Shown here piece after piece: positions 1 to 64,000 of a DNA stretch of 64,000 nucleotides. Position 1 is the first letter of the stretch; each line of letters starts with the position of its first letter. A program made the position numbers and the translations under genes. The DNA is from Lentihominibacter hominis (GTDB lineage Bacteria > Bacillota > Clostridia > Peptostreptococcales > Anaerovoracaceae), in assembly GCF_014385065.1 (NCBI RefSeq), contig NZ_JACRTA010000001.1:1-64000 (forward strand), given 5' to 3'. The notes under the pieces are model-generated. The model did not search any database, was not told the origin of the DNA, and saw only the letters and a list, made by a program, of their open reading frames with translations.

Positions 1-22
1 CTCGCTCTTGGCGAGCTTTTTT

Positions 23-51
23 AGTATATCGCATGTCACCGCTTTTGTCAA
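23..51 (-). promoter_or_regulatory. Promoter proximal to an out-of-window rRNA-type operon
   Basis: Read on the minus strand there is a perfect -35 TTGACA (46-51), a 17-base spacer and -10 TATACT (23-28). An A-rich stretch lies upstream, like an UP element. Transcription leaves the window to the left. The downstream leader begins with a CTCGC/GCGAG hairpin (1-15). The near-consensus strength and tandem arrangement resemble Clostridial rRNA operon promoters; that an rRNA operon follows is inference, since it lies outside the window. Confidence 0.7.
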
Positions 52-118
52 CAACTTTTTCCAACTTTTTTTCGTCGTTATTTTCCGTTGTTTTCCTCTC
101 TGCCGTGACAGCTTGTTT

Positions 119-147
119 AGTATATCTTATGTTAAATGTTTTGTCAA
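119..147 (-). promoter_or_regulatory. Upstream tandem promoter of the same rRNA-type operon
   Basis: On the minus strand there is TTGACA (142-147), a 17-base spacer and TATACT (119-124). It is spaced 96 bases from the proximal promoter and is part of an imperfect duplication of the same block, with the same AAAAAAGTTG-like upstream tract. This is the layout of P1/P2 rRNA promoters in Firmicutes. Confidence 0.7.
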
Positions 148-338
148 CAATTTTATTCAACTTTTTTCATCGTTTTTCGACGGTTCTTTTAAAGCCTTGC
201 AATTACTTGTTTCTATTGACAATTTCTTATTTAAATTTGTCCCTCAAAGTCTTTTTTAAAGTAACATTTTCTTTTTTAATAAGTATAACAATATTTAAAT
301 TGCGAATAATAATTAATATTTATCAGGAGGTGAATATT

Positions 339-1043
339 TTGACTATAGTTCTTATAAGAACAGTTCTATTATATTTGATAGTTTTGTTTGTGATACGTAT
401 TATGGGAAAGGCTGAGCTTTCAAAGATGTCTCCCTTTCAGCTCATAGTTGTATTTATGATAGCTGAACTGGCTTCTATTCCGATAGAATCTCCGGACGTA
501 TCTATGATAACAGGTGTGGCGGCCATCTTCACACTGCTCTTTCTGCAAGTTCTTATTTCTTTTCTTTCTCTTAAAAGCGAGAAGTTCAAAAACTTTTTCA
601 GCGGAAAACCGAGTGTATTAATAGAAGACGGAGAGATAAACAGGAAAGAACTGAAAGCCTTAAGGATTACAATAAATGATCTTATGGAGCAGCTACGTAT
701 AGGCGGCTCGCCTTCTATATCAGATGTGGATTTTGCTGTAATGGAATCTAATGGAGATCTCTCTATAATACCGAAGAGTGATAAGCAACCTTTAACACCT
801 GAAGATATGTCTATAGAAAAGAAAAAGCAGATAATGCCTGTGGTCTTTATTTCAGACGGGATAATTTACAGTAAGAATGTGGAAAAATCAGGTTGGAGTA
901 TCAAACAACTTAAAGACGAGCTCATCAAACTGGGAATTTCGGATTATACCCAAGTCTTTCTTGCATTTTGTGATGGTCAGTCAAAGCTTCATGTGTTTAC
1001 TTCCGGGAAAAATCAGAAAAAAGCTTCGGAGGTGATTATATGA
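339..1043 (+). CDS. DUF421 (YetF/YcaP family) membrane protein
   Basis: A 234-residue protein. An N-terminal set of about three hydrophobic membrane segments (residues 1-85) is followed by a soluble DUF421 domain containing the family-type segment KPSVLIEDGEI and, near residue 123, LMEQLRIGG. The function of the family is not settled. The start chosen is TTG at 339, because a strong AGGAGGTGA site lies 6-14 bases upstream; the open frame continues upstream to base 33, but that stretch is the rRNA promoter region and has no start with a ribosome site. The stop overlaps the next gene by 4 bases, so the two are cotranslated. Confidence 0.85.
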   Translation: MTIVLIRTVLLYLIVLFVIRIMGKAELSKMSPFQLIVVFMIAELASIPIESPDVSMITGVAAIFTLLFLQVLISFLSLKSEKFKNFFSGKPSVLIEDGEINRKELKALRITINDLMEQLRIGGSPSISDVDFAVMESNGDLSIIPKSDKQPLTPEDMSIEKKKQIMPVVFISDGIIYSKNVEKSGWSIKQLKDELIKLGISDYTQVFLAFCDGQSKLHVFTSGKNQKKASEVII

Positions 1044-1423
1044 GAGATCTTATTATTTCTATAATATGCATGCTTATACTGATCATACCCTGGGGTATAT
1101 ACGATAAATACGCAGCGAAGACTGTCGATAATTACAAATCAATCATCAGTGAAGAAATTCTCCCTGCTATTGAATCTAACGACTGGGAAACTGCTGAAAA
1201 ACGTTTTGATTTTATTGCAAAGGATTGGGACAGATATAAGAAGCTTTCTGCATTTTTTATAGACACCGAATCTGTAAACGAAGTAGATAGTTATGTTTCT
1301 AAAGCATACTATTATATAAAACTTAAAGATGCGGGAAATGCTGCTGCCGAATCTGCATTTCTTCAATATCGTTTCGATTTTCTGCATGAAAACGAAATGC
1401 CTAATATGGGCAATCTCTTTTAA
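1040..1423 (+). CDS. DUF4363 family protein
   Basis: A 127-residue protein with a single N-terminal hydrophobic segment (about residues 4-20), then a helical soluble domain with a repeated W/D-rich pattern (NDWETAEK, KDWDRYKK). This matches the DUF4363 family, whose members commonly lie directly behind a DUF421 gene in Clostridia. It overlaps the DUF421 gene by 4 bases (ATGA), preceded by GGAGGTG. It is probably an extracytoplasmic partner of the DUF421 protein; its molecular role is unknown. Confidence 0.8.
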   Translation: MRDLIISIICMLILIIPWGIYDKYAAKTVDNYKSIISEEILPAIESNDWETAEKRFDFIAKDWDRYKKLSAFFIDTESVNEVDSYVSKAYYYIKLKDAGNAAAESAFLQYRFDFLHENEMPNMGNLF

Positions 1424-1430
1424 AAATTAA

Positions 1431-1459
1431 TTGTATATTATGCTGTTATATGCTATACT
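1431..1459 (+). promoter_or_regulatory. Promoter of the folT riboswitch transcript
   Basis: TTGTAT (1431-1436), a 17-base spacer and TATACT (1454-1459). The expected start of transcription near 1466 falls just before the aptamer, which supports the call. Confidence 0.6.
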
Positions 1460-1467
1460 TTTTTTTG

Positions 1468-1562
1468 CGTAGAGTAGGTATTGTGCGTAAAGTGTCATAA
1501 GATGGGATGTTGCTTATGAACGAAAGCTTTGCTGCGGTGCAATATCGCGTCCGCTACTACAC
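1468..1562 (+). ncRNA. THF (tetrahydrofolate) riboswitch aptamer
   Basis: The segment carries the conserved THF-aptamer landmarks in order: GAGTAG, GTGCGTAAAGTGT, GGGATGT, GCGGTGCAAT, and GTCCGCTACTAC closing P1 against GTAG at 1469. It lies directly before folT, the usual regulon of this class. CTACAC (1557-1562) is complementary to GTGTAG (1596-1601) in the following hairpin, so P1 and the expression platform can exclude each other. Confidence 0.88.
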
Positions 1563-1587
1563 CAAGGAATTTAGTGAAAACTTCTAT

Positions 1588-1636
1588 ACTCTTTAGTGTA
1601 GTTAATTCTACGACTATTGAGGAAAGGAGTTTTTTT
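1588..1636 (+). promoter_or_regulatory. Riboswitch expression platform: hairpin covering the folT ribosome site
   Basis: ACTCTTT (1588-1594) pairs with AAAGGAGT (1623-1630), and AGTGTAG (1595-1601) pairs with CTACGACT (1608-1615, one bulged base). Six T follow. The 3' arm contains the Shine-Dalgarno of folT, so the hairpin could act as a terminator, by occluding the ribosome site, or both. Confidence 0.6.
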
Positions 1637-1637
1637 A

Positions 1638-2159
1638 ATGGAAAATAAGTCTAATACTATGAGACTTGTGATCATGGCTTTTCTTATCGCGCTGGAAGTA
1701 ATACTGACAAGATTCTGTTCAATCAATACACCCATATTGAGAATAGGCTTCGGATTCCTTCCGGTTGCCATGATGGGTATAATGTTCGGACCATTGTGGA
1801 CTGCTGTCGGATATGCCGTAGGCGACCTTCTGGGAATGATGATCTTCCCTACAGGAGCTTACTTCCCCGGTTTCACCCTGACAGCTTTTATTACCGGATT
1901 AATTTTCGGATTATTTCTTCACGGTAAAGAGATCACATGGAAGACTGTACTGCCTGCCAGCCTGATCATAATTTTAGGTCTCAATCTGTTGCTTGATACA
2001 GTATGGCTGTCTATACTCATGGGCGATGGATTTATAGCGTTGCTTCCCACAAGAATATTGAAATGTGTGGTTATGCTTCCTATCCATCTGCTGCTAATAC
2101 CACTTGTGTGGAACCGTATACTTTCAAGACTTCCGTTTATGAAAAGCTGGGCAGCTTAA
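1638..2159 (+). CDS. folT: Folate ECF transporter S component
   Basis: A 173-residue integral membrane protein with six hydrophobic segments, the size of an ECF S component. The segments NTPILRIGFGFLPVAMMGIMFGP and GDLLGMMIFPTGAYFPGFT-like text near residues 35-80 fit the FolT branch. It captures folates and works with the shared EcfA/EcfA'/EcfT module, which is not in this window. The assignment is reinforced by the upstream THF riboswitch. The ATG at 1638 is chosen for the GAAAGGAGT site 7 bases upstream. It is monocistronic, ending in the terminator at 2173. Confidence 0.88.
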   Translation: MENKSNTMRLVIMAFLIALEVILTRFCSINTPILRIGFGFLPVAMMGIMFGPLWTAVGYAVGDLLGMMIFPTGAYFPGFTLTAFITGLIFGLFLHGKEITWKTVLPASLIIILGLNLLLDTVWLSILMGDGFIALLPTRILKCVVMLPIHLLLIPLVWNRILSRLPFMKSWAA

Positions 2160-2172
2160 AACGTGTTGTTAA

Positions 2173-2215
2173 AAAAAATGCGCTTAAAATTTGGATAGCT
2201 TAAGCGCATTTTTTT
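2173..2215 (+). terminator. Terminator of folT
   Basis: AAAATGCGCTTA pairs with TAAGCGCATTTT across a short loop, followed by a run of T. It is placed 15 bases after the folT stop. Confidence 0.85.
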
Positions 2216-2219
2216 CAAA

Positions 2220-2426
2220 TTATTTTTCTGACATTTTATTTTTATTCGCCAAATCTACTAATTGATCATACATTTGCTGCAGTCTTTAATACCATTCCTT
2301 TAAATTATAATTTCCTTCACATTTCTCTTTCAGAATATAACGCCTTATCTTTTTTTACAGTAGTTTGGTGGCACAAATACCTATAGTATTAAAGGCAGAT
2401 TCTTTATTGTCACTTATTTTAATCAT
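2220..2426 (-). pseudogene. Decayed small gene with two in-frame TAA stops
   Basis: On the minus strand an ATG at 2426, preceded by a GAGGGGGG ribosome site, opens a 69-codon frame. It is interrupted at codons 24 and 46 by TAA and ends at a third TAA (2220). The pieces read like one continuous protein (KKIRRYILKEKCEGNYNLKEWY and then RLQQMYDQLVDLANKN): charged, helical and with normal composition. Both internal stops would be CAA (Gln) with a single C-to-T change. I do not recognise the family. A 23-residue peptide from the first segment alone is also possible. Confidence 0.5.
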
Positions 2427-2470
2427 GATCTTTACCCCCCCTCAAAAAAAGAAAATCTTACATAATAAAT

Positions 2471-2500
2471 GAACGGCCGAATCATAAAATTCAGCCGTTC
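2471..2500 (-). terminator. Probable terminator after tRNA-Pro
   Basis: GAACGGC and GCCGTTC arms (2471-2477, 2494-2500), extended by an AT-rich stem, lie a few bases beyond the tRNA 3' end on the minus strand. The tail is only moderately T-rich. Confidence 0.5.
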
Positions 2501-2504
2501 TTAC

Positions 2505-2581
2505 TGGTCGGGATGACAGGATTCGAACCTGCGGCCTTTGCGTCCCGAACGCAACGCTCTACCAAGCTGAGCCACATCCCG
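2505..2581 (-). tRNA. tRNA-Pro (anticodon CGG)
   Basis: A complete 77-base cloverleaf. The acceptor arm CGGGATG/CATCCCG is followed by A and an encoded CCA (2505-2507). The D arm is GCTC...GAGC, the anticodon loop TTCGGGA gives CGG (codon CCG), and the T arm has GGTTCGAATCC. It lies 59 bases beyond the ribF stop on the same strand and may be cotranscribed with that operon. Confidence 0.95.
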
Positions 2582-2640
2582 TCTTACATAATATATTATA
2601 TTACTTTATTTTAAAATTTCCAGTATTTTTTTGCAGCAAC

Positions 2641-3576
2641 TTATAAAGAACCTTTCTCACGGTGATAAGCTTTAGCCATAATACAATCGCTTTCAATTTG
2701 TTTGCTTAACTCTTCAATACCCGAAAATTTACGTTCTTCTCTTGTACGCTTTATAAATTCTACACGTATTTGCTTACCATAAAGCTCTCTATCAAAATTA
2801 AATATATGAGTCTCAATATTTTTATTATATATTCCTACTGTAGGTTTTACGCCAACATTTGTAACACTGGGATATTTTACACCATTATATGTGCAATATG
2901 TTATATACACACCATTAGGTGGAGTTGCCATAGTTTCATCTATCATTATGTTTGATGTAGGAAAACCTATCGTCCTTCCAAGCTTATTTCCCACAACTAC
3001 TTCCCCCCCTATGGAATACATTCTGCCCATGAATTTCATACATCTTTCCATATCGCCTTCAGCTATCAAATTTCTTATATACGTACTGCTTACTATGATA
3101 TTATCTATCTTATACGGTTCCTGTACGTGGATGCCAAAACCATGCTTCAGACCTTCATGCATCAGCACTTCGGGAGTTCCCTTTGCTTTATATCCGAAAC
3201 TGTAATTAAAGCCACAGTAAGCTTCTCTTATCTTAAATTTATCCACAAGTATATCTTTTATAAAGTCTTCCGGAGACATAGTTAATATATCATTTGTAAA
3301 TGGTATATTAAACATGTAATCTATACCCATAGTTTCGATTATTTTGGCTTTTTCCTCTGCATACAGTATATTCTTTACCGCAGGCAAATTCTTAAGTAAT
3401 GTTCTTGTATGATTGGAAAATGTAAACACAGCACTTTTGAGTCCCATATCCTGTGCGCTTCTGACAGTTCTCTCTATTATTTGCTGATGTCCTTTATGAA
3501 CACCATCAAAATTTCCTAAAGCTACAACGGTAGGTTGTATACCGTTCACTTCCTCCAGTGAATTGAAAATTTTCAT
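2641..3576 (-). CDS. ribF: Bifunctional riboflavin kinase / FAD synthetase
   Basis: A 311-residue protein of normal length. It phosphorylates riboflavin to FMN and adenylylates FMN to FAD. The N-terminal nucleotidyltransferase domain carries GNFDGVHKGH (residues 21-30) and SSTYIR (163-168). The C-terminal flavokinase domain starts near 185 with GRTIGFPTSNI (200-210). It is the last protein gene of the rimP-ribF block, 18 bases after truB. The truB-ribF adjacency is conserved in Firmicutes. Confidence 0.95.
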   Translation of the reverse strand: MKIFNSLEEVNGIQPTVVALGNFDGVHKGHQQIIERTVRSAQDMGLKSAVFTFSNHTRTLLKNLPAVKNILYAEEKAKIIETMGIDYMFNIPFTNDILTMSPEDFIKDILVDKFKIREAYCGFNYSFGYKAKGTPEVLMHEGLKHGFGIHVQEPYKIDNIIVSSTYIRNLIAEGDMERCMKFMGRMYSIGGEVVVGNKLGRTIGFPTSNIMIDETMATPPNGVYITYCTYNGVKYPSVTNVGVKPTVGIYNKNIETHIFNFDRELYGKQIRVEFIKRTREERKFSGIEELSKQIESDCIMAKAYHREKGSL

Positions 3577-3594
3577 ATAATATCGCCTCTCAAA

Positions 3595-4545
3595 TCATAC
3601 CGCAGCAAATATCTTATCAGCTTTCAGAGCATTCTCTCTCTCACTGTAATACCCTATCCCCAAAAAGCATCCTGTTTCTGCTTCATAAACACGGTATATG
3701 CTGCTGTATCTTCTTCCTCTGCTGTTATACTTTTTGTAATTGTCCTTTTCCGGTTCTTTAGTCACTTTTACCTGTTTCCATCTAATGCTGTTTCCTCTGC
3801 AAAAATATCTTGCTCGATCCCGGCTCATTTCCGCTCTGCCTAAGTGAACAAGAGGAAAATCAATTTCCAGAAGTCTACTTTCTATATCAGAACACTCAAG
3901 CTCCTTAAGTTCATCAGGTGATGTGGCTCCTTTCAATGTAAACACACCACTTGACGTTCTGTACAGGGATTGCATAACGCCTCCGCAGCCGAGGGCTTCT
4001 CCCAGACCACTGCATATACTTCTTATGTATGTTCCTTTGGAGCATGTCACATCAAACATTATATTTTTCTTGTCAATATCTATATCTATAATATCCAGCT
4101 TACTTATATGCACATTCCTTGGTTTTGCCTCTATATCCTGACCATCCCTTGCATATTCATAAAGCCTTCTTCCGTTAACTCTTACTGCAGAATATTTCGG
4201 AGGTATCTGACTTATCTGCCCCCGAAACAGCTCTATTTTCTTAAGTATGTCCGAAATCTCTATATTTTCGGTATTTCTTGTCTCCACAACTTCTCCCCAG
4301 ATATCCTGAGTATCAGTCACAATCCCTAATTTCGCTGTACATCTGTATGTTTTATAATCAAGATCAAGATATTCCATGATCTTGGTCGCTTTGCCAATGA
4401 AAATAGGAAGAAGTCCTTCTGCCATGGGATCAAGAGTACCCCCATGGCCAACCTTTTTCACACCTGTGACTCTGCGACATACAGCAACACAATCGTGCGA
4501 AGTCCAGTTTTGAGGTTTATTTAAAATCAGTATACCATCTTTCAT
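3595..4545 (-). CDS. truB: tRNA pseudouridine(55) synthase
   Basis: A 316-residue enzyme that isomerises U55 of tRNA T loops to pseudouridine. The catalytic motif GHGGTLDP is at 33-40 (Asp39), KGTYIRS is in the middle, and the N-terminal KPQNWTSHD matches the family. The C-terminal part after about residue 230 is charged (RGRRYSSIYRVYE) and looks like a divergent TruB C-terminal domain. It abuts nrnA with no intergenic base, indicating one transcript. Confidence 0.95.
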   Translation of the reverse strand: MKDGILILNKPQNWTSHDCVAVCRRVTGVKKVGHGGTLDPMAEGLLPIFIGKATKIMEYLDLDYKTYRCTAKLGIVTDTQDIWGEVVETRNTENIEISDILKKIELFRGQISQIPPKYSAVRVNGRRLYEYARDGQDIEAKPRNVHISKLDIIDIDIDKKNIMFDVTCSKGTYIRSICSGLGEALGCGGVMQSLYRTSSGVFTLKGATSPDELKELECSDIESRLLEIDFPLVHLGRAEMSRDRARYFCRGNSIRWKQVKVTKEPEKDNYKKYNSRGRRYSSIYRVYEAETGCFLGIGYYSERENALKADKIFAAV

Positions 4546-5514
4546 CTAATTCTCCCAATAATTACTCAACTCTTGTTTTATCAGATCAACTGCTTTCTCC
4601 ATCGGTATATCAAGTGTGCATCCGGCAGCTTTAATATGCCCCCCTCCTCCGAATTTAACGGCAATCTTATCTACATTACCGTAAGATTTTGCTCGCATAC
4701 TGACCTTCACTGATCCGTTCTTCTCCTTAAGAAAAGCAGCAAATTCTACTCCTTCAATATTTTTCAATGTGTCTACAATTCCTTCGCAATCTTCTAAAAC
4801 AGCATCATACCGATTAAGCATATCCTGTGTCACATAGGAAACAGACACCTTTCCTCCGGCAGCCAGCTGCATATTGCTCAATATTTCACTTTCAAGTTTT
4901 ATCCTCTTGTAGCTCATATTATTGTAAAGATTTACTATTATCTTTACATGATCTATTCCTCTCTCAAACAGCTTCGCCGCTATGAGGTGCGTTTCTGATG
5001 TTGTATTAGAGTGTTGAAAACTACCGGTATCAGTACTTATCCCTATATAAAGAGATTCTGCTATAAGTTTGTCTATCACAATATTCATCTCTGTGAGAAG
5101 TTTGTAGATTATCTGAGCTGTTGCCGCTTCATCTCCGTCTATATAATAATAATCTCCAAAGCTTCCGGAAGTTATATGGTGATCTATGCACAGTTTAAGT
5201 CTGCCTTCGTTAAATTTATCTGCTCTCTCACGGAAACGGCTGTCTTCACTGCAATCTATACAGATACATATATCAGGATTCTGTATTATGCCCCTATCTT
5301 GTGTACAAAACTCCGTATCCATAAAACTTAAATATTTAGGAACCGGTTCATCAAGAAGTATCCATGCTGTTTTCCCTTCAGACCTCATGGCGCGGCAGAG
5401 TGCCGCGCATGACCCTATTGCATCTCCATCAGGACTCACATGAGGGAATATCAATATAGTTTCTGCTTCCCTAAGAATAGCTCCCATCTCATTCAGTGAA
5501 GTATTGCTTATCAT
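4546..5514 (-). CDS. nrnA: DHH/DHHA1 phosphoesterase, NrnA-type (oligoribonuclease / pAp phosphatase)
   Basis: A 322-residue protein. The N-terminal DHH domain has HVSPDGDAIGS (25-35), the second metal motif IDCSED (86-91) and DHH at 111-113. The C-terminal DHHA1 domain has GGGGHIKAAG near 289-298. The family degrades nano-RNA and 3'-phosphoadenosine 5'-phosphate. It sits between rbfA and truB, the common position in Clostridia. All expected metal ligands are visible. Confidence 0.88.
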   Translation of the reverse strand: MISNTSLNEMGAILREAETILIFPHVSPDGDAIGSCAALCRAMRSEGKTAWILLDEPVPKYLSFMDTEFCTQDRGIIQNPDICICIDCSEDSRFRERADKFNEGRLKLCIDHHITSGSFGDYYYIDGDEAATAQIIYKLLTEMNIVIDKLIAESLYIGISTDTGSFQHSNTTSETHLIAAKLFERGIDHVKIIVNLYNNMSYKRIKLESEILSNMQLAAGGKVSVSYVTQDMLNRYDAVLEDCEGIVDTLKNIEGVEFAAFLKEKNGSVKVSMRAKSYGNVDKIAVKFGGGGHIKAAGCTLDIPMEKAVDLIKQELSNYWEN

Positions 5515-5516
5515 AA

Positions 5517-5912
5517 TTATTCTTCTCCATCATCACTGCTATGATCTATATCCAGATCATCTATTATCTTAGATATATGTCTTCCGTATTCCATGGACCT
5601 GTCTATTTTAAATACAAGTTCCGGCACATGCCGCAGCTTTACCTGATGACCTATCTCTCTTCTTATGAAGCCTTTGGCATTATTAAAAGCCTCAATAATT
5701 TCGCTCTGCTGCTCTGCTGCTGTTTCCGTGCTTGGATCTGTTCCCAGGACAGACAGATATACAGTAGCGTAGCTGCCGTCACTTGTCACTTCTACTGCGG
5801 TTATACTTATCATTGCCGACAGACGCGGATCTTTAAGATCTTTTAAAAGCATTCCGCTTACGATCTTTTTTATTTCCTCGCCCAGCCTTCCCTGTCTATG
5901 TCCTTTTCCCAT
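5517..5912 (-). CDS. rbfA: 30S ribosome-binding factor A
   Basis: A 131-residue KH-fold protein for late 30S subunit maturation and 16S rRNA 5' end processing. Family text is seen in RQGRLGEEIKKIVS near the start, LKDPRL near 26-31 and IRREIGHQVKLRHVPEL near 94-110. An acidic tail (DHSSDDGEE) follows. It starts 9 bases after infB and ends 2 bases before nrnA. Confidence 0.93.
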   Translation of the reverse strand: MGKGHRQGRLGEEIKKIVSGMLLKDLKDPRLSAMISITAVEVTSDGSYATVYLSVLGTDPSTETAAEQQSEIIEAFNNAKGFIRREIGHQVKLRHVPELVFKIDRSMEYGRHISKIIDDLDIDHSSDDGEE

Positions 5913-5921
5913 ATCAATTTC

Positions 5922-8783
5922 CTACTTTCTTTCGATTTCTTCCATAGTGAAGCACTCTATTACGTCGCCTTCCTTGATATCATTATAATTTTCTATACCT
6001 ATACCGCATTCGTACCCTTGAGCCACCTCTCTTGCATCATCCTTAAATCGTTTTAAAGATGAAATCTTACCCTCGTGGATAACTATGCCGTCTCTTACAA
6101 GACGTATCTGCTCATTACGAACAACTTTTCCGTCTGTAACATAAGCTCCCCCTACAATACCAACGCCGGGAACTTTGAAAGTATCCCTTATCTCTACTGT
6201 TCCCAAAATCACTTCCTTAAATTCAGGATCCAGCATACCCTTCATGGCATTTTCTACATCATCTATGATATCATAGATAACTCGGTAAGTTCTTATCTGT
6301 ATTCCTTCACGTTCAGCGATGGCACTCACAGCTGTACTTGGTCTCACATTGAATCCTATTATGATAGATCCTGATGTACCTGCCAACATTATATCTGATT
6401 CATTTACAGTACCGACGCCTGTATGAACAATCTTAACTCTTACTTTATCATTAGAGAGCTTTTCCAGTGATGACACTATCGCTCCTACAGAACCCTGAAC
6501 GTCTCCTTTTATAATAAGGTTAAGTTCTTTCACTTCACCTTCCTGTATCTGGCTGAACAATTCTTCCAATGTAGTACTTGAATTTCTGGCGAGCACCTCT
6601 TCTCTGAGCTTGAGCTGTCTGTTTTCAGCTATTTCCCTTGCCAGTCTGTCATCTTTAACCGCATTGAACACATCTCCTGCATGAGGTACTTCTGTAAGCC
6701 CCAGCACTTCCACTGCAGTGGCCGGTCCTGCCTGTCTTAATGTCTCACCCTTATGATTTGTCATACGCCTGATCTTACCCGAACATGTTCCGGCAACAAT
6801 ACTCATTCCGGCTTTCAGAGTACCATTGAGTACCAGAAGGCTTGCCACGGGACCTTTCGCCTTATCAAGACGCGCTTCCAAAACAGTTCCCAATGCCAGT
6901 CTGTTAGGATTAGCTTTAAGTTCCAAAACTTCTGACTGCAGCAATATCATTTCAAGAAGATTTACGATACCTTCTCCTGTCTTGGCCGATACAGGCACGC
7001 TTATTACGTCTCCTCCCCAGTCTTCTACAAGAACACCGTTATTAGCCAGATCGGATTTAACTACGTCAGGATTTGCTCCCGGTTTATCTATTTTATTTAT
7101 AGCTACTATCATAGGAACGCCCGCAGCTTTGGCATGACTTATAGATTCGAGTGTCTGAGGTTTAACGCTGTCATCAGCCGCAACTACCAGTACAGCGATA
7201 TCTGTAGCATGTGCGCCTCTCGCTCTCATTGCCGTAAAAGCTTCGTGTCCCGGAGTATCCAAGAACACAATTTTCTGTCCGTTTATCTCAACTTCCGAAG
7301 CACCTATATGCTGAGTAATGCCACCTGATTCCTGTGCTGTTACATTTGTCTTTCTGATAGCGTCCAGAAGTGAGGTTTTACCATGATCTACATGACCCAT
7401 TACGGTAATGATCGGAGCTCTTGGCTTCAGATCTTCTTCCTTATCTTCGAAGCTTTCTATCCCTTCTTCTTCTACTTCTTCTTTAACTTTTCCTATGGCC
7501 ACCTGAATTCCCATTTCTTCAGCTAAAAGAACTACAGTATCTTCATCCAGATTCTGATTTATATTTGCCATCACTCCCATCTTCATAAGAGTCATTATTA
7601 TCTGCGAAGCCGTGGTTTTAGTCTGTTCCGCAAATCCTGCAACCGTAATAGGAACATTTATCATTACTGTTCCCACAGGAAGTTCTACAACTTCCACCTC
7701 AGGTTCGGGAGCTGGTTTAGGTTTATTGTGTTTTTTGTTTCTCACCTGTTTTTCCAGAGATCGAGGCTGAGACTTCAGCGATTTTCTCACATTGCCGCCT
7801 CTCTCTAACTTAGAAAATTTATCATGCTCTTTATCTCTGTCTTTGTTCTTCTTTTTTGAACTGAGAGCGCCTGGTTTTGCTGCCAAAACTTCAACTCCAT
7901 CATCTTTTTTCGATGCTCCTCTCTGCTGAGGAGCTCTGTCCTGACGGTCCGGTCTGTCGTTTCTTCTATCCTGAGGTTTACCGCCTTTTCTCTCAAACGT
8001 TTTCTTATCTCCAGGCTTTCTATCAGTACGTTTTCTTCTGTCCTCTGTTTTTTGAGCAGCCTTCTTCTCAGCTTCACGCTTCTTTGCTTCCTTTCGCTCT
8101 GCTTCACGTTTAGCTGCAGCCTCCGCTTCTTCTCTTCTGACATCCTCTGCTTTCTTAATCACCTTAAGTCTTGTCTGTCTTCTCGGAGGTTCAGATCTCT
8201 TTGTTTCTGCTTTCTTAATCTCAGGTTTCTTTGCTTCCTGTTTACTCACAGAGGCAGTTTCCGAAACCGGTTTCATCTTTGAAATCTCAGAATTTTTTTC
8301 TTCAAATACCTTTTTATCTTCTGATTTCTTTTCAGCAGCTTTATCTGCAATATTTCCTGAAGTTCTTTCTTCAAACGCATCCTTAGATACTACTGGTTTT
8401 CCTTCAGGCGGTTTCATTCTGCCTTCAACTTCTTTTGATACGATAGGTTTTCCCATCGGCGGTTTTGCTGCAGTTGTTTTATTGGAGGATTTTGCAGTTG
8501 TTTTTGCTGACTTCTTTACTTCCGGCAACTTGATTTTGGCAGCTTTCACAGTCACTTTAGGTTCACCGTCTTTTTTGTCATTTTCAGATTTTTTAGTTCT
8601 CACTCTCACTACTTTAGTCTCAGTATGAGCTCCACTTTTCGTGATAGTATTTCTAACTGCTGTAGTGTCTATTTCCGACATATCATCATTTACGTCTGAC
8701 ACTGCTATTCCCATAGATTTGGCCTTCTCAAGTACTTCCTTACCGGTCAGACTCAATTCAGATGCCAACTCCTTTATTTTCAT
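5922..8783 (-). CDS. infB: Translation initiation factor IF-2
   Basis: A 953-residue GTPase delivering fMet-tRNA to the 30S subunit. Order: an IF2N domain (1-50); a very long Lys/Glu/Ala/Arg-rich linker (about 60-365) with a duplicated GKP(I/V)VSK motif; a second IF2N domain (about 370-430); a G domain with [12 protein letters not shown] (near 463-474), DTPGHE and NKID; then domains II-IV. ATG at 8783 is preferred over the in-frame GTG at 8789, because the AGGAGG ribosome site (8791-8796) lies about 8 bases from the ATG but only 1 from the GTG. Confidence 0.95.
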
Positions 8784-8797
8784 ACGCACTTCCTCCT

Positions 8798-9109
8798 TTA
8801 TTCTGATTCCCTGTTTATCTCATCCAAAATAACTTTCATAAAATTATCATCACACACGGCGAATACGCTTCTTCCTGATGTTCCCACAGCATGAGAGAGG
8901 TCGTCGCCTCTTCCATACTTAACATATCTAACACCGTGTTTTCTTATTTCCTTCATTATCTTTTTTTCGCTGTTCTCCGAGATATCTTCTGCCAGTATCA
9001 CAAGTTTTACCTTTCCTTTGGATATTCCGAAAATACAAGTATTTATCCCTGACATCAGATTTCCTGATTTTTTAGCAAATCCCAGATAACTATTTATTTT
9101 ACTTCGCAT
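8798..9109 (-). CDS. ylxQ: YlxQ, L7Ae-family RNA-binding protein
   Basis: A 103-residue L7Ae/L30e/S12e-fold protein, typically encoded between ylxR and infB. The text GFAKKSGNLMSGINTC and VKLVILAEDISENSEKK fits the kink-turn binding fold. The ATG at 9109 starts inside the end of ylxR (11-base overlap); the preceding AAGGAG within ylxR serves as ribosome site. In-frame extension upstream reads through ylxR coding sequence and is not used. Confidence 0.87.
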   Translation of the reverse strand: MRSKINSYLGFAKKSGNLMSGINTCIFGISKGKVKLVILAEDISENSEKKIMKEIRKHGVRYVKYGRGDDLSHAVGTSGRSVFAVCDDNFMKVILDEINRESE

Positions 9110-9374
9110 ACTCCTCAAGCTCCTTGAATATATTCGCCATCTGTTCTTCAGATATATCCGTCTCAAAGCTTCGCTGAAGAGCACGTTTTCTTTTCGCTTT
9201 CTCCATACATTCTATATCCGGACACAAATACACACCTCTTCCCTTGGCTTTTCCCACAGGATCTATATTTATCTGTCCTTCATAAAAAGCTATCCTTACT
9301 AAGTCTTTTTTAGGCTTTGACTCCATGCATCCGACACATCTTCTCATAGGGGTCTTTTTATTTTTCAATTTCAT
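9099..9374 (-). CDS. ylxR: YlxR (DUF448) RNA-binding protein
   Basis: A 91-residue protein with the YlxR signature RRCVGC near residue 10, a GRGVYLCPDIECMEKAKRKRAL segment near 47-68 and a conserved basic surface. The family has been linked to RNase P modulation (RnpM). It overlaps the 3' end of nusA by 17 bases. The ATG at 9374 was chosen because the KKTPMRRC start matches the family; an ATG five codons upstream (9389) is an alternative, and the ribosome site is not decisive. Confidence 0.88.
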   Translation of the reverse strand: MKLKNKKTPMRRCVGCMESKPKKDLVRIAFYEGQINIDPVGKAKGRGVYLCPDIECMEKAKRKRALQRSFETDISEEQMANIFKELEEYAK

Positions 9375-10563
9375 CTCCCCTATCTTCATCGGCAGCATCT
9401 GTGTCCATCTCATTTTGATCGCTGTCGATATTTTTATCTTCTGCATATTCAACATCTTCTCCTACATACTCTATGCCGTCATCTTCATAATCTTCCTGAA
9501 AATCACCGGAGATTTCTTCTGACCCATCGCCAAAATACTGAGTATGGCTCTTTATATCTATCTTCCAACCGCAAAGTCTTGCTGCCAGACGTACGTTCTG
9601 TCCGGACTTTCCAATAGCCAATGAAAGCTGATAATCAGGAACTACGACAGTAGCCGATTTTTCATCTTCATCCACTAAAACTTCCTCTACTTTAGCAGGG
9701 CTGAGAACATTTTTTATCAATATTCTTGGATCATCATCCCATGTAGTTATATCTATCTTTTCTCCAAATAACTCATCTACAATATTTTTTACTCGGCAGC
9801 CTCCCGTTCCCACGCATGCTCCTACAGGATCAACATTTTCATCTTCTGTATATACTGCGATCTTTGTCCTTGAACCTGCCTCTCTGGCAATACTTTTTAT
9901 TACTACAGTACCATCTTCTATCTCAGGCACTTCCAGTTCAAAAAGCTTTTCCACAAAACCAGGGTGAGTTCTGGAAAGGAATATCTGAGGACCCTTTGTA
10001 CTCTTTCTCACATCCATAATATAGGCTTTTATTCTGTCATTGACTCTGTATCGTTCTCCTGTCGCTCTTTCGCCGGACACAAGTATACCTTCGGTATTGC
10101 CCATATTTACAAATATCGTATCATTACTTATTCTCTGAACTACTCCTGTTATTAGGTCCCCTTGCCTGCTGATATAATTATCAAATATCATACCTCTTTC
10201 AGCTTCTCTTATTCTCTGAACTACAACCTGTTTAGCCGTCTGAGCTGCTATTCTTCCAAAATCCTTAGGAGTTACCTGATATTCAACAACGTCTCCCACC
10301 TGATATCTCGGATCTATTTCAAGCGCCTCTTGCAGAGAAATTTCGGTAAACTCGTCCTCCACTTCTTCCACAACATCACGCCTCATGAGAACATCGACAT
10401 CCCCCTCTTCTCTGTCGATATTCACTCTGACATTCTGAGATGTACCGTAATTCTTCTTATATGCTGAAACCAGAGCAGATTCTATAGCCTCGATAAGGAC
10501 ATCTTTTGAAATCCCTTTCTCTTTTACTAAATCATCTATAGCATTTATAAATTCTTTATTCAT
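9358..10563 (-). CDS. nusA: Transcription termination/antitermination factor NusA
   Basis: A 401-residue protein: the N-terminal RNA polymerase-binding domain (1-125), the S1 domain (about 135-200) and two KH domains (about 205-345, with GACVGTGGCRVKNI and SLAIGKSGQNVRLA). An acidic tail of about 55 residues follows, lacking recognisable AR repeats, as usual in Firmicutes. It lies between rimP and ylxR in the standard operon order. Confidence 0.95.
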   Translation of the reverse strand: MNKEFINAIDDLVKEKGISKDVLIEAIESALVSAYKKNYGTSQNVRVNIDREEGDVDVLMRRDVVEEVEDEFTEISLQEALEIDPRYQVGDVVEYQVTPKDFGRIAAQTAKQVVVQRIREAERGMIFDNYISRQGDLITGVVQRISNDTIFVNMGNTEGILVSGERATGERYRVNDRIKAYIMDVRKSTKGPQIFLSRTHPGFVEKLFELEVPEIEDGTVVIKSIAREAGSRTKIAVYTEDENVDPVGACVGTGGCRVKNIVDELFGEKIDITTWDDDPRILIKNVLSPAKVEEVLVDEDEKSATVVVPDYQLSLAIGKSGQNVRLAARLCGWKIDIKSHTQYFGDGSEEISGDFQEDYEDDGIEYVGEDVEYAEDKNIDSDQNEMDTDAADEDRGDEIEK

Positions 10564-10584
10564 TTTCTCTCATATCCTCCTATA

Positions 10585-11058
10585 TTAAAAAACAACAGCC
10601 AGATTTGCCTTGGCGATCTCAGATAGCCGGAGTTTGCACTCTTTTCCATCGTGATCTGTAACTGTTATCACATCACCGTCTATACCCCCGAGAACACCTT
10701 GTATGCTCTTTGTTCCATTCTTTCCTTTATAAAGCTTTATCTCTATCTCTTCTCCCACATACCTCTCATAGTGATCTGTTTTTATAAGCGGTCTATCCAT
10801 ACCGGGAGAAGATACTTCTAAATAATAATTCTGCTCTATCAGATCTCCTTCATCAAGTTTTTCGCTTAAAAACCTGCTGACCTTCTCACAATCTTCAGTA
10901 CTAACATATCCATCCTTCGGAAATTTATCAATATAAACCCTGAGGAACCAATCTCTTCCTTCTTTTATGAATTCGCAATGATAAAGCTCATACCCTTCGT
11001 CAGATAAAAACCCGTCCAGCAGTTCTTCTACTGTATCGGTGATTTTTTTCTTTGCCAT
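10585..11058 (-). CDS. rimP: Ribosome maturation factor RimP
   Basis: A 157-residue 30S maturation factor. The text FLRVYIDK near 40, DCEKVSRFLSEKLDE and YLEVSSPGMDRPL (near 80-92) is diagnostic. ATG at 11058 begins MAKKKITD. The open frame extends upstream to 11136, but that region is the transcribed leader hairpin, so it was excluded. First gene of the rimP-ribF operon, with its own promoter at 11172-11200. Confidence 0.94.
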   Translation of the reverse strand: MAKKKITDTVEELLDGFLSDEGYELYHCEFIKEGRDWFLRVYIDKFPKDGYVSTEDCEKVSRFLSEKLDEGDLIEQNYYLEVSSPGMDRPLIKTDHYERYVGEEIEIKLYKGKNGTKSIQGVLGGIDGDVITVTDHDGKECKLRLSEIAKANLAVVF

Positions 11059-11119
11059 AAAACACTCTCTTTCGCTTTTGATAATATGACAGGCTGATTT
11101 CTGCCTGTTTACAAAAGTA

Positions 11120-11144
11120 AAGAGTGGGCGTTTCACCCACTCTT
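11120..11144 (-). promoter_or_regulatory. Leader hairpin of the rimP operon
   Basis: A perfect 9-bp stem AAGAGTGGG/CCCACTCTT with a 7-base loop in the minus-strand RNA, about 20 bases from the predicted start of transcription and 61 bases before rimP. A TACTTTTGT tract follows, so weak termination (attenuation) is possible. The regulator is unknown. Confidence 0.55.
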
Positions 11145-11171
11145 ACTAAATCCATTAGTTATATCAATAAT

Positions 11172-11200
11172 ATATTACCATATAAGCATTGAATTTTCAA
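11172..11200 (-). promoter_or_regulatory. Promoter of the rimP-nusA-infB operon
   Basis: On the minus strand TTGAAA (11195-11200), a 17-base spacer and TAATAT (11172-11177). It lies just upstream of the leader hairpin. Confidence 0.6.
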
Positions 11201-11268
11201 GGACTATTTGATACATAATTCAAATATCAGCATTTTTGTGTTTTCCTGCTTTACAGTACGCTTTTTCT

Positions 11269-11739
11269 CTACTTAATAATACGACAAACATCTACCCACT
11301 TCTTGCTATTCGTTATTTTTTCAAGCTTATCTACTGTCAATCTTATGGCACTGTTGGAGCTTCCGCATGCAGGATAAACAGTCTCTATACCTTTAAGGGA
11401 AATATCAAGGTAAACGGCAACATCTTCATTTACGCCAAAAGGGCAGACTCCTCCAACGGCATGCCCCGTTAACTCCTCAACCATATCAAATGGTATCATT
11501 TTTGCTTTTGCGGAAAACTCAGCCTTGAATTTCTTATTATCTATTTTACGGTCACCGGCTGCAACTATCAAAACAGGACCGCCATCTACCAAAAATGACA
11601 AAGACTTGGCAATTTCTTCTTCTTTACAGTCTATAGCCTCGGCAGCTTCCCGCACTGTTGCCGATGAGGCATCAAACTCCATAACTTCATTATCAAGTCC
11701 AAATCTTTTCAAATAAGCTTTTGCTCTTTCCAGTGACAT
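11269..11739 (-). CDS. YbaK/EbsC family aminoacyl-tRNA deacylase-like protein
   Basis: A 156-residue protein of the YbaK/ProX fold, which removes mischarged amino acids from tRNA (often from tRNA-Pro or Cys-tRNA-Pro). Family text: AKSLSFLVDGGPVLIVAAGD (45-64), the Lys-rich helix KKFKAEF, and GHAVGGVCPFGV (about 92-103), which is the substrate loop. Exact specificity cannot be told. It lies between the polC and rimP blocks, close to where proS is often found in Firmicutes; the prolyl-tRNA synthetase editing domain belongs to the same fold. Confidence 0.82.
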   Translation of the reverse strand: MSLERAKAYLKRFGLDNEVMEFDASSATVREAAEAIDCKEEEIAKSLSFLVDGGPVLIVAAGDRKIDNKKFKAEFSAKAKMIPFDMVEELTGHAVGGVCPFGVNEDVAVYLDISLKGIETVYPACGSSNSAIRLTVDKLEKITNSKKWVDVCRIIK

Positions 11740-11766
11740 TTTTATATTCTCCTTACTTTCTATTTA

Positions 11767-12144
11767 TTAACGTCTGTTTCCATATTTATCAAAATTACGT
11801 TTCAAAGCTGTTTCTGTAGGTATTATAGTACCTGCCAAAGCAGCTACCTGTACAGCCAAAGCAGCAATCCCTGTCTTATCAACAACGCTGTCTTCTTTTC
11901 CCCATATGATCAGAAAAACTATAACTGAAACGAACAGTAATATCCATCCGACAATCCACCATAATCTGCCGCAGTATTTATGCGCAAATTCCCATGTATC
12001 ATCGTTTTTCATGGACATTGCTGTCCTATATCCGAACAAAGCATTAATTTTTTTCGGAGGCCTTTTCATGAAGTATCGTCCAAAACAAATCATTATCAAT
12101 GGAATTAGCACAGCGTTGCATAACATAAAAATCCATGATGCCAT
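11767..12144 (-). CDS. SdpI family membrane protein
   Basis: A 125-residue membrane protein with about three hydrophobic segments and the SdpI/YhfL hallmark INALFGYRTAMSMKN followed by TWEFAHKY. Family members include the immunity and signalling protein SdpI of Bacillus, but most are uncharacterised; no SdpC-like toxin gene is nearby. The ATG at 12144 is chosen for AAGGAGG 9 bases upstream. It begins 17 bases after the GNAT-hydrolase gene on the same strand. Confidence 0.8.
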   Translation of the reverse strand: MASWIFMLCNAVLIPLIMICFGRYFMKRPPKKINALFGYRTAMSMKNDDTWEFAHKYCGRLWWIVGWILLFVSVIVFLIIWGKEDSVVDKTGIAALAVQVAALAGTIIPTETALKRNFDKYGNRR

Positions 12145-12161
12145 AGATATAACCCTCCTTA

Positions 12162-13481
12162 TCAGCCGCCTTTCTTTCCTGATATTATCCATAACAGTAT
12201 ATCATAAAATTCCTGACGGGCAAATTTTTCTAAAAAAGGACTGTGTCCGCATTTATCCAGAATATAAGATTCAAAACAAATCCCTGATTTCCTTAGAGGC
12301 TCTGCTACCCCCTTTTCGGGATGAGGGTCTTGCCGGCCATGTACCAGATATATATCACATTTTATCTTTCCAAAAGCCTTCAAAAACCCTCCGCGACTTC
12401 TGATACGACAGGCTTGCCTAAAAACAGCATTATACATTTTGCTGTCTGTTCTGTCACTTTTATAATAGCAGTCGTCCCGCAAGCAGTAATTATCAGTTTT
12501 TTTAAGTATATCCGAAATCAAACCCATTTCCTCTGAGGATATTTTGCCTTCAAACAATTTTTCAAACAAATCCCTTTCACCATCAGACATTTTCTTGCAT
12601 CTTCTCTTATTTATTTGGCTCACATATTCATCTTCGAGAGGAGGGCATCCTATAAGAATCAGTCTTTTTACAATCTCAGGATATTCCGACGCCAATAACG
12701 CAGACAGCCATGCACCCCATGAATGGCCGATTATGCAGACTTTCCCAGAGCAATTGTTTTTTATCTGCTGATACAGTTCTTCCACTAATTCATTTATTGA
12801 ATATTTAGATTGTAAAGCCTCTAAAACACCTGAACCGGGCAATATCCCAGCCAAACAGTCAGCAACATTTTCAAGCGATCCTATATCTCCCGGACCGCCG
12901 TGAACTAAAACAGTCATATATGGCGGATTACCGTGAAGACGAACCATCTCCTTTCCTGTATAACGGTGCAGAGCCTCCTTAATCTCTCTGCCTTCTATAC
13001 TTTCCTTTATGAATTCTCTGTTTGAAACAACTCCCTGCTTTTCCATTATATAATTTGTCAAAGCTGTTTTGCCGCGCTTTACTTCCTGCTTCTTTATGAT
13101 TTTATATCCGCGCTTTTCAAAAAAAGGTCTTGACGTGACAGAGGCGTGTACCTCTATCCTACTATTTTGCACGGCCTGTTCCAACGCATCGCAAATGGCT
13201 GACGCCACGCCTTCTCTCTGATGATCCTTATGCACAAACAATCTGTTCAAGTACCCACCTTCATCAATATCTCCAAAACCTACTATAGCACCATCTTCAA
13301 CAGCTACAAAACTGTAATTTTTCATCAGCGACTCATCCCACTCCTCTGGATTTTCCTTTCCTGTAGCCCATGCAAAAAGCTGTTTGCGGGTATAATCTCC
13401 GGAATTTACAGTATGTACAGTATCGTAAAACAGAGAAAGAATCTCTCTGCAGTCATTGCGTTCATATTTGCGAATATACAT
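12162..13481 (-). CDS. GNAT N-acetyltransferase fused to an alpha/beta hydrolase
   Basis: A 439-residue two-domain protein. Residues 1-148 form a GNAT domain (HQREGVASAICDAL near 87-100 is the acetyl-CoA loop; RPFFEKRGYK near 118-127 is the C-terminal motif). Residues about 150-439 form a proline-iminopeptidase-like hydrolase with HGGPG (194-198, oxyanion), GHSWG (252-256, nucleophile Ser254), a candidate Asp385 in GRQDPHP and His413 in CGHSPF, so the triad appears intact. Substrates are unknown. A promoter with TATAAT lies upstream (13518-13547). Confidence 0.82.
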   Translation of the reverse strand: MYIRKYERNDCREILSLFYDTVHTVNSGDYTRKQLFAWATGKENPEEWDESLMKNYSFVAVEDGAIVGFGDIDEGGYLNRLFVHKDHQREGVASAICDALEQAVQNSRIEVHASVTSRPFFEKRGYKIIKKQEVKRGKTALTNYIMEKQGVVSNREFIKESIEGREIKEALHRYTGKEMVRLHGNPPYMTVLVHGGPGDIGSLENVADCLAGILPGSGVLEALQSKYSINELVEELYQQIKNNCSGKVCIIGHSWGAWLSALLASEYPEIVKRLILIGCPPLEDEYVSQINKRRCKKMSDGERDLFEKLFEGKISSEEMGLISDILKKTDNYCLRDDCYYKSDRTDSKMYNAVFRQACRIRSRGGFLKAFGKIKCDIYLVHGRQDPHPEKGVAEPLRKSGICFESYILDKCGHSPFLEKFARQEFYDILLWIISGKKGG

Positions 13482-13517
13482 AATAACTCCTCTTATACAG
13501 TTAATAATTATTAGTTT

Positions 13518-13547
13518 ATTATATCACACTAAAGCAGTAAATCGCAA
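13518..13547 (-). promoter_or_regulatory. Promoter of the GNAT-hydrolase gene
   Basis: On the minus strand TTGCGA (13542-13547), an 18-base spacer and a perfect TATAAT (13518-13523), 37 bases before the start codon. Confidence 0.5.
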
Positions 13548-13670
13548 AAAATACATGTCACAGTACCAATACTTGTACGAAAAACAGCAATTTCTTCAAA
13601 ATATACTAAAATAATACATACTGCTGTACTATAATAAAGACATAAGTTCTGTCAAAATAAGGAGGTAAAA

Positions 13671-14189
13671 ATGAACGAAATAATCAAATCAATAGAAACA
13701 AGACGAAGCATACGAAAATATAAGCCCGATATGATACCGCAGGAAACTGTTAAAAAAATCTGTGAGGCCGGAACTTACGCTGCCTCGGGAAAAGGAAGCC
13801 AGCCCTGCATAATTATAGCAGTTACAGATAAAACATTGAGAGACAGACTCTCAAAGATGAATGCGAAAATTATGGGGACAGATATAGACCCCTTTTACGG
13901 CGCTCCTGTAGTTTTAGTAGTTCTTGCTGATAAAACACGCAGCACATATATTTATGACGGGAGTTTAGTCATCGGTAACCTGATGTTAGCCGCCCACAGC
14001 GAAGGCATCGGAAGCTGCTGGATACACAGAGCAAAAGAAGAGTTCGAATCAGAAGAAGGAAAAAAAATCCTCAGAGAACTCGGCATTAAAGGTAATTATG
14101 AAGGTATAGGACACTGCGTACTGGGATATACAGATGGCTGTGAACCTACAGCCGCTCCGAGAAAAAAAGATTATATATACTATGTATAA
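13671..14189 (+). CDS. Nitroreductase family protein
   Basis: A 172-residue FMN-dependent oxidoreductase fold. It begins IETRRSIRKYK (FMN phosphate-binding arginines), with AASGKGSQPC near 38-47, GNLMLAAHSEGIGSCWI (about 103-119) and LGYTDG near the C-terminus. Substrates of such small members are usually undefined (nitroaromatics, flavins, quinones). It is alone on the plus strand within the islet, with a strong AAGGAGG ribosome site 7 bases before the ATG. Confidence 0.88.
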   Translation: MNEIIKSIETRRSIRKYKPDMIPQETVKKICEAGTYAASGKGSQPCIIIAVTDKTLRDRLSKMNAKIMGTDIDPFYGAPVVLVVLADKTRSTYIYDGSLVIGNLMLAAHSEGIGSCWIHRAKEEFESEEGKKILRELGIKGNYEGIGHCVLGYTDGCEPTAAPRKKDYIYYV

Positions 14190-14273
14190 ATCATACTATA
14201 TTTCTCCAGTAATTCACAGACAGCAGAATACCTAATACAATAAAATTAATCGCTGCTATTCTTTTCAGAAAAC

Positions 14274-14326
14274 ACAAGCCTGTCTATATCAGTAATTTCT
14301 TAACCGATACAGGCAGGCTTTTCACC
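14274..14326. terminator. Bidirectional terminator between nitroreductase and polC
   Basis: AAGCCTG (14275-14281) pairs with CAGGCTT across an AT-rich loop, with TTTT on the plus side and A-rich sequence on the other. It separates convergent genes. Confidence 0.55.
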
Positions 14327-14331
14327 ACATC

Positions 14332-17300
14332 CTATCCAAACAGGCTTATCTGAGCAGTTTCCGGAAGTCCTTCCAAAACACCATGCTGACGAAGCTCGTC
14401 CAGCGCCGTCTTATTTATCTTTCCTCTGTCACTTACATCTTCTACAGTCTCGTAAGGTCTTTTCCTATATTCTTCCTCAAATATTACAGCCGCCCCTTCA
14501 CCGACACCTGTTATAGCCACAAAAGGAAGAAGAACTTTTCCTTCATGAGAAAGAAAGCGAAGACTGTCAGAGATTCCTAATCTTGCCGGAGAAAACTCAT
14601 ATCCTCTCGAACACATCTCATACGCCACTTCCAGCACAGGAAGCTCGTCCTCTTCTTTTTTTGAAGCATCCTGTCCTTTTCTTATTATCTCCTCCATTCT
14701 GTTCTCAATAGAATCTATCCCCTTTAATATAACCTTTTCATCAAAATAGGCTACCTTTGTTGTGAAGTACACAGCATAAAATTCGACAGGATGATACACT
14801 TTATAATAAGCTATTCTGTTGGACATCATAACATATGCCACCGCATGGGCTCTCGGGAACATATACTGTATCTTTTTACAGGATTCTATATACCACTGAG
14901 GAACATCATTTTCTTTCATCAGTTCTTCCTGTTCCAAAGTCAGTCCTTTACCTTTACGTACCTTCTCCATGATGGTAAAAGCATCTTTATTGGGAACGCC
15001 TTTTAATCTGAGGTAGTTCATGATGTCATCCCTAGTTGAAATCGCATCCTTCATTGTAGCTGTACCGCTTGTTATAAGTTCCTGAGCGTTTCCGAGCCAT
15101 ACATCGGTACCATGGGAAAATCCTGATATACGGACAAGATCCGCAAAAGCATCTGGCTTGGTATCGTCCAGCATCTGCCTGACAAATTTAGTACCGAATT
15201 CAGGTATTCCGTAACTTCCATGAGTGAATTTATAGTCAGGATTCTTTATGTCCAGACCTTCTATTCCGTTGAATATAGTCATGACTTTATCATCTTTGAT
15301 AGGTACCTTCAGAGGATCTACTCCTGTCATATCCTGAAGCTGCCTTATCATGGAAGGAGCATCGTGTCCCAGTATATCAAGTTTAAGAAGATTCTGATCT
15401 ATGGAATGATAATCAAAATGAGTTGTAACTATATCCGATTTGACATCATTGGCAGGATGCTGCACGGGGCAGAATTCGTATATCTCATGCCCCTCCGGAA
15501 CTATGATTATCCCCCCGGGATGCTGTCCTGAGGTCTTTCTAACTCCTTCGCAGCATGAAGTTAGTCTGTCCATCTCAAATTTATTCACATTTATATTTCG
15601 CTCATCAAAATATTTAGCAACATATCCATATGCAGTCTTATCCTTTATAGTACCGATAGTGCCTGCTTTGAACACATTTTTCTCACCAAATATCTCCTCT
15701 ACGTATTTTTGCGCAGTTCCCTGATACTCTCCTGCGAAATTAAGGTCTATATCAGGCTCCTTATTTGCTTCAAATCCCAGAAAAGTCTCAAATGGTATGG
15801 TGAACCCTTCTTTACTGTAAGGTGCGCCGCATTCAGGGCATACTTTATCAGGCATATCTACACCGCAGTCGTATTTCTCATTATCTCCCCATTCTAAATT
15901 TTTACAGTTAGGACATAAATAATGAGGCGGCAAAGGATTTACCTCGGTTATTCCTGACATTGTAGCAGCAAACGAAGATCCTACAGAGCCTCTCGATCCT
16001 ACAAGATAACCATCCTCCAGAGATTTTTTCACCAGCATTTCGGCAGATCTGTACATAACCGCATATCCATTATCTATGATGGAATTCAGTTCTTTATCAA
16101 GACGCTCTCTGATTTCTTGAGGAAGAGGCGACCCATACATATCGGCAGCACGTTCCTCACATGCTCGTCTAAGATCTTCCTCAGCCCCTTTTATCTTAGG
16201 AGGAAACTTTCCTTCAGGCACAGGCATCATTGGTTCTATCATATCAGCAATCAGATTTGTATTCTTTATAACCACTTCATATGCAGTTTCCTCTCCCAGA
16301 TACATGAATTCCTCCATCATTTCCTGAGTAGTCCTGAAATAAAGCCCTTTATCTCCTTCCACATCTTTGAAACCCTGTCCTGCCATAAGAATCCTTCTGT
16401 AAAGAGCTTCTTCTTCATCAAAATAATGAGTATCACAGGTTGCCACTACCGGTTTATTATATTGCTTTCCTAATGCTACAATCCTTTTATTATTTTCTCT
16501 GAGTTCTTCCTCACTTTTGACCATTCCATGCTCTATAAGAAACTTATTGTTTATAAGCGGCTGTATCTCCAAATAATCGTAAAAATCAACAAGCCTCTTG
16601 ATTTCCTCATCACTTTCATTATTCAGAACAGCTCTGTAAAGTTCTCCCGCTTCACATGCAGAACCTACTATAAGACCTTCTCTGTACTTTTGAAGAATAG
16701 ACTTAGGTATCCTAGGTTTCTTGTAAAAATATTCAAGATGAGACAGAGATACAAGCTTATACAGATTTTTAAGACCTTTTCTGTTTCTGGCAAAGATTAT
16801 TACGTGATTAGTTCCCCTTCCTTTGTAGTTTATCACGCCGTTTTCATCTATAAGATCCCTGTCTTCAAGAAGATACCCTTCACATCCATATAATATCTTA
16901 ATATCCTTGGCTGCATGAGACGCATCCGGAAATGCCTGCACTACTCCGTGGTCCGTTATCGCCACAGCTTTGTGCCCCCACTTTTCAGCAGTTTTTACCA
17001 TACGTTTTATATCGTTAAGCCCATCCATAGCACTCATTTTAGTATGAGCATGAAGCTCGACTCTTTTTTCCGGATATGTATCTATACGCTCTTTCTTTTC
17101 TGCCTTCTCTATACTGTCAGCCATTATAGTCACACAGTTATCAAATCTATCCCACTGAGCCATCCCCTGTATCTTTATTCCGTCTCCCTTACTTAGATGA
17201 TTATCTATATCATCCCATTTCTCATTGAGAACAAAAGCTTTGACACAGATACTTGTGATCTTGTCAGTCACGTAAAGACTTACCAGCTTACTGTCATTTT

Positions 17301-18120
17301 TCGTGGTACGACAGTCTTTCTTAAACATTTCCCCTTCAATCACAACTGTTCCGCTTTCGGAAGTAACATCTCTTATAGCCATAGCTTTCTCTGTTATAGC
17401 CGTTCCCATTATAAGATTTCCTTTGACAGGAGTATAAGCCTTTCTGCGTCTTCCCTTAAAGGGTTTGCTACCGCCTTGCCCTCCCGACGGAAATGGTATG
17501 ACGCTTCCGCTATCTGTTGATGAATCCGGGTTCTCTCGTCGCTGAGTCTGCACTTTTACAGCTCTTTGCCGATGTTCTTCATAAACAGATTTCTCTTTTT
17601 CTTCCATCTGTTTTCCTATGGTTTTATACTTTTGGACGTGATTTTCAAATCTTACAGTGATATCTTCTTTAAGATCCCTTTTTATAAGCATACTAAACTT
17701 ATCCGACACTTCTTTATTGAGAACATCCACAGACAACTGACCCAGTGCATATATTACCAACTTTCCGTCCTCAAACTGCCATTTGTCTGTATATATAGTC
17801 TTTGTAACATGAGCATATTTGCCATTGACAAAAGCGATCATATGACCTATGTAAAAACCCATGGCTTCCTCTATACTCTGAATAAGATTTTCATAAGATA
17901 TATTCAGATCTATTCCTTCAACATCAGGAAGCCGCCCCTGCAGCGACCTTTTGAACCTGTCTATAAATTCATAAGGCAACACAAAATTAAGCTCTGCATC
18001 AAGCGAAAGCCTTCCTGTTTCTCTTGATATCACAGCCTTTTTTATATCAAATGTAAGATCTTCTTTTCTGTAACTCCCAAGTTTAGAAAAATCAATAGAA
18101 TTTTCCAGTATCTCTCTCAT
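14332..18120 (-). CDS. polC: PolC-type DNA polymerase III alpha subunit lacking the exonuclease domain
   Basis: A 1262-residue replicative polymerase, shorter than the usual 1400-1470. Order: N-terminal domain (1-165), charged linker, OB domain (about 233-340), PHP domain starting ELHAHT (355-360) with ITDHGVVQAFPDA (388-400), polymerase core with GSRGSVGSS (708-716), a Cys4 site (CPNC 736-739, CPEC 761-764), catalytic PDIDLNF (789-795), and the C-terminal LPETAQISLFG. The DEDDh exonuclease, normally inserted after YGCEGYL, is missing: a linker (about 418-437) leads directly into NHVIIFARNRKGLKNLYKLVS. No FDxET motif occurs anywhere. The start overlaps the ispG stop by 4 bases. Confidence 0.93.
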   Translation of the reverse strand: MREILENSIDFSKLGSYRKEDLTFDIKKAVISRETGRLSLDAELNFVLPYEFIDRFKRSLQGRLPDVEGIDLNISYENLIQSIEEAMGFYIGHMIAFVNGKYAHVTKTIYTDKWQFEDGKLVIYALGQLSVDVLNKEVSDKFSMLIKRDLKEDITVRFENHVQKYKTIGKQMEEKEKSVYEEHRQRAVKVQTQRRENPDSSTDSGSVIPFPSGGQGGSKPFKGRRRKAYTPVKGNLIMGTAITEKAMAIRDVTSESGTVVIEGEMFKKDCRTTKNDSKLVSLYVTDKITSICVKAFVLNEKWDDIDNHLSKGDGIKIQGMAQWDRFDNCVTIMADSIEKAEKKERIDTYPEKRVELHAHTKMSAMDGLNDIKRMVKTAEKWGHKAVAITDHGVVQAFPDASHAAKDIKILYGCEGYLLEDRDLIDENGVINYKGRGTNHVIIFARNRKGLKNLYKLVSLSHLEYFYKKPRIPKSILQKYREGLIVGSACEAGELYRAVLNNESDEEIKRLVDFYDYLEIQPLINNKFLIEHGMVKSEEELRENNKRIVALGKQYNKPVVATCDTHYFDEEEALYRRILMAGQGFKDVEGDKGLYFRTTQEMMEEFMYLGEETAYEVVIKNTNLIADMIEPMMPVPEGKFPPKIKGAEEDLRRACEERAADMYGSPLPQEIRERLDKELNSIIDNGYAVMYRSAEMLVKKSLEDGYLVGSRGSVGSSFAATMSGITEVNPLPPHYLCPNCKNLEWGDNEKYDCGVDMPDKVCPECGAPYSKEGFTIPFETFLGFEANKEPDIDLNFAGEYQGTAQKYVEEIFGEKNVFKAGTIGTIKDKTAYGYVAKYFDERNINVNKFEMDRLTSCCEGVRKTSGQHPGGIIIVPEGHEIYEFCPVQHPANDVKSDIVTTHFDYHSIDQNLLKLDILGHDAPSMIRQLQDMTGVDPLKVPIKDDKVMTIFNGIEGLDIKNPDYKFTHGSYGIPEFGTKFVRQMLDDTKPDAFADLVRISGFSHGTDVWLGNAQELITSGTATMKDAISTRDDIMNYLRLKGVPNKDAFTIMEKVRKGKGLTLEQEELMKENDVPQWYIESCKKIQYMFPRAHAVAYVMMSNRIAYYKVYHPVEFYAVYFTTKVAYFDEKVILKGIDSIENRMEEIIRKGQDASKKEEDELPVLEVAYEMCSRGYEFSPARLGISDSLRFLSHEGKVLLPFVAITGVGEGAAVIFEEEYRKRPYETVEDVSDRGKINKTALDELRQHGVLEGLPETAQISLFG

Positions 18121-19169
18121 ATGTATTCTTCCGCCATCTTGATTATCTCAACTACAATATCTTCTTCTTTTACAGTCTTTATGATCTTTCCCCCCGCAAA
18201 GAGAACACCCTTTCCCTTTCCGCAGGCCACGCCTATATCTGCACTTTTTGCTTCCCCGGGCCCATTGACAGCACATCCCATCACAGCAATTTTAAGATGT
18301 TTTGCACCTTTGTCCTGAAGAGTTTCAACTTTCTTCTCTATCTCATCTGCAATAGCCTGCAGATTCACTTCTGTCCTTCCGCAGGTGGGACAGGATATAA
18401 TCTCTATTCTGTCCTTCCGCAGGCCTATAGCCGAAAGAAGCTCTTTGGCAAAAAACACTTCTTCCACAGGATCTGCAGTAAGAGAAATTCTCATTGTATC
18501 ACCTATACCCTCAAGCAGCAAGGCACCTATCCCTGCCGCTGATTTTATACGTCCTCTGTTCAATGTCCCTGCTTCCGTCACTCCGATATGCAGCGGATAT
18601 ACTGAATGCCGGCTGACAATTTTATATGCATCGAAATTCATCTTCACATCAGAAGATTTCAGGGATATTACTATATCTTCAAAATCATATTTCTCAAGAA
18701 CAGATACATTTCTCAGCGCACTTTCGGCTAATCCCTCTGCTGTCACGCTGCCATATTTTTCCAGAATATCTTTCTCCAGAGAACCTGAGTTCACTCCTAC
18801 TCTGATAGGAATCCTCTTCTTCTTCGCCATTTCTACTATTTGCCTGATCCCATCCTCAGAACCGATATTTCCCGGGTTGATCCTTATTTTATCTGCTCCG
18901 TACTCCATAGCCTTAAGAGCAAGTTTGTAATCAAAATGTATATCTGCCACAAGAGGCACATTTGATCTGAGTTTTATTTTTCCGAAAGCCTCTGCCGCCG
19001 TTTCATCAGGAACGGCTAACCTTACTATCTGACATCCTGCAGACTCGAGATTTTTTATCTGGCAGACTGTAGACATTACATCGGATGTTCTGGTATTGGT
19101 CATTGACTGAATGGAAACAGGTTTGCCTGCTCCTATCTCTACGTTACCGCAAAAAACACTTTTTTTCAT
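18117..19169 (-). CDS. ispG: 4-hydroxy-3-methylbut-2-en-1-yl diphosphate synthase
   Basis: A 350-residue 4Fe-4S enzyme of the non-mevalonate isoprenoid pathway, converting MEcPP to HMBPP. The TIM-barrel half has SIQSMTNTRTSDV near 20-32 and ADIHFDYKLAL near 95-105. The C-terminal iron-sulfur half has SCPTCGR (two ligands) and MGCAVNGPGEA (third Cys). The Clostridial lipid block order rseP-ispG-polC is preserved, with dxr in the same operon. Confidence 0.95.
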   Translation of the reverse strand: MKKSVFCGNVEIGAGKPVSIQSMTNTRTSDVMSTVCQIKNLESAGCQIVRLAVPDETAAEAFGKIKLRSNVPLVADIHFDYKLALKAMEYGADKIRINPGNIGSEDGIRQIVEMAKKKRIPIRVGVNSGSLEKDILEKYGSVTAEGLAESALRNVSVLEKYDFEDIVISLKSSDVKMNFDAYKIVSRHSVYPLHIGVTEAGTLNRGRIKSAAGIGALLLEGIGDTMRISLTADPVEEVFFAKELLSAIGLRKDRIEIISCPTCGRTEVNLQAIADEIEKKVETLQDKGAKHLKIAVMGCAVNGPGEAKSADIGVACGKGKGVLFAGGKIIKTVKEEDIVVEIIKMAEEYI

Positions 19170-19181
19170 ATCCGACCCGCC

Positions 19182-20195
19182 TTATGAAAACAGCGGAACG
19201 ATAAACTTCACTATATCATTCCACGTGACGTATACCATCAGCGCCATGAGAAGAACTATACCTATAAAATGTATTTTTCCTTCCATTTCGTCGGTAACAC
19301 GTTTTCCGGTTATTTTCCTTATGAGCAGGAACAGCAGCCGTCCTCCGTCAAGAGCTGGAAACGGAAGCATATTCATGATAGCTAAATTCAGGCTCAAAAG
19401 AGCTGACAAATAAACCACATAGATAATTCCGGCCTTAGCTGTATCGTTTACAGCATATACTATACCGACAGGACCGCTCAGTTCCTTGGCAGAGACTCCT
19501 CCTGTAATAAGTTCTTTAATAATATCATACATCATCACCGTCATATTGCCTGTATTTTTTATACCAGTCCCTATGGATTCAATAATATTATGACGTACTA
19601 CAGGCTTTATGCCTACCTTCGACCTACCGGCTTCTTCGTCGTACTCTATGGCCGATGTCACAGAAATATTTCTTCCGTTTCTCTCCACTGTTAACTCTAC
19701 AGAGTCAGCCTTACTTCCTCCTATTGCAGCAAGAATATCATTCCAATCATTTATGCGGCTGTCATTTACAGCTACAATCTCATCGCCTGACTGAAGCCCT
19801 GCCTCATATGCCGGAGAATCATCGAGAACTTCATCTACAACTGTTGTTGCCTGACCTGACCAAAAGGCAATTATTATCATCAGGATTACTGCGGTAAGAA
19901 GATTCATAAAAGCTCCTGCCGCCAAAACCACAGCCCTCTGCCATGCGGGTTTTCTGTTGAAAGCCCTTTCATCATTGGAATCCTCATCTTCACCTTCCAT
20001 GGCGCAGAATCCTCCTATTGGGAAAATTCTCAATGAATAAAGAGTCTCTCCCTTCTGTTTTTTAAAAAACGCAGGTCCCATACCTATGGAAAATTCATTT
20101 ACTTTTACTCCACAGGCTTTTGCTGCGATAAAATGACCGAACTCATGGACAAATATGAGTACGCAAAATATTAAAATCGCATATATTATAGTCAT
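19182..20195 (-). CDS. rseP: RIP zinc metalloprotease (site-2 protease)
   Basis: A 337-residue membrane protease that cleaves transmembrane anti-sigma factors and signal peptide remnants. The zinc motif HEFGHF (17-22) lies in the first membrane segment, the PDZ domain (about 115-205) carries SPAYEAGLQSGDEIVAVN, and the third metal ligand motif NMLPFPALDGGRLL is near 281-294. Length and layout are normal. Confidence 0.93.
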   Translation of the reverse strand: MTIIYAILIFCVLIFVHEFGHFIAAKACGVKVNEFSIGMGPAFFKKQKGETLYSLRIFPIGGFCAMEGEDEDSNDERAFNRKPAWQRAVVLAAGAFMNLLTAVILMIIIAFWSGQATTVVDEVLDDSPAYEAGLQSGDEIVAVNDSRINDWNDILAAIGGSKADSVELTVERNGRNISVTSAIEYDEEAGRSKVGIKPVVRHNIIESIGTGIKNTGNMTVMMYDIIKELITGGVSAKELSGPVGIVYAVNDTAKAGIIYVVYLSALLSLNLAIMNMLPFPALDGGRLLFLLIRKITGKRVTDEMEGKIHFIGIVLLMALMVYVTWNDIVKFIVPLFS

Positions 20196-20208
20196 AGATT
20201 TCCTCCTA

Positions 20209-21357
20209 TTAAATCATATTCCTCATTTTCTCTCTAATCCTCATATCCTGCTCCAATATTCCCTCCATATCCAATCTATATTCAGGCTTATGCTCTTCCA
20301 TCACTTTCATAAGAGTATTCTGGATATCTATAAACCTTATTCTTCCCGCTAAAAACATTTCTACAAGAACTTCGTTGGCTCCATTAAGCACTACGGGATA
20401 ACTTCCTCCCAAGCGACAGGCTTCATATGCCAAATCTATGGTTCTGAATACGTCTCTGTCTGCAGGATAAAACGTCATTCCTTCTTTAAGACTGAAAAGA
20501 TCAAGACTCTCCATAGATGATCCCATCTCCAGTCTTTCAGGATAAGAAAGAGCATAAGCTATAGGCACCCTCATATCCGGCACGCCCATCTGTCCGATTA
20601 TGCTTCCGTCTCTGTATTCCACTGCAGAGTGAAGGATACTCTGAGGATGAACAACTATCTGTATTTTCTCTGCAGGAATATCAAACAGCCATCTGGCCTC
20701 TATTATCTCAAGTCCTTTATTCATCATAGTTGCAGAATCTATTGTTATCTTTTTTCCCATGGACCAGTTTGGATGAGCAAGTGCTTGATCTATCGTTACT
20801 TTCTCAAGCTGCTCTGCGCTGTATCCTCTGAAAGGTCCTCCCGATGCTGTCAGCAATATTCTTTTCACATTGCTGGCAGCGCTACCCTGAAGACACTGAA
20901 AAATTGCGCTATGCTCACTATCCACAGGAAGAAGTTTAATACCCTTTCGTTTTACGGCAGCCATCACCAACTCACCGCCCACCACAAGAGTCTCCTTATT
21001 GGCAAATGCGATATCCTTTCCGGCATCTACAGCCGCCATAGTAGGTTCAAGACCTCTCATGCCCATGAGAGAATTCAACACCATATCGCAGTCTTCCATA
21101 GAAGCAATCTCTTTAAGTCCTTTATCTCCGTAAAAAACTTCTGTATTTCTGTACTTTTCAGATATCAACAAAGCATCTTCTTCACGCTCTACACATACAG
21201 CCTGAGGTCTGAACTTCTCTATCTGACGGCAGAGAAGCGCAATATTCTTTGAGCAGGAAACAGCCGATACCGAAAATTCAGTGCTGTTTTCCTCTATCAC
21301 ATCTAATGCCTGAGTCCCTATAGATCCCGTACTCCCCAAAATCGAAATTCTTTTCAT
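20209..21357 (-). CDS. dxr: 1-deoxy-D-xylulose 5-phosphate reductoisomerase
   Basis: A 382-residue enzyme making MEP from DXP with NADPH. The nucleotide-binding motif GSTGSIG is near residues 7-13, NKETLVVGG and PVDSEHSAIFQCLQG mark the active site, and SMGKKITIDSATMMNKGLE is conserved. ATG at 21357 (MKRISILG) is preferred to the GTG six codons upstream because family members begin there and AGGGCTGGG lies upstream. Confidence 0.95.
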   Translation of the reverse strand: MKRISILGSTGSIGTQALDVIEENSTEFSVSAVSCSKNIALLCRQIEKFRPQAVCVEREEDALLISEKYRNTEVFYGDKGLKEIASMEDCDMVLNSLMGMRGLEPTMAAVDAGKDIAFANKETLVVGGELVMAAVKRKGIKLLPVDSEHSAIFQCLQGSAASNVKRILLTASGGPFRGYSAEQLEKVTIDQALAHPNWSMGKKITIDSATMMNKGLEIIEARWLFDIPAEKIQIVVHPQSILHSAVEYRDGSIIGQMGVPDMRVPIAYALSYPERLEMGSSMESLDLFSLKEGMTFYPADRDVFRTIDLAYEACRLGGSYPVVLNGANEVLVEMFLAGRIRFIDIQNTLMKVMEEHKPEYRLDMEGILEQDMRIREKMRNMI

Positions 21358-21383
21358 AAAACCCAGCCCTGTCACAAATACTG

Positions 21384-22175
21384 TTATAATAAATATTCCA
21401 TAACCAACACTATATAATAATAAACCATCGGACCTGTAAAGAGTACACTGTCAAATCTGTCCAAAATACCTCCGTGGCCGGGAATAAGATTCCCGTAATC
21501 TTTTATTCCCATCTTCCTCTTGAAAATAGATGCAGTCAAATCACCAAACTGTGAAACAATTCCACCCAAGACGCCTATGATGATACAATGTATTATAACT
21601 TCAGGCATGAAAAAATATCCGAACAGACCGCTTAGGATAACACTTCCCAAAATGCCGCCTATACAACCTTCAACAGTCTTCTTAGGACTTATTTTCGGAC
21701 ACAGCTTATGTCTGCCCAAAAGATATCCGCTGAAATAAGCCATTATATCGGTTCCAAAAGCTGTAATTACTATAAGCCACACCATAAGAGCATAATCTGT
21801 CTGATCCACTAAAGTCACATGAAAAGAAAAGAATACAACATAAAAAATGCCTGTTACAGTAGCCATAGCATCTTCCAGTTTTCTATGTTCTATATTGAAC
21901 AGATACAGAAGACTTAAAAGCACAATACCGAAGAACCACAGCATATACCATTCCTTTTGGCCATCTGTGAAAAAATTTACTGCATAAAGCCCTACAGCTG
22001 AAATACAAGCTACAGCAAAATTAGGTTTGATATCTATAGCTTTAAAGCCGTTAAAAAACTCTTTTACACCCATTATACCTATAATCAGACAGGCACCGAA
22101 CAAAACATAACCTCCCAGATATAATATAATCAGCAATGGCAGCATGATTAGCCCCGACAATACTCTTGTTTTCAT
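21384..22175 (-). CDS. cdsA: Phosphatidate cytidylyltransferase
   Basis: A 263-residue polytopic membrane enzyme forming CDP-diacylglycerol. The C-terminal signature is complete: SQFGDLTASIFKRK, then GIKDYGNLIPGHGGILDRFDS. About seven hydrophobic segments precede or flank it. It begins 3 bases after the uppS stop and is followed by dxr. Confidence 0.95.
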   Translation of the reverse strand: MKTRVLSGLIMLPLLIILYLGGYVLFGACLIIGIMGVKEFFNGFKAIDIKPNFAVACISAVGLYAVNFFTDGQKEWYMLWFFGIVLLSLLYLFNIEHRKLEDAMATVTGIFYVVFFSFHVTLVDQTDYALMVWLIVITAFGTDIMAYFSGYLLGRHKLCPKISPKKTVEGCIGGILGSVILSGLFGYFFMPEVIIHCIIIGVLGGIVSQFGDLTASIFKRKMGIKDYGNLIPGHGGILDRFDSVLFTGPMVYYYIVLVMEYLL

Positions 22176-22178
22176 ACG

Positions 22179-22901
22179 TTATCTACCTCCAAATCTTCTC
22201 TCCCTGCTCTGATAATCAGCAATGGCCTTCTCGTATTCCTTCGGAGTAAAGTCGGGCCAAAGAACATCGGGAAAAACAAGCTCGCTATATGCACTCTGCC
22301 ACAGCAGAAAATTAGAAAGTCTCAGTTCTCCGCTGGTTCTTATTATCAGCTCGGGATCCGGCACACCTGCATAAAAACTCCCGGTCCAAAGATATGAAGA
22401 TATAATGTCATCAGTTATGTCATCAGGAGAAAGAAGGTCTTCACTGACTTTCTCGCTTATAGCTTTTACCGCATTTTTTATCTCATCTCTCCCTCCGTAA
22501 TTAAGAGCGATATTAAACTGAAGACCTGTGTTATTTTCTGTTTCTTCCAAAGTGCGTTCCAAACTCTTTACCGCATCATTAGGCAAAGATGTATAATCTC
22601 CCAGCACTTTTACCTTTACATTATTTTTTACAAGCTCTCTCAGATCACTATCCACATATTTCACAAGCAATTTGAATATACCGGAAACCTCAGCAATAGA
22701 ACGCTTCCAGTTTTCGGTAGAAAAAGCATATACGGTAAGATATTTTATCCCGAGTTTATCTGAATGATCCACAATTTTTTTCATAGCCTTCATACCGGCA
22801 TTATGACCTGCCAAGCGCGGCAATCCTCTTTCTTTTGCCCATCTTCCGTTGCCATCCATTATAATGGCGACATGCCGGGGCATTCTTTCTTTATCAAGCA
22901 T
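22179..22901 (-). CDS. uppS: Isoprenyl (undecaprenyl) diphosphate synthase
   Basis: A 240-residue cis-prenyltransferase producing the lipid carrier for peptidoglycan. MDGNGRWAKERGLPRLAGHNAG (about 15-36) holds the catalytic Asp, and NYGGRDEI, RTSGELRLSNFLLWQSAYSE and FPDVLWPDF complete the family signature. The ATG at 22901 (MLDKERMPRH) follows AGGG at a suitable distance. A GTG at 22946 in frame lies inside a strong hairpin and is rejected. Confidence 0.95.
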   Translation of the reverse strand: MLDKERMPRHVAIIMDGNGRWAKERGLPRLAGHNAGMKAMKKIVDHSDKLGIKYLTVYAFSTENWKRSIAEVSGIFKLLVKYVDSDLRELVKNNVKVKVLGDYTSLPNDAVKSLERTLEETENNTGLQFNIALNYGGRDEIKNAVKAISEKVSEDLLSPDDITDDIISSYLWTGSFYAGVPDPELIIRTSGELRLSNFLLWQSAYSELVFPDVLWPDFTPKEYEKAIADYQSRERRFGGR

Positions 22902-22924
22902 ATTTAAAACCCTGTACTTCGTAA

Positions 22925-22952
22925 ATAGATGTGACCTTCCGGTCACATCTAT
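22925..22952 (-). promoter_or_regulatory. Perfect hairpin in the frr-uppS spacer
   Basis: A 12-bp perfect stem (ATAGATGTGACC/GGTCACATCTAT) with a GGAA tetraloop in the minus-strand RNA, 24 bases before the uppS start. There is no U run, so it is not a classical terminator. It may be a processing or stabilising element. Confidence 0.55.
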
Positions 22953-22977
22953 CGATTTCGTTATAAATTTATACTGT

Positions 22978-23535
22978 TTAAACTTCCATTATTTCATTTT
23001 CTTTATCTACTACGATTTTGTCAATAGCTTTAACTGCTTTGTCGATGGTTTTCTGAATATCATCGAGAGTACTCTTAGCATCATCTTCTGTAAACTCTCC
23101 GTCCTTTTCCATCTTCTTAACCTTATCATTGGCATCTCTTCTCAAGTTTCTTACTGCAATCTTGCTGTCTTCACCCAGCTTCTTAACAATTTTTGTAAGC
23201 TCTTTTCTTCTTTCCTCCGTTACCTGAGGAACCTGCAATCTGATAACTTTACCGTCATTAGCGGGATTAATGCCTACATTAGCGGCATTTATCGCCTTCT
23301 CAATCTCAGGAATGCTTTTTGGATCAAAAGGAGATATCATCAGTGTCCTTGGTTCAGGCACTGATATATTCGCCAAAGCCTTAAGCGGGGTCGGAGTTCC
23401 ATAATACTCCACCACAACTTTATCCACCAGCGCAGCATTAGCGCGTCCTGCCCTTACCGTACCCATTTCTTCTTTAAGTACGTGTAAACTTTTCTCTATT
23501 TTATCATCTAATGTTTTTAAATCAAAATCACTCAT
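22978..23535 (-). CDS. frr: Ribosome recycling factor
   Basis: A 185-residue protein that with EF-G splits post-termination ribosomes. GTVRAGRANAALVDKVVVEYYG (about 25-46), ISVPEPRTLMISPFD and GKVIRLQVPQVTEERRKEL are typical. The ATG at 23535 follows GGAGG at 7 bases. It is followed by a hairpin before uppS. Confidence 0.95.
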   Translation of the reverse strand: MSDFDLKTLDDKIEKSLHVLKEEMGTVRAGRANAALVDKVVVEYYGTPTPLKALANISVPEPRTLMISPFDPKSIPEIEKAINAANVGINPANDGKVIRLQVPQVTEERRKELTKIVKKLGEDSKIAVRNLRRDANDKVKKMEKDGEFTEDDAKSTLDDIQKTIDKAVKAIDKIVVDKENEIMEV

Positions 23536-23555
23536 TTTATTCCTCCAAATTTTAA

Positions 23556-24260
23556 TTAACGAACGATGGTTCCGATCTTTTCTCCGCATACAGCCTTCAT
23601 GACATTGCCCTCATCTGCCAGAGCAAAAACATGTATGGCTATGTTGTTGTCTCTGCAAAGAGATGCCGCTGTAGAATCCATTACCTTGAGATCCTTTTCG
23701 AGAACTTCTCTGTGAGTAAGGCTTTCATATCTTACTGCATCAGGATTTATCTCAGGATCATCTGAATATACCGCATCTACTTTTTTAGCCAGCAATATCA
23801 CTTCAGCGTCAATTTCAGCCGCTCTTAAAGCAGCAGTTGTATCCGTAGAAAAAAACGGATTTCCTGTCCCGGCTCCAAATATCACTACTTTGCCATGATC
23901 AAGATGACTCATAGCCTTTCTTCTTACGTATGGCTCCGCCACCTCACGCATCTCTATGGCAGACTGAACTCTCGTAGGTATGCCTTCGGCTTCAAAAGAA
24001 TCCTGAAGTGCCATGGCATTCATAACCGTAGCCAGCATTCCCATATAATCAGCTGTTGCTCTGTCCATGCTTTTGCTGGTCCTGCCTCTCCAGAAGTTTC
24101 CTCCTCCCACTACTACAGCAACCTGTACGCCCATCTGCGTTACTTCTTTTACCTGAAGAGCGACTTTTTTTAGCATGTCTTCATTGATGCCAAAATGATC
24201 GTCACCGGCTAAGGCTTCTCCGCTGATCTTAAGCAGCACTCGTTTATATTTTGCCTCCAT
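23556..24260 (-). CDS. pyrH: Uridylate kinase
   Basis: A 234-residue UMP kinase of the amino acid kinase fold. [12 protein letters not shown] (6-17), [14 protein letters not shown] (about 47-60), [20 protein letters not shown] and [15 protein letters not shown] are conserved. It is the first gene of the pyrH-polC run. The usual upstream partners rpsB and tsf are absent here. Confidence 0.95.
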
Positions 24261-24463
24261 TGTTGACTCCTTAATATGGATTTTATAATTGGTGGGATTA
24301 TTATACCATAAATTATATACCTATGCCACATTAATAGTATAAAAGTGGTATAGGCAGCCATGACATATTATAACTTTATATCCTCTTAAAAAATCGGAGT
24401 ATTCTAACACAATCTTCTTGTAAGCATACGGAAATATCAAAAGCCAATATCTCCCCATACGAT

Positions 24464-24487
24464 AAAAAGGCCCTTAGGCCTTTTCTT
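24464..24487 (-). terminator. Terminator of the hybrid histidine kinase gene
   Basis: AAAAGGCC TAAG GGCCTTTTT on the minus strand, 3 bases beyond the stop codon: an 8-bp stem with a T run. Confidence 0.8.
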
Positions 24488-24489
24488 GT

Positions 24490-25665
24490 CTACTTATCCT
24501 CTATCCATGATTTCAGCATATTCTCGAGACATTCCATCTTGAGAGGTTTCGTAAGATACCCATCCATTCCTACTTTCTTTGCTTTATCTCTGTCTTCCGA
24601 AAAAACATTGGCAGTCATGGCTATAATGGGAATGTCATTATCAGAACGGTTCAATCCCCGGATCATAAGCGTTGCCTGGTATCCGTTCATTATAGGCATA
24701 TCTATATCCATGAGTATGGCCTTATAAAACCCCTCCTCAGATTCCATAAACAAATCTATCGCCATCTCTCCATCGTCGGCAGCTTCAACTTCATAATCCA
24801 GATCTTCAAGATATGTAACGAGCACTTCTCTGTTATCAATCTTATCCTCAGCAACCAGAATGATTTTCTTATTTCTGAGACGCTGCAGTTCCTGAAGTTT
24901 AAAAGATTCCAGATCTATCACTTCTTTTGTTCCCTCAACAGTTTTAAAATCAAGATCAACAGTTACTTTAGTCCCCATGCCTTCAGTGCTTTTAATAGTT
25001 ATTCGTCCGTTCATAGCTTCCACTATCTTTTTAACTATAGCCATACCAAGACCCGATCCGCTTATATTATTAACACGCGTATCATCCCCACGGACAAAAG
25101 GTTCGAATATCCTCTCAAGAAATTCCTCAGACATACCCATTCCATTGTCCTGACATACAAAATTATATGTCACTGTATCAACGCTTTCATTTTTAAGCTC
25201 TGTTATTTTGATTTCAGCAAAACCTCCCTGAGGAGTATACTTTATCGCATTCGTACCCAGATTTATCATTATCTGCATTATATGACTGTAATCACCTATA
25301 ATCTGTCTGTTGACAACTTCCTTATCGGATATGCGGAAAATTATATTCTTCTGAGCGGCCAGAGGTTCGAGCATATTTTTTATTTCTTTTGTAAGTTCCT
25401 CTATGTTAAATTCTTTTTCTTTTATGAGAGTTTTGCCCTGCTCTATTTTGGTGATGTCAAGTACTTTATTGACCAACTGAGTGATATGATCGCCCGCCTT
25501 ACTTATCTTGTAAAGACATGATTCCACTTTCTCTTTGTCATCAATGTGATTTCTCGCTATATCGCACATACCCACTATGACATTCAGCGGAGTTCTGATT
25601 TCATGTGACATACTTGATAAAAATTCGGTTTTAGCTTTGTTTGCCTTTTCAGCTTCATTCTTCAT
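24490..25665 (-). CDS. Soluble hybrid histidine kinase (HisKA-HATPase-REC)
   Basis: A 391-residue protein without any sensor or membrane segment. The dimerisation/phosphoacceptor domain has SHEIRTP with His21. The ATPase domain has N-box NLGTNAIKY (135-143), DNGMGM (173-178) and GSGLGMAI (203-210). The receiver has acidic EDK (273-275), phosphoacceptor Asp320 in MDIDMP and a Lys near TKPL. ATG at 25665 follows GGGGG. A short coiled N-terminus (KNEAEKANKAKTE) resembles the linker usually found after a PAS or HAMP domain, suggesting a truncated ancestor or a partner protein providing the input. Confidence 0.85.
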   Translation of the reverse strand: MKNEAEKANKAKTEFLSSMSHEIRTPLNVIVGMCDIARNHIDDKEKVESCLYKISKAGDHITQLVNKVLDITKIEQGKTLIKEKEFNIEELTKEIKNMLEPLAAQKNIIFRISDKEVVNRQIIGDYSHIMQIMINLGTNAIKYTPQGGFAEIKITELKNESVDTVTYNFVCQDNGMGMSEEFLERIFEPFVRGDDTRVNNISGSGLGMAIVKKIVEAMNGRITIKSTEGMGTKVTVDLDFKTVEGTKEVIDLESFKLQELQRLRNKKIILVAEDKIDNREVLVTYLEDLDYEVEAADDGEMAIDLFMESEEGFYKAILMDIDMPIMNGYQATLMIRGLNRSDNDIPIIAMTANVFSEDRDKAKKVGMDGYLTKPLKMECLENMLKSWIEDK

Positions 25666-25818
25666 ATAGATCCCCCTGTGTCAGCTTTCTCTGTAAAAAG
25701 CCACAAATATTTACAACACATATTTTATCTGGTACGCCGAAATATCTACAGGGGATTTAATCGACATACTATACCATATTATCATATAATATTCTATATT
25801 TAGACATCTTTCGACAAA

Positions 25819-26463
25819 TTATTTCATTCTTTCCTGCTTTATTTTGTGATCTATAACATGTCTTTTTGAAAGTTCAGACGTTATATCTTTCAATGTTATA
25901 CCTTGTTCAACCATCATCACCATTAAATGATACGCCAAATCAGCCACCTCATATATAGTTTCTTCTTTATCGTTTTTAGCTCCGGCTATAATGACTTCTG
26001 TAGATTCCTCGCCTACTTTTTTTAAAATCTTATCCATTCCTTTGCTAAAAAGATATGTAGTATAGCTGCCTTCCTTGGGTTCGGTTTTTCTTCCGGCTAT
26101 CATCTGATAGAGAGATTCATAAGAAAACGGTGTCTCATCTTTTCCTACATACTCTATATTGAAAAAACAGCTTTCAGCACCCGTATGGCATGCCGGACCG
26201 CTTTTTATAACCTCTACCACAAGGGCGTCTCTGTCACAGTCCGATGTTATGGATACTACTTTCTGTCTGTTTCCGCTGGACTCTCCTTTTCTCCAAAGCT
26301 GCTGCCTGCTTCTACTGAAAAAGCAGGTATAGCCTTCATCCATGGTTATCTCAAGGGAATCCCTGTTCATGTACGCCACAGTCAGCACCTGCTTAGTATA
26401 ATAATCCTGTACTACAGCGGGAATCAACCCTTTTTCATCAAATTTAATTTTATCCATATCCAT
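25819..26463 (-). CDS. hisIE: Bifunctional phosphoribosyl-AMP cyclohydrolase / phosphoribosyl-ATP pyrophosphatase
   Basis: A 214-residue fusion for histidine steps 2 and 3. The HisI domain (about 1-110) has [17 protein letters not shown] and [12 protein letters not shown] (zinc Cys residues). The HisE domain (about 120-214) has [17 protein letters not shown] and [12 protein letters not shown]. Start at ATG 26463, just inside the end of hisF; GGAGG lies 12 bases upstream. It is the last gene of the his operon. Confidence 0.94.
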
Positions 26464-26464
26464 A

Positions 26465-27220
26465 TTATAATCTGACCTCCACACCTTGACTTTTCAGATA
26501 ACTTTTCAAATCTGATATTCTTATTTCTTTATAATGAAATATGCTGGCAGCAAGACCTGCATCCATTCCCTTATGTTTAAACAGATCAGAAAAATCTTCC
26601 ATCTTTCCCGCGCCTCCTGAAGCTATTATGGGAACATTAACTCTTGCAGCTATCTCACTCTGCAATTCAAGATCGAATCCGCCCTTTACACCATCTGTAT
26701 CTATACTGTTGACCACAAGCTCTCCGGCGCCTCGCTCCACACCGTCCTTTGCCCACTGCAAAGCGTCTACGCCTGTGTTTTCCCTACCGCCTTTGGCAAA
26801 CAGTTTAAAATCTCCGTCAACTCTCTTTATATCCATGCTGAGGACCACACACTGGTCTCCGTACTTTTTTGCCGCTCTTTCTATAATATCCGGATTCTTT
26901 ATCGCTCCGCTGTTGACGCTGACTTTGTCAGCTCCGCATTTTAACACTCGGTCAAAATCCTCCAGCGTATTTATACCGCCTCCCACCGTCAAAGGGATGA
27001 AAATTTCAGAAGCAACCCTCTTCAGTATATCTGTAAACAGACCACGCTCTTCAACGCTGGCCGTTATATCATAAAATACCAGCTCGTCAGCTCCTTCTCT
27101 ATTATAAAATCTGGCCATTTCCACAGGATCCGAAACGTCCTGTATACCTTCAAAATTCTTTCCTTTTACTACCCTGCCGTTTCTCACGTCCAGACACGGT
27201 ATGATTCTCTTGGTAATCAT
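26465..27220 (-). CDS. hisF: Imidazole glycerol phosphate synthase, cyclase subunit
   Basis: A 251-residue (beta/alpha)8 barrel that, with HisH, makes IGP and [21 protein letters not shown] (5-20, catalytic Asp11), TVGGGI near 80-85, [12 protein letters not shown] with the second catalytic Asp and [12 protein letters not shown] are present. It follows hisA by 23 bases. Confidence 0.95.
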
Positions 27221-27243
27221 AATCTCGCCTTTCTTTTTCCCAT

Positions 27244-27954
27244 CTATATGGCAAGCTTCACTGCTCTTTCAAGGTCCAGCTTACCGCTGTAGATGGCCTT
27301 GCCAAGAATTGCCGCAGCCACCACATCCTTTAAAGCCTTTATCTCATCCTCAAAGCTTATTCCTCCCGAAGCCACGATTTCAAGCCCCTCTATGAGGCTC
27401 AGCCTCTCATATGCTTCAAAATTGGTACCCTTAAGACCTCCATCCCTTGATATATCCGTGTATATTACCGTTTTCACGCCGATGTCGCGAAGATATTCAC
27501 AAAATTCAAAGCTCTTGGTATCGGTAATCTCTTTCCAGCCGTTTACTGCAACATATCCGTCAAGAGCATCCACTCCCACTGCGATTTTATCGCCGTACTT
27601 TTTTACCATTGCCTTTAAGAATTCTGGCTCTTTAACTGCGACTGTGCCTAATATTACTCTGCCCACTCCCAAGTCGAGATACTGTGCTATACGCTCCTCG
27701 TCTCTTATTCCTCCGCCGACCTCCACAAACATATCCACCTTCTCGGTAATGGCCTTTATAGTGTCAAAGTTAACCAGCTTCCCGTCCTTTGCGCCGTCAA
27801 GGTCCACAAGATGAAGGCAGTCCGCTCCCTTCTTCTTAAAGTCCTCGGCCACCTTTACCGGGTCGTCGCTGTAAACCGTCATCTGATCGTAATCGCCCTG
27901 AAACAGTCTTACAGCCATACCGTCTCTCAAATCTATTGCCGGAAAAATCTTCAT
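27244..27954 (-). CDS. hisA: ProFAR isomerase (phosphoribosylformimino-AICAR isomerase)
   Basis: A 236-residue barrel. FPAIDLRDGMAVRLFQGD (4-21, catalytic Asp), EVGGGIRDEE, YTDISRDGGLKG (second catalytic Asp) and VASGGISFEDEI are seen. It is placed between hisH and hisF with 6 and 23 base gaps. Confidence 0.95.
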   Translation of the reverse strand: MKIFPAIDLRDGMAVRLFQGDYDQMTVYSDDPVKVAEDFKKKGADCLHLVDLDGAKDGKLVNFDTIKAITEKVDMFVEVGGGIRDEERIAQYLDLGVGRVILGTVAVKEPEFLKAMVKKYGDKIAVGVDALDGYVAVNGWKEITDTKSFEFCEYLRDIGVKTVIYTDISRDGGLKGTNFEAYERLSLIEGLEIVASGGISFEDEIKALKDVVAAAILGKAIYSGKLDLERAVKLAI

Positions 27955-27960
27955 TATTAA

Positions 27961-28581
27961 CTATACCTCCATAAATGCTTTCAAGATGTTAAGCCCCACT
28001 TCTCCGCTCTTTTCCGGGTGAAACTGAGTTCCGTAAACCTTACCGTTTCTCACAGCTCCCGTTATCCTTATACCGTACATGGACGAGGCTATTATGCTTT
28101 CTTCACAGTCCTTTCCGTAAAAGCTGTGAACGTAGTAAACACAGTCGCCCTGCTTGATATATTTAAACAGCGGCTCATCTGACTCAAAGCTGAGAGCGTT
28201 CCAGCCTATATGAGGTACCTTAAGCCCTTCTATTCCCTCAGCTTTCAGGTCTTCATCTATTGGCGCTATGACTCCCTTTATGAGTCCGAGGCCTTCATGT
28301 ACTCCATATTCACGGCTCTCCTGAAAAAGCAGCTGCATTCCTAAGCATATTCCAAGAAGGGGCTTTCCCTTTGCCGTCTCATTAACGATGGTTTCCACCA
28401 GACCTGTATCACGAAGCTTTGCGATGGCATCCTCAAAAGCTCCCACTCCCGGCAGTATTATCCTGTCAGCCGCTTCAATATCTTCTTTTTTACCGGTAAC
28501 TACAGCCTCAGCTCCCAGATACCTGAGCGAAGCCGTCAGAGAAAACAGATTCCCTACACCGTAATCTATTATAGCTATCAT
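27961..28581 (-). CDS. hisH: Imidazole glycerol phosphate synthase, glutaminase subunit
   Basis: A 206-residue class I glutamine amidotransferase. It begins IAIIDYGVGNL; GICLGMQLLF (nucleophile Cys near 79) and FHPEKSGEVGL (His-Glu pair near 189-191) complete the triad. It provides ammonia to HisF. Overlaps hisB by 1 base. Confidence 0.95.
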   Translation of the reverse strand: MIAIIDYGVGNLFSLTASLRYLGAEAVVTGKKEDIEAADRIILPGVGAFEDAIAKLRDTGLVETIVNETAKGKPLLGICLGMQLLFQESREYGVHEGLGLIKGVIAPIDEDLKAEGIEGLKVPHIGWNALSFESDEPLFKYIKQGDCVYYVHSFYGKDCEESIIASSMYGIRITGAVRNGKVYGTQFHPEKSGEVGLNILKAFMEV

Positions 28582-29168
28582 TACAAAACTCCTTTTGTGG
28601 ACGGTATCTCATCGGCATATTCATCTTCTATGGCGCAGGCTGCCCTAAGAGCCCTGCCCATTCCTTTAAACACCGCCTCTATTATGTGATGGGTATTTTC
28701 CCCTGCCAGCATTTTAACGTGTATTGTCAGTCCCATTTCCCGTGCAAAGGCCTCTATAAACTCCTTTACAAGCTCCGTATCAAAATCGCCTACCTTCTGT
28801 GCAGGAATCTGCACATCAAAATTGACGCAGCTTCTGCCGCTTATATCTACAGCGCAGAGTATCAGAGCCTCGTCCATAGGCAGCAACATACTGCCGTATC
28901 TGTATATGCCTCTCTTATCTCCCAGAGACTCTTTAAAAGCGCTTCCCATAGCTATGCCTATGTCTTCCACCGTATGATGATAGTCCACCTCCGTATCGCC
29001 GTTGCAGTCCACCGCTATATCGAATCTCCCGTGCCTTGTGAATAGCTCCAGCATATGATTGAGAAAGCCGCAGCCCGTATTTATCTCATATGCTCCTGTT
29101 CCGTCTATTTCCAGAGCCAAGACAATCTTTGTCTCTTTTGTATCTCTGACGATTTTCTTTCTTCTCAC
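28581..29168 (-). CDS. hisB: Imidazoleglycerol-phosphate dehydratase
   Basis: A 195-residue manganese enzyme. Metal-binding motifs: NHMLELFTRHGRFD (37-50), DYHHTVEDIGI (62-72), and NTHHIIEAVFK near 164-174. It is monofunctional, without the phosphatase domain of enterobacterial HisB. The start is GTG, with AAGGAGATAGGAAA upstream. Confidence 0.94.
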   Translation of the reverse strand: MRRKKIVRDTKETKIVLALEIDGTGAYEINTGCGFLNHMLELFTRHGRFDIAVDCNGDTEVDYHHTVEDIGIAMGSAFKESLGDKRGIYRYGSMLLPMDEALILCAVDISGRSCVNFDVQIPAQKVGDFDTELVKEFIEAFAREMGLTIHVKMLAGENTHHIIEAVFKGMGRALRAACAIEDEYADEIPSTKGVL

Positions 29169-29201
29169 TTTCCTATCTCCTTCTGCGCAGCATGTGCCCG
29201 G

Positions 29202-30263
29202 TCAGCCCAGTATCTTTCTTGTGGCCTGAACTAAAACATTCATCTCCTCAGGCGTTCCTATAGTTATTCTAACATAATTACAAATCTTTTTATCCTTAAA
29301 ATGTCTAACTATTATATTATATTTTCGCAGTCTGTCAAAGTACTCTTCTCCTGATATTGCGTGACTGGATGCAAATACAAAGTTTGCCTTGGATGGGAGA
29401 ATGCGAAATCCCAAACTTTCCATGTCTTTAACGAATTCCTCCCTGGTGTCCATTATTTTTCTTCTCGTCTCCTCAAAGTACCTTCTGTCTTTCATGGCTT
29501 CTGCTCCTGCCAAAATAGAAAGGCGATTCAAATTATAAGGATTAAAACTGAATTTTATCCTGTTCATATCAGCAATTAATTTTTCGTTTCCCATGGCGAT
29601 TCCCACTCTGGCTCCGGCCAGACTCCTTGACTTGGAAAGAGTCTGAACAACCATCAGGTTATCGTATCTTTCTATGAAGGATACGACGCTTTCTGCTCCG
29701 AAGTCAACATATGCTTCATCTATTACCACCAGATTTTCTCTGTTATGTATCAGTATTTCCTCTATCTGCGCGGAAGACAGCGCCATACCCGTAGGAGCAT
29801 TGGGATTGGTTATTACTATAGTACCGTCAGCTCCAAAGTAATCCTGCGGTCTTACAGAAAAGTCATCTGCCAGAGGCACCTCTACACCTTCTGCCTTAAA
29901 TATATCACAGTATACGGGATAAAAGCTGTAGCTGATCTGGGGATAATATATTTTCCCTGACCTTCCCTGAAATGCCATAAATATAAATGCGAGAATCTCA
30001 TCGGAACCGTTGCCTGCCATTACCTGCTCCCGTCTTATGCCATAATAATCAGCTACCGCTGCCGTCAGGATCGATGCGTCCGGATCGGAATAAAGCTTCA
30101 GATCATTTATTTCATGGCTGTTTATGAGCTTTGACACGGCTGGCGCAGGCACGTAAGGGTTCTCATTGGTATTGAGCTTTATCAGTCTGCCTGTAGCCTT
30201 TGGCTGCTCGCCCGGTGTATATGGTTTAAGTGTTTCAAATTTGCGGCTTAAAAATCTGCTCAT
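29202..30263 (-). CDS. hisC: Histidinol-phosphate aminotransferase
   Basis: A 353-residue PLP enzyme of fold type I. NTNENPY near 31-37, GNGSDEIL, NPNAPTG, DEAYVDFG and the PLP-lysine segment TLSKSRSLAGARVG are in order. It overlaps hisG by 4 bases. In many Clostridial operons hisD stands between hisG and hisC; here it does not. Confidence 0.93.
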   Translation of the reverse strand: MSRFLSRKFETLKPYTPGEQPKATGRLIKLNTNENPYVPAPAVSKLINSHEINDLKLYSDPDASILTAAVADYYGIRREQVMAGNGSDEILAFIFMAFQGRSGKIYYPQISYSFYPVYCDIFKAEGVEVPLADDFSVRPQDYFGADGTIVITNPNAPTGMALSSAQIEEILIHNRENLVVIDEAYVDFGAESVVSFIERYDNLMVVQTLSKSRSLAGARVGIAMGNEKLIADMNRIKFSFNPYNLNRLSILAGAEAMKDRRYFEETRRKIMDTREEFVKDMESLGFRILPSKANFVFASSHAISGEEYFDRLRKYNIIVRHFKDKKICNYVRITIGTPEEMNVLVQATRKILG

Positions 30264-30880
30264 TTTACCTGTTCTCCCAATTTACTAAGCATATTGCTTA
30301 TAATCTCATTCTCGAATTTAAAGCTTGTTTCATTGGCGATAAATCTGGCGCTGATATCCTTAAATTCTTCCAGCACACTTAAGTGATTTTCTCTTAAGGT
30401 ATTACCTGTCTCCACTATATCCACAATAACATCTGAAAGACCTAATATAGGTGCCAGCTCTATACTTCCGTTAAGCTTTATTATCTCTATATCTCTGTTT
30501 CTGCCGCTGTAAAAATCCTTGGCTATATTGACGTACTTTGTAGCCACTCTAAGAGTTCTGTCAGGATCCTCAACGTATCCGTCGGGGGCAGCCACCGCCA
30601 TTCTGCACTTTCCTATTTTAAGGTCCAGCAATTCGTATACGTTTGACTGATTTTCAAGGAGTATATCTTTGCCCACTATTCCTATATCAGCTGCTCTGTG
30701 CTCCACATAAATAGCCACATCGCTGGGCTTTACGAGAAGATATCTTACGTTCTTCTCAGGACTTTCAAACACCAGCTTTCTGTTCTGTTCATAATATCCC
30801 GGGCAGTCATATCCTATGGAAGCCAGCATATCGTACACCTTGTCTCCCAGTCTACCTTTGGGCAGCGCAATATTCAACAT
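30260..30880 (-). CDS. hisG: ATP phosphoribosyltransferase, short (HisZ-dependent) form
   Basis: A 206-residue catalytic subunit lacking the C-terminal regulatory domain, hence the HisZ-dependent HisGS type. IALPKGRLGD begins it, with ADIGIVGKDIL and DVIVDIVETGNTLREN (phosphoribosyl loop). The start ATG at 30880 follows AAAGGAGATATACAT. The other in-frame ATG at 30898 overlaps the hisZ stop and lacks a ribosome site. Confidence 0.94.
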   Translation of the reverse strand: MLNIALPKGRLGDKVYDMLASIGYDCPGYYEQNRKLVFESPEKNVRYLLVKPSDVAIYVEHRAADIGIVGKDILLENQSNVYELLDLKIGKCRMAVAAPDGYVEDPDRTLRVATKYVNIAKDFYSGRNRDIEIIKLNGSIELAPILGLSDVIVDIVETGNTLRENHLSVLEEFKDISARFIANETSFKFENEIISNMLSKLGEQVK

Positions 30881-30894
30881 ATGTATATCTCCTT

Positions 30895-32019
30895 TCATCG
30901 AGTCTGCATTTCCGCAGCATCCACAAATTTTCCTTCTTTAAGCTCATACCTATATCTATATCTCAGGCACGGCGGCTCTGCAGTTTCAGCTCTCACTGAG
31001 AAGCCTTCCTTCTGCAGGTTTCTTACAGACTTTATAACATTTGTCAGTTCTTCATCTTCATGGTAAATAAGCAGCACATCCACATCGTATTGTGAAGCCG
31101 GAATCTTTCCTTTAGTTAATTCATCCAAATATATTGCAAAACCTACGGCTCCGGCATCCTTTCCGAAAATAGCCATAGCCTTGTCATACTGACCGCCTGC
31201 CAGCACGCATCCCGGAAGATCTCTGATATACCCTCTGAACACTATACCATTGTAATAATCTATATCATTTACCATGGAAAGATCTATCTGTATATTCTTA
31301 GCATACCCCAGACTCTTGAGGACACTGCAGTACTCCTGAAGCTCATCAAGGTCATTGAGCATACTGTCATTTAAAGCCATAGCCTTCGCCTTTTTTATGG
31401 TCTTTCCCATTTCACCGTAAAGGAACGGAATCTTCCTCAATACATCCGAATGCCTTTCATCCAGTCCGGCCTTTAAAATCACCTGCTCTATACCTGTTAC
31501 GTTTTTCTGTCTTATACTGTTGAGCAGTTCCATATACATTCCCTCATCAAGCTTCAGCTCTTTGAGAAAATCTATAGTGTAGTGCATATGTGAGATTTCA
31601 AGAAGGTAATCAAAATCTATGGTCTTAAGAGATTTTGCCGCAAGAGTTATTACTTCCAGCACGCTGTACTTATCTATCTTGCCCATATATTCAAGACCCA
31701 TCTGATTTATCTCTTTAAAACAGTGGTTTTCCCTGTTTTCCCTGTATACGTTCTCTATGTAGTAAAGTTTTTCGCTCTTTTCTCTTGTGGCTCTTGTGTT
31801 GTTGATTACGCTCAGCGTAACGTCGGGCTTCATGGCAAGAAGTCTGCCGTCCAAATCCGTAAACGTAAGCACCTTGTCTCCGATAAGAAAATCCCTGTTG
31901 GTAGCATAGAGAGAATATTCTTCGAATTTACTTATCTTATATTTCTTATATCCATATTTTTCATAGAGACCCCGAAGCTCCAGTGTTGCCCTTTCGTCAG
32001 GTTTCAAATTGTATTTCAT
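30895..32019 (-). CDS. hisZ: ATP phosphoribosyltransferase regulatory subunit
   Basis: A 374-residue catalytically inactive histidyl-tRNA synthetase paralogue forming a complex with HisG. KPDVTLSV (motif 2 region), YYIENVYRENR and YYNGIVFRGY plus AGGQYDKAM match the family; it lacks the anticodon-binding domain of HisRS. ATG at 32019 follows GGGAGGAACGGAC. First gene of the operon. Confidence 0.9.
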   Translation of the reverse strand: MKYNLKPDERATLELRGLYEKYGYKKYKISKFEEYSLYATNRDFLIGDKVLTFTDLDGRLLAMKPDVTLSVINNTRATREKSEKLYYIENVYRENRENHCFKEINQMGLEYMGKIDKYSVLEVITLAAKSLKTIDFDYLLEISHMHYTIDFLKELKLDEGMYMELLNSIRQKNVTGIEQVILKAGLDERHSDVLRKIPFLYGEMGKTIKKAKAMALNDSMLNDLDELQEYCSVLKSLGYAKNIQIDLSMVNDIDYYNGIVFRGYIRDLPGCVLAGGQYDKAMAIFGKDAGAVGFAIYLDELTKGKIPASQYDVDVLLIYHEDEELTNVIKSVRNLQKEGFSVRAETAEPPCLRYRYRYELKEGKFVDAAEMQTR

Positions 32020-32099
32020 GTCCGTTCCTCCCAAGATCCATAGCTATTTTACAAGCTTTGCTTTATCAAATTAAAGTTTTATATCGTTATCACTTTATA

Positions 32100-32128
32100 A
32101 GTATATATCAAAATTATAAAAAAGTCCA
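32100..32128 (-). promoter_or_regulatory. Probable promoter of the his operon
   Basis: On the minus strand TGGACT (32123-32128), 17-base spacer, TATACT (32100-32105), 81 bases before hisZ. The -35 is a 4 of 6 match. No T-box or attenuator-like peptide with His codons was seen in the leader. Confidence 0.35.
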
Positions 32129-32134
32129 GTATAA

Positions 32135-32173
32135 TTGTAAAAAAAAGGCTGTCTCACTAAAGACAGAAACCTT
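32135..32173 (-). terminator. Terminator of larB
   Basis: AGGTTTCTGTCT pairs with AGACAGCCT (small bulge) on the minus strand, followed by eight T. Confidence 0.75.
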
Positions 32174-32207
32174 CTAAAAATCATTTGTTTTTATTATATA
32201 AATAAAT

Positions 32208-32969
32208 TTATCTTTTTCTGTTTATCACAGATGCAAGATATGCAGCACCAAATCCATTATCTATATTAACAACTCCTACACCATTGGCACAGCTGTTGAG
32301 CATTGACAGAAGCGCCGCCAAACCTCCCAGATTTGATCCATATCCTATACTGGTAGGCACAGCAATAACCGGAGCATCGACAAGGCCGCCGACAACACTG
32401 GCAAGAGCCCCCTCCATCCCGGCCACAACTATTACAACATCTGCTTTTTTTATGATATCCAGTTTGGCAAAAAGTCTGTGTATACCTGCTACTCCCACAT
32501 CATATATTCTATCAACGCGATTTCCCAGTATCTCCGCTGTAACAGCTGCTTCTTCGGCGACAGGAATATCAGCAGTTCCCGCTGTAACTACAGAAACGGT
32601 TTTAAAGCTGTCTAATTCACTATCTCTGCCATCCTCATCCATCACGGCTATTATACGAGCAGTTTCAAAATACCGAGCCTTAGGAATAATTTTGATTACT
32701 TCATCAAAATCTTCTCTATCTGCTCTTGTACCCATAATATTGCCTCCGTTTTTAACAAGCTCAGACATTATACAGCCTATTTGTCCAGGAGTTTTTCCCT
32801 GACAGAAAACTACCTCCGGAAATCCCGTACGCAATGCCCTGTGATTGTCTATACTTGCAAAGCCCATATCCTTAAAGGGCATTTCCTTTAGCTGTTCATA
32901 TGCATCATCTACACTGACATTTCCGTTTTTCACCTGTTTTAACAATTTTCTTATATATATATCATTCAT
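32208..32969 (-). CDS. larB: LarB, nickel-pincer nucleotide cofactor carboxylase/hydrolase
   Basis: A 253-residue protein of the PurE-related LarB family, which carboxylates nicotinic acid adenine dinucleotide to start synthesis of the lactate racemase nickel-pincer cofactor. The AIR-carboxylase-like core is VVTAGTADIPVAEEAA (about 125-140), VAGMEGALASVVGGLVDAPVIAVPTS and GYGSNLGGLAALL. larA, larC and larE are not in the window. It is the second gene after the 5-formyl-THF cyclo-ligase gene (17-base gap). Confidence 0.9.
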   Translation of the reverse strand: MNDIYIRKLLKQVKNGNVSVDDAYEQLKEMPFKDMGFASIDNHRALRTGFPEVVFCQGKTPGQIGCIMSELVKNGGNIMGTRADREDFDEVIKIIPKARYFETARIIAVMDEDGRDSELDSFKTVSVVTAGTADIPVAEEAAVTAEILGNRVDRIYDVGVAGIHRLFAKLDIIKKADVVIVVAGMEGALASVVGGLVDAPVIAVPTSIGYGSNLGGLAALLSMLNSCANGVGVVNIDNGFGAAYLASVINRKR

Positions 32970-32986
32970 CGCTTTATCCTAACCTT

Positions 32987-33544
32987 TTACACTATTACTC
33001 TGTCCTGACTTACAATAATATCAGGTTTTACATCATGAGCTTCTGCCGGAAGTTCATTTACAATCTGAAAATCATAACATACAGCCAAAGTTTTGCACCC
33101 GGGATGCCTTTCCAGAAAAATATCGTAGTATCCACCTCCGTACCCAATGCGGTCCCGCGCCTTTGAAAATACTGCTCCCGGCATAATTATAAGCGCGCTC
33201 TCGACATGATTCAGCTTTTCTTCCGAAATGGGCTCAAGGATGCCGAAGGATCCTTTTTTTAAGCTATCACCCACATTATACCGGTAAAAATCCATACTTC
33301 CTTCATCTACCCTTGGAAGCCATAAACGCTTCCCTTCGCCTGTGGCTTCATTCACAAGATAGGTAACATCCACTTCACTTCTTATAGGCATATAGAGACA
33401 TATATCCTCAGCGCTTTTATAGACCTGCGAATTCACCACTGTTCGGCAAACGATCTGAGAATACTGTTTCACCTTGTTCTGGCTCATTGATTTTCTTATT
33501 TTCAGTATATCTTTTCTTATCTCATCTTTGCTTTTCATAATCAT
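32987..33544 (-). CDS. 5-formyltetrahydrofolate cyclo-ligase
   Basis: A 185-residue enzyme converting 5-formyl-THF with ATP to 5,10-methenyl-THF. The N-terminal KDEIRKDILKIRKSMS and MPIRSEVDV are typical, and the glycine-rich RIGYGGGYYDIFL (about 131-143) is the diagnostic nucleotide motif. Either of two ATGs (33544, 33538) could be the start; neither has a clear ribosome site. Confidence 0.9.
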   Translation of the reverse strand: MIMKSKDEIRKDILKIRKSMSQNKVKQYSQIVCRTVVNSQVYKSAEDICLYMPIRSEVDVTYLVNEATGEGKRLWLPRVDEGSMDFYRYNVGDSLKKGSFGILEPISEEKLNHVESALIIMPGAVFSKARDRIGYGGGYYDIFLERHPGCKTLAVCYDFQIVNELPAEAHDVKPDIIVSQDRVIV

Positions 33545-33566
33545 ATCTTATCAAACTTTCATACGC

Positions 33567-33595
33567 TTTACAATCCATACGAAATATGATATCAT
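33567..33595 (+). promoter_or_regulatory. Promoter of the SCIFF locus
   Basis: TTTACA (33567-33572), 17-base spacer, TATCAT (33590-33595), 46 bases before the precursor start. Confidence 0.55.
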
Positions 33596-33641
33596 GACTG
33601 ATAGTAATAAAACAACTATTAACAGAAAGGTGGAACCACAA

Positions 33642-33788
33642 GTGAAGAGAATAAAAACATTAGTATCACGTGATCTTGAAAAATCTGCTAAAACAGGCGG
33701 CTGTGGCGAATGCCAGACTTCATGTCAGTCAGCAAGCAAGACTTCCTGCAGTGTTGCTAATCAGCAGTGCGAAAAGCATAAGAACTAA
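33642..33788 (+). CDS. SCIFF ranthipeptide precursor, five-cysteine variant
   Basis: A 48-residue peptide starting at GTG after AAAGGTGG. The N-terminal leader MKRIKTLVSRDLEKSA is followed by the SCIFF core GGCGECQTSCQSASKTSC (19-36) and NQQC. Cysteines are at 21, 24, 28, 36 and 43. The family name means six cysteines in forty-five residues; here the usual fourth Cys (position 32) is Ser (AGC), and the residue after Cys36, usually Thr, is Ser37. The peptide should be modified by the adjacent radical SAM enzyme. Family function is unknown, though it is nearly universal in Clostridia. Confidence 0.92.
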   Translation: MKRIKTLVSRDLEKSAKTGGCGECQTSCQSASKTSCSVANQQCEKHKN

Positions 33789-33818
33789 CATAGATACTGT
33801 AACACACTGATATTAACC

Positions 33819-33852
33819 GCTGCATCTTTAAGTAGATGCAGCTATTTTCTTG
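33819..33852 (+). terminator. Hairpin between SCIFF precursor and maturase (partial terminator)
   Basis: GCTGCATCT (33819-33827) pairs perfectly with AGATGCAGC (33834-33842), and TATTTTCTTG follows. Position and shape suggest partial termination to make more precursor than enzyme. Confidence 0.55.
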
Positions 33853-33895
33853 TTGCTGCCAAAACACCTTCTGCACATATACGAAAGGAATACAC

Positions 33896-35269
33896 ATGGT
33901 TCATCAATATAAATTAAATGGATATAATATAGTTCTCGATTCAGAGAGCGGCTCCATACATACGGTAGATGATGTCGCCTATGACGTCATAGAGCTGTAT
34001 CAGAATACTCCCAAGGATGACATAGCAGCTGTTATAGCCAAGCGCCACGGAATATCCGCTGAGGAAGTGGAAGAGATAATACAAGACATAGAGGAATTAA
34101 AAAAAGACCGCAAACTCTTTACAAAAGATATTTTCTCAGGACAAGCCGATCTTTTTAAAGAAAGACAGTCTGTAGTAAAAGCCATCTGCCTTCACGTGGC
34201 TCACGGCTGCAATATGACCTGCGGATACTGCTTTGCCGGCGACGGCGAATACCATGGACCTCAGGCATTGATGAGCTATGAAGTGGGAAAACGCGCCCTT
34301 GACTGGCTCATAGAAAATTCCGGTACACGACGCAATCTGGAAGTCGACTTTTTCGGAGGAGAACCTCTCCTGAATTTTGATGTTGTAAAAAAATTAGTCG
34401 CATACGGGAGACAGCAGGAAAAAGAACACAACAAGAATTTTCGTTTTACACTTACAACAAACGGAGTTCTGCTTGATGACGAGGTCATTGACTTTGCCAA
34501 CAAGGAAATGAGCAACGTGGTCATCAGTCTCGACGGAAGAAAAGATATCAACGATAATATGAGAAAAACCCGTGGGGGAAAAGGCACTTACGACATGATT
34601 CTCCCTGCCTTTAAAAAGCTTGCCGAGTCCAGAAACCAGCAGGACTACTATATGCGCGGCACATATACTCACTATAACACGGACTTTACAAACGACATTC
34701 TCCATATGGCAGACCTGGGTTTCAAGGAGCTTTCCATTGAGCCGGTTGTTGCCCCGGACGACGCTCCCTATGCACTGAAGGAATCCGATATGCCCAAGCT
34801 TCTTTCGGAATACGAGCGTCTGGCATGCGAAATACTTGACCGCAAAAGAGAGGGCAAGGGACGTAACTTTAATTTCTACCATTATATGATAGACCTTACA
34901 GGAGGACCTTGTATCGTAAAACGTATATCCGGATGCGGCGTGGGCACAGAATACGTGGCCGTTACTCCTTCGGGAGACCTGTATCCCTGCCACCAGTTTG
35001 TGGGAGACGAAAAGTTTCTCTTAGGCAATATATATGACGGCATAACCAACGACTCTGTATGTCACCAGTTTAAAAGCTGCAACATATATTCCCACGAGGA
35101 ATGCGCAGACTGCTTCGCCAAGCTTTACTGCAGCGGAGGCTGCGCCGCCAACGCCTATCACACCACAGGCTCCATAACCGGAGTATATGATATGGGATGC
35201 CGGCTTCATAAAAAGAGAATAGAGTGCGCCATCATGCTGAAGGTTGCGGAAATGTCAGAGAATCTGTAA
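33896..35269 (+). CDS. Radical SAM SCIFF maturase (thioether-forming, SPASM family)
   Basis: A 457-residue enzyme. The N-terminal recognition-like domain (1-90) should bind the leader. The radical SAM cluster motif CNMTCGYC is at 105-112 and FFGGEP at 152-157. The C-terminal SPASM/twitch region is Cys-rich (GGPC, GCGVG, YPCHQF, SCNIYSHEECADCFAKLYCSGGC) for two auxiliary 4Fe-4S clusters. Characterised members form a Cys-to-Thr thioether in SCIFF. ATG at 33896 follows AAAGGAA; upstream in-frame codons lie in the intercistronic hairpin. The gene's second half is visibly richer in G and C than its first. Confidence 0.93.
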   Translation: MVHQYKLNGYNIVLDSESGSIHTVDDVAYDVIELYQNTPKDDIAAVIAKRHGISAEEVEEIIQDIEELKKDRKLFTKDIFSGQADLFKERQSVVKAICLHVAHGCNMTCGYCFAGDGEYHGPQALMSYEVGKRALDWLIENSGTRRNLEVDFFGGEPLLNFDVVKKLVAYGRQQEKEHNKNFRFTLTTNGVLLDDEVIDFANKEMSNVVISLDGRKDINDNMRKTRGGKGTYDMILPAFKKLAESRNQQDYYMRGTYTHYNTDFTNDILHMADLGFKELSIEPVVAPDDAPYALKESDMPKLLSEYERLACEILDRKREGKGRNFNFYHYMIDLTGGPCIVKRISGCGVGTEYVAVTPSGDLYPCHQFVGDEKFLLGNIYDGITNDSVCHQFKSCNIYSHEECADCFAKLYCSGGCAANAYHTTGSITGVYDMGCRLHKKRIECAIMLKVAEMSENL

Positions 35270-35273
35270 ATAA

Positions 35274-35316
35274 TAAAAAGAGCGGAAATTAGATTGATAT
35301 TTTCTGCTCTTTTTAC
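35274..35316 (+). terminator. Terminator of the SCIFF maturase gene
   Basis: AAAAAGAGCGGAAA pairs with TTTTCTGCTCTTTTT across a short loop, 5 bases after the stop. Confidence 0.8.
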
Positions 35317-35364
35317 TATCCAATAAAATCTTACAGCGTTTTTCGTATACATATTTATCGCTTA

Positions 35365-35943
35365 TCATAACCTCTCAAACTCAACTTTATATGCTCCCAA
35401 TATCTTCCGGCATGGTATTTTCATTTCTTCCATAAATGGATCTGTCCACTGAAACTCACAATCACAATATTCCTTAAAGCCATCTATGACTTCTGACGCT
35501 GCGAAAATATATTTTTTACTATCTTCTTCCCAGAAAAAACATCCATCATTGTCATCTTCAGCAGGACAGCCGCCAACTATACCTACTCCTGTATATTCTA
35601 TAGCAAGAAAAGGTGCAGTAAACTTTATAGTATCTTTCTTTTCAACCGTATCATTGCCGTCATTTTTTTCTCTTTTGTATCTGTCAACATTTTGATAGGA
35701 AATAGACATCCCAGTACTGTCCCAAGTTCTCAGATTAAGCCAGCCTCTTTTTCCCCTCGCTACTACAGGCGTATTGAACTCTATACGAACCATCTCATCT
35801 TCAGCTTCTGAACCAAGATTTTCTTTTCTTATCTCTATATTAATTCTCAATACAGGCCTCAGAGATTCAAATTCATCATAAAGAAGTTTTTTTATCTTAT
35901 CATGTTCAACCTCATAAGCCATAACAAACTGCTTCACTCTCAT
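35365..35943 (-). CDS. Protein of unknown function (192 residues)
   Basis: Not recognised. A soluble, acidic protein without signal peptide or membrane segment; four Cys in the C-terminal half (GGCPAEDDNDGCFFW, EYCDCEF). The N-terminus (YEVEHDKIKKLLYDEF) is helical and the middle looks beta-rich. The ATG overlaps the nudC stop by 4 bases with AAAGGGG as ribosome site, so it is translationally coupled to nudC. It may act in the same redox or nucleotide-related context, but that is inference. Confidence 0.75.
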   Translation of the reverse strand: MRVKQFVMAYEVEHDKIKKLLYDEFESLRPVLRINIEIRKENLGSEAEDEMVRIEFNTPVVARGKRGWLNLRTWDSTGMSISYQNVDRYKREKNDGNDTVEKKDTIKFTAPFLAIEYTGVGIVGGCPAEDDNDGCFFWEEDSKKYIFAASEVIDGFKEYCDCEFQWTDPFMEEMKIPCRKILGAYKVEFERL

Positions 35944-36788
35944 ACTTTTACCCCTTTCCTAAACGCTTCAATCATCGCCGCTGTTATACTTATATCCGAA
36001 TCTTGAGGAGGAATCTCATCTCTTGACAGCCACACAGCCTCTGACAATTCGTTTTCATCAAGATAAATATTATCTTTTCCATCCAGTTTAACGAAAAATC
36101 CTGAAATAACAGAATCCGAAAACCCCCATGGCTGGCTTCCAAAGTAAGAGATATCTTTTACTCTAAGTCCCACTTCTTCCATAACCTCTCGCTCCAAGGC
36201 ACCCTCTAAGGATTCGCCAATCTCCACAAATCCGGCAATCAGCGCCAAGCCTTTATATTCCCGGCCGGCATATCTTGTTACAAGCAGCCTGTCACCGTCT
36301 GTAACTGCAGCCATGATAACAGGAGAAATGCGAGGATATTGAACATTTCCGCACTGAGGGCATACCGTAGCTCTTTCAGTGTCCGATAATTCAAGTCTGC
36401 TCCCACAGCTTCCGCAAAAGCGATGCTCTCCATACCAGTGATTAAGGTGGCTTGCGGTAACAGCTGCAAATGCAAGCCAATCCTCCTTAGCATCATTTAA
36501 CTTCCTCAGCTCTATGTATTCCATTCCTGCAGGAAGCTCCTTGTCTGCATTGCCATCTTGAAGCATGAGAAATATAGGTTTATCGTCGACGGAAAAGGCA
36601 TACACAGCGTACTTTTGCACCTGCTCAAACAAAGAGGCTATGCTGCTCATATCAGGCAGCTCCATACCTTCTTCATCGATAGATGCGAGAACCTTTCCTT
36701 CGCAGAAAACAAAGACTTTGTCTGTAGGACGCGGTTCTGCATTTCTAAAAGCATTATCCAGCTTATGAGGGGTTATATCCTGTATCAT
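35940..36788 (-). CDS. nudC: NAD(+) diphosphatase / NADH-cap decapping hydrolase
   Basis: A 282-residue Nudix enzyme. The zinc ribbon is complete (CGSCGSRL near 121-128, CPQCGNVQYPRISP near 139-152), and the Nudix box GFVEIGESLEGALEREVMEEVGL (about 184-206) is intact. The SQPWGFSDS segment, diagnostic for NudC, follows. It hydrolyses NADH to NMNH and AMP and removes NAD caps from RNA. It overlaps both neighbouring genes by 4 bases. Confidence 0.92.
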   Translation of the reverse strand: MIQDITPHKLDNAFRNAEPRPTDKVFVFCEGKVLASIDEEGMELPDMSSIASLFEQVQKYAVYAFSVDDKPIFLMLQDGNADKELPAGMEYIELRKLNDAKEDWLAFAAVTASHLNHWYGEHRFCGSCGSRLELSDTERATVCPQCGNVQYPRISPVIMAAVTDGDRLLVTRYAGREYKGLALIAGFVEIGESLEGALEREVMEEVGLRVKDISYFGSQPWGFSDSVISGFFVKLDGKDNIYLDENELSEAVWLSRDEIPPQDSDISITAAMIEAFRKGVKV

Positions 36789-37093
36789 ACACTGTCCTCC
36801 TCAAAGCTATCCTTTATATGTTCTTCAACTATAGACAGAATTTCTTTCATTCCCTCTGTACATTCCCAATCATCGAGTATATAATGCTTGACAACATCAT
36901 ATATCCACTCTTTGTAGTATGATATAGCTGCCGCCTTATCCATGCCCTTTTCCTTAAGTTCACGTATATCCGCCACCGAATATTCCACCTGTATTTTACA
37001 GCGTCTCTTTTCTTTCCCTTCAGTAACATCGTACACATTGACACTACACCTATTGTAAAAAGGCTCTTCCGGGATCAATTTTATCTTATGCAC
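36785..37093 (-). CDS. Protein of unknown function (102 residues)
   Basis: Not recognised. A small, charged, soluble protein (GTG start after GAGGTGA). It has a helical C-terminal half (EWIYDVVKHYILDDWECTEG, EEHIKDSFEE) and no motif I can name. It overlaps nudC by 4 bases, making it the first gene of a three-gene unit with nudC and the 192-residue protein. Confidence 0.7.
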   Translation of the reverse strand: MHKIKLIPEEPFYNRCSVNVYDVTEGKEKRRCKIQVEYSVADIRELKEKGMDKAAAISYYKEWIYDVVKHYILDDWECTEGMKEILSIVEEHIKDSFEEDSV

Positions 37094-37120
37094 ATTCTCA
37101 CCTCATATATTAAGGCCACT

Positions 37121-37172
37121 CACAAAAAGAGGCTGTGCCCGATGATTGATTTCATCTGGACACATCCTCTTA
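37121..37172 (-). terminator. Terminator of the bcd-etfBA operon
   Basis: On the minus strand AAGAGGATGTGTCCAGATGA pairs, with small mismatches, with TCATCGGGCACAGCCTCTT, and TTTTT follows. It lies 34 bases after the etfA stop. Confidence 0.8.
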
Positions 37173-37205
37173 GATTCAACTTATATATTTTGATTAAATA
37201 TCAAA

Positions 37206-38279
37206 TTAGTTGTTTTCAGCCTTGTACTTGTCAAGAGCTTCTACCAGCTTAGGTATGATAACCTTAACATCGCCAACGATTCCTAAGTCAGATACTTCAA
37301 AGATAGCTGCAGTATCGTTCTTATTGATAGCGATTACGCATTCTGAGTTTTCCATACCTGCAATATGCTGGATAGCACCTGAAATACCACAAGCCATGTA
37401 AAGCTCAGGTCTAACTGTCTTACCAGTCTGACCAACCTGTCTGTCTCTTTCAATCCAGCCGGCGTCAACGTTTGCTCTTGATGATGAAATTTCTCCACCC
37501 AGTAAGTCAGCAACCTTCTTAAGTTCCTGATAGAATTCAGGAGAACCGATACCTCTTCCGCCTGATACCAGAACTTTAGCTTCTGTAATATCAACAGCCT
37601 TCTTAGTATCTTTAACAACTTCCTTAATGTCTACGTTCATATCAGCAGCAGTAAATTCAACTTTGAATTCTTCAACAGTCCCCTGCTTTCCAGCCTGTGG
37701 AGCGATCTTCTTCATTACTCCAGGTCTTACTGTAGCCATCTGAGGTCTGTAGTCAGCACATCTGATAGTCGCCATTACGTTACCACCGAATGCAGGTCTT
37801 GTCATCTTCAATGTCTTGTCGTCCATTCCCAGTCTCTTTTCGATTGAAGCTGTATCTGCAGTTGAAGTAGCATGTAAGAAATCAAAATACTTATTCATAT
37901 CTATATCCAAGTGAGTACAGTCAGCTGTCAGACCAGTATGTACTCTTGCAGCTACTCTTGGAGCAAGGTCTCTACCAATTGAAGTTGCACCGAACAGTAC
38001 GATGTTAGGATCATAGTTCTTTATTACAGCAGTTAATGCCTTGGCATATGGCTCTGTAACATATTCAGCAAGCATAGGATCTTCTACAACGATTACTCCG
38101 TCTGCACCTGCTTCGATCAGTTCCTGTGACTTATCTTTAATTTTGTCACCCATAAGAACCGCGTATACTTTTTCATTAAGGTCAGCAGCTAATACTGTTG
38201 CTTCGCCAAGTAACTCAAAAGTAACTTTAGCGATTTCACCGTCTCTCTGCTCCGCTATTACATATAAATCTTTGCTCAT
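37206..38279 (-). CDS. etfA: Electron transfer flavoprotein alpha subunit
   Basis: A 357-residue ETF alpha chain binding FAD. The C-terminal FAD domain has SGGRGIGSPEFYQEL, GWIERDRQVGQTGKTVRPELY and ACGISGAIQHIAGM. It forms a heterodimer with EtfB and passes electrons to or from the acyl-CoA dehydrogenase. There is no ferredoxin domain. The ATG at 38279 (MSKDLYVI) is chosen; GGAGG is 10 bases upstream, with a TTG two codons earlier too close to it. Confidence 0.95.
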   Translation of the reverse strand: MSKDLYVIAEQRDGEIAKVTFELLGEATVLAADLNEKVYAVLMGDKIKDKSQELIEAGADGVIVVEDPMLAEYVTEPYAKALTAVIKNYDPNIVLFGATSIGRDLAPRVAARVHTGLTADCTHLDIDMNKYFDFLHATSTADTASIEKRLGMDDKTLKMTRPAFGGNVMATIRCADYRPQMATVRPGVMKKIAPQAGKQGTVEEFKVEFTAADMNVDIKEVVKDTKKAVDITEAKVLVSGGRGIGSPEFYQELKKVADLLGGEISSSRANVDAGWIERDRQVGQTGKTVRPELYMACGISGAIQHIAGMENSECVIAINKNDTAAIFEVSDLGIVGDVKVIIPKLVEALDKYKAENN

Positions 38280-38297
38280 TTTCAAGAAACCTCCCCA

Positions 38298-39083
38298 CTA
38301 AATAATGTGTCTTTCTTCCATCTTAGCTATGATTGCAGCTACCGCTTCGTCAGGGCTTACGTCTAACTTAGTTCCTGCACCCTTAGCCATCTTACCGAAT
38401 GAAGTTACTACTTTTGTAGGTGAACCGTTCAGTCCGATGTGATCCGGGTTCAGACCATCTTTAAGATCGTCAAATCCCCATACAGTGATATCTTTGTCAT
38501 AAGCGTCGATGATTCCGCCTGCATGCATGTATCTTGGCTCAGCCAATTCCTGCAGTGCTGTAAGCAGGCAAGGAGTCTTAATATCGATCATATGATGTCT
38601 GTCTTCATACTGTCTTCTTACAGTTAATACGTCTCCGTTTGGTTCGATTTCTTCAGCATATGAAATCTGAGGAATTCCAAGGTTTTCAGCAATCTGAGGT
38701 CCTACCTGAGCAGTATCACCGTCGATTGCCTGTCTTCCTGTGATTACAAGATCATAACCGATCTTCTTAAGAGCAGTTGAGATGATGATTGCTGTTGCAC
38801 AAGTATCTGATCCACCGAATTCTCTTGCTGAAAGCAGATAAGCGTCATCGCATCCCATTGCCAGTGCTTCTCTAAGTGCTACATCAGCCTGAGGAGGTCC
38901 CATGCAAACTACTGTTACAGTTCCGCCTACTTTTTCTCTAAGCTGAAGAGCTGCTTCTATACCTGATTTATCATCGTGATTGATGATGCTTGGAACACCA
39001 TCTCTGATAAGTCTGTTAGTCTTAGGATCCAGTTTTACTTCGTTTGTGTCCGGAACCTGCTTTATGCATACTACTATTTTCAT
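38298..39083 (-). CDS. etfB: Electron transfer flavoprotein beta subunit
   Basis: A 261-residue protein. The N-terminal IVVCIKQVPDTNEV, then MGPPQADVALREALAMGCDDAYLLS (about 60-84) and ITGRQAIDGDTAQVGP (about 115-130) are typical. The MGPPQA and GCDDAYLLS text is like that of Clostridial bifurcating ETFs paired with butyryl-CoA dehydrogenase. Flavin-bifurcating activity is a reasonable inference, not shown. Confidence 0.94.
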   Translation of the reverse strand: MKIVVCIKQVPDTNEVKLDPKTNRLIRDGVPSIINHDDKSGIEAALQLREKVGGTVTVVCMGPPQADVALREALAMGCDDAYLLSAREFGGSDTCATAIIISTALKKIGYDLVITGRQAIDGDTAQVGPQIAENLGIPQISYAEEIEPNGDVLTVRRQYEDRHHMIDIKTPCLLTALQELAEPRYMHAGGIIDAYDKDITVWGFDDLKDGLNPDHIGLNGSPTKVVTSFGKMAKGAGTKLDVSPDEAVAAIIAKMEERHII

Positions 39084-39107
39084 CGTTATTCTTCTCCCTT
39101 CACACTA

Positions 39108-40274
39108 CTACTTTAATTTCATTGATCCTGAAATTACCATCTTCATAACTTCTGATGTTCCTTCGTATATCTCTGTGATCTTAGCATCTCTCAATGCTCT
39201 TTCTACAGGATATTCTCTGCAGTATCCGTAACCGCCCATGAGCTGTACAGCTTCTCTGCACACCTGGTTAGCAACGTCTGAAGCGAATAACTTAGCCATA
39301 GCTGCCGCAGGACCATAGTTTTCACCGGCATCTTTAATGCATGCAGCTCTCCAAGTAAGGAGTCTTGCAGCATCGATCTTAGTCTGCATATCAGCTAATT
39401 TGAACTGAGTTGTCTGGAATGCAGCGATAGGTCTTCCGAACTGCTTTCTTTCCTTTACATACTCAACAGCTTCGTTGAGAGCACCCTGAGCAAGACCTAC
39501 AGACTGTGCAGCAATACCGATTCTTCCGCCATCGAGAGCCTTCATTGCAATCTTGAAGCCCTGGCCTTCTTTACCGAGTCTGTTAGCAGCTGGTACTCTT
39601 ACGTTTTCATATGAAACTTCGCAGTTTGATGCTGCTCTGATACCCATTCTCTTGATATTGTCACTTACTGTTACTCCAGGTGTTCTGTTGCCGTCATCAT
39701 CCTTAAGAGGTACAACAAATGCTGAAATTCCTCTTGTTCCTGCTGTCTTATCAGTCAGAGCAAATACTACGCAAGTATCGGCAAATCCTGAGTTAGTTGT
39801 AAATATCTTACCACCGTTAATGATATATTCGTCTGTAGCTTCGTCATATACAGCCTGTGTCTGCTGTCCTGCTGCATCAGATCCTGCGTTAGGCTCTGTA
39901 AGTCCGTAGCATCCTGTCTTTGAACCGTCGATCAAAGGTCTTAAGAACTTCTGCTTCTGTTCTTCAGTACCGAATGAGTCGATACATGAGCAGCAAAGTG
40001 ATGTATGTACTGAAATAGTGATTCCTGTACTTCCGTCCATCTTTGATACTTCTTCCATGCAAAGAGCATAGCTGAGGTAATCTCCGCCTACTCCACCGTA
40101 TTCCTTTGAGTAAGGAATACCCATAAGTCCGTATTTGTGCATCTTTGCAAGCAGTTCCATGCTGTAAACTTCTGTTTCATCCATTTCTTCTGCCAATGGT
40201 TTAACTTCATTTTCTGCAAATCTGCGATACATTTCCTGCTGAAGCAAATGTGTCTTTGATAATTTAAAGTCCAT
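39108..40274 (-). CDS. Acyl-CoA dehydrogenase (butyryl-CoA dehydrogenase type)
   Basis: A 388-residue FAD enzyme. GCYGLTEPNAGSDAAG, TNSGFADTCVVFA and the C-terminal YEGTSEVMKMVI with the catalytic base Glu identify the family. With etfB and etfA directly downstream it forms the bcd-etfBA electron-bifurcating unit of anaerobes. thl, hbd and ferredoxin are not linked, and the crotonase gene is divergent. Whether the substrate is crotonyl-CoA or another enoyl-CoA cannot be told. Confidence 0.92.
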   Translation of the reverse strand: MDFKLSKTHLLQQEMYRRFAENEVKPLAEEMDETEVYSMELLAKMHKYGLMGIPYSKEYGGVGGDYLSYALCMEEVSKMDGSTGITISVHTSLCCSCIDSFGTEEQKQKFLRPLIDGSKTGCYGLTEPNAGSDAAGQQTQAVYDEATDEYIINGGKIFTTNSGFADTCVVFALTDKTAGTRGISAFVVPLKDDDGNRTPGVTVSDNIKRMGIRAASNCEVSYENVRVPAANRLGKEGQGFKIAMKALDGGRIGIAAQSVGLAQGALNEAVEYVKERKQFGRPIAAFQTTQFKLADMQTKIDAARLLTWRAACIKDAGENYGPAAAMAKLFASDVANQVCREAVQLMGGYGYCREYPVERALRDAKITEIYEGTSEVMKMVISGSMKLK

Positions 40275-40325
40275 TGTTTATCCTCCTAAACTCTCCATTT
40301 AAATTTTGCTTACAATCACTTACTT

Positions 40326-40354
40326 ATTTTATGTCAAATCACAACTTGTGTCAA
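40326..40354 (-). promoter_or_regulatory. Promoter of the bcd-etfBA operon
   Basis: On the minus strand a perfect TTGACA (40349-40354), 17-base spacer, and TAAAAT (40326-40331), 52 bases before the acyl-CoA dehydrogenase start. Confidence 0.65.
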
Positions 40355-40427
40355 GTCGCATTCAATAGGTATTATATTATGTTTTTTGATTTATGTCCAT
40401 ATTTATTTTAAAGATTTTTCTTACTCA

Positions 40428-40456
40428 TTGACAAACGGATATTTGGGCACTAATAT
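40428..40456 (+). promoter_or_regulatory. Promoter of the crotonase gene
   Basis: A perfect TTGACA (40428-40433), 17-base spacer, and TAATAT (40451-40456), 56 bases before the start codon. Confidence 0.65.
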
Positions 40457-40511
40457 GAATATAAATTATCATTAATGCAGATATATATAGTGTAAGAAAG
40501 GATGGAAAATT

Positions 40512-41288
40512 ATGTTTGAAACTCTGAGGTATGAAGTAAAAAATAGTATCGCTTATGTCACTGTTGACAGACCGGAGGCATTGAATGCCATTTCTACGAA
40601 AGTCCTTACGGAACTTCAATCTGCATTTGAACAGATAACTGATGACAGCCAGGTAAAGGCCGTTATTCTGACAGGTGCCGGTAAAGCGTTCGTAGCCGGA
40701 GCCGATATAGAACAGATGTCAAAGCTTACAGGCGTCGAAGGTCACGAAATGATAAGATACGGATCAAAAGTTATGAATTATATAGAATCCGTAGACAAAC
40801 CTGTGATCGCGGCAGTCAATGGATTCGCGCTGGGAGGCGGCTGTGAACTTGCCATGGCATGTGATATACGTATTGCTTCTGAAAAAGCTCAATTCGGACA
40901 GCCGGAAGTTAATCTGGGTATTATACCGGGCTTTGGAGGTACGCAGAGACTGCCGAGGCTTGTGGGCAAAGGCATGGCAAAATATATGATACTGACCGGA
41001 GAATATATCAAAGCAGACGAAGCTTTAAGATTAGGTCTTGTAGAAAAAGTGGTTCCCCATGATGAACTTATCCCCACATGCGAAAAACTGGCAGAAACAA
41101 TCATGAGCAAAGCTCCTATCGCCACTGCAACGGCAAAACATGTTATAAACAGCGGCATTATGCTTGATGTACCTACAGGAGTCGCACTGGAAAGTGAAGC
41201 TTTCACTGTACCGTTCTGCTCAGAAGACAGAGTTGAAGGCATGAAAGCATTCCTGGAAAAAAGAAAAGCTGAATTTAAAAACAAATAA
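40512..41288 (+). CDS. crt: Enoyl-CoA hydratase/isomerase (crotonase family)
   Basis: A 258-residue crotonase. AGADIEQMSKL (about 64-74) holds the CoA oxyanion pocket, NGFALGGGCELAMACDIRIAS (about 102-122) and PEVNLGIIPGFGGTQRLPRLVG carry the two catalytic glutamates. These fit 3-hydroxybutyryl-CoA dehydratase. Divergent from bcd-etfBA across 237 bases containing both promoters. The symbol is given from context; other short-chain enoyl-CoA hydratases would look the same. Confidence 0.9.
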   Translation: MFETLRYEVKNSIAYVTVDRPEALNAISTKVLTELQSAFEQITDDSQVKAVILTGAGKAFVAGADIEQMSKLTGVEGHEMIRYGSKVMNYIESVDKPVIAAVNGFALGGGCELAMACDIRIASEKAQFGQPEVNLGIIPGFGGTQRLPRLVGKGMAKYMILTGEYIKADEALRLGLVEKVVPHDELIPTCEKLAETIMSKAPIATATAKHVINSGIMLDVPTGVALESEAFTVPFCSEDRVEGMKAFLEKRKAEFKNK

Positions 41289-41327
41289 GCATACGTTCTT
41301 TAATATACAGCAACCTACGGAGGAATT

Positions 41328-42116
41328 ATGACTACAGAAGACATCAAATTAGTAGCAATTGATATGGACGGCACATTGCTTGACAGTCAGAAAAAAATGC
41401 CGGAAGATTTCATTCCATGGGTACAGAGTCATCCGGAAATCAAAACAGTTATTGCCAGCGGTCGGCAATACTACACTCTGGAACACGATATGTTCCCCAT
41501 AAAGGATTCCCTGATATTTATCGCAGAAAACGGCGGACTGGTCTTCGAAAAAGGCAAAACAATATATCGAAACGTAATGAGGAAAAAAGATATATCCGAC
41601 TGTCTCAGCCTCATATCACAAGTCCCCGGTGCTACACCCATATTATGCGGAACAAACTCAGCTTACCTGAAAGAACCTGATGAACAAGTAAAAAAAGGAG
41701 CTCTCATATACTATTTCAGACATAATTTTGTAAAAGATATGCTGCATATCATATCTGAAGATCAAATAGTAAAAATAGCGGTTTATTTCAAAGATAAATC
41801 AGCAGAAGCATCCATAAAATATTTCAGCAATGTGAATGCGTCTTTGGATGTGGTTATATCGGGTGACAGTTGGATAGATATATCCAACTCCTCGGTAAAC
41901 AAAGGAAATGCTATTAAAGCCATACAGGATAAATATGGGATCACACCCGATCAGTCTATGGCCTTCGGAGATTATTTCAACGATATGGAAATGCTGCAAA
42001 ATTGTACGGAAAGTTACTGTATGGAAAACGGTCATCCTACTGTAAAGGCCACAGCAAAACACATAGCCCAATCCAACGATGACAATGGCGTTATGAAAGT
42101 ACTGAATACTCTTTAA
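41328..42116 (+). CDS. Cof-type HAD phosphatase
   Basis: A 262-residue HAD-superfamily hydrolase with C2B cap. Motif I DMDGTLLDS (12-20), motif II SGRQ region, motif III Lys near the cap end and motif IV FGDYFNDMEML (about 224-234). Such enzymes dephosphorylate sugar phosphates, flavin or pyridoxal precursors; specificity is not predictable. It follows crt by 39 bases and may be cotranscribed. Confidence 0.9.
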   Translation: MTTEDIKLVAIDMDGTLLDSQKKMPEDFIPWVQSHPEIKTVIASGRQYYTLEHDMFPIKDSLIFIAENGGLVFEKGKTIYRNVMRKKDISDCLSLISQVPGATPILCGTNSAYLKEPDEQVKKGALIYYFRHNFVKDMLHIISEDQIVKIAVYFKDKSAEASIKYFSNVNASLDVVISGDSWIDISNSSVNKGNAIKAIQDKYGITPDQSMAFGDYFNDMEMLQNCTESYCMENGHPTVKATAKHIAQSNDDNGVMKVLNTL

Positions 42117-42170
42117 TATAAAAAACGTATACAGCAGACAACTTAAAAACAAGTTAAATCTTACATAAAT

Positions 42171-42215
42171 AATAACTCCGCAGATATTAAATTCCACGGA
42201 GTTATTATTTCATTT
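42171..42215. terminator. Bidirectional terminator between convergent genes
   Basis: AATAACTCCG and CGGAGTTATT arms flank a 16-base loop, with T-rich tails on both strands. It serves the HAD gene (plus) and the monooxygenase gene (minus). Confidence 0.75.
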
Positions 42216-42511
42216 TATCTGCAATATTGATCTTCCACCAAAATATCCGTATCTACATCATACTTTTCTTTTATGGCAGAAAGCTCAAGATAGTGAGGCT
42301 GACTGAGATGAACCTTCTGCGCTTCCCTGCTGCTCCATTGCTCCCATAAAAACATCATATCGTCTGAATCGGCATGATAAAAAAATTCATACCTGATACA
42401 TCCTTCTTCCCGTCTCGTTTTTTCCGCCGCAAGACATGCTTTCACTTCTTTATAAAATTCATCCCTTGCTTTTTTCCCTGTGAATTTGTATGTAACATAA
42501 AAATTGGTCAT
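42215..42511 (-). CDS. Antibiotic biosynthesis monooxygenase (ABM/YgiN-like) domain protein
   Basis: A 98-residue ferredoxin-like alpha/beta barrel protein. CIRYEFFYHADSDDMMFLWEQWSSREAQKVH (about 37-67) is the ABM signature. Relatives include quinol monooxygenases, haem-degrading proteins and LsrG-type isomerases. No haem ligand or cofactor motif can be assigned. Confidence 0.85.
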   Translation of the reverse strand: MTNFYVTYKFTGKKARDEFYKEVKACLAAEKTRREEGCIRYEFFYHADSDDMMFLWEQWSSREAQKVHLSQPHYLELSAIKEKYDVDTDILVEDQYCR

Positions 42512-42594
42512 TTTGTTTCCTCCGGATTTCCTATGTTATTTGGTTCTTGCTATGCGCATGATATCACTTTAGGAAAGATTTGGCAACTAAATAA

Positions 42595-44292
42595 TCATAA
42601 AAACGAAACTTCTTTTATCTCTTGTTTCCTACCTTCGAAAAATATCATTTCCGGACTGACTGTTTTAATCTCAAAAGGATCAGTATCAAATATATCTTTG
42701 TTCAAAACTATAAGATTAGCAAGTTTGCCTTCCTCTATAGTACCGATCTTATCTGACAATCTCATTCTTAATGCATTATTATATGTATATCCTTTCAAAA
42801 GCTGGTTTAACGTAAGCCTTGCTTCAAGAGGTGGTCTCACACTTCCCGGATACTTTTTTTCATCCAGCGGAAGCTCTATATCAACCCTTGTCATAGACGT
42901 CTGCATTCCAAAATACGGATCTCCTCTCTCTGCTTCTCCATAACTAAACAGGTCGCTCGAAAAGCCTACTGTACCTCCTTCACGAATTATCTCCGTGAAA
43001 TCATACATAGTTTCCCATCTTCGGCGCCCCAAATATTCTATGGCGTTTTCTCCGAAATAGCCTCCTGACCAGTGAGCAGTCCAATCTATGAATATACCCA
43101 GCTCTGCCACACGTTTCATATCATCGGGATGTATCAGCTCACAGTGAGCCAGTGTAACATATATACCCCATTTTTCACCGCAGATCTTCTTGGCGTTTTC
43201 CACCGCATTGCAGCATGTTCTGAAAGCCCTGTCACAAACTACATGAATATGAATATCTATTCCTTCATCATTGAGCTTCAAAAGAACACTTGTCAGCTCT
43301 TCCTCGGATGCAGTCATGCTGCCGTAGTTTTCTCCTGAACCATCATTTTCAAAAGGTTCAAGGCTGGCGCTGTCACCCATCTCATTAGTCCCATCCATAA
43401 AAAACTTTACGGTATTTATGTGAATATGCTCTGTAGTATATTTATCACTCCATTCACGTACCGTAGATATGGCCTCCTCTGCCTGTTCACAGTCTTCCAT
43501 AAGAACCGTCGCTTCATAAAACATATTCAATCTGCCCTCTTTATCCATATCGTAAAAGGTGCGAATAGCTTCTTCTCCTTCGGTAAATCCATCCATGATA
43601 CACATAATACCTTTGCTCTTAAGAAAATCAAGAAACGGAGATACGGCATCCTCTTCTGTACCTGTAGGAGGATGCCAATTTATTGCTTCATAGATACCTG
43701 TATCGCCGTCGGGACTGCCCTCCAGCACCCAGCCGGTAGGCTCGCCGTTCTTATCTTTGACTACCTCTGCCTCCCCGGCAGGACTTGCTATATGTATTCC
43801 CCCATCTTCATCTTTTAACATATCTATAGCTACGGAATTATACCAACATGCATGATCCGTAAAATCCTGTATCCTCGCAGGTCTGTCAGGAAAAATCTTA
43901 TCAAGATCTTCCTTCCGCGGGCCATCATTTCCGAAGGTCTCAGCATAATACCCTTCTCCGAAAAAATAAGGCACTTTCTCTTTTGGATTTTTTTCTGCAT
44001 ATTCTTTTATGGTTTCCATGAGCCTCTCTTTTTCCAAATAAAGGGGCATTCTGATATGCCATATGGTCTTAGCCACAGTTGTCGGATGTGTATGACCATC
44101 TATGAGGCCCGGGATCACTGTTTTCTGGTCAAGGTCTATAATCTGTGTTCCGGGCCCTGCCAATTCATCGCATGCTCCTAAGCCTCCGACACATACTATT
44201 TTCTTTCCGCTCACAGCGACTTCAGATGCCCAAAGAGCTTTTTCATTTTGTGTAAATATTCTTCCGTTTTTTAATATCATATCTGCTTTCAT
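42595..44292 (-). CDS. YtcJ-like metal-dependent amidohydrolase
   Basis: A 565-residue amidohydrolase superfamily member. IPGLIDGHTHPT (about 59-70) carries the HxH metal pair, FMDGTNEMGDSAS a middle segment, HIHVVCDRA and TLAHCELIHPDD further metal or active-site histidines, and FSSDLFSYG the C-terminal Asp. The family acts on cyclic imides, N-acyl or similar C-N bonds, with unknown substrate here. It is cotranscribed with the permease gene (11-base gap), suggesting uptake then hydrolysis of an amide. Confidence 0.88.
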   Translation of the reverse strand: MKADMILKNGRIFTQNEKALWASEVAVSGKKIVCVGGLGACDELAGPGTQIIDLDQKTVIPGLIDGHTHPTTVAKTIWHIRMPLYLEKERLMETIKEYAEKNPKEKVPYFFGEGYYAETFGNDGPRKEDLDKIFPDRPARIQDFTDHACWYNSVAIDMLKDEDGGIHIASPAGEAEVVKDKNGEPTGWVLEGSPDGDTGIYEAINWHPPTGTEEDAVSPFLDFLKSKGIMCIMDGFTEGEEAIRTFYDMDKEGRLNMFYEATVLMEDCEQAEEAISTVREWSDKYTTEHIHINTVKFFMDGTNEMGDSASLEPFENDGSGENYGSMTASEEELTSVLLKLNDEGIDIHIHVVCDRAFRTCCNAVENAKKICGEKWGIYVTLAHCELIHPDDMKRVAELGIFIDWTAHWSGGYFGENAIEYLGRRRWETMYDFTEIIREGGTVGFSSDLFSYGEAERGDPYFGMQTSMTRVDIELPLDEKKYPGSVRPPLEARLTLNQLLKGYTYNNALRMRLSDKIGTIEEGKLANLIVLNKDIFDTDPFEIKTVSPEMIFFEGRKQEIKEVSFL

Positions 44293-44303
44293 ATTATCTC
44301 TCC

Positions 44304-45941
44304 TTATCTCGCAGGATCTTTTTTAATCCCTATAAGCAAAAGTAATGTTCCGGCTGCAGTTCCGACTGCTCCGCCGACTCTTGCCACATTTATCATCGCA
44401 GCAAAATCACTTATAAGCCCGCTTTCGTACATCTCAAGATAATATTCAGGTCCCCATGAGCCTTCATACCACTGGAGAAAAAAGCTACCTGCCAGAGCAT
44501 ATACGCCAAAAGACAGAATAAATACCCCAAATCTTGTAATATCTCCCTTGGCAAATTTCGTTTTGGGATTTATAGGATATTTTTGTGAATCTATCTTGTA
44601 AAGACCTCCGTAAATAAGCTTAAATACGATGTACGCTGCGAGCCCCGACCCTATAGATACAAAACCGAGAAGAAAATATTCCGTTCCGTTTACAAGGAGG
44701 GCTATCACTGCAATAATCATAGGTACAAAGGCATACAGCTTGACTTTAATATTCCCTCCTCTGATATACCAGCAGTCCCTGCTGTCAACCGGATATTTCT
44801 TTCTTATGATGAGCAGCGCTATTCCAAGCACCACATATATCATAAGAGCCAGAGGTCCTACGATTACAAGCAATGTAGAAAAGTCAAAATTCATCATTAC
44901 GGCAGTAAACACTCCCAGAAGAAGTATGGAAAGAACAGGTACTCCCCTCTTTTTGCTTACCTTTACAAGAAACTTAGGACACAGCCTGTCATCAGCCATT
45001 ACAAAAAATCCTCTTGAGCCGGCAGCTATGTAAGAATTAAAAATTGCTGCCTGAGAAAGTATTGCTATTACAAGAAATGCTACTCCCCATCCGTATCCCA
45101 AGAATTCTGTAAGAACATCTCCGTATCCTATGCCATCAGTTCCCCATTCATCCCATCGTCCCAATGATACTAATCCCGCAATAGTAGGAAGTATATAGCT
45201 TGCTGCTATCATAGGCATCGCTATTCTGAATCCTTTAGGAATAACCTCCGGATTCTCTATTTCTCCTGCCATATTGGATACACATTCATATCCGCAATAC
45301 ATCCAAACCACAATGCAAATGCTGCCGCCCAAAGAATCAATTACTGACTGCCCCTCGGGAGTTACCGGAAGTATCGGATTATACTGCCAGTTAGCAAAGC
45401 CCACTACAGTAACTGCTGCAAATCCGATAAGAATACACACAGATAATAAGGTGCTTATAGCGCCCACCTCTTTAAGTCCCATGAGATTTATTACGACAAA
45501 GAATACTACAATAGCAAGCTTTACTGTAAAAGATACAAAAGGGTCATTTAACGCCGGTATAAACTTTGAGCTGTAGTTTACTATCAGGACTACGTAAGTA
45601 GCTGATGAAAGGTATATGGAAACAGTTCCCCACCAACCCATACAAAATCCCCAGAATTCGCCAAGGGCCTCTTTTACCCATACGTATATGCCTCCCTCTG
45701 ACGGCATCAGGGCAGAAAGCTCTGACACAATCTGGCTTATGGGATGCGCCCATACTACTGCGAACACCATAAGCATTATAACAGTCAGCCCCGGTCCGCT
45801 ACCGGGAAGCATATCCTCTATTCCGAATGCCCCTGCGGCCACAAGGCAAAATAGAAGGAACGCTATCTGTATAGACTTCATCTTGTGCTTTTTCAGACCT
45901 GCTACACCGTCCGGTCTCGACACCCTTTTAATATCATCCAT
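44304..45941 (-). CDS. APC superfamily amino acid/amine permease
   Basis: A 545-residue permease with about 12-14 hydrophobic segments. PSEGGIYVWVKEALGEFWGFCMGWW (about 80-104) and the YCGYECVSNMAGEIENPE segment (about 217-234) are APC (glutamate/GABA-type) landmarks. The ATG at 45941 follows GGAGG at 9 bases. It forms an operon with the amidohydrolase, divergent from the AraC regulator. Confidence 0.9.
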   Translation of the reverse strand: MDDIKRVSRPDGVAGLKKHKMKSIQIAFLLFCLVAAGAFGIEDMLPGSGPGLTVIMLMVFAVVWAHPISQIVSELSALMPSEGGIYVWVKEALGEFWGFCMGWWGTVSIYLSSATYVVLIVNYSSKFIPALNDPFVSFTVKLAIVVFFVVINLMGLKEVGAISTLLSVCILIGFAAVTVVGFANWQYNPILPVTPEGQSVIDSLGGSICIVVWMYCGYECVSNMAGEIENPEVIPKGFRIAMPMIAASYILPTIAGLVSLGRWDEWGTDGIGYGDVLTEFLGYGWGVAFLVIAILSQAAIFNSYIAAGSRGFFVMADDRLCPKFLVKVSKKRGVPVLSILLLGVFTAVMMNFDFSTLLVIVGPLALMIYVVLGIALLIIRKKYPVDSRDCWYIRGGNIKVKLYAFVPMIIAVIALLVNGTEYFLLGFVSIGSGLAAYIVFKLIYGGLYKIDSQKYPINPKTKFAKGDITRFGVFILSFGVYALAGSFFLQWYEGSWGPEYYLEMYESGLISDFAAMINVARVGGAVGTAAGTLLLLIGIKKDPAR

Positions 45942-46085
45942 AATCAATCACCTCCATAATTAATAATTTTTTGAAAATTCCGCTTATAAATCCATTATGT
46001 TTCAAAATAACAATTTGCTCTATAGTCGTTTTTTATAAAAAAATTATAATAATAACTAAAATTCGACTGTTGGAAAGCCTCAAAT

Positions 46086-46114
46086 TTGACCCTGTCATCA
46101 GATTGATATAATAT
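46086..46114 (+). promoter_or_regulatory. Promoter of the AraC-family regulator
   Basis: TTGACC (46086-46091), 17-base spacer, TAATAT (46109-46114), 19 bases before the start codon, with GAGGTGA as ribosome site. Confidence 0.5.
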
Positions 46115-46133
46115 AGATACGAGGTGAATAATC

Positions 46134-47078
46134 ATGAAGATAAGACAAAAGATTATAACATATAAAGATAAGCTTCCTTACAGCATCCAGCTATGCAATA
46201 TAGCACATGCGGAACCACATTATCACGAACACGAACTGGAACTCATCTACTGCCTTAAAGGTCATGTAGATCTGGTTGCGGGACATCAAAATGTAAGAAT
46301 AAATAAGGGAGAGATTTTCTCTGTAGACTGTGGCGATATTCATTATATATATTCCGATGAAGATAATCTCACTATTTTGTTTCACCTCGATCTTACCGGT
46401 CTTGATATTTCCTGGGAAAAACTCTGTTATATATATTTTGCATGTGAAAGCTGTCATTGCTATCCTTATCAGAAAAAAGCCATGACTTATATAAAAGATA
46501 TCATTCTGACACTTTCCTATTTTCAGTACAATCACTGCGAAGGTTCCAAAGACCTTGCAAACTCACTAATAAATATTCTTCTTAAGTATTTCAACTGGTT
46601 CAATTACGAAAACCAAACCGAACAGATCAACATGGAACTTCACGACAGGTTCTACCGCATACTGGAATACTGTACTAAAAATTACAATAAAAAAATAACA
46701 ATTTCAAAACTTGCAGAAATGGAGCATATAAATAAAAATTATTTTTCTCAATTCCTCAGCAATACCGTTTTCATGACATTCAGAGATATGATCCAGTACA
46801 GTCGCTGTTATAAAGCCGAGCAGCTCTTGCTGCTGACGGATTTACCTGTATCGGAGATATCGTATTCCTGCGGATTCTCCGACAGTAAATATTTCTATTC
46901 ATCATTTAAAAAATGGTGGAAAAGCACTCCTTCACAGCACAGAGCCAGATACGCCGAATATATGAATACGTCTGAGGAAATATCTTTTGTCTGCGATACG
47001 TCTGCCTGTGAACTTCTTCAATGGCACATAACCCAATGGCATACAGAAAAAACTTTATTCTCTCATCATACGGTTTGA
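46134..47078 (+). CDS. AraC-family regulator with N-terminal cupin
   Basis: A 314-residue transcription factor. The cupin-like domain (about 20-110) has HYHEHELELIYCLKGHVDLVAGHQ, probably the effector site. The C-terminal double helix-turn-helix (about 182-280) has ITISKLAEMEHINKNYFSQFL and VSEISYSCGFSDSKYFYSSFKKW. Divergently placed from the permease-amidohydrolase operon across about 190 bases, so it likely senses the imported compound. This is inference from layout. Confidence 0.88.
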   Translation: MKIRQKIITYKDKLPYSIQLCNIAHAEPHYHEHELELIYCLKGHVDLVAGHQNVRINKGEIFSVDCGDIHYIYSDEDNLTILFHLDLTGLDISWEKLCYIYFACESCHCYPYQKKAMTYIKDIILTLSYFQYNHCEGSKDLANSLINILLKYFNWFNYENQTEQINMELHDRFYRILEYCTKNYNKKITISKLAEMEHINKNYFSQFLSNTVFMTFRDMIQYSRCYKAEQLLLLTDLPVSEISYSCGFSDSKYFYSSFKKWWKSTPSQHRARYAEYMNTSEEISFVCDTSACELLQWHITQWHTEKTLFSHHTV

Positions 47079-47101
47079 ATTTTAAAATTTTTGTTAACAT
47101 C

Positions 47102-47130
47102 TTGACATATTTCCCTCAACAAATTAAAAT
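47102..47130 (+). promoter_or_regulatory. Promoter upstream of the TetR-MFS operon
   Basis: A perfect TTGACA (47102-47107), 17-base spacer, TAAAAT (47125-47130). It lies upstream of the hairpin at 47147, so the hairpin is in the leader of the TetR transcript. Confidence 0.55.
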
Positions 47131-47146
47131 AAACTTATGAGTACAT

Positions 47147-47198
47147 AAAAAACTCGTCGGTATCGTATTTATATACGTATCATATGACGAGTTTTTAT
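47147..47198 (+). terminator. Hairpin with T run: AraC terminator or TetR-operon attenuator
   Basis: AAAACTCGTC pairs with GACGAGTTTT, followed by TTATTA, and the inner part has CGTAT TTAT ATACG. It can terminate the AraC transcript 68 bases beyond its stop, or act in the leader of the downstream genes. The inner AT-rich palindrome could be an operator. Confidence 0.6.
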
Positions 47199-47254
47199 TA
47201 CGTAAATATAAATCCGCCGGACGTTCTGTCCGAAGAAATGAGGCAATATCCTGA

Positions 47255-48055
47255 ATGGATCAGAAAAAAGAACATATCATAGAAATCGGAAAAGAATTAT
47301 TTATTGAAAAAGGTTACCGCAACACGTCTATGCAAGATATCGCAGAAGCCTGCAATATATCAAAAGCTACATTATATAAAATATTTCAGTCTAAAGAAGA
47401 TTTCAGTCTCATGGTAATATGTTACATGGTGGAACAAATGCTCTGTAATGTTGAGCGATTAATGGAAAGCAGTACAAATTCACAGATACAAATGCTTAAA
47501 AACTGTATTTCCGAACGTATGGATCAATTCTCAAAGCGTATGCGGTTTATGGATGAATTCATATTTGCCCAATCTTCTGACCAGCGTGAAAAATACCTGA
47601 TATATATAAACAAAATAAATCTCGATATATTTGCACTGTTTCAGCAAATAATAATCCGCGCCTTCGATCTTAAAGATGAAATTCTGGCAAGTGAGCTCAC
47701 TCTGACCTTAAACGGGCTTCTTAAAGAAATCTCCTATATCACATGGAGCGGGCAGCTTCATCTTGACCAAAATGCAGCAGTCGACTATATCACCGACAGT
47801 CTGCAGGCAACTATGGAAAAAAGAAAAGGCAAACACGCCTTTTTAACACAGGAAGTAATTCAGAAAGCAAAAGATGCCTACAAAGGAGATCTTGAAGCAC
47901 TGAAACCTATATTTATAAAAAAAATGCTTATGCATGGTCTCAAAGAAACATTGACAAATTACGAAAAAACAGGTGACGAAAATAAACTTCTGGAGGCAGA
48001 ACACCTCCTTGAGAAGTTAAAAAACATAAATAAACAATTTAAGGAGATATTATGA
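47255..48055 (+). CDS. TetR-family transcriptional regulator
   Basis: A 266-residue repressor-type protein, longer than the common 190-220. The N-terminal helix-turn-helix domain is clear (ELFIEKGYRNTSMQDIAEACNISKATLYKIFQSKEDF, about 13-49). The ligand domain is followed by an extra C-terminal helical part (about 195-266). Its stop overlaps the MFS gene start (ATGA), so it probably represses its own operon. Confidence 0.9.
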   Translation: MDQKKEHIIEIGKELFIEKGYRNTSMQDIAEACNISKATLYKIFQSKEDFSLMVICYMVEQMLCNVERLMESSTNSQIQMLKNCISERMDQFSKRMRFMDEFIFAQSSDQREKYLIYINKINLDIFALFQQIIIRAFDLKDEILASELTLTLNGLLKEISYITWSGQLHLDQNAAVDYITDSLQATMEKRKGKHAFLTQEVIQKAKDAYKGDLEALKPIFIKKMLMHGLKETLTNYEKTGDENKLLEAEHLLEKLKNINKQFKEIL

Positions 48056-49476
48056 ATTCAGACAAAAAATCAAAACACAAATCGGAAAAGAACACATTGA
48101 TCATTGCCGTCATGATCTCAGGTGTATTTCTGGCGGTACTCAACCAGACAGTCCTTTCACCGGCGTTGCCGAGTATAATGGCTGATCTGGGAATAACTGC
48201 TACTGAAGGACAATGGCTGACAACGGCATTCATGTTAGTTAACGGTATTATGATACCTATAACAGCATATTTCATCAACAGATTTACTACTCGACAACTT
48301 TTTCTCAGTTCAATGACACTGTTTGCCGCCGGAACAGCTGTAGCGGGGCTTGCCGGTAATTTTACGCTCCTTCTTATTGCCAGAATATTACAGGCAATGG
48401 CTGCAGGCATTCTCATGCCTATGATACAGACTGTCATACTGTTACTTTTTCCAAAAGAAAAAAGAGGCGCTGCCATGGGTACCATAGGTATTGTTATAGC
48501 ATTTGCGCCTGCTATCGGGCCTACCCTTTCAGGATGGGTCGTAGATAGCTGGGGATGGAACAGTATTTTTCTTCTGATCGTTCCTCTCGCAGTTATTATC
48601 ATCATAGTTTCATTCTTTTTGCTCAAAAATGTGGGAGATACTTACCGCACGAAACTTGATGTGCCTTCGGTTATATTCTCTACTGTGGGATTCGGCGGAC
48701 TTCTGTATGGGTTCAGCATAGCCGGAAGCTATGGATGGATACATCCGATAACAATAGTTACTCTTATACTTGGTATAGGTTTCCTGATAATTTTTATCAG
48801 AAGACAGCTTAAATTACATACACCTCTTCTTGAACTGCAAATACTTAAAACGAAAGAATTTAGATATTCTACCATTATAAGTATGATTGTAAATGCCGCA
48901 CTGATTGCAGGTACTATAATCACTCCTATATATCTTCAGAATGTACTTCAGTTCACAGCAATGCAGTCGGGGCTGGTAATGCTTCCGGGAGCCCTTCTAA
49001 TGGGAGTTATGAGTCCTATCACAGGAAGGCTCTTCGACAGATTCGGGCCAAGAGGGATATCTATACTGGGACTCAGCCTTCTGACATTTTTCACCGGATT
49101 CTTTATTTTCATGGACGAAACATGGACATTTACAACCATTTGTCTTATATATACAGTCAGACTGTTTGGTCTGGCCATGGTAAATATGCCTATTAACACC
49201 TGGGGCCTTAATGCTCTCGAAAATAAAATGATTGCTCACGGAAGCGCCATAAATAACACAGCAAGGCAGATAGCAGGTTCCATCGGAACAGCTATACTCA
49301 TAACCATTATGACTACTGTAACTTCCATGAATCAAAGCTCAGGAGTCATAAATTCAACTCTGAGCGGAATGCATGCAGCATTCGGTACAGCCACAGGTCT
49401 CGGCGCCATAGCTCTGCTGATAGCTGTCATTTTCGTAAAACGTACAAAACATGATGACGATATTTTTTGCGATTAA
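48052..49476 (+). CDS. DHA2-family MFS multidrug efflux transporter
   Basis: A 474-residue, about 14-segment drug:proton antiporter of the EmrB/QacA type. LNQTVLSPALPSIMADLGI (about 26-44), QWLTTAFMLVNGIMIPITAYF and the motif C-like GIVIAFAPAIGPTLSGWVVD (about 143-162) are typical. Substrates are unknown. It is coupled to the TetR gene by a 4-base overlap. Confidence 0.92.
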   Translation: MNSDKKSKHKSEKNTLIIAVMISGVFLAVLNQTVLSPALPSIMADLGITATEGQWLTTAFMLVNGIMIPITAYFINRFTTRQLFLSSMTLFAAGTAVAGLAGNFTLLLIARILQAMAAGILMPMIQTVILLLFPKEKRGAAMGTIGIVIAFAPAIGPTLSGWVVDSWGWNSIFLLIVPLAVIIIIVSFFLLKNVGDTYRTKLDVPSVIFSTVGFGGLLYGFSIAGSYGWIHPITIVTLILGIGFLIIFIRRQLKLHTPLLELQILKTKEFRYSTIISMIVNAALIAGTIITPIYLQNVLQFTAMQSGLVMLPGALLMGVMSPITGRLFDRFGPRGISILGLSLLTFFTGFFIFMDETWTFTTICLIYTVRLFGLAMVNMPINTWGLNALENKMIAHGSAINNTARQIAGSIGTAILITIMTTVTSMNQSSGVINSTLSGMHAAFGTATGLGAIALLIAVIFVKRTKHDDDIFCD

Positions 49477-49513
49477 ACCATAATAAATGATATAATTAAA
49501 GAAAAGGAGAAAT

Positions 49514-50155
49514 ATGATGAATATCCAAAATCATGTAATAACAATAGGAAGACAATTGGGAAGCGGAGGTTCTGATATGGGAAAGGCTATCGCCGACCAC
49601 TTTGGCTTTCATTATATCGATAAAGAAATCCTGGTGAGAGCTGCAGATATCATGGATGCCGATGAAGAAAATCTTGAGATGGTAGATGAGAAAAATATTT
49701 CGGCTCTCACTGCCATGGCCAGATCAGCAGCATACGAAATGCCCTATATCGCCAAAGAATGGTATATTCCTACAAGTGAGCAGCTTTTTAAAACTCAGAC
49801 CCAGATAATGCGTGATTCTGTACAGCAGGGGCCGTGCGTCATTATCGGCAGATGCGCTCCATATCTTTTCAGGCATTATGAAAAGCATACCAGTATCTTT
49901 CTTCAGGCAGAAATGGACAGACGTATAGAACGTCTGGAAAGAACTTTTGATAAAAAACTTTCCAGAAAAAAAGTCATACATGATATAGAAAAAGAAGACA
50001 GAGAGCGAGCTCAGTATTATCATACTTTCACAGGCAAAAAATGGCTGGATCTCAGACAATACGACTTCGTTCTTGATACTACGCCTTTTTCTGACGAGGA
50101 GATCCTCAACATACTGATATATTATATAACTTCCAGATTCCCTGAATTAAAATAA
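49514..50155 (+). CDS. Cytidylate kinase-like family protein
   Basis: A 213-residue P-loop nucleoside-kinase-like protein. ITIGRQLGSGGSDMGKAIADHFGFHYIDKEIL (about 9-40) is the P-loop region with GSGGSDMGK. IIGRCAPYLF and the LID-like arginines (RIERLERTF, EDRERAQYYHTFTGKKW) follow. This family differs from true Cmk and has no established substrate. It lies 37 bases after the MFS gene with AAAGGAG. Confidence 0.85.
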   Translation: MMNIQNHVITIGRQLGSGGSDMGKAIADHFGFHYIDKEILVRAADIMDADEENLEMVDEKNISALTAMARSAAYEMPYIAKEWYIPTSEQLFKTQTQIMRDSVQQGPCVIIGRCAPYLFRHYEKHTSIFLQAEMDRRIERLERTFDKKLSRKKVIHDIEKEDRERAQYYHTFTGKKWLDLRQYDFVLDTTPFSDEEILNILIYYITSRFPELK

Positions 50156-50180
50156 TACCCGTAACAAGCTCACAAATAAA

Positions 50181-50236
50181 AACAAAATCCCCGCATACAG
50201 ATAATTTTAATCTGTATGCGGGGATTTTGTTTTTAT
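50181..50236. terminator. Strong bidirectional terminator
   Basis: AATCCCCGCATACAGATAA pairs with the matching TTAATCTGTATGCGGGGATT (17+ bp), with A- and T-runs on both sides. It separates the cytidylate-kinase-like gene from the convergent permease. Confidence 0.85.
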
Positions 50237-50247
50237 TAAATACCGAT

Positions 50248-51534
50248 TTAAGCATTCTCTTCAGTGTCATTTGCCCATCCGCATTTATCTATGATGAACA
50301 TCACAAGGCCCATCACGATACCTACTATCGTAGCAAGACACATACCGGTGAGCTCTACTTCTCCAATCTTTATAGCCGCTCCCGAAAGACCTACAACAAA
50401 AACAACTGCCGTCATTGCCAGATTCCTTGGTCTTGAATAATCCACTCTCTTATCTACAAGCAACCTGATACCTGATGCCGCAATCATACCATAAAGGAGA
50501 AAACTTATGCCTCCCATTACAGGTCCCGGTATAGTACTTATGAGAGCGCTGACTTGACCGAAGAAAGAAAGCAGTATAGAAAATACGGCTGCTCCCCCGA
50601 TAACCCATACACTGTAAACTTTAGTTACCGCCATTACTCCGATATTTTCTCCGTAAGTAGTTGTCGGTACTGATCCGCACAGTCCTGACAGCATGGTCGA
50701 AATACCATCCGACAGAAGCGAACGGTGAAGACCGGGATCTCTGAGAAGATCCCTTCCAACTATCTCACTTGTTACAATCTGATGTGAGATGTGTTCCGAA
50801 ATAACCGTAAGAGAAGCCGGAATTATTATAATTACTGCACTCAAACTGAATTTAGGAGCCATAAACGCAGGAAGCTCAAACACACTGGCATCTGTAACAG
50901 GTGAAAAATCCACAAGCCCCATTATAACTGCCAGTACATATCCAGTAACGATGGCTATCAGTATAGCTATGGCAGAAGCAAACCCTCTGAATACAACTTG
51001 TCCTATAACCGCCAGAGCTAAAGTAAATATGAACACAAAGACAAACTTAGGATCTATTGCAGCTCCTTCGGAACTTATAATTCCTCCGTTGCTGGCTGCT
51101 GACCCTGCCAATTCAAGACCTATCAATGCTACTATAGGTCCCATCGCCGCAGGAGGTAGTACTGCATCAATCCAGTTTACACCGGCGAACTTGATTATTA
51201 TGGCTACCACAGCAAATATAGCACCTGCGACTATAAAGCCTCCGAGACAATACTGATACCCCATGCTGCCGATTACAATGAACCCCGGTGACAAAAACGC
51301 AAAACTCGATCCCAGATAAGCAGGCGCCCTTCCCTTCGTTATAAAAATAAACAGCAGCGTGCCGACTCCGTTCATAAGAAGAACGATAGAAGCCGGAATG
51401 CCAAAGAGAATCGGAACCAATACAGATGCACTGAACATTGCAAAAGTATGCTGTATGCTCAGTGGGATCCATTTGCCTATAGGAGGCTTCTCACCGATCT
51501 CAATGATTTTCTTTTCCTTGTTTTCTTTAGACAT
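50248..51534 (-). CDS. NCS2-family uracil/xanthine permease
   Basis: A 428-residue, about 14-segment permease. HTFAMFSASVLVPILFG (about 20-36), the P-loop-like PAYLGSSFAFLSP (about 72-84) and the substrate motif region GLCGSVPTTTYGENIGVMAVTKV (about 275-297) fit UraA-like uracil carriers. ATG at 51534 (MSKENK) follows GGAGAGG. No purine riboswitch or PyrR binding element was recognised upstream. Confidence 0.9.
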   Translation of the reverse strand: MSKENKEKKIIEIGEKPPIGKWIPLSIQHTFAMFSASVLVPILFGIPASIVLLMNGVGTLLFIFITKGRAPAYLGSSFAFLSPGFIVIGSMGYQYCLGGFIVAGAIFAVVAIIIKFAGVNWIDAVLPPAAMGPIVALIGLELAGSAASNGGIISSEGAAIDPKFVFVFIFTLALAVIGQVVFRGFASAIAILIAIVTGYVLAVIMGLVDFSPVTDASVFELPAFMAPKFSLSAVIIIIPASLTVISEHISHQIVTSEIVGRDLLRDPGLHRSLLSDGISTMLSGLCGSVPTTTYGENIGVMAVTKVYSVWVIGGAAVFSILLSFFGQVSALISTIPGPVMGGISFLLYGMIAASGIRLLVDKRVDYSRPRNLAMTAVVFVVGLSGAAIKIGEVELTGMCLATIVGIVMGLVMFIIDKCGWANDTEENA

Positions 51535-51667
51535 TTTCCTCTCCTGATAATAAATGAATAACAAACGAACTATAACTTTTAATTATTTAATATCTGCCGT
51601 TCATTATATCATAAAAACAAAAAAATTACCGTTGTCATATTTTTCTGTATTTTGTTTATCAGCTAAA

Positions 51668-51714
51668 AGAAAAAGCAGATAGCAAAAAATTACTATCTGC
51701 TTTTTCTTTTATAT
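51668..51714. terminator. Terminator, minus-strand gene at 51722
   Basis: AAAAAGCAGATAG and CTATCTGCTTTTT arms around a short loop, with T runs on both strands, 8 bases beyond the flavoenzyme stop. Confidence 0.8.
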
Positions 51715-51721
51715 ATTCAGA

Positions 51722-53773
51722 TTATATTTTCATGCATACATCCCACGCGCGCCATATTACCGTTCGCAGATTTCCTACACTGTTGCAGTCTCCTACAAGA
51801 TGTACTCCCTTAGATTTCTGATGTAGCGGCTTAGGCGTATATCCGACAGAATAGATCACCGTATCTGCCGAGATTTCCGTAAGTCTGCCGTCCTCATCTT
51901 CCAAAACAGCTGATGAATCTTTTATCTCACATACTTTCGTGTTGAGATAAACAGGAACATCTTTATATGCCATCATCTCTCTGAGAAACGATGAATTGGC
52001 AAGACAGACCCCTTTAGCGCATATCAAATCGTTCATGGACTCTGCTATAGACGGTTTCTTTCCTTTAAGAATCAGATCATAAGCTATCTCACAACCTGTA
52101 AGTCCGCCTCCTACTATCAGCACATTATCTCCAGTCTCTGCTCCCGATAGATATTCCGTAGCCTGCATAGCCTTCTCGATTCCTATAATAGGAGGCTTCT
52201 TTGCTTCAGAACCTGTAGCTATAACCACTTCATCTGCATCAAGAGCTTGTATATCGCTGATTTCTGTGTTCATTACTATCTGAACATTGACCTTTTCTAT
52301 CATACGTCTGTACCATTCAATGAGCTGTCTGTCTTTGTCTTTGAAGGAAGGTGCTGAAGCCTGGATAAATATACCACCGAGTTTATCGGACTTCTCATAG
52401 AGAGTTACCTGATGTCCTCTGGCAGCCAATACCATAGCCGACTCCATGCCGCCTATGCCTCCGCCTATAACTGCAACTTTCTTAGGAGAAGCAGTCTTTA
52501 CAAGTTTATATTTTTTAGACTGCATAGTTCTCGGATTCAAAGCACATCTGGCCATTCCCTTGGTGTCTTCCATATCCTGTATATTCCCCACGCCTTCATA
52601 TGAAGCCATTGTAAAACATGCATTATGACAATTGATACATGGCTTGATATCCTCTTCTCTGTCTTCTTCCAGTTTTCGTATCCAGTTGGGATCAACAAGA
52701 AACTGCCGCGCAACTCCCATTCCATCTATCTTACCTGCCGATATAGCTTCCGCAGCTGCTGTCGGAGTCATCTTGCCTGCGCATACAACAGGTATATCTA
52801 CATAATCTTTTATATGCTCTACATACTCAAGGTTACAGTTATCAGACATATACCCAGGCGGGTGCGCCCAATACCACGCATCATATGTACCGTTGTCACA
52901 GTTAAGCATATCATATCCTGCATCCTGAAGGTATTTAGCTGCCATTTCTGACTCAGCTATATCACGGCCGACTTCAATATATTCTTCTCCCGGCAAGGCT
53001 CCCTGCCTGAAACCCTTTGTCTTTGAAACCACTGAATATCTGAGAGAAACAGGAAAGTCATCACCGCAGGATTCTTTTATAGCCTTTACGATTTCTACAG
53101 GGAAGCGATATCTGTTCTCAAATGATCCTCCATATTCATCAGTACGCTGATTAGTATACTTCATAGTGAACTGATCCAGAAGATATCCCTCATGCACGGC
53201 ATGTACTTCTATTCCATCTACGCCTGCATCCTTGCACATCTTTGAAATTCTTGCAAAAGCTTCCACCATCTCATGTATTTCATCTACGGTCAAAGCTCTG
53301 GAAGGCACCTTATCTGTCCATCTGTTAGGGTTAGGCGAAGCACTGGCACAGAGGTAATCCACATCTATTATAGGTTTTCCGATCTTTCTGAGAACCTTGT
53401 TACAGTAAACCTTCTCCATAAGATCATTTACTGCCATTGAACGCCCGAAGCCTGCTGTAAGCTGTATAAACAGTTTACCCCCGGTTTTATGAAACTCCTC
53501 CATGAATTCCTTCAGCTCTTCAAATTTCCCTTTGCCCTGATACAGCCATTTTCCGAAAAAGGTATCGCGGATAGGCGCAATGCCCGGAAGGATAAGTCCG
53601 GCACCGCCCTTTGCTCGCTCCAACAGAAAATTAGCAGCCTCCTTGTCAAAATGATTGGGCTCCATCCATCCAAATATGGATGTACCTCCCATGGAACATT
53701 GGACAATCCTGTTTTTTATTTCACAGTTTCCGATCTTCCAGGGTGTAAATAACGCTTCATACTCTTTCTTCAT
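51722..53773 (-). CDS. NADH:flavin oxidoreductase / 2-enoate reductase family protein
   Basis: A 683-residue FMN/4Fe-4S/FAD enzyme like 2-enoate reductase, 2,4-dienoyl-CoA reductase and the bile-acid enzymes BaiCD/BaiH. The OYE-type barrel (1-370) has [12 protein letters not shown] (191-202) and [17 protein letters not shown] (208-224). The cluster ligands are Cys379, 382, 386 and 410. The FAD/NAD part starts [14 protein letters not shown] (about 433-446) and has a second [12 protein letters not shown]. It probably reduces an activated C=C bond; the substrate is unknown. Confidence 0.9.
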
Positions 53774-53907
53774 AGTTACTCTCCCTCGAATTCTATCTAA
53801 GAATATTATGGCGCAGGCCTGTCATGCTCATTGTTGTCCTGCTGTATATATTTTAACGCACTTTACAGCTATTTCCAATAGCTTTATAATATTTATTCAA
53901 TTATTTA

Positions 53908-55605
53908 CTACTGTTTCCTATCCATCCCACACTGATATGCTCTTCCGAAAGCACAGGCATCTTTTTCAATCATTTCATAAAATCTGTATCCGCCGGAAAA
54001 ATTATAACAGTCAAAGCCTGTCTGCGAAAGGATCCTGCATGCTATATAGCTGCGAAGTCCCGTCTGACACATTACACAAATCTTTTTTGTATTATCAAGT
54101 TCATTTAACCTCTCTCTCAAATCATCCACAGGAATATTCACAAAACCATCTGCATGGCCCTCATTATATTCCTTCTCAGTCCTTGTATCCAGCAAAATCA
54201 CATCATTTCTTTCCCTAAGCTCATCTATATCATCCGGATGCAACTGCTTCACCAGTCCCTTTGAAATATTTTCTATCATGAATCCGGCCATATTTACGGG
54301 ATCCTTCGCCGATGAATACGGAGGGGCATATGCCAAATCCAAATCTTTTAACTGCACTGCCGTAAGCCCGACATTTATGGCAGTAGCCAGAACATCAATA
54401 CGTTTATCCACTCCATCATGGCCTATTATCTGTGCTCCGAGAAGTTTCAAAGAAGATTTTTCATATATGACTTTCATAGTCATTGTTGTAGCTTTCGGAT
54501 AATATTCCGCATGAGATAAAGGAGAAAGAATTATTTTGTCATAATCTATACCCAGTTTCTGCGCCTTTTTCTCATTGATCCCTGTCATAGCTACAGTAAG
54601 GTCAAAAACCTTGATCACTGAAGATCCTTGCGACCCTTTATAAATGCTGTGATCTCCGCATATATTGTCTGCAGCTATACGCCCCTGTTTATTAGCAGGA
54701 CCGGCCAGAGAAATAAGATCAGCTTCACCCGTAACAACATGTTTTACCTGTACGGCATCTCCCACCGCATAAATATCAGTTTCGGAAGTCTCCATAAACT
54801 CATTCACAACTATACTTCCCTTAATTCCCAGCTCAAGACCGGCCTTCTTAGCAAGAATCGTATCTGGGGTTACTCCCATAGCTAAAATCACCATATCAGC
54901 TTCAATAGGTTCATCATCTTTGAGTATGGCTTTTATTTTACCATTCTCATGCTGCAATTTCTCCACTGAACTTTTAAGTCTTATATTTACTCCTTTATCC
55001 CTGAGCTTTCCGTGTATCGCACAAACCATGTCTTTATCCAGCGGAGCCAGCAGCTGGTCAGGTCTCTGTACAATCGTTACGTCTATACCTTTTGCTGCAA
55101 GATTCTCAGCCAGCTCAAGGCTTATATATCCTCCTCCTGCAAGAAGAACTTTTCCGGGCTTTTTCAGTTCTACGAATTTTTTCACATTAAAAGTATCTTC
55201 AACTGTTCTCAATGTGAACACATTATGACTGTCCGTACCCTGCATCTGCGGTTTTGTGGGCATAGCTCCCGTCGAAAGCAGCAATTTGTCATATGACTCG
55301 ACTCGAACCTGTCCTGTATTGAGGTTCTTTACCGAAACAGTTTTTTCTTTAACATCTATAGAAACGACTTCATGAAGAACTCTTACATCTATTTTAAAAC
55401 GTTTCCAAAAACTCTCAGGTGTCTGAAGTGTCAGCTCCGATGGATTTTTGATGACACCTCCTACATAATACGGAAGCCCGCAATTAGCATACGAAACAAA
55501 TCCACTTCTCTCAAACACAACTATTTTGGCATCTTCATCAAGCCTTCTTATTCTTGCGGCTGCCGTAGCGCCTCCTGCGACGCCTCCTACAATAACTACT
55601 TTCAT
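53908..55605 (-). CDS. CoA-disulfide reductase fused to a rhodanese domain
   Basis: A 565-residue flavoprotein. VIVGGVAGGATAAARIRR (4-21) binds FAD; active-site Cys42 in YANCGLPYYVGG is the CoADR cysteine. A second dinucleotide motif is VLLAGGGYISLE. The C-terminal rhodanese domain (about 465-550) has catalytic Cys513 in CQTGLRS. The family reduces CoA disulfides, persulfides or polysulfides. It starts 134 bases before the 2-enoate reductase gene on the same strand. Confidence 0.92.
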   Translation of the reverse strand: MKVVIVGGVAGGATAAARIRRLDEDAKIVVFERSGFVSYANCGLPYYVGGVIKNPSELTLQTPESFWKRFKIDVRVLHEVVSIDVKEKTVSVKNLNTGQVRVESYDKLLLSTGAMPTKPQMQGTDSHNVFTLRTVEDTFNVKKFVELKKPGKVLLAGGGYISLELAENLAAKGIDVTIVQRPDQLLAPLDKDMVCAIHGKLRDKGVNIRLKSSVEKLQHENGKIKAILKDDEPIEADMVILAMGVTPDTILAKKAGLELGIKGSIVVNEFMETSETDIYAVGDAVQVKHVVTGEADLISLAGPANKQGRIAADNICGDHSIYKGSQGSSVIKVFDLTVAMTGINEKKAQKLGIDYDKIILSPLSHAEYYPKATTMTMKVIYEKSSLKLLGAQIIGHDGVDKRIDVLATAINVGLTAVQLKDLDLAYAPPYSSAKDPVNMAGFMIENISKGLVKQLHPDDIDELRERNDVILLDTRTEKEYNEGHADGFVNIPVDDLRERLNELDNTKKICVMCQTGLRSYIACRILSQTGFDCYNFSGGYRFYEMIEKDACAFGRAYQCGMDRKQ

Positions 55606-55637
55606 TATACCTCTTTAAAACCTCCTGTTTTATATCC

Positions 55638-56366
55638 TTACGCCCATCTAACAGGCGTTTCCTCCCCTATCTGCAAGATATCATTGTGAAGAGCCCGCAG
55701 CTTCGGAGTTATAAGCTGGTCCACATGCATATGCCCAAAGTACCATTTCTGAAATCTTCTGCCCTCTGACACGATCTCATACCAGTCCTCAAATATCTCA
55801 GGCAGATGATAATCATATTCTATTTCTTTTAGCCTTGAAATAAATTCTCTGGCAAAAAGAGGCGTCTCATGAGTTATCACATAATCTATCTCATGAAGGT
55901 TCTCCATAAGCTGCTTTCTTCCGTACCCTATTTCTTCAAGAGTCGGTTCTTCTTGTTTCCACCAAGTCTGTCCTTCTGTCCTTCTATCTATATCATTGGA
56001 ACGCGCCCCTCCGAAAACAAAAATATTATTCCCGTAAACTGAATATATCTCACCTCTCATCAAATGATACATACGATCTGAAACTTTATGAGCACGTCCG
56101 CCATTCCATCTTACTATATCCATTCCGGCAAGTAACACATGGTTCTCATGATTTCCATCTATGAAAACCACTGTTCCCGGAAACAGCTGCTGCAGCGTAT
56201 CCGCTTTGTAAATATAATCTTCGTTCCAAACATATCCGGCATCTCCTGCAATTATTAAAATATCTGTGTCTCTCATTTGACCTTTTTCATGAAGTCCGAA
56301 AAACGGAATGAAAGATCCATGTTTGTCTCCTGTTATAAAAATTCTTCCTGTCGTACATCCTGTCAT
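55638..56366 (-). CDS. Metallophosphoesterase
   Basis: A 242-residue calcineurin-like phosphoesterase: FITGDKHG (Asp/His), IIAGDAGYVW, FIDGNHENH and the late KWYFGHMHVD give all metal ligand motifs. The substrate is unknown. The ATG at 56366 is preferred to the TTG at 56378, which directly abuts the AGCAGG site. It follows the MBL gene by 20 bases. Confidence 0.85.
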   Translation of the reverse strand: MTGCTTGRIFITGDKHGSFIPFFGLHEKGQMRDTDILIIAGDAGYVWNEDYIYKADTLQQLFPGTVVFIDGNHENHVLLAGMDIVRWNGGRAHKVSDRMYHLMRGEIYSVYGNNIFVFGGARSNDIDRRTEGQTWWKQEEPTLEEIGYGRKQLMENLHEIDYVITHETPLFAREFISRLKEIEYDYHLPEIFEDWYEIVSEGRRFQKWYFGHMHVDQLITPKLRALHNDILQIGEETPVRWA

Positions 56367-56386
56367 ACTTTTATTCAACCTGCTTC

Positions 56387-57352
56387 TTACTTATGATAGT
56401 AGTATATACTGTTTCTTTCCTCGCGCGATATCTTCCCGGAATAATATAGATACTGAAGATGCGAAATAGCTTCCCCGGTAGCGAACCACTTCTGCGGTGC
56501 CGGGAATTCCTCCCAGTTTCTGCACTCTATCTCCCATGTCATATCTCTCGCCACCTCATACGGTGTCTTCCACTGGTCTCCCAGAATATAAACAGCCTCT
56601 GCCAATCTGTCTTCGTGATGTTTATAAAGCTCCTTTATGCGATCGTACATATTTTCCACAGGTGTTCCGTGAGCCGTCAAAAGCATCTTCACATCCAACT
56701 TTTCAACCTTGGCAAGACTGTCCAGATAATCCTGCAAGGGGTTATCTGCACTGAGTTCTATAGTTATGTTAGGTGTTATGGTCCCCAGTATATGATCGCC
56801 GCAAAACAATATTTTCTTTTCCTCATCATAAAGGCACATATGTCCTGGGGTATGTCCCGGAGTTTCTACAGCTTTAAGCTTATATCCTCCATATTCCAAC
56901 ACATCGCCTTCAGCAACATATGTAAAATCTATCTTACAGTCATGAACATACTTTCTTCCCGGGTGTATGTCTGTATTCCTTCCGAATTCCGCTTTCGGAA
57001 ATCCAAATTTTAAAAACATATCATCCAGTATTTTCCAATAAAGATTGCCTGCCTCAAAATTCATCAACTCTCCGTCAGTTTCCCCTGAATATATAATGCT
57101 TTCTTCCTTTGCAAATTTAGGTACCAGTCCGCAGTGATCGGAATGCAGATGGGTGATGAATACATCCGTTTTTTCTATACCTAATTCATCAAAAGCATTT
57201 CTCAGCGCCTCTTCACACTCAGGTCTGTTAAAACCTGTGTCTATGAGAAGATTCTTTTCACCTGTTATTATGTAGGCATTTATTTCCCTGAGAGGGTTAT
57301 TTGGCAAAGGCACTACTTTTCTGTATATATTATCTGCTATTTGGGTTAACAT
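56387..57352 (-). CDS. MBL-fold metallo-hydrolase
   Basis: A 321-residue metallo-beta-lactamase-fold hydrolase: THLHSDHCG (zinc HxHxDH), ETPGHTPGHMCLYD, FCGDHILG and LTAHGTP in order. The extended C-terminal helical domain resembles glyoxalase II-like members. It may hydrolyse a thioester, but the substrate is not determined. The ATG at 57352 follows AGGAGGAAAT. Confidence 0.88.
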   Translation of the reverse strand: MLTQIADNIYRKVVPLPNNPLREINAYIITGEKNLLIDTGFNRPECEEALRNAFDELGIEKTDVFITHLHSDHCGLVPKFAKEESIIYSGETDGELMNFEAGNLYWKILDDMFLKFGFPKAEFGRNTDIHPGRKYVHDCKIDFTYVAEGDVLEYGGYKLKAVETPGHTPGHMCLYDEEKKILFCGDHILGTITPNITIELSADNPLQDYLDSLAKVEKLDVKMLLTAHGTPVENMYDRIKELYKHHEDRLAEAVYILGDQWKTPYEVARDMTWEIECRNWEEFPAPQKWFATGEAISHLQYLYYSGKISREERNSIYYYHK

Positions 57353-57489
57353 ATTTCCTCCTGTGTAAAATATTATCTTTTCCGATTTCATTTAAAATCC
57401 GCATACCCATATATAATATCTATTATTTAATGATTTTGCAAGGTGATACAGTCAATAGAAAAAGCTATTTCATTTGTTCTAAAAAACCG

Positions 57490-57526
57490 CATACTAAAAC
57501 GCAGCAGAAAAACTACTGCGTTTCAA
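57490..57526 (-). terminator. Terminator of the molbindin gene
   Basis: AAACGCAGTAG and CTGCTGCGTTT form the stem on the minus strand with TTTAG after it, 30 bases past the stop. Confidence 0.6.
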
Positions 57527-57555
57527 AATCCCTCTTCAATATGTTTTTCTGTTTA

Positions 57556-57765
57556 TCAGTCCACGGCTACCATCACAGAAGTGGCTTTGATAACGGCATA
57601 TGCCTCCTTGCCTACCTCCAGACCCAGCTCTTCTATTGCCGTCATGGAAATCGTCGAACTTACAATATTGCCTCCGCCTATATCAATCTTCACAATTCCG
57701 TTTACAGCTCCTTTTTGTATATCTGTTATAGTACCCTTCAACTGATTTCTTGCACTAAGTTTCAT
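57556..57765 (-). CDS. Molbindin (Mop/TOBE domain protein)
   Basis: A 69-residue single-Mop-domain protein: SARNQLKGTITDIQKGAVNGIVKIDIGGG followed by SSTISMTAIEELGLEVGKEAYAVIKATSVM is the complete fold. It oligomerises to bind molybdate or tungstate. The ATG at 57765 follows GGAGG. No mod transport genes are adjacent, so it probably buffers oxyanion for molybdo- or tungsto-enzymes elsewhere. Confidence 0.9.
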   Translation of the reverse strand: MKLSARNQLKGTITDIQKGAVNGIVKIDIGGGNIVSSTISMTAIEELGLEVGKEAYAVIKATSVMVAVD

Positions 57766-57931
57766 CGTGTTACCTCCTTGTATATTACATAGTATAGTTT
57801 GGATAAGTATATCACAAATTATCAAAAAAAAATATTATTTCCTCAACTTTTTAACACTCATAGTCTAAAAAGGAATTAAACATTTTGTCCGGCATAATAT
57901 TATCTATAAAAATATTATCTCGGAGGTCATA

Positions 57932-59770
57932 ATGAATTACGATGTTATTATAATAGGAGCCGGCCTATCCGGTCTGTCATCTGCAGCACTGCTTGCAAAA
58001 CGCGGACTTAAAGTAGCTGTAGTAGAGCACAGCTCTTCACCGGGCGGATCCTGCGGAATCTTCAAAAGAAAAGACGCCATCTTCGATCAAGGCGCAGCCA
58101 TGCTTTACGGATTCGGAGAAAAAGGATTCAATACTCACAGATTTCTTTTCAACTGTCTTGAAGAAAACATACAGATGATTAAACACGATCTGCTCTATAC
58201 CGTAAATTACTGCGGACAAAAAATCAGATTTCATGCGGATACAGAAAAATTCACCGAAGAATTAGCTAAAATTTTCCCGCATCAGAAATCCAACATAAAA
58301 AAATTTTATAAAGACATGGAAAAAATGTACCATCACGTTATAAGCGGAACACCAACCTACACAACTCCAGATCAGACTAATCCAAAGGAAGCACTGAAAG
58401 GATTGCTGCACCATCCCGTATCTTATATCAAATTCATGTCATATCTAAATAAAAACGCAGAACAGCTTCTGAAAAAATACTTTACCGATCCTAAAATATT
58501 CAATTTCTTTGACAAACTTACGTCTACTTACTGTTATGCTACGGTATCAGAGGCGCCTGCTATTTTAGCTGCAGTAATGTTCATTGACAATCATGAAGGC
58601 GGAAGTTTCTATCCTGCAGGGTCCACCCTCTTTCTTCCGGGTAAACTGGAGAAAATCATTGAGGAAAACAGAGGCGATATGTACTATAACTGTAATGTTA
58701 AAAAACTTCTGCTCGATAAAGATTCCTGCACAGGTGTTATAACAGATACCAAAACCATTCTTTATGCACCTTACGTGATATACTCGGGAACAGTATGGGA
58801 TCTTTATAATCATCTGCTTCCGGAAGCTGCGGTTAACGCTGAAGATAAGAATCGAATAAACCTCATGAAACCGACATATCCCAGCACAGTTCTTTACACT
58901 ATAGTACAAAAATCCGTCATACCTGACAGTACATGTCCTATAGAAATGCTGGTTTCTGATCCTTCTAAAATCGATGAAAACGAAATAACACTATATATAC
59001 TCAGCATAGACGACCACAGCCTATGTGATCCTGATCATCATACTGTCATAGCCATAGGCCCCAGTTTTAAAAACTGGAATGACACAGACCGCTATGAAAG
59101 TCTAAAAGAAATTGAAACAGAACGAATATTGAATGTAATCGAAAAACGTTTCCCGGGGTTCAGGGACGCACTTATCTTCCACGAAATAGCCACCCCTAAG
59201 ACCATTGAAAGATATACGATGAAACCGGGAGGAGCTGTTGCAGGCCCCAAGCAAATGCTTGGTCAACACATGCTGAAACGTCAGCATATAAAAACAAAAT
59301 GGCATGGTCTGTTATGCTGCGGAGAATCTACCGTTATGGGAACAGGCACCCCTGCAGTAACAGCATCAGCTATCGCAGCTGCAAATGTCATCTTAAAAGA
59401 AACGAAATCTGAGCTTTACAAATGGAAACCCGGTATGAAAAATTATGTAGATATATTAAAAGCTCCTATAGAAAAAGATGATATATACAGATATTATCCT
59501 TCCGCTGAAGCCAATATCATGAGAGAAGCTTCAAAGTGCATGCTCTGTGAAAAGCCTTCATGTTGCAAAGATCATCATACTATAATACCGGATATCATGA
59601 GAAGATGTGCATGCGGTAATTTTTACGGAGCATACAAAGCTGCCAAAGCCCATATAACAGATATCAGCGATGACGGGCTCACTAAAAGCTGGGAAAAAAA
59701 CTGCATAAAAAATGATCCTGTAAAAATACATTCAATAATATCTTATCTGTTTAATTTTCTTCTTCCGTAA
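57932..59770 (+). CDS. Phytoene-desaturase-like flavoprotein with C-terminal Cys-rich domain
   Basis: A 612-residue COG1233-type protein. The FAD motif GAGLSGLSSAALLAKRG (9-25), the second R-G-rich EHSSSPGGSCG (33-43) and the C-terminal FAD segment CGESTVMGTGTPAVTASA (about 469-486) are clear. After the oxidoreductase (about 530) comes EASKCMLCEKPSCC (532-545) then IIPD and GNFYGAYKAAKA. This resembles the 4Fe-4S domain (Fer4_20) usually N-terminal in GltD and DPYD; the usual CP after the third Cys reads HH. Its 3' end overlaps the convergent ABC permease gene by 28 bases. A role in carotenoids is not supported by neighbours. Confidence 0.85.
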   Translation: MNYDVIIIGAGLSGLSSAALLAKRGLKVAVVEHSSSPGGSCGIFKRKDAIFDQGAAMLYGFGEKGFNTHRFLFNCLEENIQMIKHDLLYTVNYCGQKIRFHADTEKFTEELAKIFPHQKSNIKKFYKDMEKMYHHVISGTPTYTTPDQTNPKEALKGLLHHPVSYIKFMSYLNKNAEQLLKKYFTDPKIFNFFDKLTSTYCYATVSEAPAILAAVMFIDNHEGGSFYPAGSTLFLPGKLEKIIEENRGDMYYNCNVKKLLLDKDSCTGVITDTKTILYAPYVIYSGTVWDLYNHLLPEAAVNAEDKNRINLMKPTYPSTVLYTIVQKSVIPDSTCPIEMLVSDPSKIDENEITLYILSIDDHSLCDPDHHTVIAIGPSFKNWNDTDRYESLKEIETERILNVIEKRFPGFRDALIFHEIATPKTIERYTMKPGGAVAGPKQMLGQHMLKRQHIKTKWHGLLCCGESTVMGTGTPAVTASAIAAANVILKETKSELYKWKPGMKNYVDILKAPIEKDDIYRYYPSAEANIMREASKCMLCEKPSCCKDHHTIIPDIMRRCACGNFYGAYKAAKAHITDISDDGLTKSWEKNCIKNDPVKIHSIISYLFNFLLP

Positions 59771-60606
59771 AAAAACATCATAGTAATGAAAAACAGAAAG
59801 ACCGATGTAATAACGATAAAAATAATGCTTCCCCGAATTGTCAGTACGCTTCCGTCTCTACAGAAAATCACTCCCATCATTTCCTTAAACGCTTCCGTCC
59901 CCTGACTTCCGCCGGCAGAAAAACTTTCATCTATCATATCTTCTGTTAATATCCGGCGGAACAGGACGGCGCCATGAGCCGTAGGAACACATTGAACAAC
60001 AGCCTGAACATATTCAGGCATCTGTCCCATAGGTATATATATACCTGTCAGAAAGCCTATCAGGGCGCCTATGATAGTACATTCAGCCGCCAGTGCATTA
60101 CTGTTTCTGATAAAAGAAACGAAGAACATGACAACAGAGGAATTTGCAAAAGTAGTCAGCAATATAACAAACAGCAGCTTCATTTCATTGCCTGATATTA
60201 TATTTCTGTCATATCTTATTTCTATGTACGCCGCCGATACCATAAGCAAAAGAAGCGTCATGATTATCCCTATTATGACTGCACATAATATATAACCTCC
60301 AAGTATTCCTGTTTCATTTACGGGTGAAGTTATGAAATCTTTATCTATACGTTTCATCTTATCTTCCACCATAACTGCATAAGCTCCCATAGTTGTTGTT
60401 ACTGAAGTTATCGCTAAAATTCCTGATACCATCCATGCATCTGTTATTAACTCTATATCCTCCGATCCGGAAAGACTGCCAAGCAAATTATCTCGAAGAA
60501 AAAGTATATAAAGAAGAACAATTATTATCTCTGCTAAAAATGACAGCATCACTGCTGCCCTGTCTTTAAAAAAAATATTTAAATTCCTCATACAGAAACT
60601 AATCAT
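59743..60606 (-). CDS. ABC-2 type transporter permease
   Basis: A 287-residue membrane subunit with six hydrophobic segments and the ABC-2 pattern FLTGIYIPMGQMPEYVQAVVQCVPTAHG (about 186-213). It partners the ATPase just upstream (8-base overlap). DrrB/Nod-like exporters handle drugs or lipids; no immunity or toxin gene is close. Its last 28 bases overlap the opposite-strand flavoprotein gene. Confidence 0.88.
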   Translation of the reverse strand: MISFCMRNLNIFFKDRAAVMLSFLAEIIIVLLYILFLRDNLLGSLSGSEDIELITDAWMVSGILAITSVTTTMGAYAVMVEDKMKRIDKDFITSPVNETGILGGYILCAVIIGIIMTLLLLMVSAAYIEIRYDRNIISGNEMKLLFVILLTTFANSSVVMFFVSFIRNSNALAAECTIIGALIGFLTGIYIPMGQMPEYVQAVVQCVPTAHGAVLFRRILTEDMIDESFSAGGSQGTEAFKEMMGVIFCRDGSVLTIRGSIIFIVITSVFLFFITMMFFYGRRKLNR

Positions 60607-61513
60607 GTGCTTTTCTCCCGATAATAGCTATATAAGCTTCATCCATATTGCCTTTCAGCACTTCAAAATCCGTAAACCTTCCTCTGCAAACTTTTAATAA
60701 TTCCAATGCTTCCAATGTGCTGCCTATCTCCAATACAAAATTTTTACTTTGAATCTTATACTTTATTCCCCTACTATCAAGAGTATGTTTAAGTATAAAA
60801 TCATCTGCCGCAGTCAAGATCAATCTGTCAGAAGAAAATCGTGATTTAAGTTCTCCCGGGCTTCCTTCTGCCTCTATATGTCCTTTCTTCATAACTATGA
60901 TCTTATCGGCTCCTGCAGCTTCTTCCATATAATGAGTAGTCAGTATTACAGTCATATTCTTTAAACGCCTTACAGAATTTATCATATCCCATATAGACTT
61001 TCTTATCTGTGGATCAAGTCCTGTCGTAGGCTCATCAAGAAATAAAATTTTCGGATCATTAATCAATGCTCTTGCTATATCACACCTTCTCTTCTGACCT
61101 CCGGACAATATACCGTACTTTCTGTCCAGCAAATGGTATACGCCTGCCGATTCTGATATTTTTCTTATCTTTTCCTCCAAGCTCTTGCCTCTTAAGCCAT
61201 AAAACCTGCCCCTCAGACAAAAATTTTCAGCCACAGTAAGATATTCATCTAAGACTCCGTTTTGAAAAACAACGCCTATCTTTTTTCTTATCGCTCTGTT
61301 ATCTTCTCCCAAAATCATATCATCTATAAATACAAGTCCGCCATCAGGCTCCTTATATGTACATAAAATATCTACAGTAGTAGATTTTCCGGCTCCATTG
61401 GGGCCTAAAACAGCCAGCATCTCTCCTTCATCTGCAGTAAAACTGATACCGTCCACAGCTTTATTTTTCCCGTAATACTTTTTAAGTCCATATACTTGTA
61501 TAGCCTGCGCCAT
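60599..61513 (-). CDS. ABC transporter ATP-binding protein
   Basis: A 304-residue DrrA-like ATPase. Walker A GPNGAGKST (about 36-44), Q-loop VVFQNG, signature LSGGQKRR, Walker B ILFLDEPTTGLDP and the H-loop TTHYMEEA are all intact, followed by a C-terminal extension of about 85 residues as in drug exporters. ATG at 61513 follows GAGGGG; the frame continues upstream without a ribosome site and is ignored. Confidence 0.92.
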   Translation of the reverse strand: MAQAIQVYGLKKYYGKNKAVDGISFTADEGEMLAVLGPNGAGKSTTVDILCTYKEPDGGLVFIDDMILGEDNRAIRKKIGVVFQNGVLDEYLTVAENFCLRGRFYGLRGKSLEEKIRKISESAGVYHLLDRKYGILSGGQKRRCDIARALINDPKILFLDEPTTGLDPQIRKSIWDMINSVRRLKNMTVILTTHYMEEAAGADKIIVMKKGHIEAEGSPGELKSRFSSDRLILTAADDFILKHTLDSRGIKYKIQSKNFVLEIGSTLEALELLKVCRGRFTDFEVLKGNMDEAYIAIIGRKAHD

Positions 61514-61667
61514 TGGCTCTTTCCCCTCTCTAAGATCATATTGTGAACGTAAAATTACATTTAAATAATATGATTCACCGTAAAGAAAAAGACCCGCAAG
61601 CCATTTGATGGGGAGGATTATGACCTGCAAAGTCTTCTCTGTCTGTTTATTATTGAATTACTGTTTC

Positions 61668-62690
61668 CTATCTTTGCACTCTTCCGCTTCCGTCGCCTTC
61701 TGCCAGAGTCTTTACTTCATCTACAGAAACTCTATTGAAATCTCCTTCTATAGAATGTTTCAAACATGATGCAGCAACTGCAAACTCAAGAGCATCTTTA
61801 TCCTTCATACCGCTGTAAAGACCATATATTAGACCTGCTCCGAAACTGTCGCCTCCTCCTACACGATCTACTATACGTACATCATATTGTTTTGAAAAAT
61901 ATGTGTCGTTTTCAGCACTCAGCATAGCCGCCCACTTATTATCACTGGCTGATATGCTAGTACGCAAAGTAACAGCCACATACTTGAAGCCAAATCGTTC
62001 CTTCAGCTGCCGAGCTACTGAAACATATCCGTCGTGATTCAGTTTCCCGCCTGTCACATCAGTCCCCTCAGCTTTGATGCCGAATACTTTTTCCGCATCC
62101 TCTTCATTGGCTATACATACATCCACATAACGCATGAGTGTGCCCATAACTCTGCATGCTTCTTCACTGCTCCATAATTTCTTTCTGAAATTAAGATCGC
62201 AGCTTACAGTAAGTCCCTGTTTTTTGGCTTCTGCACACGCCTCCTCACATAATTCTGCGACATTTTCCCCAAGAGCCGGAGTTATTCCGGTAAAATGAAA
62301 CCATTCTGCACCGTTAAAAATATCCTCCCAGTCAAAATCTCCTTTCCCGGCAGAAGCTATAGATGATCCTGCTCTGTCATATATTACTTTTGACGGCCGC
62401 TGGGATGCTCCCGTCTCAAGATAATATATCCCTACTCTGTCTCCCCCTCTTGATATCTTACTTGTATCTACTCCGAAATAAGCCAAACTTCTCACTGCTG
62501 ATTCACCTATATCATGGTCAGGCAGCTTTGTTACAAAAGCTGTATCCATGCCAAAATTAGCAAGAGAAACAGCAACATTTGCTTCTCCTCCGCCAAATGT
62601 AGCCTCCATTTTATCATTCTGAAAGAATCTGAGATATCCCTCAGGTTTCAAACGCAGCATTATCTCTCCGAATGTTACTATTTTAGCCAT
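61668..62690 (-). CDS. kdgK: 2-dehydro-3-deoxygluconate kinase (PfkB family)
   Basis: A 340-residue ribokinase-family sugar kinase. FGGGEANVAVSLANFG (about 32-47) is the N-terminal signature; DRVGGGDSFGAGLIYGL (about 272-288) holds the catalytic Asp and anion hole. The 8-base overlap with the KDPG aldolase gene and its UxaA neighbour support KDG as the substrate. Confidence 0.9.
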   Translation of the reverse strand: MAKIVTFGEIMLRLKPEGYLRFFQNDKMEATFGGGEANVAVSLANFGMDTAFVTKLPDHDIGESAVRSLAYFGVDTSKISRGGDRVGIYYLETGASQRPSKVIYDRAGSSIASAGKGDFDWEDIFNGAEWFHFTGITPALGENVAELCEEACAEAKKQGLTVSCDLNFRKKLWSSEEACRVMGTLMRYVDVCIANEEDAEKVFGIKAEGTDVTGGKLNHDGYVSVARQLKERFGFKYVAVTLRTSISASDNKWAAMLSAENDTYFSKQYDVRIVDRVGGGDSFGAGLIYGLYSGMKDKDALEFAVAASCLKHSIEGDFNRVSVDEVKTLAEGDGSGRVQR

Positions 62691-63345
62691 TGTTTCTGCT
62701 CCTCACTTTCTCTATGATCTCTACAGCTCTCCTGCACTGAACTGTCACTTCATTCCATTTTTCGTTATCAAGCATATCCTTCTTCACCATAAATGAGCCT
62801 CCGCACGCTGCCACTTCTTTACTTGACATATAATCTGACAGATTGTCAAGAGAGATTCCACCTGTAGGCATAAATCTGATTCCCTGGTATGGAGCAGCAT
62901 AAGCTTTTATAGTCTTTATCCCTCCAAACTGCTCAGCGGGAAAGAATTTTATAATTTTCAATCCATAGCTCATAGCCTTCTCTATTTCAGTAGGTGTAAG
63001 ACACCCGGGAAATACAGGCATATTAATACTGATGCAATATTCAATCACATCACTGTTAGATCCCGGACTAACGATAAACTGTGCACCTGCCGCACAAGCC
63101 TGTCTTGCCTGTTCTATAGACAATACTGTTCCTGCTCCCACAAGCATATTAGGGCAACTTTCTCTCATGGTTTTAATGGTTTTATCCGCTCCCGCCGCCC
63201 TGAATGTCACTTCGGCTACCGGTACACCACCGTCACTCAATGCTCTTGCCAGCTTCTCTGCATTCTCAGTCTTTTCAAGCTTTATTACAGGAACAATACC
63301 AATACGACTTATTTGTGATGATATATGCTCATAATTCTCATTCAT
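62683..63345 (-). CDS. eda: KDPG/KHG aldolase
   Basis: A 220-residue class I aldolase cleaving KDPG to pyruvate and glyceraldehyde 3-phosphate. VAEVTFRA (Glu), GAGTVLSIEQ, IVSPG, FPGCLTPTE, Schiff-base lysine in KIIKFFPAE and MPTGGISLDN are visible. It overlaps the next gene by 4 bases, within a single operon. Confidence 0.94.
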   Translation of the reverse strand: MNENYEHISSQISRIGIVPVIKLEKTENAEKLARALSDGGVPVAEVTFRAAGADKTIKTMRESCPNMLVGAGTVLSIEQARQACAAGAQFIVSPGSNSDVIEYCISINMPVFPGCLTPTEIEKAMSYGLKIIKFFPAEQFGGIKTIKAYAAPYQGIRFMPTGGISLDNLSDYMSSKEVAACGGSFMVKKDMLDNEKWNEVTVQCRRAVEIIEKVRSRNNG

Positions 63346-64000
63346 AATGTCACACCTCGCTTAAAAATAGCTATATCTCTATAATTTTTCTCCTCACTGC
63401 AGCTTTTTTTACCGGATGCCACATCCAAAATATATCTGTCGAGTTCTTCTGTGATCTCATCATATTTTGCCACATCCAGAATTCGTTCTGCATCGAAGTC
63501 TATCCAATTTTTCTTTTTAAAAGCCAGTTCATGATTAGACGATATTTTAATGGTGGGGACAGGTCCTCCAAAAGGAGTTCCCCTGCCCGTAGTAAACAAC
63601 ACTATGTGGGCTCCTGAAACAGCAAGAGCAGTTGCTGCCACCAGATCATTTCCCGGTCCTTCAAGCAGAGAAAGACCTTTTTCTTTTACAGGGCAGGCAT
63701 ATCGCAGAACATCAGTGACTTCAGCATGTCCGCCTTTTTGTACGCATCCCAGAGATTTATCTTCAAGTGTAGTTATTCCTCCTGCTTTATTCCCGGGAGA
63801 TGGGTTCTCGTATATAACCTGTCCATTTTTCCTGTAATACTCTTTAAAATCATTAATCATACTAACCGTCTTATCAAAAACCTCGCTATCTCTGCATCTA
63901 TTCATAAGAACCTGCTCTGCTCCGAACATTTCAGGAACTTCCGTAAGTATTACGCTTCCGCCTCTGCCGCAATGCCTGTCAGAAAACTTTCCCACAAGAG
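63342..64000 (-). CDS. UxaA-family (altronate/galactarate) dehydratase, C-terminal part, cut by the window edge
   Basis: 219 visible codons; the frame runs off the right edge, so the start is missing. LTEVPEMFGAEQVL near the visible start, GGHAEVTDVLRYACPV, GPGNDLVAATALAVSGAHIVLFTTGRGTPFG and VPTIKISSN are typical of the UxaA/GarD C-terminal domain. A GTG at 63995 is an internal Val codon. With kdgK and eda it makes the hexuronate route altronate to KDG, to KDPG, to pyruvate plus triose phosphate. Confidence 0.9.
   Translation of the reverse strand, partial: LVGKFSDRHCGRGGSVILTEVPEMFGAEQVLMNRCRDSEVFDKTVSMINDFKEYYRKNGQVIYENPSPGNKAGGITTLEDKSLGCVQKGGHAEVTDVLRYACPVKEKGLSLLEGPGNDLVAATALAVSGAHIVLFTTGRGTPFGGPVPTIKISSNHELAFKKKNWIDFDAERILDVAKYDEITEELDRYILDVASGKKSCSEEKNYRDIAIFKRGVTL

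What the first reader, a model, noticed from the sequence alone, without database searches (positions are those of the whole stretch)
33642..33788. SCIFF precursor lacking the cross-linking cysteine (five cysteines instead of six)
The SCIFF core is highly conserved across Clostridia. Here the usual fourth cysteine (peptide position 32) is Ser (AGC), and the usual Thr after the next cysteine (position 37) is Ser (AGT). In characterised family members, as I recall them, the thioether joins exactly the Cys and Thr of this CxxxxT segment. Loss of both partners next to an intact maturase suggests a shifted or different cross-link, an unlinked peptide, or a relaxed enzyme.
Basis: partly seen in the sequence, partly recalled or inferred. 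Interest (0 to 1): 0.75.

Follow-up and report, generated by a model that had tools for sequence, protein, structure and literature searches.

The report
SCIFF peptide clade missing linking cysteine
This small modified peptide lacks the cysteine thought to form its chemical ring, and so do the peptides of dozens of related bacteria that keep the modifying enzyme intact, so the enzyme may well make a different link there.

Summary
Window 33642-33788 (+, GTG start) encodes a SCIFF precursor (TIGR03973, 78 bits, cut-off 50) with Ser32 and Ser37, upstream of an intact maturase at 33896-35269 (TIGR03974, 743 bits). It is not a one-off, a sequencing error or a relic. The six nearest relatives share it. 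Of 192 genomes of the order whose core I read, 53 are S32, 68 C32/G37 and 71 C32/T37 (not a random draw). S32 maturases form one clade, with one C-to-S change at 32. Both codons are fossils: S32 and S37 are AGY, while Ser27/30/35 of the same cores are TCN. Maturase residue 349, two residues after the first SPASM cysteine, is Val in 54/54 S32 partners and Ser/Ala in 181/181 C32 partners. 'Both partners lost' is half right: Thr37 is Thr in only 72 of 263 distinct C32 cores, whereas Thr34, the acceptor reported from E. coli co-expression, is invariant in both types and present here. The published Cys32 thioether cannot form; I favour a relocated one, best candidate Cys28-Thr34. Unproven.

The parts
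33642..33788 (+). SCIFF precursor gene (48 aa, GTG start), five-cysteine S32/S37 type
   Evidence: TIGR03973 78 bits, cut-off 50
33626..33633 (+). AAAGGTGG, likely ribosome-binding site, 8 nt before the GTG
   Evidence: read from sequence; inference
33723..33725 (+). codon 28, TGT = Cys28, invariant; proposed substitute donor
   Evidence: invariant in 193/193 S32 and 263/263 C32 distinct cores; role is inference
33735..33737 (+). codon 32, AGC = Ser, where characterised SCIFFs have the donor Cys32
   Evidence: AGY in 60/60 S32 cores, TGY in 216/216 C32 cores
33741..33743 (+). codon 34, ACT = Thr34, acceptor reported from E. coli co-expression of CteA/CteB; invariant
33750..33752 (+). codon 37, AGT = Ser, where C32 SCIFFs have Gly or Thr
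33819..33842 (+). terminator-like hairpin between peptide and maturase genes
   Evidence: 5 terminator-like sites in 33400-35400, both strands, vs mean 1.4, sd 1.1 in shuffles
33896..35269 (+). SCIFF maturase, radical SAM/SPASM (457 aa)
   Evidence: TIGR03974 743 bits, cut-off 425; CteB (PDB 5wgg) 588 bits
34940..34942 (+). maturase Val349, two residues after Cys347, the first cysteine of the SPASM CX12GX4C motif; fully diagnostic for the S32 type in the set examined
   Evidence: V 54/54 S32, S117/A3 of 120 C32/G37, A 61/61 C32/T37; the motif is recalled

Best explanation
The gene is a working member of a five-cysteine (Ser32/Ser37) clade of the SCIFF family that arose once from a Cys32 ancestor, most likely a Cys32/Gly37 one, and was kept with its own adapted maturase lineage. 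Shown: the substitution, its clade-wide retention, its coupling to Ser37 and to maturase Val349, and purifying selection. Inferred: the maturase still binds the leader through its N-terminal domain and still makes one thioether to Thr34, but with another cysteine as donor. The best candidate is Cys28 (Cys-X5-Thr), because Cys28 and Thr34 are invariant while Cys36 is lost in some members. Val349, beside the auxiliary cluster I hairpin, would be part of the re-shaped pocket. My odds: clade-wide functional subtype 0.95; relocated thioether of any kind 0.5; Cys28-Thr34 specifically 0.3. The confidence figure is for a relocated thioether.
For: Nearest relatives L001-L006 are all S32/S37. Of 192 order genomes read: 52 S32/S37, 1 S32/A37, 68 C32/G37, 71 C32/T37. 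S32 maturases are monophyletic (support 0.985 in 144 sequences; 0.85 in 193), with one change at position 32 by parsimony. S32 and S37 codons are AGY only, neighbouring serines TCN only, pointing to TGY-to-AGY and GGY-to-AGY origins. Invariant in all 193 S32 and 263 C32 distinct cores: C21, C24, S27, C28, Q29, S30, A31, K33, T34, S35, N40, Q41. C36 is missing in 6 of 193 S32 cores, so it cannot be the general donor. Site 349 is the only maturase column fully separating S32 partners from the rest. Maturase dN/dS 0.052 and 0.041 against L001 and L002 (dS near saturation, and not computable for the other seven comparisons). The related ranthipeptide maturase PapB accepts Cys-Xn-Asp with n = 0-6 (PMC9413430, abstract and passages), so altered spacing is chemically plausible.
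Against: I found no mass spectrometry of any S32 SCIFF, so a link is not shown. Cys28 and Thr34 are equally invariant in C32 types, so their conservation could reflect another role. The S32 clade arose once in the trees, so the coupling to Ser37 and Val349 is a single event and cannot be told from shared ancestry. Characterised CteB (a Thr37 system) has Ser at the 349 equivalent, not the Ala of the other C32/T37 partners, so 349 does not track position 37 perfectly. In tandem precursors S32 occurs with Gly37, so S32 does not require Ser37. On spacing, a review reports that an earlier study found PapB strict for Cys-X3-Asp, against the later n = 0-6.
Confidence: 0.5

Rival explanations
1. The conserved, physiological product of the whole SCIFF family does not depend on Cys32.
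For: Cys32 is Ser in a whole clade, is also lost in tandem SCIFFs (8 of the 12 tandem precursors seen have S32 in at least one core), and is Arg in P0031 and Phe in P0278. Thr37 is Thr in only 72/263 distinct C32 cores. Published acceptors disagree, Thr37 vs Thr34.
Against: Cys32 is kept in 139 of the 192 order genomes read, and the S32 pattern occurs in only 4 of 391 class genomes, so it seems to matter in most lineages; the three studies cited in the reviews agree on Cys32 as donor.
Confidence: 0.2
2. The S32 peptide carries no thioether. The maturase does something else, or the Cys-rich peptide acts through metal binding or disulfides.
For: The published donor is absent in all S32 cores; CX2CX3C (C21, C24, C28) is invariant and looks metal-binding (inference).
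Against: Maturase under strong constraint, with 11 of 11 checked cluster-region cysteines conserved in 235/235; Thr34 invariant in S32 cores.
Confidence: 0.2
3. Ser32 itself is the donor: the maturase joins Ser32 oxygen to Thr34, making an aliphatic ether in place of the thioether.
For: The replacement at 32 is almost always the isosteric Ser (193 distinct S32 cores against single Arg and Phe records). A radical SAM ether from a hydroxyl is known: TQQ joins a Thr side chain to a Gln alpha carbon (PMC8326336, passages). The pocket differs at 349 together with residue 32.
Against: No ranthipeptide maturase is known to me to use a hydroxyl (recall, not searched); Arg32 and Phe32 variants exist. 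Ser is also simply one base from Cys.
Confidence: 0.08
4. Relic or sequencing error: the peptide is decaying, or the base is wrong.
For: The residue reported as donor is missing; one metagenomic copy with a near-identical start, P0007, runs out of frame after codon 42.
Against: Same state in L001-L006 and in 53 of 192 order genomes read; core non-synonymous differences 0 in all nine comparisons made.
Confidence: 0.02

Closest known systems
Thermocellin / CteA-CteB (Clostridium thermocellum SCIFF pair)
   Same: SCIFF precursor with a maturase homologous to the window's over its whole length (CteB, PDB 5wgg, 588 bits).
   Different: CteA has Cys32 and Thr37; linked Cys32-Thr37 in vitro or Cys32-Thr34 in E. 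coli (reviews, passages). Here 32 and 37 are Ser, and maturase 349 is Val where CteB has Ser.
Tte1186a-Tte1186 (Caldanaerobacter SCIFF pair)
   Same: Described as a SCIFF precursor with its radical SAM maturase.
   Different: Cys32-Thr37 link reported (reviews); the donor is absent here.
C32/G37 SCIFFs (for example in Faecalibacterium gallinarum L025 and Ruminococcus bromii L041)
   Same: The closest maturases outside the S32 clade among the 80 loci kept; same invariant core residues, Thr34 included.
   Different: Keep Cys32; Gly37; maturase Ser349 in 117 of 120 and Phe438 in 120 of 120.
Freyrasin / PapA-PapB
   Same: Ranthipeptide with a radical SAM maturase that groups with QhpD.
   Different: Six Cys-X3-Asp beta-carbon links; the window maturase is below NF047865's cut-off (275.7 vs 340).

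Membership tests
SCIFF precursor (TIGR03973, six_Cys_in_45) | Score above NCBI's curated equivalog cut-off | tested here: met
   78 vs 50 bits
SCIFF precursor (TIGR03973, six_Cys_in_45) | Six cysteines in the 45-residue region (the name) | tested here: not met
   Five: 21, 24, 28, 36, 43. So it is called here a five-cysteine subtype of the family, not a standard SCIFF
SCIFF precursor (TIGR03973, six_Cys_in_45) | Adjacent dedicated maturase (TIGR03974) | tested here: met
   33896-35269, 743 vs 425 bits
SCIFF precursor (TIGR03973, six_Cys_in_45) | One copy per genome (usual, not strictly defining) | tested here: inconclusive
   One in the window; own genome not held; one each in the 8 relatives' genomes held
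Thermocellin-type ranthipeptide | Donor Cys32 | tested here: not met
   Ser32
Thermocellin-type ranthipeptide | Acceptor Thr34 (co-expression) or Thr37 (in vitro) | tested here: inconclusive
   Thr34 present, Thr37 replaced by Ser; which is the true acceptor is disputed in the reviews
Thermocellin-type ranthipeptide | A non-alpha-carbon thioether (-2 Da) in the product | not testable with these tools
   Needs mass spectrometry
SCIFF maturase (TIGR03974) | Radical SAM CX3CX2C and 7-Cys SPASM motif (motifs recalled) | tested here: met
   C105, C109, C112; C347, C365, C403, C406, C412, C416, C435, plus C339, present and conserved in 235/235 maturases
SCIFF maturase (TIGR03974) | Same fold as CteB | not tested
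   Structure prediction was not accepting jobs; sequence homology only

The most novel reading that the evidence does not exclude
The S32 maturase uses the hydroxyl of Ser32 as donor and makes an aliphatic Ser32-Thr34 ether: an oxygen counterpart of the SCIFF thioether, produced by a maturase clade marked by Val349 beside auxiliary cluster I.
Probability: 0.08. Interest if true: 0.85.

Novelty: new variant of a known kind. Interest (0 to 1): 0.6.

Why it matters
SCIFF pairs are spread widely through the Clostridia (review passage), and an earlier bioinformatics paper says that all clear homologs of the precursor appear to be functionally equivalent (PMC5300114, passages). A whole clade has replaced the one residue that the biochemical reports make the donor, while keeping the enzyme under constraint. 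That makes two open questions directly testable: which residues are really cross-linked (Thr34 or Thr37; Cys32 or another), and what in the maturase sets the donor. It also warns that the database name 'six-cysteine ranthipeptide SCIFF' covers peptides that cannot carry the textbook bond (S32 records so named).

Tried and rejected
Second, canonical SCIFF as rescue: none in the window, one per genome in the 8 relatives' genomes held. Pseudogene: disfavoured by constraint. Neighbouring S32-specific helper gene: tblastn of seven window neighbours against loci L001-L080 found only general synteny (LarB and a gene I take from recall for 5-formyl-THF cyclo-ligase in L001, L004-L006; a gene I take for etfA in L004-L006). 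The flanking frames of L002, L003 and L006 I only read by eye; none looked to me like a peptide processor. Cys36 as substitute donor: weakened by S36 in 6 of 193 S32 cores and S/N36 in 10 of 263 C32 cores. An independent test of Val349 in the tandem S32/G37 precursors failed, because I found no held genome with one (148 genomes of the family of G128; one genome each; the two tandem genomes whose letters I read, G128 and G096, are C32/G37 in both units).

Sampling limits. The 192 order genomes read (of 331 with a SCIFF) are not random: most were chosen from listed hits by similarity to the window peptide or to the family model, others as divergent or mid-ranked (G093 and G014 of those 56 not read). 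So 53 of 192 is not a frequency. Rows dropped before the trees and site counts: loci L081-L148 and L269-L272 (duplicates or partial), maturases under 440 residues, without the motif or with unknown residues, identical sequences, and all but 30 of the L007-L080 loci in the trees. L047 gave no peptide under my pattern. The 536 core segments include repeat fetches of the same genomes; the distinct-sequence counts (193, 263) still include close kin, the two records of G378 and the tandem P0123, and predate the tandem records. Only 120 of 457, 658 and 5115 hits were listed. One C32/G37 maturase, L220, groups with the C32/T37 set. Chance note on site 349: by my estimate, not a computed test, roughly a tenth of maturase positions lie within two residues of a cluster cysteine, so its location alone is weak evidence.

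Not in print: I saw no description of Ser32 SCIFFs in the listings of searches (open-licence PMC papers only; listings are titles and abstract starts, with 30 of 129 shown and 5 of 139) or in the passages I opened. The primary papers (Bruender 2016, Grove 2017, Hudson 2019, Haft and Basu 2011, Chen 2020) were not read; I looked up two of them, which are not held. Their content is taken from passages of reviews.

Full report
Observation. The open frame at 33642-33788 is a SCIFF precursor with cysteines at 21, 24, 28, 36 and 43 and serine at 32 and 37. NCBI's equivalog model accepts it (78 bits, cut-off 50), and the gene that starts after a gap of 107 bases is a full-length SCIFF maturase (743 bits, cut-off 425). 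No second SCIFF core was found in the window; the window's genome is not held.

It is a clade trait. The six closest maturase loci of the 80 kept from the genome collection (75-82% identical) all have Ser32/Ser37 peptides; 73 of the other 74 gave Cys32/Gly37 peptides and L047 gave none. In the order of the nearest cultured relative (L002, titled Anaerovorax odorimutans), 331 of 393 genomes have a SCIFF, and 327 of those have one match. I read the core in 192 of these: 53 S32 (52 with Ser37, 1 with Ala37), 68 C32/G37, 71 C32/T37 (chosen, not random). In 391 genomes drawn from the whole class an S32 core pattern (AGY codon, Cys36 required) occurs in 4. Maturases of S32 peptides form one clade (support 0.985 with 144 sequences; 0.85 with 193), with a single inferred change at 32. 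The window maturase evolves under strong constraint (dN/dS 0.052 and 0.041 against L001 and L002, with dS near saturation).

Codon fossils. In 60 S32 cores Ser32 is AGC or AGT every time, and position 37 is AGC or AGT in 59 and GCT in one; Ser27, Ser30 and Ser35 of the same cores are TCN every time. AGY is one base from TGY (Cys) and from GGY (Gly), so a Cys32 ancestor, most simply a Cys32/Gly37 one, is recorded in the DNA. On the midpoint-rooted tree the S32 clade groups with 75 of 76 C32/G37 maturases, apart from C32/T37 (support 0.987), which agrees.

What is and is not lost. Reviews report the link as Cys32-Thr37 in vitro for Tte1186a and CteA, but Cys32-Thr34 with a gamma-carbon bond when CteA and CteB were co-expressed. 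Across 263 distinct C32 cores, position 37 is Gly 190, Thr 72, Ala 1, while Thr34 never varies; glycine offers no gamma carbon, so Thr37 cannot be the general acceptor and Thr34 can (inference). In 193 distinct S32 cores Thr34 is likewise invariant. So the donor is gone and the better-supported acceptor stays. The remaining invariant cysteines are 21, 24 and 28; Cys36 is missing in 6 of 193, and Cys43 was present in 150 of 151 S32 units in the protein records scanned. That is why I favour Cys28-Thr34 over Cys36-Thr34.

The enzyme side. Of about 450 maturase columns, residue 349 alone separates the S32 partners from the rest completely: Val in 54 of 54 S32 partners; Ser 117 and Ala 3 of 120 C32/G37 partners; Ala 61 of 61 C32/T37 partners. 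It lies two residues after Cys347, the first cysteine of the SPASM CX12GX4C motif (motif recalled), in the region I expect to hold auxiliary cluster I. The solved relative CteB has an open site on that cluster, occupied in the crystal by a CteA cysteine that is not the reported donor (PMC6231123 and PMC8326336, passages). Against a neat code, CteB itself has Ser there although its peptide is of the Thr37 kind. Residues 115, 116 and 438 also differ strongly between types, but none separates S32 from the rest completely. All this rests on one evolutionary event, so shared ancestry is a sufficient null; of 30 splits with at least 15 taxa on each side, five have any fully diagnostic column.

A possible second event. 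Tandem precursors with two SCIFF units in one frame turned up in the protein search: of 12 seen, eight have Ser32 in at least one unit, all with Gly37; P0210 is mixed, Ser32 in the first unit and Cys32 in the second (120 of 5115 hits listed). Their maturases could not be reached. They show that Cys32 can be lost without Ser37.

Verdict. Real, ordinary within its clade, and not described in what I could search. It is a five-cysteine subtype of the SCIFF family that cannot carry the published cross-link. What bond, if any, replaces it needs mass spectrometry.

Noticed in passing
P0123, P0202, P0203, P0205-P0208, P0210 (protein records); G128 (L092) and G096 (L365): Tandem SCIFF precursors, two leader-core units in one frame; eight of twelve protein records have Ser32 with Gly37 in at least one unit, P0210 being mixed, which suggests an independent loss of Cys32. 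G128 and G096 are C32/G37 in both units.
   Followed up: partly
P0031, P0278: Single records with Arg32 and Phe32 at the donor position.
   Followed up: no
L329 (G378), P0122, P0124, P0125, P0131, P0149; P0130, P0132, P0145, P0151 and others: Cys36 lost (Ser or Asn) in 6 of 193 S32 and 10 of 263 C32 distinct cores, giving four- and five-cysteine SCIFFs.
   Followed up: partly
C32 SCIFFs generally: Gly37 is commoner than Thr37 among the C32 SCIFFs sampled (190 vs 72 of 263), so the Cys32-Thr37 link reported in vitro cannot be general.
   Followed up: yes
window 33819-33842 (+): Terminator-like hairpin between the peptide and maturase genes, which could set their expression ratio.
   Followed up: no
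P0007 (561-base metagenome contig): Near-identical SCIFF start and core to the window, but out of frame after codon 42; frameshift or sequencing error.
   Followed up: no
window 1468-1558 (+): Tetrahydrofolate riboswitch (Rfam RF01831, 72.3 bits).
   Followed up: no
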